Shown one piece after another: positions 1 to 33,852 of a DNA stretch of 33,852 nt; within the stretch, counting starts at the first letter, position 1, and each line of letters starts with the position of its first letter. This stretch comes from a virus. The notes beneath the pieces were generated by a model. It searched no databases. It worked only from the letters and a program-made list of their open reading frames with translations, and was not told the DNA's origin. The stretch covers positions 1 to 33,852 of IMG/VR virus record IMGVR_UViG_3300031951_000684. One strand, given 5' to 3'. The translations under genes were made by a program, and so were the position numbers.

Positions 1-2081
1 ATCGCCGCTGGGAGCCGGTCACCCCCGGCCAGCCGTTGGTCTATATGGGCACGGGCGTCTGGGATGTGGCAAAGATCGCCTCGCGCCCCGACAACTACGG
101 GTTCCCCGCCGACACGCTGCCTGATCCAAAGATCTACGGTCCGCAGGCCGGAGACATGTACATCAACCTGTCCAGTGGGCAGGTGACCAGTTTCACGGGC
201 CCGTCACCCGGGTCACGCAACACTGCCACCATCACGGGCGGCACGTTGTCGCCAACGCTCGATGTTACGCAGTCCAGCATCGCCAAGCTGACCGATGTCA
301 ACCTTACGACTGCGCCGAAGGATGGCGAGGTTCTGACCTATGATTTGGCGACGACCAAGTGGTTGCCGAAGAAGGTTGCGACCACGCTGGGCGACCTGAC
401 AGATGTTACCGAAGCACCCATAAGCACGGTGGGTAACATCCTCCTTGCTGATGGGACTGGCGCATGGGCAGAGGCTGCCAACCCGTCCTACACCAAGACC
501 GAGGTGGACGCAAAGCTCACCCAGATCATCACAGGCTTAACGCACGATATCTCGGTGCTCGACATTCTCAACATCCCGCCACTTGCGCCGGCTGAGGGGT
601 CTGCTTACATCATTGGAACCGCGCCGACGCTGGGCTGGATAGGGCACGCAAACGAAGTAGCCTTCTTCGATTCTGGCGCGTGGCTGTTTACCCCGCCGGT
701 CGCAAACGAAGCGCACCTTGTTGAAGCACTCCAGTCGATCTGGGCGTGGACGCCTGCCCCCGGTGGCGCGGGTGCCAGCCGCTGGGTGAAGGTGGCAAAC
801 ACCTCGGGCGCTGCGGGCGTAACGGCGAAGCACGGCGTGGGTGAGATCATCCCGTGGGTTGCCGATACATACCCAGACGACTATCTGGAATGTAAGGGAC
901 AGACTGTTGCGATTTCCGCTTACAACGATTTGTTCGCGGTGATCGGCACCAAGTACAACGGAGCAACTGGCGCTGACGGCGTTTCTACTTTCGCGCTGCC
1001 GGATCTGCGCGGCTACTTCCTGCGAGGCATCGGCGCAAACGGTGGTGAAGGTGCGCCGGGTATTGTCCAAATTGACACCACTCGTATCCCTCGCACAACC
1101 CTAACCGGTACAACATCAACCGATGGCTCGCACCACCACAGTTTCGAGCGAGGCCCGGCTAATTGGTCAGGCGACACTAAGTACACAGACGCACGGTACT
1201 CTCCTATCAACGCTGTTGGCGGCGGCGCGACTGTAGACGCGGGGATTAACGCGAACGGAAACCACACTCATACCGTCACTATTACTGGCGGCGGTGATGT
1301 TGAAACCCGTCCGAAGAGCTTCTCGGTTCGCTGGTTGATCCGGCACAAGGCCATCGACGGCGGTGCCATGGGGCCGCGTGGTCAGAATGGCGTCGGCGTG
1401 CCCGCCATTACGGCCACCGACGACAAAAAAGTAATGACCGTCGTGGCAGGTGTTGCTACATGGGCAACCCCTGCGGCGGCTTTACCGGCCGGTACTGCGG
1501 TCGGCCAGAAGCTGGAGTGGAACGGAACGATCTGGGTTCCGACTGTGGACAAGGTGTCTGTAACGCAGGCGGCGGAATTCACGACCTCCGCCAATCCCGC
1601 GATGTATGAGCTAAAAGGCGGCATCTGGCTGGACAATGACGAATGGGGCCGCCTGCAGTTGTTCGGGGCAGATGGGACGACGCAGCTAGTGCCTGATGCT
1701 AACTGGTTTATCAGCGGGTCTACGTGGATGCAAGTAAGCACCTATGCTTCACTCACTGACAGTTCTACAGACAGCGATACCCGCGGCGGCAGAGGCTACA
1801 ACCAACTTTCCAATGGCACGTTGGAGTTCGGAAAAAACTGGGTCGGTCACGGTAAGGGGTGGGTAGAGGTTGATCTAACCATGGTCACTACAACAAGGAA
1901 TGGCCGCTCAGATAATGCGCCAATCGCGCTCAGGTATTCGTACCACAACGATCAAGACCATCAGGTGACTGGCGTGTTGCGTGTCAGTGCCCCCAGAGGG
2001 GTAGTGGTTGGCAAGGTGAAAATCGCATCAGGGGCCACCAACACGTACAACAACTGCGTCGTCAGGACGACCCTGCTATGA
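1..2081 (+). CDS. Tail fibre protein with collar domain (5' partial)
   Basis: The reading frame is open to the left edge, so the N-terminus lies outside the window; the TTG at 36 is only an internal codon. Counting from that codon, residues ~165-255 resemble the DUF2793 domain of phage fibres (WIGHANEVAFFDSGAW). Residues ~268-335 form a Phage Tail Collar domain (GEIIPWV, then FALPDLRGYFLRGIG). It is followed by His-rich GSHHHSF and GNHTHTVTITGGG segments and ETRPKSFSVRWLIRH, the usual close of collar domains. A further ~240 residues follow and may be the receptor-binding tip. The likely role is host recognition at the tail end. Its stop overlaps the next gene (ATGA). Fibre identity is firm; the receptor is unknown. 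Confidence 0.9.
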   Translation, partial: RRWEPVTPGQPLVYMGTGVWDVAKIASRPDNYGFPADTLPDPKIYGPQAGDMYINLSSGQVTSFTGPSPGSRNTATITGGTLSPTLDVTQSSIAKLTDVNLTTAPKDGEVLTYDLATTKWLPKKVATTLGDLTDVTEAPISTVGNILLADGTGAWAEAANPSYTKTEVDAKLTQIITGLTHDISVLDILNIPPLAPAEGSAYIIGTAPTLGWIGHANEVAFFDSGAWLFTPPVANEAHLVEALQSIWAWTPAPGGAGASRWVKVANTSGAAGVTAKHGVGEIIPWVADTYPDDYLECKGQTVAISAYNDLFAVIGTKYNGATGADGVSTFALPDLRGYFLRGIGANGGEGAPGIVQIDTTRIPRTTLTGTTSTDGSHHHSFERGPANWSGDTKYTDARYSPINAVGGGATVDAGINANGNHTHTVTITGGGDVETRPKSFSVRWLIRHKAIDGGAMGPRGQNGVGVPAITATDDKKVMTVVAGVATWATPAAALPAGTAVGQKLEWNGTIWVPTVDKVSVTQAAEFTTSANPAMYELKGGIWLDNDEWGRLQLFGADGTTQLVPDANWFISGSTWMQVSTYASLTDSSTDSDTRGGRGYNQLSNGTLEFGKNWVGHGKGWVEVDLTMVTTTRNGRSDNAPIALRYSYHNDQDHQVTGVLRVSAPRGVVVGKVKIASGATNTYNNCVVRTTLL

Positions 2082-2383
2082 GGTCGTCATTGGTCGGATT
2101 GATGCTGCTGCTGGCAGGCTGTAGTCAGGCCTCGTGGCACCCACTGCCTTCGCAGCCGCGAGCGTTGGTAGCACTTCCAGTTGTGCATCCTCTGTGCGTG
2201 TTTTGGTGCCACGTCACGGTGACACTATCGGACGCCGAGGGTGCAGATGTAGAAGGTTCCGGGAACTCGGTGACCGAGGGTGCAGTGACGCAGACGATTC
2301 AACAGACAGAAAGCGTTTCAGCTGGGGTGAACCGTGGCATTGGCACCGGCGCTGCAGCCAAGGCAGGAGCGGTCGTGCAATGA
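2078..2383 (+). CDS. Small predicted lipoprotein in the fibre cluster
   Basis: A 101-aa protein beginning MRSSLVGLMLLLAGCSQ: a basic residue, a hydrophobic stretch and a clear LAGC lipobox with the lipidated Cys at residue 15. It should be exported and anchored in a membrane. The mature part has HPLCVFWC and then a Thr/Ser/Val/Gly-rich region with no recognised domain. The ATG overlaps the fibre stop (ATGA) and its own stop overlaps the next start (ATGA), so it is translated within the fibre operon. An overlapping frame from 2134 is open but lacks a signal peptide. Possible roles are lysis or exclusion of other phages; neither is shown. Confidence 0.65.
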   Translation: MRSSLVGLMLLLAGCSQASWHPLPSQPRALVALPVVHPLCVFWCHVTVTLSDAEGADVEGSGNSVTEGAVTQTIQQTESVSAGVNRGIGTGAAAKAGAVVQ

Positions 2384-2640
2384 GCTCGTATGGCGACATT
2401 CTGGATGCGGTTACCACGCCGCCCATCGCGTCAGTCACCCCGCCTGTCGCCCCGCAAGCGGGCGCACTGTGGTTCGACACCAATGCAAAGCAGCTTTACA
2501 TCTGGAACGGGTTTGCGTGGGTGGGCGCGGGGGGCGTTGCTAGCCTTCCTCCGGCCGCTGCGGCGGATCAGGTTCTTATGTCCAACGGTGCCGGGACTGT
2601 GTATTCCGCGCGGTCCGCTATCAACCTCGGTAACTACTAG
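2380..2640 (+). CDS. Short tail-fibre-associated stalk protein
   Basis: An 86-aa protein starting at the ATG at 2380, which overlaps the lipoprotein stop; AGGAG at 2364-2368 lies upstream. Residues ~28-46 (QAGALWFDTNAKQLYIWNG) match the short 'GALWFDT...LYIWNGFAWV' unit found in phage fibres and their accessory proteins. The C-terminal half (PPAAAADQVLMSNGAGTVY) resembles fibre shaft sequence. It probably forms or caps part of the fibre complex. The frame is open upstream to 2134, but the operon-style ATGA start is preferred. Confidence 0.65.
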   Translation: MSSYGDILDAVTTPPIASVTPPVAPQAGALWFDTNAKQLYIWNGFAWVGAGGVASLPPAAAADQVLMSNGAGTVYSARSAINLGNY

Positions 2641-2651
2641 GAGACGATGCA

Positions 2652-3758
2652 ATGGCAGTAACAGTACAGATCAAGCACCGTGCAGCAGGTGGCGGCGGCG
2701 CAGGCAGCCCGACTGGTACTTCGCTTCCCGGCGAATTGGCAGTCAACTTCGACACAGGAGTAGGCGGTACGCCAGAGCTCTGGGCCAGTACGGGCGTTGC
2801 ATGGGCGCGGGTTAACCCCACTGCGGCCGCACCGACTGTTGGCACCACCGCGCTCCCGGGTGGCGCGGCCGGTTCCATCGCTGGCATCGGCACGGCGTGG
2901 ACAAACTTGGCATCTAAGCCCACCGACCCGATCATCATTGCCAGCTTTGCGGGCACGGCATACGTTAAGACGGGTGCTGGCGGTGCGGACGCGGATTGGA
3001 CGGCTCTAGGCTCGGCCACGGCATTTGCGACTGGCCCTGAGACGCATACGGGCACGGTCACCAACAAGGCAGTCAGCCCAGCTGGATTGCTGGCTGCTGG
3101 CCTTGCGGCCCCCACCGCCACGCCTGCCGCCGACGCGGACTACATCGTGCGCCTGTCGTCCACCGGCAAGATCGCCTCGGGGTTCATCAACTCCACGGGC
3201 ACCCCGGCTGCCACCCCGGCGAACGACGCCACTAAGCTCGTCGCCCTTGGTGCGGACGGCAAGGTGAACAACGGGTTACTCCACACACTGTCAACGTCCG
3301 TAGGTGCTGGGTCTGCTGGCAGCATTCCGGTGCTGAATGCCGCAGGCAAGATCGACGCCTCGATGATTGCGCTGACCGCGCTTTCCTTCAAGGGTAACCT
3401 CGACCTCACCGCAGCATACGCGGCCCCCGGCACGGCTCCGGTAGCGGGCGAGCTCTACACCGTCGCCAAGACAGGTTCTGTGAACGCTTCGTGGGCCGCA
3501 CAATTTGTTACGGGTCAGGCACCGACCGCCGTGACAGTCGGTGACCTTTTGATCTACGACGGCACCAAATTTCATCACGTTGCAAACACGGTTGATCTTT
3601 CGGGGGCCGTGCAAAAGGCAGGGGCAAACGCTATCGCCGCCGGGATGACGATGACGTGGGCGGTGCCTGCGGCCGCTGGCGTGGTGACGATCATCGACGG
3701 TGGCGACCCGGCCAAGGCAAAGCTCAATAACGTGTCTATCGACTGCGGGGTGTTCTGA
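2652..3758 (+). CDS. Tail fibre protein with tropism-determinant-like N-terminus
   Basis: A 368-aa protein rich in Ala, Gly, Thr and Val. The N-terminus (VTVQIKHRAAGG, then LPGELAVNFDTGVGGTPELW) matches the N-terminal unit of phage fibre and major-tropism-determinant proteins, in which 'GElavn' is typical. The middle contains repeated 'GKIASGFINSTGTP', 'GKVNNGLLHTLST' and 'GKIDASMIALTAL' units, each a likely shaft repeat. The start lies 11 nt after the previous stop, with GGAG at 2640-2643. It is probably a structural part of the fibre network. No enzymatic motif was seen. Confidence 0.8.
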   Translation: MAVTVQIKHRAAGGGGAGSPTGTSLPGELAVNFDTGVGGTPELWASTGVAWARVNPTAAAPTVGTTALPGGAAGSIAGIGTAWTNLASKPTDPIIIASFAGTAYVKTGAGGADADWTALGSATAFATGPETHTGTVTNKAVSPAGLLAAGLAAPTATPAADADYIVRLSSTGKIASGFINSTGTPAATPANDATKLVALGADGKVNNGLLHTLSTSVGAGSAGSIPVLNAAGKIDASMIALTALSFKGNLDLTAAYAAPGTAPVAGELYTVAKTGSVNASWAAQFVTGQAPTAVTVGDLLIYDGTKFHHVANTVDLSGAVQKAGANAIAAGMTMTWAVPAAAGVVTIIDGGDPAKAKLNNVSIDCGVF

Positions 3759-3761
3759 GCG

Positions 3762-5252
3762 ATGAGCACCATCATCAAGATCCTCCGCAGCCTCGTCAAA
3801 GGCAAGCGCCCCACGGGCCGCTCCGAGGGTGAGGTGTGGGTGAACGAGGCTGACAAGCAGTTCGGCTTCATTGACTCCACGGGCGCGGCGCAGGATCTGC
3901 TGGCCGTGCGGAGGTTCTCGGCCACATCCGACTACGCCATCGGCGACATCGTGATGCAGGCGGGCAAGCTCTACCGCGCGACCAAGGCCGTCACGGCAGG
4001 CGCGTTCACGGCGGCGGATTGGGATGCACTGCCTGCCAACGACAAATACCTTCCGCTGACGGGCGGGACGCTGACGGGCGCGTTGGGAATTGGGACTACG
4101 GCTCTCACTGGGTACAACCTTAACATCAATCGCAAGCTGGCGGGCGCAGCAAAAGCCGTCAGCATCAGAAATGTTTACGTCGTTGGGGCAGATGTGATCA
4201 CGAGTGCGATCTCGTATGTATCTCAACCAACGACAGAAGCAGCGGCTTACACGCTTGACAGTGCGGTGGCGTACTTGGCTGACGGCGTGGTTGTTGGTGC
4301 CGGAAGTGCGGTCACAAACCAGCGCGGATTACACGTAAACAACTTTACGGGCGCTGCAAACAATTACGCAGTATCGACAAACGTTCCCGTCGGCACAAAC
4401 AACAACTGGAACTTCTACGCTCAAGGCACCGCTCCAAACTACATGGCGGGCCCGTTGGGGATTGGGACTACGGTTGTGGCGGGGTGTAACCTACGCTTAA
4501 CGAGGCAGTTAACTGGGTCAACCACAGTAGCTAGTGTCCAAAGCGCCGCCACAGTTTCCGGTGATGTGTCCGTTTCTGCTTACGGGTTTAGCTCGTTAAT
4601 CAACACTGACGCTGCCGTTTTCACTCTTCCTGAGATCTATCACTTTGCTGCTAGGGGAGGTGCTGTAGGTGCCGGAAGCACGGTCGCGACCCAGTACGGC
4701 TTTTTTGCGGGACAGGGGTTGTCAGGCGCAGATAGCAATATAGGGTTTTTGGCGAATATCAAAGAAAAAGGGACGCAGGACTGGAACTTCTACGCTAAGA
4801 GTGCCGCTCCCAACGCCTACGCAGGCAAAAGCAGCTTCGGTGCTGTCACAGTCCCCACCGAAACCATCGACGCCACCGGCAACATTGCCGCCACGGGCTC
4901 GATGCTCTCCTCCGGCAATGCAGACGGTGTGGGCTATAAGACGGGCGCAGGCGGCACCACCACGCAGGCCACCAGCCGTACTACGGGCGTCACGTTAAAC
5001 GCGGTATGCGGGTCCATCGTGCTGGCACCCGCGGCAGGCCTCGCGACCTATCAGACCTTCACCGTCAGAAACGTCGTAGTCGCAGACACAGACGTTGTGC
5101 ATGTCTCGCAGAAGAGCGGGACTGACAAGTACATCGTCATGGTGACACGTGTCGCGGCAGGCGCGTTTGATGTGACCTTCGCCACCACGGGCGGCACTAC
5201 AACCGAGCAGCCCGAGTTCAACTTTGCCATCATGCGCGCCGTCGCGGCGTAA
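3762..5252 (+). CDS. Tail fibre protein with duplicated shaft domain
   Basis: A 496-aa protein. Residues ~1-45 resemble the GEVWVNEADKQFGFID head of phage fibres. Residues ~50-90 (YAIGDIVMQAGKLYRATKAV, then WDALP) look like a carbohydrate-binding module of the CBM5/12-like type often fused to fibres. LPLTGGTLTGALGIGTT then opens two tandem ~120-residue units, each beginning GIGTT and ending NWNFYAQGTAPNYMAG or DWNFYAKSAAPNAYAG. The C-terminal ~110 residues (GYKTGAGGTTTQATSRTTGV, then EFNFAIMRAVAA) match a common prophage fibre tip. It likely binds a host surface glycan; the exact receptor is unknown. Confidence 0.85.
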   Translation: MSTIIKILRSLVKGKRPTGRSEGEVWVNEADKQFGFIDSTGAAQDLLAVRRFSATSDYAIGDIVMQAGKLYRATKAVTAGAFTAADWDALPANDKYLPLTGGTLTGALGIGTTALTGYNLNINRKLAGAAKAVSIRNVYVVGADVITSAISYVSQPTTEAAAYTLDSAVAYLADGVVVGAGSAVTNQRGLHVNNFTGAANNYAVSTNVPVGTNNNWNFYAQGTAPNYMAGPLGIGTTVVAGCNLRLTRQLTGSTTVASVQSAATVSGDVSVSAYGFSSLINTDAAVFTLPEIYHFAARGGAVGAGSTVATQYGFFAGQGLSGADSNIGFLANIKEKGTQDWNFYAKSAAPNAYAGKSSFGAVTVPTETIDATGNIAATGSMLSSGNADGVGYKTGAGGTTTQATSRTTGVTLNAVCGSIVLAPAAGLATYQTFTVRNVVVADTDVVHVSQKSGTDKYIVMVTRVAAGAFDVTFATTGGTTTEQPEFNFAIMRAVAA

Positions 5253-5263
5253 CGGAGACTTTG

Positions 5264-5587
5264 ATGCAATTGGAATGGTCAATTGAGCAGATAGAAGTGT
5301 TCCCTCGCCACGGCGATGTCGAGCACGCCATTGCGGTGGCGCATTGGCGGGTGCGCGCATCTGAGGGAGGTGTGACGGTGGAGCGTTGCGGCGCAACGGG
5401 ATTCAACCAGAACAACCGCGAGGAGTGGGTGCGGTTCGAGGACGTGACCTTGGACGCGGTGGTCGGCTGGATCGAGTCGCACGTCGGGGCCGAGGAGATG
5501 GCGCAACTGAAGGCTGACATGCAGGCAGAGATCGCGCACCGTATCACGCCCCGCACGGTCATCAAGCCCCTGCCATGGAGTGCGTAA
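5264..5587 (+). CDS. DUF7936-like phage protein
   Basis: A 107-aa protein taken from the ATG at 5264, preceded by GGAG at 5255-5258; a TTG lies one codon upstream. The pattern (W-IEQIEVFPRHGDVEHAIAVAHWR at the front, a Trp-rich middle and IKPLPWSA at the end) matches the small phage proteins grouped as DUF7936, usually found next to fibre or structural genes. No catalytic motif is visible. It sits between the fibre cluster and the head-tail connector, consistent with a virion or assembly accessory role. That role is inferred only from position. Confidence 0.7.
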   Translation: MQLEWSIEQIEVFPRHGDVEHAIAVAHWRVRASEGGVTVERCGATGFNQNNREEWVRFEDVTLDAVVGWIESHVGAEEMAQLKADMQAEIAHRITPRTVIKPLPWSA

Positions 5588-5588
5588 C

Positions 5589-6197
5589 GTGTTGACACTG
5601 ACCGAGGCGAAGGTGCGGCTGGGCATCCTCCCGGCCAACACGGCACAGGACGCCACCATCACGGCGGTGGCCGGTGCGGCGCTTGCCATCGCGGAGGCGT
5701 ATTGCAGGCGCAAGTTCGCGCTGAAGGCCGAGGTCGAGACGTTCCATCACTTCCGGGGGCGCACGCTCCCGCTAGCCCGCTACCCAATTCGCTCGGTGAC
5801 GACCGTGGTTTCAAGCACCGGTGCGAGCCTTCAGCACGAGGACGCAAGGGGGCTGGGGCACATCGAGTTTGCTGGCATGGTGCATGCCGATAGGCTGACG
5901 GTGAACTACACCGGGGGCTTCGATCCTGCAGCACCGCCTGCCGATCTCTGGCTCGCGCTCTGGACGATCTTCGACTATCTGTGGGCGCAGACCCCGGGTG
6001 GCGGTGTGGCGGCCGGTGGCAGCAGCGGCGCGAGCTCAGGCGGCATCTCGAAAGTGGCGATCACGGGCGTGGGCTCAATCGAGTACGCGACGAGCGGCGG
6101 CGGATCCTCCGTTGGTGCGGCAAGCAGCGGTGGCGTGATGAGCGCGCTGCCCTTGGCGGCGGGGATTCTTGACCTGTACCGCAGGGAGGCGTGCTGA
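5589..6197 (+). CDS. Head-tail connector protein (gp6-like)
   Basis: A 202-aa protein. The N-terminal ~90 residues (LTLTEAKVRLGI, then AAALAIAEAYCRRKF-type helices) follow the pattern of HK97 gp6/YqbG-like head-tail connectors, which form a ring under the portal. A Gly/Ser-rich segment near the C-terminus (GGGVAAGGSSGASSGG) is an unusual extension. I chose GTG 5589 because TGGAG at 5576-5580 is well spaced from it; a GTG at 5580 would add three residues. It is followed by head closure and neck genes, which supports the assignment. Confidence 0.7.
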   Translation: MLTLTEAKVRLGILPANTAQDATITAVAGAALAIAEAYCRRKFALKAEVETFHHFRGRTLPLARYPIRSVTTVVSSTGASLQHEDARGLGHIEFAGMVHADRLTVNYTGGFDPAAPPADLWLALWTIFDYLWAQTPGGGVAAGGSSGASSGGISKVAITGVGSIEYATSGGGSSVGAASSGGVMSALPLAAGILDLYRREAC

Positions 6198-6556
6198 TGT
6201 CTCTCGCCCCGGACTTCCGTTCGCTGCATGATCAGGTTGTGGCCGCGCTGGGCAATGACGAGGTGATCACGCTTGAGGTGTTCGATCCTGTAGCCAAGAC
6301 CTACACGGCAACGCCCTCACGCGCCGTGGTGTCATCGTGGAAGACGCAGGACATCATCGTCGGCTCCCTGATCCAGCAGGGCGACCTGCGCTGCATCATC
6401 TCGGCCTCGCACATCCCTGCGGGCCTGCGGGATCTGGACGAGCGTGATCGGATCGTGGTGCGCGGTCGGCAGATGGCCGTGGTCCGCTGGGACACTGACA
6501 GCCGCAGGCAGAACGGGCACCTGATTGCGGCGGAGGCAACCGTTCGTGGCCGCTAA
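6197..6556 (+). CDS. Putative head closure / head-tail joining protein
   Basis: A 119-aa protein. The ATG at 6197 overlaps the previous stop (TGATG) and follows GGGAGG at 6184-6189. The sequence is mostly beta: DEVITLEVFDPVAKTYTATP, an IIVGSLIQQGDLRCIIS segment and LDERDRIVVRGRQMAVVRWD. That arrangement fits the small beta-barrel head closure proteins (gp7/gpFII type) that follow gp6-like connectors. No clear family signature can be named by eye, so the call rests on size, predicted strands and its place between connector and neck protein. Confidence 0.55.
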   Translation: MSLAPDFRSLHDQVVAALGNDEVITLEVFDPVAKTYTATPSRAVVSSWKTQDIIVGSLIQQGDLRCIISASHIPAGLRDLDERDRIVVRGRQMAVVRWDTDSRRQNGHLIAAEATVRGR

Positions 6557-7595
6557 GCTCGCGATCAAATGGTCCCCCAGCGAGCTGAATGCCGCTACGG
6601 CCGCCGTGAAGGGCGTCAGGGGACGCGCAGAGCGGGCAGCCGCACTCACCGCAGCGGGTATCGACTTCGCGGCCCTTGGCGGCCTTGGGCAGGACGCTGG
6701 CGACACCGCCCGGGCGATTGCCGAGGTGTTCGAGGATGCGCTCTCGGTGCTTGCCCGGAGGCAGTCCGAGATCGGGCAGCGGATGATCACCGATGCGATG
6801 GTGCGCAAGGGCCGCGACCCGAGCGAGTACGTGGGCTTTGTCGAAGGGCTGGACGGGAAGCTGAACGACTTCCCGCAGCCGTACCCCGACGTGATGACCG
6901 ACATGCGCCGGGGCAAGAACGTAAAGCTGAACTCGGTGGTGGACATCTCGGTCGGCAAGGCCAGCAAGCGCGTGCCCATCAGCTTCGGCATGGTGCCGTT
7001 CGGGCGCGTGTCGCTGTTCCGCAAGGCATCCCTGTCCCTCGCGGTCCTACAGGACATCGTGCTGGAGCTGATGCGCCGGGCGGCACCGCACTACCAGACG
7101 GGTCGGTACGAGAGCTCCTACAGGATCCTGCGCAAGCTGAACGGTCAGCAGTGGGAGATCCCGGCATCGATCCCCGAGTCCGCTCAGGTCGGCGACATCT
7201 ACGCCATCGTGAACGTACAGCCCTACGCCTCGACGCTGGAGCGGCATGCGTTCGACAAGAACGGCGGCATCATGTTCTACGTGGCCAAGAACACCGAGGC
7301 GCGCAGGAAGGGCGCACAGGGGGCTGGCGGTGGTGCAGAGGTAGGGTTCACCTACTTCCAACCCGGGAGCCCGCAGATGTCGCTGATACTGGGCCAGAAC
7401 CCGTCTGCGAAGACGCAGTACGCTTACCCTGCCATCTACGTTGCCCCGCTCGGAACGAAGCTTCCGGGCATCGAATCCAAGCCCGGACATGAGCGCGGGA
7501 AGACGGCATGGTATAGGCTTCGCCCGCGGGATCGCCGGGAGCGTAAAGGCGGTCGCGCAGGGAAGAAACCTCACGGCGTGAAGGTCCGCAGATGA
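6546..7595 (+). CDS. Putative neck / minor tail protein
   Basis: A 349-aa protein. GTG 6546 is preferred because GGAGG lies at 6532-6536, and it overlaps the previous gene by 11 nt. The N-terminal third is helical and charged. Residues ~180-250 (QTGRYESSYRI, then VNVQPYASTLERHAF) recall the HK97 gp10-type neck signature, in which a 'PYA..vE' motif follows an RTG-like turn. The C-terminus is very basic (RKGGRAGKKPHGVKVRR), which could contact DNA or the connector. It is far longer than typical gp10 (~130-150 aa), so it may be a fusion or a different minor structural protein. Confidence 0.5.
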   Translation: MAAKLAIKWSPSELNAATAAVKGVRGRAERAAALTAAGIDFAALGGLGQDAGDTARAIAEVFEDALSVLARRQSEIGQRMITDAMVRKGRDPSEYVGFVEGLDGKLNDFPQPYPDVMTDMRRGKNVKLNSVVDISVGKASKRVPISFGMVPFGRVSLFRKASLSLAVLQDIVLELMRRAAPHYQTGRYESSYRILRKLNGQQWEIPASIPESAQVGDIYAIVNVQPYASTLERHAFDKNGGIMFYVAKNTEARRKGAQGAGGGAEVGFTYFQPGSPQMSLILGQNPSAKTQYAYPAIYVAPLGTKLPGIESKPGHERGKTAWYRLRPRDRRERKGGRAGKKPHGVKVRR

Positions 7596-8026
7596 GCAGC
7601 CCAACGGTGCGCGCAGACATACTCGATGCGGTGACAAAGGCCGTGACGCCTGTGCCGGTGTTTGCCGTGTCGGACTACGGAAACCGGGTCGCAGACATCC
7701 CCAAGCCGGACGGCGGGATGTTTGTGCTGCTCGACTTCGTTATCACGGGCGAGGCCGTTGCCAGTATTGCGGCAGACGGGAAGCACGGCTGGATCGAGGA
7801 CGGTGTCGCATCGATTCACATCGTTCACCCCGTCACGTTTGACACCAAAGCAGCACTCGCCCTCGGTGAGACGTTGCGCATGGCACTTCGCGGATCGACC
7901 ACACCATCTGGCGTGCAGATCGATTCGGCCATTCCGTTCGTGGACGCTGAGCTGCCCGCGATTGGATTCAAGGGTGGCTACCACGGTTGGGTATCCTCCG
8001 CATACTTCACGTACTTCAATTGCTGA
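7592..8026 (+). CDS. Putative tail terminator / tail completion protein
   Basis: A 144-aa protein whose ATG at 7592 overlaps the preceding stop (ATGA). It starts with a helix (RADILDAVTKAV), has strands around DGGMFVLLDFVITGE and SIHIVHPVTFDTKAALAL, and ends with YHGWVSSAYFTYFNC. Size, mixed alpha/beta pattern and position between neck protein and tail tube match tail terminators of the lambda gpU kind, which cap the growing tail tube. Sequence similarity is not strong enough by eye to name a specific family. Confidence 0.55.
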   Translation: MSSPTVRADILDAVTKAVTPVPVFAVSDYGNRVADIPKPDGGMFVLLDFVITGEAVASIAADGKHGWIEDGVASIHIVHPVTFDTKAALALGETLRMALRGSTTPSGVQIDSAIPFVDAELPAIGFKGGYHGWVSSAYFTYFNC

Positions 8027-8039
8027 TCAGGAGCACACC

Positions 8040-9242
8040 ATGTCGTCCTCAACACAAGTCGCCATCATCACCATCCCCGAGGCCACCTATGGGGTCACCC
8101 CGACGCTGGGCGCGGCCGTCACGGCGCAGGCGGGGCGCTTTACCAGCGAGAGCCTGTCAGGCACTCCGACCACCACCGAGTCGGCCGAGATGCGCACAGA
8201 TCGTATGTCGGGCGGTCAGGTGGTGACCGGCCTCGAGGTGGGCGGCTCGATCAACTTCGAGCTCTCGCCTGAGCCGTGGTACGCGGAGCTCTTCCGCATG
8301 GGCATGATGCAGGGCGCGTGGACTGCTGCCACTACGGCGATTGCCGGTGCCACGTTCACGCCGGATGCGCTCGATAAACAAAAGGGCGTCATTGCCGCCA
8401 CTGGCGTTACAGGCATTAAACCGGGCGACGTGGTGCAGATCAAGCCTGCCACGGGCAACCCCGTGACCTTCGTCGTGACAAGCGTTGCCGCACCGAACGT
8501 GACGGTGGTGTCCCAGCGCGATCAGGCTGCAGTGACGGGTTCGTTTGCCCGTCCGGCGTTTGTTGACATTGGTGCTGCCACGCAATCGATGACGGTGGCC
8601 AAGTCCTACAAGGACGTGACGCACCTTGCCACCACCGAGGAGCACAGCCAGACCTATTCGGGTATGGTGGTGTCCGGGTTCAACGTGCAGATGTCGAACG
8701 GCGCAATCGTCACGGGCTCGTTCGAGATGAGCGGCAACGGGTACAAGCAAGAGCACCCGAGCCTGCGCCAGAAGCTGATCACGGCAGGCGGCACCGTCAC
8801 GCCAGCTGGCACCAACAAGCCGCTGAACGCATCCTTCGACGCGCCTGTCATCGGCTTCGACAACAAGCCGACCAACTGGTGCCTCACATCGTGGTCCCTC
8901 ACGTTGGACAACGGCCTCACCCCGCAGAACTGCATCGGGCACCAAGCCCCGCGCCGCTACGAGCTCGGCACTGCCGCGATCAGCGTGGACGCATCGCTGT
9001 ACCTGAGCGACACGTCCTATGACGAGTTCATGGCCCGCAAGCTCGATCAGCAGGCCAGTGCCATCACGCTGGTGACGCGCGATGCAAACGGCGGGTTTGC
9101 GTTCGCTCTGTCGGCAGTGCAGTGGACTTTCCCAGACCCCTCGGCAAGCGGCGCGAATCAGCCCGTGATGATCGAGGCGAAGGGCGTGGCGAAGGTCGGC
9201 GCGGCCGGCGAATCGGCACTGCGCATCTACAAATTCTTCTGA
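8040..9242 (+). CDS. Major tail tube protein
   Basis: A 400-aa protein starting at ATG 8040 with AGGAG at 8028-8032. The beginning (PEATYGVTPTLGAAVTAQAG, then ESAEMRTDRMSGGQVVTGLE) is characteristic of phage tail tube proteins that start 'E.tyGttp' and carry a 'sgeIr.drq..d...g' strand. Later SGFNVQMSNGAIVTGSFEMS and WSLTLDNGL repeats fit two tube-like beta domains, explaining the length. It forms the hexameric rings of the tail through which DNA passes. Position directly before the G/T chaperone pair and tape measure makes the call secure. Confidence 0.85.
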   Translation: MSSSTQVAIITIPEATYGVTPTLGAAVTAQAGRFTSESLSGTPTTTESAEMRTDRMSGGQVVTGLEVGGSINFELSPEPWYAELFRMGMMQGAWTAATTAIAGATFTPDALDKQKGVIAATGVTGIKPGDVVQIKPATGNPVTFVVTSVAAPNVTVVSQRDQAAVTGSFARPAFVDIGAATQSMTVAKSYKDVTHLATTEEHSQTYSGMVVSGFNVQMSNGAIVTGSFEMSGNGYKQEHPSLRQKLITAGGTVTPAGTNKPLNASFDAPVIGFDNKPTNWCLTSWSLTLDNGLTPQNCIGHQAPRRYELGTAAISVDASLYLSDTSYDEFMARKLDQQASAITLVTRDANGGFAFALSAVQWTFPDPSASGANQPVMIEAKGVAKVGAAGESALRIYKFF

Positions 9243-9259
9243 TGCCTGAGGAGGCACCT

Positions 9260-9646
9260 GTGCTCAACTTTGACTCACTGAGACGCACGCACACGCTTGA
9301 TCGGTCGATCACGCACGGCATCGAGATGACGCTGGACGGGAACCCCGATTACGTGTGGGTGGTGAAGGTGCCGTCGCAATACAACCGCGCCTACAGCATT
9401 GCCGCTGCGGGCTCTGCGCGCATTCGGTTCTCCGAGGATGGGGAGACGTCTGTGGCCGCAGGGCTCGAAGCACTGGAGGCGCAGCGGCGTGCATTTTTTG
9501 ACCACTGCATCGTGTCGGTCAATGGGGAGAGCGTTCCCTCCGACTTCTACGCCGAGTTCCCGAATGTTGTGCAGGAGCTCTACGCCCGGGCCATCGAGGC
9601 GGCGGCCAAGCTGAGCGAGAAGGTCGAGGACACGGCGGGAAAGTAG
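9260..9646 (+). CDS. Tail assembly chaperone, short form (gpG-like)
   Basis: A 128-aa protein. GTG 9260 is chosen because GAGGAGG at 9248-9254 is well placed; an ATG at 9242 is an alternative. The protein is small and charged with a long C-terminal helix (QELYARAIEAAAKLSEKVED). It lies exactly between tail tube and tape measure, the position of the lambda gpG equivalent. Its last codons contain GGGAAAG (9637-9643) just before TAG, allowing a fraction of ribosomes to continue in the -1 frame. It is expected to coat the tape measure during tail assembly. Confidence 0.8.
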   Translation: MLNFDSLRRTHTLDRSITHGIEMTLDGNPDYVWVVKVPSQYNRAYSIAAAGSARIRFSEDGETSVAAGLEALEAQRRAFFDHCIVSVNGESVPSDFYAEFPNVVQELYARAIEAAAKLSEKVEDTAGK

Positions 9647-9939
9647 AGACGTTCATCTCATGGCTCGCCAGATGGGATGGGCGCACAAGTGCCTATGAGG
9701 CGTTAGAGAAGGCCGGGCGGATTGCTCCCGCCGACAAGCGCCCCGAGACGCACGATATCGAGCCTGTACTCGGGCTGCTGTTTGACCTGATGACCGAGCG
9801 CGATGGGTTGAGCGGGGCCGTGCCGTTGTCGAAGATCTGGGCGTACATGGACAGGTACGCTCTGCCGGATTGGATGGAGCCCGTCATGGCCAAAGGGGTG
9901 AAGATGATGCGCGATGCATTCGACAAGGGAGCGGCATAG
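9260..9939 (+). CDS. Tail assembly chaperone, frameshifted form (gpGT-like)
   Basis: A -1 slip on G-GGA-AAG at 9637-9643 fuses the short form to a 98-codon extension in the other frame, ending at TAG 9937-9939, for 226 aa in total. The extension reads VETFISWLARWDGRTSAYEA, then an acidic/hydrophobic segment and MEPVMAKGVKMMRDAFDKGA. It has no start codon of its own placed to translate the whole, so frameshifting is the simplest route. Lambda uses the same heptamer to make gpGT, whose T part binds the tail tube while G binds the tape measure. The slip was read from sequence, not measured. Confidence 0.85.
9637..9643 (+). promoter_or_regulatory. -1 ribosomal frameshift slippery site
   Basis: GGGAAAG in the zero frame G-GGA-AAG, immediately followed by the in-frame stop TAG (9644-9646). 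Both tRNAs can re-pair one base back on GGG and AAA. It is the same heptamer as the lambda G/T site. I did not find an obvious strong hairpin directly downstream; the adjacent stop codon may help the slip. Confidence 0.85.
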
Positions 9940-12098
9940 TGTCCACTGATAACGCGCTAGTCAGGCTAGAGTTCGAGCTCATCACCACGGGCGACACCAA
10001 GACGCTGTCGGCACTCGCCTCGGTCGTCCGCGCATATTCCGAGGTGGACAAGCAGACGGCCAAGGTGGCTGCGGCTCAGGCGGCAGGGCAGCGCGCAGCG
10101 GCGGCTGCATCGCGGGGGCTGCAGGGCCTGTCCGCATCGGCGCGCGGCAACACGCAGGCGTGGGGAAACCTCGGTTACCAGCTGAACGACGTGTTCTCGA
10201 TGATGTCGGCGGGGACAGACCCCATGCGCGCCATTGGCGTGCAGTTGCCGCAACTCCTGCAGGGGTTTGGCGCGCTCGGCATTGCGGCGTCGGTCGGTGC
10301 GGCAGCACTGCCCATGCTGTGGGGCGCGATGAACGACACCGAAAAGGAAGCAGAGGAAACGAAAAAGGAGATTGACTCCCTTGTCGATGCCCTGCGCAGC
10401 CTCAAGCAAGCACAGGAAGATGCTGCCACCGGCCCCGGTCCCACGGCCCAGCTGGCGTTGATGACTGCCGAGCGCGAGGCGGCGGCAAATGCAGCAGAGC
10501 AGTATGACAGGCTTGCCGCAGCACTGAACAAGGTGCTGACGGTCGAGGAGGAGCGCAAAGCGCGCGGCGGTCTGAACGCCGTGACGCTGGGTGCTGCCGC
10601 GGGCGGCGGGGCAAGCTGGGAAGACCTTGTTCGCATGACCGAGGCCATGGAGGCTGCAGCACTCGCCGAGCGCAAGATCGCAGCGGCAGGAAGCGAAGGG
10701 GCGGCGGACAGGCTGCGCGATATCCTTGATAGTCTGGGCGGGTTCGAGGACATCACCGTCCGCCAGATCGACGATGCGCAGAAAGCCCTGTCGGCACTGA
10801 TCGCAACCGTCCCGGCAGATGGCGAGCTCGGGCATGCCATGAAGGACATGCTCACCACGCTGGTGGCCCTTGGCGAGATCAAGTCCAAGCCCATCGACGA
10901 GTTCGCCGAGTCGGTGCGCAGTGCCCTCGATCCGTTACGCGAACTGGCAGAGCTTCGCGAGCGGCTGAAGCAAGCCGTCGATGAGGGGCGGTTGTCGCAG
11001 GGCGATGCCGATGCGTACTTCGCCGATCAGACGCGCCCCAAGGACAAGAAGAAATCGGCCAAGGAAGACAACGCACGCGAGCGCGAGATCGAGCAGCTGC
11101 GCAGGCAGGCACAGGCGATCAAAGAGCTCCTTAACCCCATGGAGAAGTACTACGTGCAGGAAGCACTGGTACACCAACTCCTCTCCTCCGGCCTACTCAC
11201 TCGCCAGCAGGCCACCGACGCGCTTGCGCACTATCGCGCCGAGGTGGACAAGGCTGCCAACGCTGAGGCAAAACGCCTGCAGGACGAGGAACGGCGCCTA
11301 CAGGAAGAGATGGAGCGCGCCGGGCGTGATGCGCGCAAAGCTGCCCTCGCCGACTGGGAGCGCGGTGATGAGCGCATGGTGCAGCTGGAGCGGGAGCTTG
11401 AAGGTATAAGGGCCGCTGCCGAGCAGGGTGCGATTGCGATGGAGGATGCCAAGGGCCGGATCTCTGAAGTGCGGACGGAGATGGCTTCGCTGACGTATGA
11501 GCAGGAGTTGGCCTCGCAGTACAGCGACGTGCTCACCAACGGATTCAACCGCATGTTCGATGAGATCGCGCGCGGTGCGCAGAACATGAACGACGTGTTC
11601 AAGAACGTCGTCAAATCGATCATCGCGGAGCTCCTGAAGATCGTGCTCATGCAGGCCGTGATCGCAGCGTTCGGCGGCCCGACCAGCAAGCTGGGTGGAC
11701 GCCTGTCCAAGGGCTTCGGGTTCACACCCAAGGCTCTCGGCGGCGCATACGACGGCGCAGGCAACGAGGTGAGCTACTTCGCCCGGGGCGGTGTGGTGAG
11801 CAGCCCAACCATGTTCGGGTATTCGGGTGGTCTGGGCATCATGGGCGAGGCAGGCCCCGAGGCGATCATGCCCCTCAAGCGCAACCGTAACGGCGAGCTC
11901 GGCGTGAAGTCCCCCGTGCCCATGGTGAACGTGGTGGTGAACAACAACGCGGGCGTAGATGTCTCGACCAGCATCAGCCCGGACGGAGGCCTCACTCTCG
12001 ACATCGTGCGCCGGGCGATCAGCAACGACATCCAGCGTGGCGGCTCCTCGGTATCGCGCGCCATGGAGCGCACCTACGGCGTGGGGCGTGGCCGATGA
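9939..12098 (+). CDS. Tail tape measure protein
   Basis: A 719-aa protein starting at GTG 9939, which shares a base with the gpGT stop (TAGTG), with AAGGGAG at 9925-9931. The N-terminus is Ala-rich and helical; residues ~105-130 (LPQLLQGFGALGIAASVGAA) are hydrophobic as in many tape measures. Long coiled coil follows (~380-520, with repeated E/R/K/A). The C-terminus has FARGGVVSSPTMFGYSGG then GIMGEAGPEAIMPLKRNRNG, the standard tape-measure ending. It sets tail length and is ejected with DNA. At the usual ~0.15 nm per residue the tail would be about 108 nm (inference). Confidence 0.95.
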   Translation: MSTDNALVRLEFELITTGDTKTLSALASVVRAYSEVDKQTAKVAAAQAAGQRAAAAASRGLQGLSASARGNTQAWGNLGYQLNDVFSMMSAGTDPMRAIGVQLPQLLQGFGALGIAASVGAAALPMLWGAMNDTEKEAEETKKEIDSLVDALRSLKQAQEDAATGPGPTAQLALMTAEREAAANAAEQYDRLAAALNKVLTVEEERKARGGLNAVTLGAAAGGGASWEDLVRMTEAMEAAALAERKIAAAGSEGAADRLRDILDSLGGFEDITVRQIDDAQKALSALIATVPADGELGHAMKDMLTTLVALGEIKSKPIDEFAESVRSALDPLRELAELRERLKQAVDEGRLSQGDADAYFADQTRPKDKKKSAKEDNAREREIEQLRRQAQAIKELLNPMEKYYVQEALVHQLLSSGLLTRQQATDALAHYRAEVDKAANAEAKRLQDEERRLQEEMERAGRDARKAALADWERGDERMVQLERELEGIRAAAEQGAIAMEDAKGRISEVRTEMASLTYEQELASQYSDVLTNGFNRMFDEIARGAQNMNDVFKNVVKSIIAELLKIVLMQAVIAAFGGPTSKLGGRLSKGFGFTPKALGGAYDGAGNEVSYFARGGVVSSPTMFGYSGGLGIMGEAGPEAIMPLKRNRNGELGVKSPVPMVNVVVNNNAGVDVSTSISPDGGLTLDIVRRAISNDIQRGGSSVSRAMERTYGVGRGR

Positions 12099-12589
12099 CA
12101 CTCACCCCCGAGATCATGCAGGTCTACGCCAGTGCGCCGCAGAAGGTGCAGGCGTGGTTTACCATCAGCTTCGAGCACCCGTCATTTACCGCCCCCGCCC
12201 GCATGGTGCATGGGCGCTGGAATGAACTGCAGGCAGAGCTGGAGAACGGGTTGCCCGTGACGTACCTGCCGATCCCCTTCGAGTTGTCCCTGCCCGGGGC
12301 GAGCGCAGACGGTCATCAAGACCTGCAGATCAGCGTGTGCAACATCGGGCATGAGCTCTCCGAGGAGCTGGATCGGGCCATCGAAAACCCGTGGGTGCCG
12401 ATCAGCGTGTTCTTCCGGATCTACATCGACAATCAGCCCCGCCCGCACCAGACGCTGGAGCTCAAGCTACTGGATGTGAACGCGACCACGCAGACCGTGA
12501 CGGGCACTGCTTCCCGCTACGACATCGTGAACCGACAATTCCCCTCTCGGCGATTCCGCGCTGCGGATTGGCCGGGGCTTGTGCGGTGA
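12095..12589 (+). CDS. DUF1833-family tail protein
   Basis: A 164-aa protein; the ATG overlaps the tape measure stop (ATGA). The pattern VQAWFTISFEHPSFTAPARM, then LPGASADGHQDLQISVCNIG and a C-terminal NRQFPSRRFRAADWPGL matches DUF1833 phage proteins. These sit after the tape measure in lambda-like tails where gpM/gpL are found. The closing 'R.fp..rfr...fPGL' segment is typical of this kind of tail-tip hub protein. It likely connects the tube to the tip complex. No metal-binding Cys cluster like that of gpL is visible. Confidence 0.75.
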   Translation: MTLTPEIMQVYASAPQKVQAWFTISFEHPSFTAPARMVHGRWNELQAELENGLPVTYLPIPFELSLPGASADGHQDLQISVCNIGHELSEELDRAIENPWVPISVFFRIYIDNQPRPHQTLELKLLDVNATTQTVTGTASRYDIVNRQFPSRRFRAADWPGLVR

Positions 12590-12843
12590 CCGACATGCCC
12601 GATGGCCTGTACCTCGCGTACGTGGAGCCCGTTCACGCGGGCTCCATGGTGGTCACCTTTCCCGACATGACGGTCAAAGTGCCCTCGCAGGTGATCGGCG
12701 CGCTGGTGAAGTCCGGCGATGCCGAGGTGCTGGCGGATGGTCGCCTGTATCTCTCCATGCCGGGGGCGGTCAAAATACGGTCTGTGGGTGAGCGTCACGA
12801 GGGCGTGACAGTGTGGGAGGACAAGCATGCAGGCACTCCATGA
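12586..12843 (+). CDS. Small tail-tip region protein, unknown function
   Basis: An 85-aa protein from GTG 12586 (overlapping the previous stop) or ATG 12595. The sequence is mainly strands: GLYLAYVEPVHAGSMVVTFP, then VKVPSQVIGALVKSGDAEVL and LSMPGAVKIRSVGE. No known domain is recognised. It overlaps the NlpC/P60 gene by 17 nt, so the two are probably translated together. Its place between the DUF1833 and NlpC/P60 genes suggests a tip assembly accessory. That is context only. Confidence 0.6.
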   Translation: MTDMPDGLYLAYVEPVHAGSMVVTFPDMTVKVPSQVIGALVKSGDAEVLADGRLYLSMPGAVKIRSVGERHEGVTVWEDKHAGTP

Positions 12844-13252
12844 CATCGCGAACGACATCGTGGGCACGCCCTACGTGGTGGGTGGTGCCTCGGCCGCGGG
12901 GGCGGATTGCTGGGGCGTGGTGATGATGGCACTCGGGGCTGCAGGCATGGACCTTCCCGCTTGGAACACAGGCACCGAGGATCTCGGGCCGAAAGCTTCA
13001 GTCACCATCTCGCGCCATGCGAAGCGCGCCTTGATCGACGGCACCGTGTTGCCCATCGAGACGCCTGAGCCCGGAGCCATCGTGGTCTGCCGGGACGCCA
13101 ACGACAACAGCCCGCACGTGGCCGTGCTGGTCGATTCGGAGTGGGTGCTGCACGGTACGGCACCCTCGGCGCGCTGCGAGCGCCTGAGCGCATTCCAAGA
13201 GCGTTACCGCAACCTGTCGTTTGTTCGTTGGACGGGTCGCCGCGATGGGTAA
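12827..13252 (+). CDS. NlpC/P60-type tail-tip peptidase
   Basis: A 141-aa protein. Cys28 sits in GADCWGVV, the usual catalytic Cys motif (xDCxG), and His97 in SPHVAVLVDSEWVLHG matches the catalytic His strand; His109 follows. Length fits the single NlpC/P60 domain found in lambda gpK-like tail proteins. It presumably cleaves peptide bonds in peptidoglycan while DNA enters the cell. It overlaps genes on both sides and lies before the tip protein, as K lies before I/J in lambda. It is unlikely to be the lysis enzyme because it is in the tail operon without a holin. Confidence 0.85.
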   Translation: MQALHDIANDIVGTPYVVGGASAAGADCWGVVMMALGAAGMDLPAWNTGTEDLGPKASVTISRHAKRALIDGTVLPIETPEPGAIVVCRDANDNSPHVAVLVDSEWVLHGTAPSARCERLSAFQERYRNLSFVRWTGRRDG

Positions 13253-15713
13253 ACCGACAATCGTTTTTATTCGCGACGTCTTCAATTCACACGATCTGCA
13301 GGTTGAGGATGTCGAGGTCGGGAGCTCGACCTACGACTGGCTGCAGCGCACCGCGCCTGACGGCTTCGGCATGGCGGTGGAGCTCTTTCTGAACGGCGAG
13401 CCGCTTGCGCTGGAAGAGGCCGACACGTGGTTGATGGAAGACGACATGGTGTTGGTGGTGCTGCGCCCCGGGGGTGGCATCGATTGGATGGTGTACTTCT
13501 GGCAGGCCGTGATCGCTATCGCAGTCGGTCTGGTGATGATGCTCCTCTTCCCGCCGCCCAAGGCCAAGTCGCGGGAAGGCGCGGCGCAGCAATACTCCCT
13601 CTCCCCGGGCAACGAGATGCCGCAGCTGGGCGCACCCGTGCCGGTGGCCTATGGCACCACGCTCTCCGTGCCGTACTACGCATCGCAGCCGTGGGTGCAG
13701 TATCCGGTGATCGAGTACGCGGGCACTCCGATTCTGAAAACGCAGAGAGACGGCGACTGGAAGACAAACACGATGCACCTTGGTGCTTTGCTGGTGGCCA
13801 CCGCAGGGGATGCGGACGTGGTGGACCTGTTCATCTCGGACTCGGTGATTAGCCCCGCCGCAAAGCCACCCGCCGCCGTATGGCCTCCGCTCAACTGGGA
13901 CTGGGGCAACATCAACTGGCCATCGACGCCGATCGCTGGAGACTCAGAATCAGTACCGCCGCACGCGAACGCGGGAGATGCCGAGTATGTGAAGTGGCGG
14001 CGCTTCCTGCCCTCTGAGCACAAGCAAACGATGGGCACCATCGAGGCGGCAGTGGCAGCGAAGTGGGGCCGCTGGAACGAGAACGTCACCACCTCAATCG
14101 AGGTTTCGGACCAGCTGCTATCGAACACCAAGCCCATCGGCGCGTTTGCGGTGTGCCTGCCCGGGCAGACGGTGCGCGAGATCCACCTCGATGTGATGTT
14201 CCCTAACGGGCTGGGCTCGATCTCGAAGACCACCGGGGACGACAACCCCGAGCGGCAGGGGATCAGCTGGACCATCGAAAAGATCGGCGACGACGGGTAT
14301 CCGGTAGTCCCAGCGGTGACGTTGACAGGTAAGGTCGAGTGGAACATCGACACCCCCAACACCGTTCGCCGCACTATCCGCATCCCTGTGGCTGCAGGCC
14401 GCTACCGCGTCACTTGCAGTGCCACAAACGCCACCCATGAGGAAACCTCCCGGGTGCGCCGTGAAATCCGTTGGACGGGTTTGAAGGGCACCATGGTGAA
14501 CGCCACGCAAAAAGTCTACGGCGACACCACGTTGTTGGCCGTGTGGATACAGGCATCCGAGGGCGTGTCATCCGGTGCTGCGGGCCGCGTGAAGCTGCGC
14601 TTGGCACGCACGATCACCTCGCCTATCACGACAACCCCGACCGCCACGAGCAACCCCGCTGATATCGCGCTGGACATACTGACAAACAAGGACTACGGCG
14701 CGGGCCGTCCACCTTACGAGATCGACCTTCCCGCGTGGACGCGGCTGCACACAAAGTGGGATGGGTTGCCGGGGTTTAATTACGTGTTCGCCGAGCCCAC
14801 CACCATCCTTGAGGCAATGCAGCGCGTGGTGCAGGTTGAGCGTGCTCGCATCGTCCCTGCAGGCCCGAAGGTGTCGGTGATCGACGCCAGCGTGCAGCCC
14901 GTGCGCACCATGCTGTTCACGGGGCACAGCATCAAGCGCGACTCGCTCCGGGTGGCGTGGTCATGGCATGGCATCGACGATCCCGAGGGTGTCCAGATCG
15001 AGTACACCGATCCGGTAAACGGCACGCCTATGTCGGTGATCTATCCGAACGGCACCGAGGACGCACTGACCAGCACTTACCGTCTGCTCGGCTGCACCGA
15101 GCGCCAGCAGGCCCTACGCTACGCGGTGCACACGTGGCGGCAGGCAAAGTACATGAGGCGGGGGCTGGAGTTCGAAACCGAACAGGACGGTTTGATCCCG
15201 GTGGTGGGCGACCGCATCGGCGTATCCACCGAACTGGTCAGCCGCGCGCGGCAGACACAGATGATCAGCTATGACGCCACCACTCGTAACATGGTGTTTG
15301 CTGACGCGATCGACTGGCCGCTCCAGCCCGTGATGATGGTGCGCGACAAATACGGACAGGCGATCGGCCCGTTCCGCGTGCAGAAACGAAACGCGACGAC
15401 AGCGAACATTCCCGCGGCAGTGACGTTCGACGAAACCTTGCTCGGCAACCCGCTAAACGAAGAGCCGCCTGCCGTTGTGATCGCGCAGGCGGCAACCGTA
15501 GTGCGCGATTACATCGTCACCTCGACCGAACCGCGAGGAATGTATTCGGTGGTGGTCAACGCGGTGAACTACGATCCTCGCGCATATGTGGCAACGCCAA
15601 GTGATCCGACGCCGAGGCAGTGGGTGGTTTCAGACGAGACCTATCCCCAGTGGGTCATAGCAAACGAAGGCACTGCCCTTTCAGCAGACAACATCATCCC
15701 GTGGGAGCCTTGA
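13245..15713 (+). CDS. TipJ-like tail tip / host specificity protein
   Basis: An 822-aa protein starting at ATG 13245, inside the end of the NlpC gene (overlap 8 nt). Residues ~1-75 (KPTIVFIRDVFNSHDLQVED, then ADTWLMEDDMVLVVLRPGGG) have a ubiquitin/ThiS-like pattern seen in gpI-like proteins. A hydrophobic stretch follows (MVYFWQAVIAIAVGLVMMLL), then FPPPKAKS and the tip body. Central segments PADIALDILTNKDYGAGRPP and FAEPTTILEAMQRVVQVERA match the TipJ/Phage-tail_3 region. It forms the tip hub and contacts the receptor or fibres. The gpI-like head joined to the J-like body is a known TipJ arrangement. Confidence 0.85.
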   Translation: MGKPTIVFIRDVFNSHDLQVEDVEVGSSTYDWLQRTAPDGFGMAVELFLNGEPLALEEADTWLMEDDMVLVVLRPGGGIDWMVYFWQAVIAIAVGLVMMLLFPPPKAKSREGAAQQYSLSPGNEMPQLGAPVPVAYGTTLSVPYYASQPWVQYPVIEYAGTPILKTQRDGDWKTNTMHLGALLVATAGDADVVDLFISDSVISPAAKPPAAVWPPLNWDWGNINWPSTPIAGDSESVPPHANAGDAEYVKWRRFLPSEHKQTMGTIEAAVAAKWGRWNENVTTSIEVSDQLLSNTKPIGAFAVCLPGQTVREIHLDVMFPNGLGSISKTTGDDNPERQGISWTIEKIGDDGYPVVPAVTLTGKVEWNIDTPNTVRRTIRIPVAAGRYRVTCSATNATHEETSRVRREIRWTGLKGTMVNATQKVYGDTTLLAVWIQASEGVSSGAAGRVKLRLARTITSPITTTPTATSNPADIALDILTNKDYGAGRPPYEIDLPAWTRLHTKWDGLPGFNYVFAEPTTILEAMQRVVQVERARIVPAGPKVSVIDASVQPVRTMLFTGHSIKRDSLRVAWSWHGIDDPEGVQIEYTDPVNGTPMSVIYPNGTEDALTSTYRLLGCTERQQALRYAVHTWRQAKYMRRGLEFETEQDGLIPVVGDRIGVSTELVSRARQTQMISYDATTRNMVFADAIDWPLQPVMMVRDKYGQAIGPFRVQKRNATTANIPAAVTFDETLLGNPLNEEPPAVVIAQAATVVRDYIVTSTEPRGMYSVVVNAVNYDPRAYVATPSDPTPRQWVVSDETYPQWVIANEGTALSADNIIPWEP

Positions 15714-15716
15714 GAC

Positions 15717-16223
15717 ATGGCAGCAGATATACACGCCCGAATGAGGCAACTGATTCAAAGCACCGCCGACTGGGGTGCCACCGATCCTGTGCTCGGGCTG
15801 GGCGAGATCGGGTTTGAGCGCCCGCTGACCGGCGATCTCAAGGCAAAGATCGGCGACGGGGTCAAGAAGTGGTCGGCTCTTCCGGCTTGGCCTCCGGTAG
15901 TTGCGCCCCCCACTGTTGTGACTGGCAAATTCATTCCCATCGCGGCCGGCCGGGTAAAGTCAACCGGCGTTGCCCAAGGGAATGTTCAAGGGTTTACATG
16001 CGCTCGAAGAAGCATTGGGGAGTACACCATCAACCTGAGCGCGCCTGCGACCAACGCGCTAAACATTGTGGCGCAAGTGACCATCATGGCCAGTCTTCCG
16101 TTCAAATCAGCCGCCACAGTGAGCGTCCCCAACGCATCAGCGATCTATGTGCATCTGGGCGGAGGTAATAATTTTGATCCCAGCGATTTCGACTTCGCCA
16201 TCGTGGCGTGGGATGTCGGCTGA
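15717..16223 (+). CDS. Tail-tip/fibre accessory protein with tropism-type N-terminus
   Basis: A 168-aa protein, ATG 3 nt after the TipJ stop. Residues ~5-55 (RMRQLIQSTADWGATDPVLG, then GEIGFERPLTGDLKAKIGDG and KKWSALP) match the short unit found at the front of phage fibres ('GEigfe.dtg..KiGDG...W..Lp'). The C-terminal ~110 residues look like a beta-rich virion domain (VKSTGVAQGNVQGFTCARRS). It is probably a short fibre or tip decoration protein. No enzymatic motif was seen. Confidence 0.7.
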   Translation: MAADIHARMRQLIQSTADWGATDPVLGLGEIGFERPLTGDLKAKIGDGVKKWSALPAWPPVVAPPTVVTGKFIPIAAGRVKSTGVAQGNVQGFTCARRSIGEYTINLSAPATNALNIVAQVTIMASLPFKSAATVSVPNASAIYVHLGGGNNFDPSDFDFAIVAWDVG

Positions 16224-16636
16224 TGGCCGCTGCAGAGCCTGACAAGATAGATATCGTCACGTTCGGTATGCCGCAGTGGGGCAGCACTTCCTCGCTCGAC
16301 TACGGGTTGGAGCGCACGCCGTTTTCTGACGGCGAGCATCGACAGTCCAAGCCATGGCGCGCGGCGCACATCACCTCGAGGTTGTCGTGGCTGCTGCCCG
16401 CATCGAAGCTGGCGGACTTTAACGTATGGCTTACCAAGTCCACCGCATGGATTAAGGTGCCGATGGAGACGGTGCTGGCGGGCGACCCCGGTGCTCTACC
16501 TGCCATTGCGTGGCAGCAGGTTCGTACCACATCCAGCATCGAGATGAAGAACCTCGGCGGCGGCTGGTACGAGATATCCTACGACGTCGAGCACCGCCAA
16601 GGTGTGCCCACTGAAACCGTTCCGGTACCGCCCTAA
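16223..16636 (+). CDS. Tail-associated protein, paralogue A
   Basis: A 137-aa protein; ATG 16223 overlaps the previous stop (TGATG). Pattern: HITSRLSWLLPASKLADFNV, WIKVPMETVLAGD, AIAWQQVRTTSSIEMKNLGG, WYEISYDVE. The next gene has the same layout (TASVSWQMRAGLLKGF, WFEMQMESPRY, ALAWHTVRVIGGVSV, LYEVALDVE), so the two appear to be duplicates that have diverged. Position after the TipJ gene suggests a tip complex component. No known domain could be named by eye. Confidence 0.65.
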   Translation: MAAAEPDKIDIVTFGMPQWGSTSSLDYGLERTPFSDGEHRQSKPWRAAHITSRLSWLLPASKLADFNVWLTKSTAWIKVPMETVLAGDPGALPAIAWQQVRTTSSIEMKNLGGGWYEISYDVEHRQGVPTETVPVPP

Positions 16637-17037
16637 TGGCCATCCCTCGCCTCTCTAGCGATCTCTACGGCCCGCCCCTCGTCGGCATACAGCTCTCCCT
16701 CGACACGGGGCTTGTACGCATGTCATCGATGGCGGGCACGGTGAAGCAGCGGCGGGTGTACGGCCACATGCCCACCACCGCCTCGGTGAGCTGGCAGATG
16801 CGCGCGGGGTTGCTGAAGGGCTTCCAAGAGTGGGTCAACGCCCACGGCTACGACTGGTTCGAGATGCAGATGGAATCCCCGCGCTACCGCCCGCCGGCAG
16901 GCACCACCAGCACGCATGCGCTGGCGTGGCACACCGTCCGCGTTATTGGTGGGGTGAGCGTCAGCAATCTGGGACCGTTTCTCTACGAGGTGGCACTGGA
17001 CGTTGAGCTCAAGACCGCCGTGGTGCCTGTGCCATGA
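16636..17037 (+). CDS. Tail-associated protein, paralogue B
   Basis: A 133-aa protein whose ATG overlaps the stop of paralogue A (TAATG). It shares the layout of that protein: a hydrophobic/Trp strand, a helix ending FQEWVNAHGYDWF, a strand pair around WHTVRVIGGVSVSNLGPFLY and a closing EVALDVELKT. The shared arrangement suggests tandem duplication and perhaps a hetero-oligomer in the tip. No homologue outside the pair is recognised. Confidence 0.65.
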   Translation: MAIPRLSSDLYGPPLVGIQLSLDTGLVRMSSMAGTVKQRRVYGHMPTTASVSWQMRAGLLKGFQEWVNAHGYDWFEMQMESPRYRPPAGTTSTHALAWHTVRVIGGVSVSNLGPFLYEVALDVELKTAVVPVP

Positions 17038-17264
17038 ACCGCTGGATCGATCTGGACGACGCGCCGGGGATCCGGTTCCTGTGCGACACCGACCTGATGC
17101 CGCTGGTAGGGCCGCTCACAAGCGTCCCAGAGGCCGTGGACGCCTTCTGGGCTAGGTGTGTAAGGGGTGTGGAGGGCGCGAGCCTTCCACTGCCCTTGGC
17201 GGCCGTTCCAACGGCATTGCCGAGTGTGGCCCTTGAGGTGTTTGTGAAGGCCTACCGGGGCTGA
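17034..17264 (+). CDS. Small protein at end of late operon, unknown function
   Basis: A 76-aa protein, ATG overlapping the stop of paralogue B (ATGA). Sequence is acidic at the front (NRWIDLDDAPGIRFLCDTDL) and hydrophobic later (SLPLPLAAVPTALPSVALEV). No domain recognised. It is the last + gene before the convergent methyltransferase gene. A small hairpin (CTGACG at 17261-17266, CGTCAG at 17273-17278) overlaps its stop codon. Confidence 0.55.
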   Translation: MNRWIDLDDAPGIRFLCDTDLMPLVGPLTSVPEAVDAFWARCVRGVEGASLPLPLAAVPTALPSVALEVFVKAYRG

Positions 17265-17278
17265 CGTCCTTCCGTCAG
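17261..17278 (+). other. Hairpin at end of late operon
   Basis: CTGACG (17261-17266) and CGTCAG (17273-17278) pair around a six-base loop, and the stem overlaps the TGA stop of the last late gene. No T-tract follows, so it is not a standard intrinsic terminator. It could protect the 3' end or slow polymerase facing the opposing methyltransferase unit. Confidence 0.4.
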
Positions 17279-17305
17279 GTGCCCATCAAGGGCCGCGCGC
17301 ACCGC

Positions 17306-17341
17306 TCCCGTGCTGGCCCCCGTGAGGGCCAGACCGTGAAT
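17306..17341 (-). repeat. 3' stem-loop element, copy 1 (after methyltransferase)
   Basis: Read on the minus strand, 3 nt after the methyltransferase stop: ATTCACGGT, stem CTGGCCC, loop TCACGG, stem GGGCCAG, CACGGGA. Copies at 32160-32195 (-) and 25937-25973 (+) keep the flanks and loop but have different, still paired stems. There is no T-run, so it is not a classical terminator. Role unknown; see findings. Confidence 0.8.
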
Positions 17342-17344
17342 GCC

Positions 17345-19141
17345 TCAGGCCTGCAGCGCGGCAATTCGCCTGCCGATCCACGCCATCACCGGCACGGCCA
17401 TGCTGTTCCCCAAAGCCTTGTATCGCGGGCCATCCGGGCACTGGCTGGCGGGCTTGCCTCGGTACGGGATGGCGGTGAAGTTGTCGGGGAAGCCCTGCAG
17501 GCGCTCGCACTCCCTTACGGTAAGACGCCGGACCATCATTCCAGAGGCTACTCCCTGCGTTGCATAGGTATCGACGGCGTATGAAGTCCCATCATCGTTC
17601 CAGCCCCTGCCGTTTTGTTGTTTTTCGACCGCCCTCACATCTTGAATTGCAATCGCTGGTGGATGCGCTCCAGCGGCCAATGGGCGCGGCACCATCACGG
17701 TCGGCCCAACCGTCGGGCTTGACCCGGACGTTCCCATCGTCGCGGCCACATCCCCTGTGATCAGACCGTTGTAGCAGTCTGTGCCGATTGCCACGGCCAC
17801 CGAATGCCCGTCCGTGTCAAGCGGCCCCGTCATGTCGCCGTACTGAACCACGTCAGACTGACGAGCGTCGAAAGCGTGGGCAACCAACATCGGCCCGGCA
17901 CTGGTGTCGCTGCTGTCGGGCTGTTTGCCGTAGTTGCTGGTCATGCACGGTGCCACTGCCGGCACAAAAGCGTGGACTGGTACACGCGGCGTCCCCCGCC
18001 CCGTGCCGTCCTCGCTGGCATCAAACCCCGCACCACGGAGGCTGTGGGCCACATCCCCTGTGGGGTGCGCGACTAAAAGGCTTCCGCTGGTCACGGCGGA
18101 GTTGCCGTTCCAGCTCCTGCCGTATGACGCCAATAAGCAGTCGGCCGCCTCCTGAAAGGCCGCCGGCCCTCCTGTCTGGCTTGCTGTGTTTACCGTCTTA
18201 TCGCCGTGCAGGGTAGATGCCACGGCAACCACCGACCCTGTGGCTATATCGTTGCGAGACGTCAACGTTTTGGAAACGTCCCCCGTTTCTACTTGGTTGT
18301 AAGCATCAAAGGCAATAGGAACCCCGGCAACCTCCACGGGGATCAGGTAACCCTGATCTGCGTCCTGCCTGCCCATCGCGCCCGCGTTCAGGCATAAGCT
18401 TAGGGACGGCAAATATCCTGCCGGTGTAGGCGTCCTGTCCGTTGTGCCCCCCCCCATGTGAGCGCCATCTGTCAACGCGCCGACCGTTTGCGGGATCAAC
18501 CCGCCATCGCAGTCGAAGTCGGTTCCGAGGCCACCGCCCGCAGTGCTGCGGCTAGGGATGGTGGGAGCAGCTTTCCCCGCTTCTCGGCGCGGCGCAGGAT
18601 TCCCCGACAGGCTGTCGCGCTCAAAAAGAACCGCCGCGGCACGTCGCCAGTCTCCAGCGTGTCCGACAACGAACACACGGCGGCGGCGCTGGGCCACTCC
18701 GAAATACTGAGCGTCAAGAACTCGGTAGGCGAACCCATACCCGAGCTCGCCCAGCATCCCGAGGAAGGAGCCAAAGTCCCGTCCTCCGTTTGATGACAGA
18801 ACTCCGGGGACGTTCTCCCAAACCAGCCACTCGGGCCGTAGGCGTTCAGCAAGCGCACCGAACCCCAGCATGAGGTTGCCACGCGGGTCTGAAAGTCCTT
18901 TTCGGAGTCCTGCGACTGAGAAGGATTGGCAGGGAGTTCCTCCGACGAGAACATCGATATCTGCATAGTCGCCTCGCTGAATTGTGGTGAAGTCGCCGTG
19001 AAGCGGAACGTTCGGGTAGTGGTGAGCAAGAACCGCCCGGGGGAACGGGTCAATCTCAGAGAAGAAAGCAGGCTCCCAGCCGAGCGGGTGCCATGCTGCA
19101 GTAGCTGCCTCGATGCCAGAGCAGACGCTTCCGTATCGCAT
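17345..19141 (-). CDS. C5 DNA cytosine methyltransferase
   Basis: A 598-aa protein. ATG 19141 is chosen because TTTAGGAG lies just upstream and the protein then begins MRYGSVCSGIEAATAAW (motif I); an open frame to 19327 would add 62 residues with no support. Motif IV has the catalytic Cys71 in GGTPCQSFS, motif VI is WENVPG (~108-113), motif VIII is QRRRRVFVV (~151-159), and motif X is YKALGNSMAVPVMAWIG near the C-terminus. About 350 residues separate motif VIII from the ERLQGFP segment, far more than in compact enzymes, and contain degenerate TGDV repeats. It likely methylates phage DNA against host restriction; the target is unknown. Confidence 0.95.
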   Translation of the reverse strand: MRYGSVCSGIEAATAAWHPLGWEPAFFSEIDPFPRAVLAHHYPNVPLHGDFTTIQRGDYADIDVLVGGTPCQSFSVAGLRKGLSDPRGNLMLGFGALAERLRPEWLVWENVPGVLSSNGGRDFGSFLGMLGELGYGFAYRVLDAQYFGVAQRRRRVFVVGHAGDWRRAAAVLFERDSLSGNPAPRREAGKAAPTIPSRSTAGGGLGTDFDCDGGLIPQTVGALTDGAHMGGGTTDRTPTPAGYLPSLSLCLNAGAMGRQDADQGYLIPVEVAGVPIAFDAYNQVETGDVSKTLTSRNDIATGSVVAVASTLHGDKTVNTASQTGGPAAFQEAADCLLASYGRSWNGNSAVTSGSLLVAHPTGDVAHSLRGAGFDASEDGTGRGTPRVPVHAFVPAVAPCMTSNYGKQPDSSDTSAGPMLVAHAFDARQSDVVQYGDMTGPLDTDGHSVAVAIGTDCYNGLITGDVAATMGTSGSSPTVGPTVMVPRPLAAGAHPPAIAIQDVRAVEKQQNGRGWNDDGTSYAVDTYATQGVASGMMVRRLTVRECERLQGFPDNFTAIPYRGKPASQCPDGPRYKALGNSMAVPVMAWIGRRIAALQA

Positions 19142-19167
19142 TGCCAGTCTCCTAAACCGTGAAGGTA

Positions 19168-19383
19168 TCAGCGGGAATGCAGCTTGGCCGTGCGCTCGCG
19201 CACCGCGTCCAGTTCTGCCCAGAGCTTGCCGGTGTACGGCGTGCGCTCGGAGTGCAGCCTCAGCGCGGCGTAAATGTCCGCCATTGCCCGCTTGCAAACA
19301 TCTAGCGTGACGTTGGCCGCTCCCCACTGGGCGCGGTAGATCGGGGCGTAGCAGGCGTAGGCCTCTTCGTAGTTGCGGTGCAT
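19168..19383 (-). CDS. Small protein upstream of the methyltransferase
   Basis: A 71-aa protein, MHRNYEEAYACYAPIYRAQW and then mostly helical (CKRAMADIYAALRLHSERTP, ELDAVRERTAKLHSR). The ATG is preceded by GAGGACACCGAG, one of the repeated leader sequences of this phage. It is the first gene behind promoter 19428-19456 and lies 26 nt before the methyltransferase, so the two are probably co-transcribed. Function not recognised. It might support or regulate the methyltransferase, but only the neighbourhood suggests that. Confidence 0.75.
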   Translation of the reverse strand: MHRNYEEAYACYAPIYRAQWGAANVTLDVCKRAMADIYAALRLHSERTPYTGKLWAELDAVRERTAKLHSR

Positions 19384-19401
19384 CTCGGTGTCCTCGGTTA
19401 G

Positions 19402-19418
19402 GCCGTCAACGCGACGGC
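19402..19418 (-). other. 5' UTR hairpin, cassette A
   Basis: Minus strand: GCCGTC, loop GCGTT, GACGGC, between the promoter -10 and the GAGGACACC leader. The same position in cassettes at 32597-32614 (-) and 25652-25668 (+) holds a hairpin with a different but complementary stem. Confidence 0.7.
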
Positions 19419-19427
19419 ACGGGGAGG

Positions 19428-19456
19428 AAGATACACCCGCCCGCGAGGGAGTGCAA
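19428..19456 (-). promoter_or_regulatory. Promoter of methyltransferase operon (cassette A)
   Basis: Minus strand: TTGCAC (-35, 19456-19451), 17 nt, TATCTT (-10, 19433-19428). Transcription would start near 19421, giving a ~38-nt leader to the ATG at 19383. The same -35 with 17-nt spacing occurs at 32624-32652 (-), 22251-22279 (+) and 25615-25643 (+). Confidence 0.75.
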
Positions 19457-19464
19457 CAGGGTGC

Positions 19465-19481
19465 TAGACCATTTTGGTCTA
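19465..19481. promoter_or_regulatory. 17-nt palindrome, candidate operator A
   Basis: TAGACC-ATTTT-GGTCTA, a perfect 6-bp inverted repeat around a 5-nt centre, 8 nt upstream of the cassette A -35 box. Related imperfect copies stand at 22223-22239 and 32662-32678 at nearly the same distance from their promoters (13 of 17 positions match each). It abuts the stop codon of the 57-aa gene. Confidence 0.65.
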
Positions 19482-19655
19482 TCAGGCTGCGCTCTTATGC
19501 CGGTGTACGCACCGCACCTGAGGGCGTGGCACGGGCAGGTGGACGGCCAGCATCGATCCTGCCTTCAGGCACTCCGACTCGGAGGTGAAGCGCAGGGGCG
19601 TGGTGTTGACCATGGGCAGGCCGTTCAGGAGCGTGATGATGACGAGCTCGAACAT
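19482..19655 (-). CDS. Small phage protein (57 aa), unknown function
   Basis: Starts MFELVIITLLNGLPMVNTTP, continues LRFTSESECLKAGSML and ends RCVHRHKSAA. The layout (hydrophobic N-terminus, 'TTP.rF.s...C..AG', late 'RCV') matches short proteins common in phage accessory regions, though none has a known function. GAGGAT lies upstream with a ~7-8 nt spacing. It begins 2 nt after the stop of the 88-aa gene and ends directly against palindrome 19465-19481. The N-terminus could be a signal or short membrane segment. Confidence 0.7.
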   Translation of the reverse strand: MFELVIITLLNGLPMVNTTPLRFTSESECLKAGSMLAVHLPVPRPQVRCVHRHKSAA

Positions 19656-19657
19656 GG

Positions 19658-19924
19658 TCAGATCCTCGACCGGGCGGCGTGGACAATGGCGAGCTCTTCC
19701 ATCTCGCGCTGTTGCTTGAGGTTGGCCTGATCGACTTCTCGCTGTTGCTTCTTGAGCGCGCGCATGCCTTGCTTGAATTCGCTCTGGCGCTGCCGGAACT
19801 CGCGCTGGTGTTGCGGGTCCGCATCGTATTTCTTCTGGTTTGCCTCGACCTGTTTCCAGAATGGTGATCGAGTAGAGGCGCGGCGCTTTTCCGGGGGCGG
19901 CTTGGGAGGTTGTTTAGATTTCAT
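19658..19924 (-). CDS. Highly charged coiled-coil protein
   Basis: An 88-aa protein. The first ~25 residues are basic and Pro-rich (KSKQPPKPPPEKRRASTRSP); the rest is a Gln/Lys/Arg/Glu-rich helix (EFRQRQSEFKQGMRALKKQQ) expected to form a coiled coil. The ATG overlaps the stop of the homing endonuclease gene (TCAT on +), so translation may be coupled. Function not recognised; composition fits nucleic-acid binding or a scaffold-like role. Confidence 0.65.
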   Translation of the reverse strand: MKSKQPPKPPPEKRRASTRSPFWKQVEANQKKYDADPQHQREFRQRQSEFKQGMRALKKQQREVDQANLKQQREMEELAIVHAARSRI

Positions 19925-20742
19925 GCGTCTGCGCGACGGCGTGCCCAGTAAGTGCGGCGTGCTTCAGCCAGCTTAGCCCGCGTCTCTGGCGATATAACAC
20001 GGTTACGCAGTGCCTCGGACATCTTGGCGCGTGTCTCTGCAGAGCGGGTACGGCCGGTCTGTGCCGCAGACATCTTGGCGCGCGCCTCTGCTGACACAAC
20101 ACGACCACTGGCTGCCTCGGACAGCTTGGCCCGCGCCTCTGGCGATATACCACGGTTACGCAGTGCCTCGGATATTTTGGCCCGCGTCTCTGCAGAGTGG
20201 GCATAGCCACGCCTTCCCACAACCATGGCAGCCCGCGCCTCTGGCGATATACCACGGCTGCGGCTTGCCTCGGACAGCTTGGCCCGCGCCTCTGGCGATC
20301 TAAAACGGGCGCGTTGTGCCTCGGACATTTTGGCGCGTGTCTCGGGTGACCTGTTGCGGAGTGCCTCGGACATCTTGGCCCGCGTCTCTGCAGAGCGGGT
20401 ACGGCCGGTCTGTGCGGCAGACATCTTGGTACGCGTTTGGGGCAGCATGCCCTTGTATCGAGCGACTCCACCCCATCTACGGGCGCGGTACGCATCAAGC
20501 TTTGTGCTGGTGTGGGACATCAACAGCACGGCGTGCCAAAACCCATGCGCCTTTGCTAGCAGCAAGTGCGCCATGTAGTGGTCGCTGTAGGACAGCGTGA
20601 TCATGTTGTCAGCATCGTCTGTCCCGCCCAGTGCGCGAGGGACAACGTGGTGCCGTTCGGCGTATTCACCCGAGACGATCAGTGCCGCCTCACGGGCGCG
20701 ACGGTCTGCGATGAATTCGTTGTAGATGCGCTTGTAGTCCAT
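19921..20742 (-). CDS. HNH homing endonuclease with NUMOD3 repeat array
   Basis: A 273-aa protein from ATG 20742, chosen because AAGGAA is 6 nt upstream and relatives begin with a similar 'MxYkkIYn' motif; ATGs at 20760 and 20793 would add 6 or 17 residues. HNH: HH at 31-32 (ERHHVVPRALGGTDDADNMI), Asn46, His55 and His59 (SDHYMAHLLL). Residues ~103-270 are about ten ~17-residue NUMOD3-like repeats (RAKMSEALRNR-SPET), which in homing enzymes contact DNA. The enzyme cuts DNA lacking the insert and so spreads itself. It is free-standing, next to the hairpin-rich gap. Ten repeats is unusually many. Confidence 0.9.
   Translation of the reverse strand: MDYKRIYNEFIADRRAREAALIVSGEYAERHHVVPRALGGTDDADNMITLSYSDHYMAHLLLAKAHGFWHAVLLMSHTSTKLDAYRARRWGGVARYKGMLPQTRTKMSAAQTGRTRSAETRAKMSEALRNRSPETRAKMSEAQRARFRSPEARAKLSEASRSRGISPEARAAMVVGRRGYAHSAETRAKISEALRNRGISPEARAKLSEAASGRVVSAEARAKMSAAQTGRTRSAETRAKMSEALRNRVISPETRAKLAEARRTYWARRRADA
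19935..20440 (-). repeat. NUMOD3-coding tandem repeats
   Basis: About ten degenerate units of roughly 42-51 bp inside the endonuclease gene, recognisable on + by recurring 'GCCTCGGACATCTTGGC' and 'CGCGCCTCTGGCGATAT'. Stretches 20010-20079 and 20360-20429 are nearly identical over ~70 bp, indicating recent duplication of two units. They are coding repeats and not a CRISPR array. Confidence 0.85.
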
Positions 20743-20760
20743 GTATGGTTCCTTGGGCAT

Positions 20761-21150
20761 AGCGATGCCCTTTTCCCCCTGACCTGTCCACAAGTCAGTG
20801 CAGTCTCTCGGACTGCTTACAGGTACTCAGTGTCTCCCCCGTAGACCAGCGGTCCTTCGCTGGCGACCTCCCGCAATGGGCGTCAGGGTGCCGGTTGTCA
20901 GGGCGCGACAGTGCCGGGCTTTGGTGGTCGAGCATGGGTTGGTTGCGTTGTTCACCCGGGTCAACCATACGCAATCGAATGGCCGGGGTGATCGGGGGAC
21001 TTGGCAGCTGCTGGGGGTCTGGTAGACTTCCGCCAACGGTCGCGTCGAGTTCGCGATCACAGCCTGAGGGGATTGGCGTCCCGCTCAGGTCACCGTAGGG
21101 TAGTGCAACACTGCCCTGTGGGCAAGAACCCCGGACTCACCTCCGGGGTT
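20761..21150 (+). ncRNA. Candidate structured non-coding RNA ending in a terminator
   Basis: No convincing gene occupies 20743-21246. Hairpins seen: 20800-20816 (GCAGTC/GACTGC), 20846-20863 (CCAGCG/CGCTGG), 20891-20917 (CCGG.TGTC/GACA.CCGG), interleaved GGTTG/CAACC and TTGCGT/ACGCAA in 20937-20974, 21038-21058 (GGTCGCG/CGCGATC), 21063-21089 (CCTGAGGGGA/TCCCgCTCAGG), 21097-21117 (AGGGTAGTG/CACTGCCCT) and a terminator at 21127-21150. The T-run puts the transcript on +. No + gene lies upstream for 3.5 kb, so the terminator most likely ends an RNA made here, or a leader of the early genes. The 5' end is uncertain; a weak TTGCGT-N17-CATACG lies at 20943-20971. Confidence 0.45.
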
Positions 21151-21158
21151 TTTTGTTT
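21127..21158 (+). terminator. Intrinsic terminator before early region
   Basis: Stem AACCCCGGA (21127-21135) and TCCGGGGTT (21142-21150), six-base loop CTCACC, followed by TTTTTT (21149-21154) and more T. It is a strong rho-independent terminator for + transcripts; the minus side lacks a good T-run. It stands ~90 nt before the first early + gene. Confidence 0.9.
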
Positions 21159-21191
21159 CTGGGGTTAGAACAAATCGATCACCAAGAAGCA

Positions 21192-21221
21192 TTGTCACCT
21201 TGTTGCGCCATTGGGTAAGGT
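21192..21221 (+). promoter_or_regulatory. Possible early promoter
   Basis: TTGTCA (21192-21197), 18 nt, TAAGGT (21216-21221), just after the terminator and ahead of the first early gene. Matches are moderate. A perfect inverted repeat GGTGTC-GGTTT-GACACC (21219-21235) overlaps the -10 and the start region and ends at the GGAGG leader, so it could be an operator or a translation-control hairpin. Confidence 0.4.
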
Positions 21222-21246
21222 GTCGGTTTGACACCGGAGGCCTGAG

Positions 21247-21474
21247 ATGGACAAGCAAGTACTGATTCACCGGCTGTGCAGCCGACCCGGGAAGACTGGG
21301 CGCGTAAGTGCCAAGTGTGTGGAGTGTATCTACGACGAGCGAGCTGCGGGATACGGAACGTGGCGCCAGCAGACGGAGGCCTGCACGGCGACCGCGTGCC
21401 CCCTGTGGCCCATCCGACCCCTGAGCGAGGGCGCGAAGGACGAGGACGAGCTGTGCGACTCGCTTACCGACTAG
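21247..21474 (+). CDS. Small Cys-rich early phage protein
   Basis: A 75-aa protein with GGAGG at 21236-21240. It has a CVECIYD motif (CxxC) followed by YGTWRQQTEACTATACPLWP and RPLSEG. This Cys spacing and the 'GTWRqQ.eaCt...CpLw..RP' phrase match a zinc-binding small protein common in early regions of phages. Function unknown; perhaps a Zn-dependent DNA- or protein-binding factor. It overlaps the next reading frame by 22 nt. Confidence 0.75.
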   Translation: MDKQVLIHRLCSRPGKTGRVSAKCVECIYDERAAGYGTWRQQTEACTATACPLWPIRPLSEGAKDEDELCDSLTD

Positions 21475-21644
21475 ACCCCGCCCCCAGCCGGGAGGAGGCC
21501 GTCGCCGAGCGCCTCCCCCGGTACTGGGGGCATCCTTGCATCCAGTGCGGTGCTACGGCCCGCTACGTGAGCAGCAAGGCCTGCTGCGCCTGCTCTGACC
21601 GCCGAGCCGCTGCCCGACGATGCGCCCGCCGCCAATCCGCCTGA
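21453..21644 (+). CDS. Small zinc-ribbon-like protein
   Basis: A 63-aa protein from GTG 21453, with GAGGACG upstream. The middle reads HPCIQCGATARYVSSKACCA followed by CSDRRAAARRCARRQSA: two CxxC-like pairs and a basic tail, typical of a tiny nucleic-acid-binding zinc ribbon. It overlaps the previous gene by 22 nt in another frame and its stop lies ~15 nt before the next gene. GTG start and small size leave some doubt. Confidence 0.6.
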   Translation: MRLAYRLDPAPSREEAVAERLPRYWGHPCIQCGATARYVSSKACCACSDRRAAARRCARRQSA

Positions 21645-21658
21645 GGCCTTGGAAAGAC

Positions 21659-22222
21659 ATGGATCAGCACCTGCACCCGATCCCGGCAGACCTCGCTGAT
21701 GAGGCGGAATCCCTCTGGCAGGCCAACGCCGGGGTGTACAAGGGCTCCCTGACCGCCGGAGAGGGCCTGAGAGCCGGGTTGATTGGCGAGGTGCTGGTCA
21801 TGGAGCAACTGCGCCGACACGGCCTGCCTGTGGAGCGTACAGGAGGCCCTGACAACGATCTTCTGGTGCTCGGGCGCAGGGTAGAGGTGAAGACCACCAG
21901 ACAAGCAGGAACGCGGGTCCGCCCGAGCTATAACGCCCACGTCGAGGATCGATCCCACCGGGGGCTGCGGCAGCAAGAATGCGATGCCTACGTGTTCTGC
22001 AGAGTGGACTATGACCACCTGTACGGGGCGATCCTCGGCTGGGATCTGCCATTCAACATTACGGGCCGCAAGGGGCGCTGGGTGCTGCAAAAAGCAGGCA
22101 CCGAGATTATGGGCTCGGGCAAGCCCGCCCCGGCGGACAACTGGGTGCTGCCGGTGAGCCGCCTGCCTTCGATCACCCTCCTGCCCGACTACATCCGGCA
22201 CTGGCATAAGAGCGCGGCCTGA
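21659..22222 (+). CDS. PD-(D/E)XK-like putative nuclease
   Basis: A 187-aa protein from ATG 21659; an in-frame ATG at 21620 would add 13 residues overlapping the upstream gene. Residues ~40-80 (GLIGEVLVMEQLRRHG, then DNDLLVLGRRVEVKTTR) show the restriction-enzyme-like core: Glu44 on a helix, Asp67 and the Glu76-x-Lys78 pair. The remainder has Trp/Tyr-rich strands (ECDAYVFCRVDYDHLYGAIL). No specificity domain could be named. It may act in replication, recombination or host DNA attack; catalytic residues look complete. Confidence 0.65.
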   Translation: MDQHLHPIPADLADEAESLWQANAGVYKGSLTAGEGLRAGLIGEVLVMEQLRRHGLPVERTGGPDNDLLVLGRRVEVKTTRQAGTRVRPSYNAHVEDRSHRGLRQQECDAYVFCRVDYDHLYGAILGWDLPFNITGRKGRWVLQKAGTEIMGSGKPAPADNWVLPVSRLPSITLLPDYIRHWHKSAA

Positions 22223-22239
22223 TATAGCGAAATGTTCTA
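22223..22239. promoter_or_regulatory. 17-nt palindrome-like element, candidate operator B
   Basis: TATAGCGAAATGTTCTA, 11 nt before the -35 of the 22251 promoter. It matches 13 of 17 positions of the perfect palindrome at 19465-19481 (read on minus) and keeps its TCTA end. The inverted repeat itself is weak here. Confidence 0.5.
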
Positions 22240-22250
22240 AGCGCACCCTG

Positions 22251-22279
22251 TTGCACATTCCTGCGCCAAGGGGTAGGAT
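22251..22279 (+). promoter_or_regulatory. Early promoter (cassette B)
   Basis: TTGCAC (22251-22256), 17 nt, TAGGAT (22274-22279). The start would be near 22286, ~43 nt before the next ATG. The preceding CACCCTG and the -35 are shared with cassette A. A weaker hairpin (GGTTGGG/CCC.GACC) lies in the leader. Confidence 0.7.
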
Positions 22280-22328
22280 GGGCGTGTGGTTGGGGATTCG
22301 CCCTGACCCGCACACTGGACACAGACAC

Positions 22329-22697
22329 ATGACCCTTTACGCAAACATTGCTACCCGCTCTGAACTCCTCTTCCGCCCCGAGTCGGAGGAGCTTGCCCGC
22401 CGCTTCTTCGGTGACGCCGTGGTCGATGCCCTGCCCCGCTTCGTGCGCGGGAAGCACAAGGGCGCGATCAAAGGGATGATCCGCTACGACCGCGTCCTGA
22501 AGGGCGGCTGGGTCCGCACCGGCAACGCTGCCTACGGCGGGAAAGCCCCGGGATACGTCGAGGACCGCGTCGGCCGCATCATCAAGGCCGAGATCTGCAC
22601 CGCGCCGTGGGGCGAGGAGCCCGAGGTTCTGCACACGTGGAACATCACTGCGGCTGACCTCAGCTTCAAGTCGCGCACTGAGGGGCTGGTGGCATGA
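22329..22697 (+). CDS. Early protein of unknown function
   Basis: A 122-aa protein. ATG 22329 follows GGACACAGACAC, a variant of the recurring leader. Segments: TLYANIATRSELLFRPESEE, FVRGKHKGAIKGMIRYDRVL, WVRTGNAAYGGKAPGYVEDR. It is basic in the centre with aromatic residues and no recognised domain. It leads the operon that runs through the annealase and exonuclease genes, so it may belong to the replication/recombination set. That is inferred from position. Confidence 0.7.
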   Translation: MTLYANIATRSELLFRPESEELARRFFGDAVVDALPRFVRGKHKGAIKGMIRYDRVLKGGWVRTGNAAYGGKAPGYVEDRVGRIIKAEICTAPWGEEPEVLHTWNITAADLSFKSRTEGLVA

Positions 22698-28865: not shown

Positions 28866-29345
28866 ATGGCAGGTCGGAAGGTCGCGTACACCAGTGCGCG
28901 GGGGAAGAGTGAGGCATTGCAGCGGATCGTGGTGGGTATAGAGACGCCCGATCACCTGACCGAGGAGGAGGGTGAGCTGTTCCAGATGACCGTGGCGAGC
29001 TTGCCCATGGCGGTGTGGCTGCCGGACATGGTGCAGCGGGCGGCGCAGATGGCGCGGCACTTGGCGGCGGAGAAGCGCCTGATGGATCAGGTCGCCGAGA
29101 AGGGTGATGTGATCGAGCGGGAGGATGGCAGACTGGTAGTCAACCCGGCGCACACGGCCCTGATGAGCCACGGCGGTGCCATCCACCGGCTCCGTAGCCA
29201 GCTGGGGCTGACAACGACAGACAGGTCCACCTCGGCCAAGGTGAACCCGGCCACGCTCAGGCAGGAGGCGATCAGCGAGCACGGGGTGCGGGAGCGGCTG
29301 ATCGAGGATCCCATCAAGGCGGGCCTGCTTGCCCGGGCAAACTGA
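28866..29345 (+). CDS. terS: Terminase small subunit (P27-like)
   Basis: A 159-aa protein from ATG 28866, with GGAGGG at 28854-28859. An open frame extends to 28596 but crosses the repeat region and lacks support. TPDHLTEEEGELFQMTVASL, a central helix MVQRAAQMARHLAAEKRLMD, a short acidic/Val strand pair and HRLRSQLGLTTTDRS match P27-type small subunits, which end their core with 'lg Ltp..r'. It recognises cos/pac DNA and hands it to the large subunit. The large subunit starts 1 nt later. Confidence 0.85.
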   Translation: MAGRKVAYTSARGKSEALQRIVVGIETPDHLTEEEGELFQMTVASLPMAVWLPDMVQRAAQMARHLAAEKRLMDQVAEKGDVIEREDGRLVVNPAHTALMSHGGAIHRLRSQLGLTTTDRSTSAKVNPATLRQEAISEHGVRERLIEDPIKAGLLARAN

Positions 29346-29346
29346 C

Positions 29347-30879
29347 ATGGCCAAAAAGATCAGTGATGGCGAGATGGTCATCCGGTTTGTGGAGGAGTAC
29401 CTGCGGGTGCCGGAAGGGGCGCACGTGGGCAAGCCGCTGAAGCTCCTGCCCTTCCAGAAGCGGTTTATCCGGGAGATCTACGACAACCCGCACGGGACGC
29501 GGCGGGCGTATATGTGCATCGCCCGGAAGAACGGAAAATCAGCCCTCACGGCCGCGATTATGCTGGCGCACCTGATCGGCCCCCGGGCCATTCACAACTC
29601 GCAGATTGTGTGCGGCGCGATGTCCCGGGATCAGGCCTCGCTGATCTGGAACCTTGCCGTGAAGATGCTGCGCCTGAACCCCGAGCTCGAAGGCCTCGCG
29701 CACGTCATTCCCAGCAAGAAGATGATCATCGGCATGGCCCGGAACGTAGAGTTCAAGGCCCTTGCCAGTGACGGCACCACGGCCCACGGACTCTCGCCTG
29801 TTCTGGCCATCTTGGATGAGGTCGGGCAGATCGTCGGCCCCTCCAGCCCGTTTGTGGAGGCCATCACCACCTCGCAGGGTGCGCACGCGGAGCCGCTCCT
29901 GATCGCCCTGTCCACCAGCGCCCCGTCTGACGGCGACATGTGGTCGATGTGGCTGGATGACGCCGAGCGCAGTTCGGACCCGCACACCGTGGCGCACGTC
30001 TACAAGGCGGCAGAGGGCTGCGACCTGATGGACGAGGCGCAGTGGCGCGCGGCCAACCCGGCCCTCGGCACGTTCCTGTCGGAGGAGTTTGTCCGGCAGA
30101 CGCTCAGCCGGGCGCAACGCCTGCCCTCGGAGGAGGCGTCCCAGCGCAACCTGCTGCTGAACCAGCGGATCTCGATGGACCGCCTCGCATTCTCGCCCTC
30201 GGCATGGAAGGCCTGCGCCATGCCGACAGGCCCCGAGGTGTTTCGCGGCCGCACGGTCTACATGGGGCTCGACCTGTCTGCCAAGAATGACCTTACGGCC
30301 GCCGTGCTGGCCTGTGAGGACGATGACGGGGTCATACAGCTACTCCCCATCGTGTTCTGCCCCACAAGCGGCATAGACGACCGTGGGCAGCGCGACAGGG
30401 CTCCCTACAGGATGTGGGTCGATCAGGGGTATCTGATCCCGGTTGGCTCGGCCACGATGGACTACGACCAGATCGCGCAGGCCATCGGCGACTACCTCTG
30501 GCGGGAGGAGATCGTTGTCGAGGAGGTCCACTACGACAAGGCGCTGATCACCCACTTCCAAGCGGCCTGCCAGAGGGCGAGCGTGCTGCAGGAGGCGCGC
30601 TGGATCGGGGTGCCGCAGTTCTTCAAGGAGGTCGGGATCCGCCTCGCCAGCCTGCAGGGGCTGGTGCTGGACAAGCGGGTCGCGCACGGCGGTCACCCGC
30701 TACTGAACTATGCGGTGGCCAATGCGGTTGCGGTGCAGGGGCGGGAGGGAATTTCGGCCTTGGACAAGAAGAAGTCCACGGCAAGGATCGATCCCCTAGC
30801 AGCTGCGGTCTTCGCCGCGTGGCCGCTAGGGGAGGGTCGAGCCGGTGCCCAGTTCGACGTGCTGTCGATGATCGGCTAG
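29347..30879 (+). CDS. terL: Terminase large subunit
   Basis: A 510-aa protein from ATG 29347. ATPase: CIARKNGKSALTAA (Walker A, ~58-70), LAILDEVGQ (Walker B, ~153-161) and LLIALSTSAPSD (coupling motif). Nuclease: YMGLDLSAKNDLTAAVLA gives the first Asp; later EEVHYDKALIT and DPLAAAVFAAW supply the remaining acidic residues. It drives DNA into the prohead and cuts it. The sequence is of the HK97/P27 kind. Its stop overlaps that of the opposing 68-aa gene (CTAG at 30876-30879). Confidence 0.95.
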   Translation: MAKKISDGEMVIRFVEEYLRVPEGAHVGKPLKLLPFQKRFIREIYDNPHGTRRAYMCIARKNGKSALTAAIMLAHLIGPRAIHNSQIVCGAMSRDQASLIWNLAVKMLRLNPELEGLAHVIPSKKMIIGMARNVEFKALASDGTTAHGLSPVLAILDEVGQIVGPSSPFVEAITTSQGAHAEPLLIALSTSAPSDGDMWSMWLDDAERSSDPHTVAHVYKAAEGCDLMDEAQWRAANPALGTFLSEEFVRQTLSRAQRLPSEEASQRNLLLNQRISMDRLAFSPSAWKACAMPTGPEVFRGRTVYMGLDLSAKNDLTAAVLACEDDDGVIQLLPIVFCPTSGIDDRGQRDRAPYRMWVDQGYLIPVGSATMDYDQIAQAIGDYLWREEIVVEEVHYDKALITHFQAACQRASVLQEARWIGVPQFFKEVGIRLASLQGLVLDKRVAHGGHPLLNYAVANAVAVQGREGISALDKKKSTARIDPLAAAVFAAWPLGEGRAGAQFDVLSMIG

Positions 30880-31082
30880 GACAGGAGATCCCACTTCACC
30901 CGCTCGGTGTCGAGGATGAAGGCGAAGCGGTCGATGGAGGTGCTCATGGTCTCCTTGAACACCACCGGGCCGAGGGTGCCTGACCACGCCTCGACATGCT
31001 CGCGCATGAAGGCGTCCCCTCGCGGGGAGATTGACTCGGCACTCCAGAAACCCGTGCTCTCACGGCGCAGCAACATATCCAT
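30876..31082 (-). CDS. Small protein of minus cluster, unknown function
   Basis: A 68-aa protein, last in the minus-strand operon. ATG 31082 has GGAG ~8 nt upstream. MDMLLRRESTGFWSAESISP, HVEAWSGTLGPVVFKETMST, SIDRFAFILDTERVKWDLLS. No domain recognised. It ends tail-to-tail with the large terminase gene with overlapping stops, so there is no room for a terminator between them. Confidence 0.6.
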   Translation of the reverse strand: MDMLLRRESTGFWSAESISPRGDAFMREHVEAWSGTLGPVVFKETMSTSIDRFAFILDTERVKWDLLS

Positions 31083-31087
31083 GGCAA

Positions 31088-31270
31088 TTACTCCGTAACG
31101 GTCTTGGGGATTCGCAGGGCTTCACCGGCGGGCACGCCGCGCTCGCGAAGGCCCTCCGACACCAGTGCGATGACAACGTCTGCCACAGAGCGCGAGTGCT
31201 CGATGCCGAGCTTCTCTAGGGCGAACTTCATCTCGGTGGAGACGCGGAAAGTGATCTGGCTGTTACGCAT
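31088..31270 (-). CDS. Ribbon-helix-helix-like regulator
   Basis: A 60-aa protein. ATG 31270 is chosen because GAGGAG is upstream and MRNSQITFRVSTEMKFALEK is then the canonical RHH strand followed by helices (SVADVVIALVSEGLRERG). RHH proteins of this size are dimeric DNA-binding repressors. It might control the minus operon or bind one of the 17-nt palindromes near the promoters; no binding evidence exists. It overlaps the 121-aa gene by 8 nt. Confidence 0.75.
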   Translation of the reverse strand: MRNSQITFRVSTEMKFALEKLGIEHSRSVADVVIALVSEGLRERGVPAGEALRIPKTVTE

Positions 31271-31628
31271 GGCAAGGCTCCTCGACGGTGGTGGTGAGAT
31301 CATCAACGCAGCGCAGGACGGCGTAGCACGCGGCCCAGAGCTCAAAAAGCGGCGAGATATGGTGTCTGCCCTTCAACACGCGCTCGGCCATCTCGAACAG
31401 GGCGCGCGAGTCACGCTGCAAGGTGCGGACAGTCGAGGCGTTGATCGCATCGGAGCGGTCGTGCCAGAAGGTGCTTGCGCTCTGCATATCATGGATCAGG
31501 CGCTCTGCCAGATGCTGCATGGCAGCAGCCTCCGCAGGGTAGCCAAGGGCGATCCAGCGATGCTTGAGCAGCGTGGTGGCGCGCTTTGCGTAGGCCGCGC
31601 CTTCCAGCAGGTGGAGTTGGGTGTTCAT
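31263..31628 (-). CDS. Helical protein of minus cluster, unknown function
   Basis: A 121-aa protein, almost entirely helices: TQLHLLEGAAYAKRATTLLK, AAAMQHLAERLIHDMQSAST, SRALFEMAERVLKGRHHISP. The ATG is preceded by GAGGACACAGAGC, one of the repeated leaders, lying within the end of the 38-aa gene. ATGA overlap with that gene implies coupled translation. Its function is not recognised. Confidence 0.65.
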   Translation of the reverse strand: MNTQLHLLEGAAYAKRATTLLKHRWIALGYPAEAAAMQHLAERLIHDMQSASTFWHDRSDAINASTVRTLQRDSRALFEMAERVLKGRHHISPLFELWAACYAVLRCVDDLTTTVEEPCHA

Positions 31629-31741
31629 GCTCTGTGTCCTCTGTGCTTCGAGTAGCCACGGGATGCGGCTCTCTTACGGTCTACGTGAGTGGCTGCCCGA
31701 TTGACGCGGGCGAATTTGGCTACGGGGTTTCGGGTCTTCAT
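31625..31741 (-). CDS. Short basic protein (38 aa)
   Basis: MKTRNPVAKFARVNRAATHV then DRKRAASRGYSKHRGHRA. The 'MktRNPvAK.ar..nra..h.DrK' beginning matches very short basic proteins common in phages. GAGGACACC precedes the ATG directly. Its stop overlaps the start of the 121-aa gene. The charge suggests nucleic-acid binding, but no activity is known. Confidence 0.75.
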   Translation of the reverse strand: MKTRNPVAKFARVNRAATHVDRKRAASRGYSKHRGHRA

Positions 31742-31752
31742 GGTGTCCTCTG

Positions 31753-32130
31753 TTACGCGAAGCTGATGATTGCGCCGCCGATCTTCCGGCCTTCATGGCG
31801 GCCCTTGTGGCAGTGAAACATGCGGCGGTACTCGATGCGGCCATCCCCCAGAATGCGCATGTAGTGCTCATCGATCCGGGCGCGGCGGAAGGTGGCAAGG
31901 ATCTCGCGCTCTGCCTGATCGAAAGAGCTCACCTCGAAGGCGCGCTCTTCGTTGCCGGACTGGCGCATGATGGTGACAATCAGTTTCCGCTTCCCTTTGC
32001 AGCGTTTGATGGCCTCCTCCCGCGTGGCTGGGGTGGCGTCTCTCATGTCCTGTGCGTAGCAATGCACGATGACGTACCCAACGAGGTAAACGACCGTGCT
32101 GATCAGTACAAAGATTCCTTCTGCGTTCAT
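31753..32130 (-). CDS. Membrane-anchored protein of minus cluster
   Basis: A 125-aa protein. The N-terminus (MNAEGIFVLISTVVYLVGYV then IVHCYA) is one membrane helix, followed by a cytoplasmic-type basic domain (RCKGKRKLIVTIMRQSGNEE, FDQAEREILATFRRARIDEH). The ATG follows GAGGACACTGAC, and the stem-loop 32160-32195 lies between it and the upstream gene. It could be an exclusion or membrane-docked regulator; nothing specific is recognised. Confidence 0.65.
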   Translation of the reverse strand: MNAEGIFVLISTVVYLVGYVIVHCYAQDMRDATPATREEAIKRCKGKRKLIVTIMRQSGNEERAFEVSSFDQAEREILATFRRARIDEHYMRILGDGRIEYRRMFHCHKGRHEGRKIGGAIISFA

Positions 32131-32159
32131 GTCAGTGTCCTCAGGTTGTGGGGAGACAT

Positions 32160-32195
32160 TCCCGTGCTGCGCCCCGCGAGGCGCAGACCGTGAAT
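32160..32195 (-). repeat. 3' stem-loop element, copy 2
   Basis: Minus strand: ATTCACGGT, stem CTGCGCC, loop TCGCGG, stem GGCGCAG, CACGGGA. It begins at the stop codon of the 126-aa gene and is followed by TCTCCCCACAACC and the GAGGACACTGAC leader of the next gene. Compare 17306-17341 (-) and 25937-25973 (+): flanks conserved, stems changed but paired. Confidence 0.8.
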
Positions 32196-32575
32196 TACTC
32201 TGCGAAGCGATCCATCAGTGCGCGCTCGGCCTCGATGCCGCTGCGCTGATAAGCCACCGAGGCGTAGGCCGGATCGATCTCATCCCAATGCGCCAGATTG
32301 ATCTCGCCAGCTGCACGCACCCGCTCGGCCAGCTTCTCGGCAGCGGCCTCGCCTGCGCCCTCCCAATCGCGCTCGACGTAAGCACCGAACTCGGCGTCGA
32401 CGTCGCGCACAACGGCGGCGTTGTTCCAGCGGCGCACGTGAGCCCAGCGGCGACCGTCTGCGGCGGTGGCGATAACGAAGTAAGACTCGCCGATCACCGG
32501 GGTGCCGTCTTCCGGGTGGCGACCTGCGGAGTACTGGTCGAAGGTGACTTCGATCTCAAGGTCGGCTGCGTTCAT
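32195..32575 (-). CDS. First protein of minus cluster, unknown function
   Basis: A 126-aa acidic protein starting at ATG 32575 after GAGGACACCGAC. LEIEVTFDQYSAGRHPEDGT, YFVIATAADGRRWAHVRRWN, then helices (GEAAAEKLAERVRAAGEINL). It appears to be a small alpha/beta domain that occurs alone. It is the first gene behind promoter 32624 and is closed by the stem-loop at 32160. No family could be named. Confidence 0.7.
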   Translation of the reverse strand: MNAADLEIEVTFDQYSAGRHPEDGTPVIGESYFVIATAADGRRWAHVRRWNNAAVVRDVDAEFGAYVERDWEGAGEAAAEKLAERVRAAGEINLAHWDEIDPAYASVAYQRSGIEAERALMDRFAE

Positions 32576-32596
32576 GTCGGTGTCCTCTCGGTTGCG

Positions 32597-32614
32597 GCCA
32601 GCAAGTGCGCTGGC
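32597..32614 (-). other. 5' UTR hairpin, cassette C
   Basis: Minus strand: GCCAGC, loop GCACTT, GCTGGC. Same position as in cassettes A and D; the stem differs from A (GCCGTC/GACGGC) by compensating changes. Confidence 0.7.
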
Positions 32615-32623
32615 ACAGGGAGA

Positions 32624-32652
32624 AAGATACATGGTAGCGCATAGAGGTGCAA
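32624..32652 (-). promoter_or_regulatory. Promoter of minus cluster (cassette C)
   Basis: Minus strand: TTGCAC (32652-32647), 17 nt, TATCTT (32629-32624). Both boxes and the spacing equal cassette A. Start near 32617 gives a ~42-nt leader. It faces away from the + promoter at 32690. Confidence 0.75.
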
Positions 32653-32661
32653 GGCATTGCT

Positions 32662-32678
32662 TAGACCGTGTTGGCATA
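32662..32678. promoter_or_regulatory. 17-nt palindrome-like element, candidate operator C
   Basis: Minus reading TATGCCAACACGGTCTA, 9 nt upstream of the cassette C -35. It agrees at 13 of 17 positions with the perfect palindrome at 19465-19481, including GGTCTA. It lies between two divergent promoters, so one bound protein could affect both. Confidence 0.55.
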
Positions 32679-32689
32679 AGGGATGGGCG

Positions 32690-32718
32690 TTGACGGTTGC
32701 AAATGGCATAGCTACCAT
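32690..32718 (+). promoter_or_regulatory. Possible promoter of capsid operon
   Basis: TTGACG (32690-32695), 17 nt, TACCAT (32713-32718). The start would be near 32725, ~140 nt before the protease GTG. It is oriented away from the cassette C promoter, and the two -35 boxes are ~38 nt apart. Confidence 0.5.
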
Positions 32719-32750
32719 TCGCCAAACCTTTGCCTGTCTCGGGAGCTCCG

Positions 32751-32888
32751 GTGACGCAGTCAAACCGCCCGGGACGCGAGGAGAGAGAGGCATATCGTAA
32801 ATCCGGGCAGGCGCAATCGCCTGCCAACGGTGGAAAGCAAACCCCAGCGGGAGCTCCACCATCGTGCAAACCGGGTCACGCGAAGTAA
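32751..32888 (+). CDS. Possible 45-aa protein before the protease
   Basis: From GTG 32751, with GGGAG ~5 nt upstream. MTQSNRPGREEREAYRKSGQ then a Pro/Gly/Ala-rich tail; low complexity and no homology seen. It overlaps the start of the protease gene by 25 nt. The leader could support translation, but the composition suggests it may be just an open frame. Low confidence. Confidence 0.25.
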   Translation: MTQSNRPGREEREAYRKSGQAQSPANGGKQTPAGAPPSCKPGHAK

Positions 32889-33415
32889 CCAAGCACCTGT
32901 CCGCGACGGTCGAGAAGAGCGACGGCGACTTCGACGCCCGTTTTGTTCTCTCGGCAGCAACGCCGGACCGCGTGAGGGACACCATCGAGCCCTCGGCCTA
33001 CACCGCCGCCTTGCGCATGGACAAGCTCATCGCGCTGATGAACCATGACCCGGACAAGATCATCGGGTACTGGACCAACCTAGAAACCAAAGCAGACACC
33101 CTTCGTGGCCACCTCAAGCTGGCCAGCACGCGCCTTGGCGACATGCTGCGCGAGTTGCTGGTGTCAGGCGTGCCCCTCGGGGCTTCCATCGGATTCAGAG
33201 GCAAGGGCGAGCCCAACAAGGCGGGCGGCGTCCACTTCAAGGAAATCGAGTTGCTTGAGTGCAGTCTGGTCGCGACGCCTGCCCATCCCCGGGCTATGCA
33301 GATCGCCAAGCACTTCGGCATCGATCTGGGCGTCGAGTCAGACCCCACCCCGGCAGACACTCTCCAACGCGCCAAGCGGGCAATCCTGTCCGCACAACGC
33401 ACCATACGGAACTGA
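32864..33415 (+). CDS. HK97-family prohead protease
   Basis: A 183-aa protein from GTG 32864. His61 in LMNHDPDKIIGYW and Ser108 in PLGASIGFRGKG are the catalytic His and Ser of the family. EIELLECSLVATPAHPRAMQ is the standard closing strand. It cleaves the scaffold-like part of the capsid protein during maturation and then itself. A GGAG at 32850-32853 is ~11 nt from the GTG. It stands directly before the capsid gene, but the portal gene is not between it and the large terminase. Confidence 0.9.
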   Translation: MQTGSREVTKHLSATVEKSDGDFDARFVLSAATPDRVRDTIEPSAYTAALRMDKLIALMNHDPDKIIGYWTNLETKADTLRGHLKLASTRLGDMLRELLVSGVPLGASIGFRGKGEPNKAGGVHFKEIELLECSLVATPAHPRAMQIAKHFGIDLGVESDPTPADTLQRAKRAILSAQRTIRN

Positions 33416-33419
33416 ACAA

Positions 33420-33852
33420 ATGAATATCGCAGATCGCATCATCGCCACCGAGGCGGAACTGGTATCCCTCAAGGACTCACTGGTCGAGGCCACCAAGGCC
33501 CTCGAAGCCGCTCCCGAGGAAGAGACCCTGCTCGTGCAGGTTGAGGAGCTCTCCTCCAAGGTCGAGAAGCAGTCGGCCACCGTGGGCGCTCTCAAGAAGG
33601 CCGAGGCCGCACTCGCCGCTCGCGCACGCCCCGTCGAAGGCGCACCCGGCATCATCTCGCAGAGGCGCGATGCCAAGGGCGACGGCTCCCTGCTCTGGCA
33701 GATGGCCACCGTGAAGGCGATTGCCTACGCAACCCGCAAGAGCGAGGCCGAGGTTCTGGAAGAGCGTTACAAGGCTGACGACCGCGTATCCGCCGCACTC
33801 GACTACGTGCAGAAAGCTGCCGTGAATCCGGCCATGACCACCACCGCTGGCT
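33420..33852 (+). CDS. HK97-type major capsid protein (3' partial)
   Basis: The first 144 codons are present; the gene runs off the right edge. The N-terminal ~100 residues are a Glu/Ala/Lys-rich coiled coil (DRIIATEAELVSLKDSLVEA), the delta/scaffold domain removed by the protease. NPAMTTTAG at the window edge is the typical start of the mature capsid fold. The ATG lies 5 nt after the protease stop with only a weak leader. It forms the icosahedral shell. Confidence 0.9.
   Translation, partial: MNIADRIIATEAELVSLKDSLVEATKALEAAPEEETLLVQVEELSSKVEKQSATVGALKKAEAALAARARPVEGAPGIISQRRDAKGDGSLLWQMATVKAIAYATRKSEAEVLEERYKADDRVSAALDYVQKAAVNPAMTTTAG

Follow-up and report, generated by a model that had tools for sequence, protein, structure and literature searches.

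The window analyzed here, a virus record of 33,852 bp (G000; GC 63%) that carries no end repeats, has tail, tape-measure, head, and Erf/RecE families that, judged from sequence, point to a lambda/HK97-like siphovirus. Its large terminase gene (terL, 29329–30879) is nearest, among named records, to those of HK97-type phages (47% to HK97). The window is a fragment, and no integrase was recognized in it. The IMG/VR record L004 is a near-identical strain, with four differences in 11,023 bp, none of which falls in module B or C (described below), and being near-identical, it supplies no independent evidence. A search with terL as a single protein returned the same strain only. Among bacterial genomes, terL is matched best (55%) on a 4.2-kb contig binned as Sphingomonadaceae, which may serve as a weak lead to the host.

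Scanning both strands with a regular expression for TTGCAC-N(16–18)-TAnnnT returned exactly four matches, all with 17-nt spacing; these are precisely the sites that the original prediction had described as copies of one promoter-leader module, and none besides. Module A (19381–19456, minus strand) comprises a −35 TTGCAC (19456–19451), a −10 TATCTT (19433–19428), a predicted +1 at 19420/19421, a hairpin (19418–19402), the Shine–Dalgarno (SD) sequence GAGGACAC (19395–19388), and an ATG at 19383; it stands ahead of a 71-aa ORF followed by a C-5 cytosine methyltransferase gene (17345–19327; Pfam DNA_methylase). Module B (32573–32652, minus strand), with −35 at 32652–32647, −10 TATCTT at 32629–32624, predicted +1 at ~32616/32617, hairpin at 32614–32597, SD GAGAGGACAC, and ATG at 32575, heads a minus-strand operon reaching 30876. 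Module C (25615–25691, plus strand) has its −35 at 25615–25620, −10 TACAGT at 25638–25643, predicted +1 at ~25650, hairpin at 25652–25668, SD at 25676–25683, and ATG at 25689. A, B, and C have in common a CTCC tract, a 6-bp hairpin, and GAGGACAC ahead of the ATG. Module D (22251–22331, plus strand), which had been called a looser copy, shares the promoter (TTGCAC-N17-TAGGAT), with GGACAC at 22317 and ATG at 22329, but its sequence has no match to the CTCC, TGCC, and hairpin of the others; near its predicted +1 (22286) it carries a stem of its own, different in sequence and located at the same offset, and 41 nt further upstream are also common to A. For A, B, and C, the −10 assignment places +1 where it had been predicted. 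The leaders measure 38, 42, 39, and 43 nt, matching the claimed range of 38–43 nt, and the first and second gene products of the units show no mutual relationship, as had also been stated.

Other features of the window are a candidate non-coding RNA, a possible fifth unit, and a homing-endonuclease-like ORF. The candidate RNA (21001–21157, plus strand) has a putative promoter, TTGGCA-N16-TAGACT (with TG), at 21001–21028 and would be ~125 nt long, with a predicted fold, much more stable than that of shuffles (z −5.75), of four hairpins ending in an intrinsic terminator. The terminator loop, CUCACCUCC, resembles the 16S anti-Shine–Dalgarno sequence, and the RNA has no match in Rfam or phage records. 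Right after it, the possible fifth unit (21190–21249, plus strand) consists of TTGTCA-N18-TAAGGT, a leader hairpin GGTGTC-GGTTT-GACACC directly before GGAGG, and an ATG at 21247. The ORF at 19921–20793 (minus strand) is HNH/NUMOD3 homing-endonuclease-like; in it, NUMOD3 repeats of 51 nt form a long array in frame.

The four promoter matches exceed expectation. Loci around related terminases, taken from related phages and prophages and totaling 3.2 Mb, contain the pattern 27 times, which corresponds to 0.28 expected matches in 33.9 kb (P for at least four, ~2e-4). When the pattern is extended by GAGGACAC and ATG, it matches A, B, and C and has no match in 100 shuffles, and blastn aligns A and B with each other at 1.2e-5. 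The 17-nt spacers are identical at only 6/17 (A/B), 9/17 (A/C), and 7/17 (B/C) positions, or 35–53%. The copies are thus not recent, and they are better explained by selection on the functional positions than by a recent copying event. TTGCAC is a poor −35 compared with TTGACA, and a promoter consensus scan does not report the modules. Divergent from B and ahead of the head genes lies a putative promoter, TTGACG-N17-TACCAT (32690–32718, plus strand), suggesting that host sigma-70-type promoters are in use.

The hairpins of A, B, and C are as originally described: their stems (GCCGUC/GACGGC, GCCAGC/GCUGGC, and GCCAGC/GCUGGU) form 6/6 pairs each, with two pairs changed on both sides. The same level of covariation is reached in 58/500 shuffles, and three sequences therefore cannot settle the matter; a 6-bp stem at the hairpin's offset is found at only 5.5% of window positions. 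Single leaders of A–C do not fold unusually well relative to shuffles (z −0.5, −1.4, and −0.5). When 70 nt of downstream RNA are included, the predicted structures often have the SD's GG in a pair. The hairpin is predicted to begin at ~+3 of an RNA that starts (R)UGCC.

The SD sequence itself reaches beyond the modules. GGACAC stands at 10 of 48 gene starts and at none of 17 structural genes (binomial P 1.6e-14, with a gene list that is our own choice of ORFs), and all ten lie within the accessory/early region at 19–33 kb, on both strands. Four GAGGACAC starts, at 23375, 31634, 31743, and 32135, have no promoter in front. Individual examples are GAGGACACCGACATG (23375–23389, plus strand) at the Erf gene start, which lacks a promoter module; CAGGACACTGACATG (25992–26006, plus strand) and GAGGACACTGACATG (32128–32142, minus strand), each at the second gene of its operon (C and B, respectively) and directly after a hairpin described below; and GAGGACACAGAGCATG (31626–31641) and GAGGACACCATG (31739–31750), both on the minus strand. 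Thus, GAGGACAC does precede the ATG in A–C, as had been noted, but it is a genome-wide start motif and not specific to the module.

GAGGACAC/GGACAC is a start-associated sequence (SAS), as this term is applied to cluster K mycobacteriophages. In these phages (TM4, Adephagia), SAS is a short motif a few nucleotides before many starts, extending beyond SD pairing and confined to non-structural genes; extended elements (ESAS) precede a subset of SAS, drive unrelated gene families, and in some cases lie on the other strand (PMC3203893, PMC11373665). In Adephagia, the ESAS are repeats of 46–47 bp that lie upstream of SAS and contain an inverted repeat and SigA-like hexamers spaced by 17–18 bp (PMC11373665). 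The distribution of GGACAC at 10/48 starts and 0/17 structural genes follows the SAS pattern, and the repeated promoter of ESAS has its counterpart in the full module found at three of the ten GGACAC starts, plus D. Unlike cluster K, the inverted repeat here is a 6-bp hairpin within the transcript, vs. a 15–17 bp repeat, copies are fewer (10 and 3–4 vs. 11–19 and about 7), and the window is not a mycobacteriophage. The 13-bp SAS motif GGGATAGGAGCCC is not enriched in the window, where it has one match with two mismatches vs. 1.07 by chance. By analogy, the modules appear to work like ESAS/SAS while not belonging to them by sequence, and the general kind is already known.

The similarity among units is wider than the original prediction had it, extending upstream in A and D and taking in a 3′ hairpin that units A, B, and C have in common. 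A 41-nt block upstream of A (19465–19505, minus strand) is 85% identical to its counterpart upstream of D (22199–22239, plus strand). Within the A block lie the C-terminal codons (HKSAA*) of the upstream ORF and the dyad TAGACCA-AAA-TGGTCTA; the likeness begins inside the last codons of two otherwise different genes, both of which end in HKSAA*. From the sequence, the block is most simply read as a true duplication. The 3′ element, of 35–36 nt, has the form TTCACGG-7 bp stem-CACGGGA, with CACGG repeated in both flanks and the loop. It lies after the methyltransferase stop codon (17306–17340, minus strand), after the first gene of the B operon (32160–32194, minus strand), and after the first gene of the C operon (25938–25973, plus strand), i.e., after a stop codon in each of the three units; the window has no other copy. 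Three of its seven pairs carry changes in both partners, and no covariation is left when the pairing is slid out of register. In the B and C units, the element is followed immediately by the start-associated sequence and the next gene. A reading as intrinsic terminators was rejected, given the lack of a T-run and the continuation of the operon, with an SD directly after the hairpin, in two of three cases. A pattern scan for the element returned eight other contigs; on inspection, a matching stem was absent from all of them.

The B operon (30876–32652, minus strand) lies between terL, which ends at 30879, and a small ORF/protease (32864). It contains a homologue of phrog_1507, and at 31088–31270 there is a weak match to an Arc-like repressor. 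In the nearest relatives (L188, L189, L193–L198, L201, and L204; terL 50–55% to that of the window), nothing but a short spacer or a small ORF lies between terL and the head protease downstream of it, whereas in the window ~1.8 kb of minus-strand DNA headed by module B separates the two. At the same junction, L108 carries a minus-strand NUMOD3/HNH endonuclease 56% identical to that at 19921–20793, and L191, from the same metagenome, carries other cargo, with two ORFs that read from their translation as helix-turn-helix-like. The B operon is therefore an insertion, relative to these relatives, at a cargo site, and the terL/protease junction is such a site in this phage group, an uncultivated HK97-like clade. 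Like phage morons (in the usage of PMC7067206), the operon is inserted between genes that are adjacent in relatives, where it is absent, and it lies on the strand opposite to the late genes with a promoter-like module of its own; unlike them, it comprises several genes. No intrinsic terminator with a T-run was found at its end. As a separate observation, two consecutive cargo genes of L191 have a start-associated repeat of another sequence, GTGAGCATCCCAATGA (3741–3756 and 4052–4067).

We consider it probable that the modules are a phage-specific family of sigma-70-like promoters for host RNA polymerase, joined to leaders with a 5′-terminal hairpin and an extended SD, that give strong, independent expression to scattered units. 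The proposed sequence of events can be rationalized into three steps. (i) Initiation: host RNA polymerase would bind TTGCAC-N17-TAnnnT, the C/T-rich discriminator at −6 to −1 would stay untranscribed, and the RNA would start with (R)UGCC. (ii) Stabilization: the 5′ end would form a 6-bp stem-loop, from ~+3 to +20, that may slow 5′-end-dependent decay, a role we infer from the 5′-terminal stem-loops of E. coli ompA and papA, established as stabilizers in work cited in PMC3997798. (iii) Translation: an A/C-rich stretch with GAGGACACC would follow the stem-loop, ahead of the start codon, and this extended SD context would provide strong, uniform initiation. The methyltransferase, the recombination/early genes, and the inserted cargo would thereby be expressed together, probably under common regulation and independently of the neighboring operon. 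It is possible that a phage-encoded activator or sigma factor acts at the modules. Sigma-54 promoters are recognized by GG/GC at −24/−12; these are absent here, and a sigma-54 reading was rejected.

The original prediction had proposed a mobile or duplicated expression cassette, similar in idea to those of T4-type phages. If mobile, such a cassette would copy itself or be shuffled by recombination between phages. The part concerning related copies within one genome is supported, as are the A/D duplication and the insertion of the B operon. In favor of mobility are this duplication, which breaks inside a gene end, the variable insertion site of the B operon (occupied by a homing endonuclease in L108 and by different cargo in L191), and the pairing of a matching 5′ element with a matching 3′ element in each of units A, B, and C. 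Transfer between phages as a unit is not supported, as no copy was found in any other genome searched. The homologues expected in related phages were not recovered by a covariance model over ~1.7 Mb of related loci (the model, trained on A, B, and C, matches these by construction, and only its negatives elsewhere count). Similarly, no homologue of the module was found in IMG/VR by three patterns, in ~85,000 bacterial and archaeal genomes by pattern, or in 50.7k phage records by blastn, and Rfam returned no match at gathering thresholds and none in the vicinity of the modules. Exact-pattern scans of IMG/VR returned 12 other contigs, none related: L005, L006, L009, L011, and L016 are one repeated sequence, L007, L008, L010, L014, and L017 are AT-rich, and L012 and L015 are single matches. 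Other rejected candidates were L018/L019, in which TTGCAC..TAATGTTCTCCCATGCCGC ahead of an Erf/SSB operon is a chance-level pattern match (12.8 bits with the covariance model); L053 (30.9 bits), a hairpin and SD after a capsid gene with no promoter copy; and L107, whose unrelated structural operon has a single match, to the start motif alone. Moreover, methyltransferase homologues in Caulobacter phage DMCA and Pseudanabaena phage Pan4 sit inside operons without the module, and B gene homologues in L021–L024 stand behind another leader; the module thus did not travel with its genes. Together with the diverged spacers, these results make a mobile cassette unlikely in our view.

In T4-type phages, promoter-early stem-loop (PeSL) cassettes place a promoter and then a stem-loop ahead of accessory genes. 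The arrangement of promoter and stem-loop is alike, and the comparison drawn by the original prediction holds for this general idea only. The window differs in its promoter, in being a siphovirus with an HK97-like terL and siphovirus tail families, and in a module present at no other locus in related phages or collections.

Repeated start modules are themselves a recurrent kind, with phage-specific sequences, as follows from their frequency in related loci and from a second family in another phage. Among 121 related phage/prophage loci of at least 12 kb, nine contain one or more pairs of start-upstream regions that resemble each other in register; in four of these (L133, L144, L176, and L178), what the pair shares is the hairpin of an intrinsic terminator together with an SD. 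Another of the nine, G001 (IMGVR_UViG_3300042542_003512, the record behind L024), in which no related terL was detected, has its own promoter-like family, TTGCAA ... ATCAGCAAC ... GGAGnnACCC-ATG, in front of unrelated genes at 18260–18319 (minus strand), 24652–24710 (minus strand), and 29939–29994 (plus strand). It resembles the window's family in having three copies on both strands, with 57–62 nt from −35 to ATG, and one copy drives a homologue of the B gene; it differs in lacking a 5′ hairpin and in sequence.

At the RNA level, the main rival to the promoter-leader reading is masking of the SD by the CTCC tract. A transcribed CTCC would pair with GAGG around the hairpin and keep translation off until a protein, temperature, or the ribosome opens it; alternatively, the SD would be masked in read-through RNA only, so that only locally started RNAs are translated. 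When begun upstream of +1, all three leaders do fold with an outer stem (UCCUC/GAGGA in A and C; UUUCUC/GAGAGG, altered on both sides, in B) that closes the inner hairpin. However, this stem folds well only with a transcript start at least 5–7 nt upstream of the predicted +1, and RNAs from +1 lack it. The CTCC tract is present in the module order, as originally described, but it falls at −6 to −1 and should be untranscribed if the −10 is right. C/T-rich and G/A-rich tracts also pair easily by composition. We regard SD masking as quite unlikely. Similarly doubtful is the idea that the two covarying RNA elements bracketing A, B, and C form a post-transcriptional regulon under a single phage or host RNA-binding protein; if true, it would be a phage RNA-operon of a kind not described.

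A further alternative places control upstream of and over the −35, at the site of a phage repressor or activator, with the likeness of the leaders secondary. Dyads such as TAGACCAAAATGGTCTA lie just upstream of the −35 (7/8 at A and 6/8 at B and C, figures without a chance control), GGTCTA is common to A and B, and the weak Arc-like match in the B operon could supply a repressor; against this, the dyad sequences differ between copies, and those of C and D are weak, making an operator-controlled regulon improbable. Finally, chance or convergence, by which ordinary promoters and SDs look alike since each element is near the host optimum, accords with the diverged spacers, the many GGACAC starts, and the A/C-rich SD contexts also seen in G001 and L053, but is disfavored, and to our mind very improbable, given a full-module count above that of every shuffle, the blastn match between A and B, and the common TGCC-stem start and shared 3′ element.

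On the promoter-leader reading, a tailed phage outside the mycobacteriophages with SAS/ESAS would provide scattered, unrelated units with a shared promoter-leader and start motif. Such families would be phage-specific, in that the unrelated phage G001 uses a family of its own, of different sequence, ahead of a homologous gene. If 5′-end mapping confirms them, the modules would be compact natural expression parts.

Follow-up and report, generated by a model that had tools for sequence, protein, structure and literature searches.

The window, the whole of a virus record analysed at its full length of 33,852 bases, has a GC content of 63% and contains a 398-nt gap, 20761-21158, that forms the boundary between a leftward and a rightward block of genes. 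Family searches place tail and head-tail genes in the left half of the contig and identify the genes on either side of the gap as listed here; a search for a simple end repeat found no second copy of the first 10 bases of the contig within it.

17345-20742, minus strand: C5 methylase and HNH/NUMOD3 endonuclease (family searches)
19921-20742, minus strand: HNH/NUMOD3 homing-endonuclease-like gene (NUMOD3 2.5e-24, HNH 9.8e-5; phrog_655 homing endonuclease 1.1e-39)
21247-21474, plus strand: first gene of the rightward early block, 75 aa, cysteine-rich
right of the gap, plus strand: rightward block with ERF, RecE-like exonuclease, NinB-like protein, HNH protein and terminase subunits (family searches)

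The HNH endonuclease that the first-pass annotation had seen on the other strand is indeed there, recognisable by its NUMOD3/HNH domains; it shows no sign of belonging to the RNA predicted below and serves as context only. The same annotation had counted 3.5 kb upstream without a plus-strand gene, and on our reading of the frames some 3.8 kb contain minus-strand genes only, the last plus-strand frame that we read as a gene ending at 17264. The 75-aa gene has partial matches, with stretches 41-53% identical, in 16 Pseudomonas and Vibrio phage records, which hints at a gammaproteobacterial host; the large terminase is 47% identical to the terminase of HK97 and its relatives. GC content at third codon positions, 0.55-0.72 in five ORFs of the gap, 0.65-0.95 in seven plus-strand neighbours and 0.57-0.71 in three minus-strand neighbours, does not settle whether the gap is coding.

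Two peculiarities of the gene map lie away from the gap. The C5 methylase (17345-19327, minus strand) matches its family in two blocks, at about residues 62-267 and 527-656, and appears in two pieces in most tblastn rows as well; an insertion of some 260 residues seems to separate the blocks, and an intein or a mobile gene is possible. Positions 30880-32863, which lead from the large terminase to a head-protease-like ORF (32864-33415), hold short frames only and no plus-strand ORF of portal size; a broken gene, an assembly error or a portal encoded elsewhere, for example by the 496-aa frame at 3762-5252 to which the family search assigned nothing, are all possible.

Folding of the gap

The gap had been described as filled along its ~400 nt by hairpins and an interleaved pair that together could form a non-coding RNA ending in a terminator. 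Compared with shuffled sequences, the excess folding of the full 398 nt is small, with z -2.34 on the plus strand (3 of 100 shuffles as good) and -2.84 on the minus strand (1 of 100); the left part, 20761-21028, is at chance on the plus strand (z +0.36, 122 of 200 shuffles as good) and near chance on the minus strand (z -1.33, 19 of 200). A structure spanning the whole gap was rejected for this left part: hairpins can be drawn in it, as can the interleaved pair at 20937-20974, but taken as a whole it folds no better than expected from its composition. The proposed RNA is supported for 21035-21156, to which a suitably placed promoter match can be added, and is not supported for the 270 nt to the left. 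The elements in and beyond the right part of the gap are as follows, the promoter P1 being identified by its match to consensus.

21001-21028, plus strand: promoter P1, TTGGCA, 16 nt, TAGACT, with TGn before the second hexamer (extended -10)
21035-21156, plus strand: predicted RNA of about 122 nt, starting at an A at 21035/21036, 7-8 nt past the -10, and ending at about 21156
21038-21058, plus strand: hairpin 1, 7 pairs, 7-nt loop UCGAGUU (alone z -2.5, 19 of 1000 shuffles)
21062-21090, plus strand: hairpin 2, 12 pairs, one bulged G, 4-nt loop (alone z -3.8, 1 of 1000)
21093-21121, plus strand: hairpin 3, 13 pairs including three G.U (by eye), 3-nt loop CAA (alone z -4.0, 0 of 1000)
21122-21155, plus strand: intrinsic terminator hairpin, core 21124-21153, with a run of T (alone z -5.1, 0 of 1000)
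21192-21221, plus strand: promoter-like P2, TTGTCA, 18 nt, TAAGGT (weak -10), between the terminator and the first plus-strand gene
22251-22279, plus strand: promoter-like P3, TTGCAC, 17 nt, TAGGAT, in a later gap between plus-strand genes

On the plus strand, 21035-21156 folds at -68.3 kcal/mol with z -6.19, a value reached by none of 200 shuffles (z -6.34 and none of 1000 with more shuffles), against -51.5 kcal/mol and z -2.98 on the minus strand (0 of 200). Hairpins 1-3 taken without the terminator reach z -5.64 on the plus strand, again beyond all of 1000 shuffles, and -2.4 on the minus strand of the same piece. Because 8 of the 46 pairs of the fold are G.U, which leaves them unpaired on the other strand, the fold suits an RNA read from the plus strand better than an inverted repeat in DNA. 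Four hairpins had been claimed for 21038-21150 at spacings of 4-9 nt; all four are present, at 21038-21155, and they stand closer together than that, with spacers of 3, 2 and 0 nt in the minimum-energy fold. Hairpin 1 begins 2-3 nt past the expected start, and the bases with a pairing probability below 0.1 are the first three, the four loops, the short spacers and one bulge, a distribution that disfavours a long seed for pairing with an mRNA and favours a role of the fold or of the loops. When the RNA is folded only up to the terminator loop, the minimum-energy fold retains the same three hairpins and leaves the 5' arm of the terminator free, so that no attenuation switch is predicted.

In a GC-corrected scan of 122-nt plus-strand windows over the whole contig, the four best all belong to the neighbourhood of 21035-21156, the fifth (17131-17252) following close behind at -3.9 vs -4.3. 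The next most stable GC-corrected folds of this length include 17101-17262 on the plus strand, where the rightward structural genes end, and 28141-28262 on the minus strand. Among 163 terminator-ended 122-nt windows from 81 sequences (40 shuffles each), 21035-21156 ranks fourth by z, and the three windows above it come from the related contigs L022 and L027. A second array of neighbouring hairpins closed by a terminator is found in these two (L022:10144-10265, z -8.2; L027:8102-8223, z -5.4); it may be one more phage RNA or a 3' end.

A pairing of the RNA with the start of the next gene, suggested by a repeat search, was rejected: its complementarity to the ribosome-binding site of that gene (-40.3 kcal/mol) is matched in 176 of 500 shuffles of the target and in 182 of 500 shuffles of the RNA, which is the chance level. 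In raw energy, stronger duplexes were obtained with other gene starts, the best reaching -54.2 (gene at 28147).

Promoter and terminator matches

P1 matches the sigma70 consensus at 9 of 12 positions and ends 9 nt before hairpin 1. Sigma70-like matches as a class are not enriched in the contig (6 on both strands vs 6.4 expected in shuffles); P1 is the only one of the six with an extended -10, a feature that turned up in two of ten shuffled contigs, once in each. The strong plus-strand terminator noted in the first pass is borne out by the hairpin at 21124-21153 with its TTTTTTGTTT tail; its 12 pairs are the most among the 22 terminator-like matches of the contig, of which the next best has 9, and as a group these matches are not clearly above shuffles (17 vs 12.5, sd 3.7; 5 vs 6.4). 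P1 and the longest terminator-like hairpin thus stand at the two ends of the 21035-21156 fold, and two marks of an intrinsically terminated small-RNA gene, its own promoter and a Rho-independent terminator, are found here as sequence matches.

The core of the terminator, CCCGGACTNACCTCCGGG, occurs in 15 viral contig stretches (L100-L114), 12 of them distinct by eye, in a search that fixed those letters and so says nothing on the conservation of the loop in general. A run of T follows in 11 of the 15, and 13 carry ACTAACC where the contig has ACTCACC; by its sequence, CCCGGACTNACCTCCGGG is a recurrent terminator-like hairpin. The terminator loop, UCACCUCC, resembles the 3' end of 16S rRNA, and an anti-Shine-Dalgarno role for it was rejected as nothing special to this locus, given that CCCGGACTNACCTCCGGG recurs in those 15 stretches.

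P2 and P3 are both poor matches to the sigma70 consensus, and the -10 of P2 agrees at 3 of 6 positions (by eye). The gaps that hold them align with 27 points against a shuffle mean of 15.9, a score reached by 7 of 1000 shuffles, in one of three gap pairs compared, the other two being at chance. A motif drawn from P2 and P3 themselves has these two as its only exact matches in the contig, and looser matches with up to 3 mismatches occur at the chance rate (4 vs 5.0). This weakly suggests that the downstream genes may have start elements of their own.

Two repeats near the unit may be recorded alongside. Upstream of P1, at 20950-20965, lies a near-perfect 16-bp palindrome, GTTCACCCGGGTCAAC, operator-like in appearance, whose 14-base core pattern has no second exact match in the contig. 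The motif CGATCACC is present in 15 copies in the contig against 1.9 expected (0 of 100 shuffles had as many), two of which, at 20987 and 21176, flank the RNA unit; this excess may be a matter of codon usage.

Relatives and known systems

Searches for relatives used the covariance model R1, built from one sequence given twice with the second copy one base shorter, which finds near relatives only; in 187 loci or 299 genomes it found none for 21035-21156. ERF loci, of which the best 80 of 220 relatives were searched together with the contig, gave no relative, nor did 12 further loci (best 11.7 bits). Ten further records or genomes gave one match, confined to model positions 91-125, that is to the terminator, behind a 297-aa ORF; 15 loci gave at best 19.0 bits, in the terminator part; and 80 of 85 stretches with the pattern of hairpin 2 gave at best 20.4 bits, with hairpins 1-2 partly aligned and no terminator hairpin. 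Under stricter filters, the 299 genomes, all of one phylum, returned 4 matches at E<=0.01 where about 3 are expected if the rough E-values hold, with the terminator well aligned and the rest in part. As no relative carrying the element was found, no covariation supports the fold, which is the chief weak point of the case. A blastn search against phages returned nothing beyond 13 records with short matches at E 2-6, seen when E up to 10 was allowed and taken as chance; a nucleotide search against plasmids found no homologue, and two stem patterns run over viral contigs gave nothing. Searches found no relatives of the 200-aa and 75-aa neighbours in viral contigs, nor of the former in phages, and the terminase search in viral contigs returned only L082, 11.5 kb long and 100% identical, which by its offset starts near 22830 and misses the gap.

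No match in the contig reaches the gathering score of Rfam 15. The best weak one, AgrB, scores 18.3 bits (E 1.6) where the gathering score is 40, and the six matches up to E 10 include no riboswitch family. HEARO RNAs are structured RNAs that lie beside an HNH gene and accompany IscB; the likeness here is a structured RNA beside an HNH gene, and the difference is that this gene is of the NUMOD3/homing type and that Rfam gives no match. HEARO had been set aside from the start, rightly as far as these searches go, since no Rfam family passes threshold and none of the weak matches (E<=10) is HEARO, itself a family present in Rfam. At lambda pR', a short transcript is made ahead of tR', before the late genes. 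The order of promoter, short RNA, terminator and genes is the same here, but no Q gene was recognised among the scanned proteins, and the lambda unit precedes late genes.

HK022 is a closer comparison. Its put RNAs, as described in PMC9378689, are about 70 nt long, consist of two adjacent stem-loops with bulges and non-canonical pairs, and let the polymerase read on through terminators, putL lying just downstream of its promoter. A put RNA suppresses termination by attaching to the zinc-binding domain of the polymerase. The predicted RNA resembles putL and putR in having adjacent stem-loops near the presumed start of an early transcript, ahead of a terminator (PMC9378689), and the contig resembles HK97 relatives by its terminase match of 47%; it differs in its three nearly perfect stems followed by a terminator and in lacking sequence similarity to putL. 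With the positions of putL and putR in the HK022 record taken from their mutual similarity, as the record carries no annotation of them, putL aligns to the predicted RNA with a score of 18 (shuffle mean 17.3, 200 of 500 as good) and putR with a raw score of 16, whereas the two put RNAs score 48 with each other. By sequence, then, the predicted RNA is not a put RNA; it could still work like one, and RNA-based antitermination by it is possible.

Small RNAs without established function are described for virulent phages in PMC4933390, namely sRNA1 and sRNA2 of PAK_P3 and the band C and D RNAs of T4. The PAK_P3 pair, about 100 nt each, lies in intergenic gaps, is late and was detected by RNA-seq; the element at 21035-21156 can be set beside them as small and intergenic, and it differs in being predicted only and in standing in front of an early block. 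Regulatory RNAs of phages and prophages such as DicF, AsxR, IsrK, SprY and the c4 RNA of P1/P7 are covered in the review PMC12197685, several of them acting through base pairing with other RNAs; the present RNA, with few free bases and no Rfam family, is unlike that kind.

A comparison closer to home comes from contigs sharing the ERF gene. Counting the loci L003-L081 and the contig, the sequence upstream of ERF exceeds 2.5 kb in 62 of 80. By the criteria of our script (terminator-ended window with z < -5, no ORF of at least 90 aa, at most 6 kb ahead of ERF and on the same strand as ERF), such a stretch occurs in just one further locus, L009. Located at L009:7877-8010 (z -6.1, or -4.2 when a longer piece is folded), it precedes ERF by 2.0 kb, against 2.1 kb in the contig, and is flanked by a leftward 455-aa ORF on one side and the first rightward ORF on the other. 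The first early ATG stands there 9 nt past the run of T of an apparent terminator, the fold differs from that of 21035-21156, and the best Rfam match has E 1.4; a pattern scan of that gap listed neither a plus-strand promoter nor that terminator. The L009 stretch looks like a read-through leader and, by analogy, is the best argument for a leader role of 21035-21156. In L007, a terminator behind a 74-aa plus-strand ORF looks ordinary, and L008 has the same sequence there.

Readings of the unit

Since the fold favours one strand, P1 stands at its head and the longest terminator-like hairpin at its close, a terminated plus-strand RNA of about 122 nt is very likely, and we regard the transcription unit at 21001-21156 as most probably real. 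What such a unit would do is less clear-cut. The first pass had left the choice between an RNA gene and a controlled leader of the early region, and we lean to the former: with a probability of roughly one half, the product would be a stand-alone, early and compact RNA acting in trans, transcription, timing and mode of action all being predictions. Host RNA polymerase with its main sigma factor would start at P1; the RNA would fold during synthesis into three tight hairpins and stop at the intrinsic terminator, giving a compact and stable molecule with almost no single-stranded stretch. Acting in trans early in infection, it could bind or decoy a host protein, or pair loop to loop, through its fold or its loops and not through a long mRNA seed, while the early genes downstream would start from their own element P2. 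Against this stand the weakness of P2, which leaves room for P1 as the actual early promoter and for the unit as a leader; the leader-like stretch of L009, whose apparent terminator precedes the first early start codon by 9 nt; and promoter- and terminator-like matches that, taken as a whole, are not clearly commoner than in shuffles.

The main competing explanation, possible though on balance doubtful, is that the unit is a cis-acting leader of the early operon: P1 would be the main early promoter, the hairpins would promote read-through of the terminator into the genes from 21247 by loading onto RNA polymerase or by binding a factor that does, as in HK022 put or the lambda N/Q leaders, and the short RNA would be a terminated by-product. 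No promoter match in the contig is better than P1, which is directed towards the early genes; read-through seems needed in L009 given the position of its apparent terminator; and the hairpins begin at about +3, much as putL begins just downstream of its promoter (PMC9378689). Such a leader is harder to reconcile with the dissimilarity to HK022 putL, with stems that nearly lack the bulges and non-canonical pairs of put, and with the fact that no N- or Q-like gene was recognised among the scanned proteins, which came from a part of the ORFs and in many cases gave no match. P2/P3 may moreover provide a separate start, the L009 gap scan lists neither promoter nor terminator, and the terminator stretch shared by L007 and L008 follows a plus-strand ORF in L007.

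Three further explanations carry little weight. Operators and origins are common between divergent gene blocks, and the gap lies between two such blocks, so that a DNA-level element (operators, a replication start or a recombination site) whose inverted repeats merely happen to be foldable as RNA might be considered; the near-palindrome at 20950-20965, the over-represented CGATCACC and a minus strand of 21035-21156 that also beats its shuffles agree with it, but the G.U pairs and the large strand difference favour RNA, and only one of the strands has a run of T behind the last hairpin, which makes it very unlikely. An attenuator or riboswitch-like leader, in which an alternative pairing opens the terminator upon a signal, is a shade less likely still: the terminator does precede a gene on the same strand, but the minimum-energy fold up to the terminator loop offers no competing antiterminator, none of the six Rfam matches with E up to 10 is to a riboswitch family, and pairing with the ribosome-binding site of the next gene is at chance on target shuffles. 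Least probable of all is chance, a terminator beside accidental hairpins in GC-rich non-coding DNA; no relative showing conservation was found and the left part of the gap folds no better than shuffles do on the plus strand, but hairpins 1-3 without the terminator beat all 1000 shuffles and coincide with promoter and terminator matches.

The predicted RNA joins the loose kind of phage-encoded small structured RNAs. It is unlikely, though worth stating, that it represents a new kind of phage RNA acting by its fold alone, either as a protein-free antiterminator unrelated to put or as an early decoy of a host protein or defence; other phages, for example the one in L009, would then carry at this position a structured RNA that differs in sequence. 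A unit of 122 nt with clear predicted ends is easily tested for expression, antitermination and protein partners, and if it proved a true RNA-only antiterminator, it would represent a further phage design besides put.
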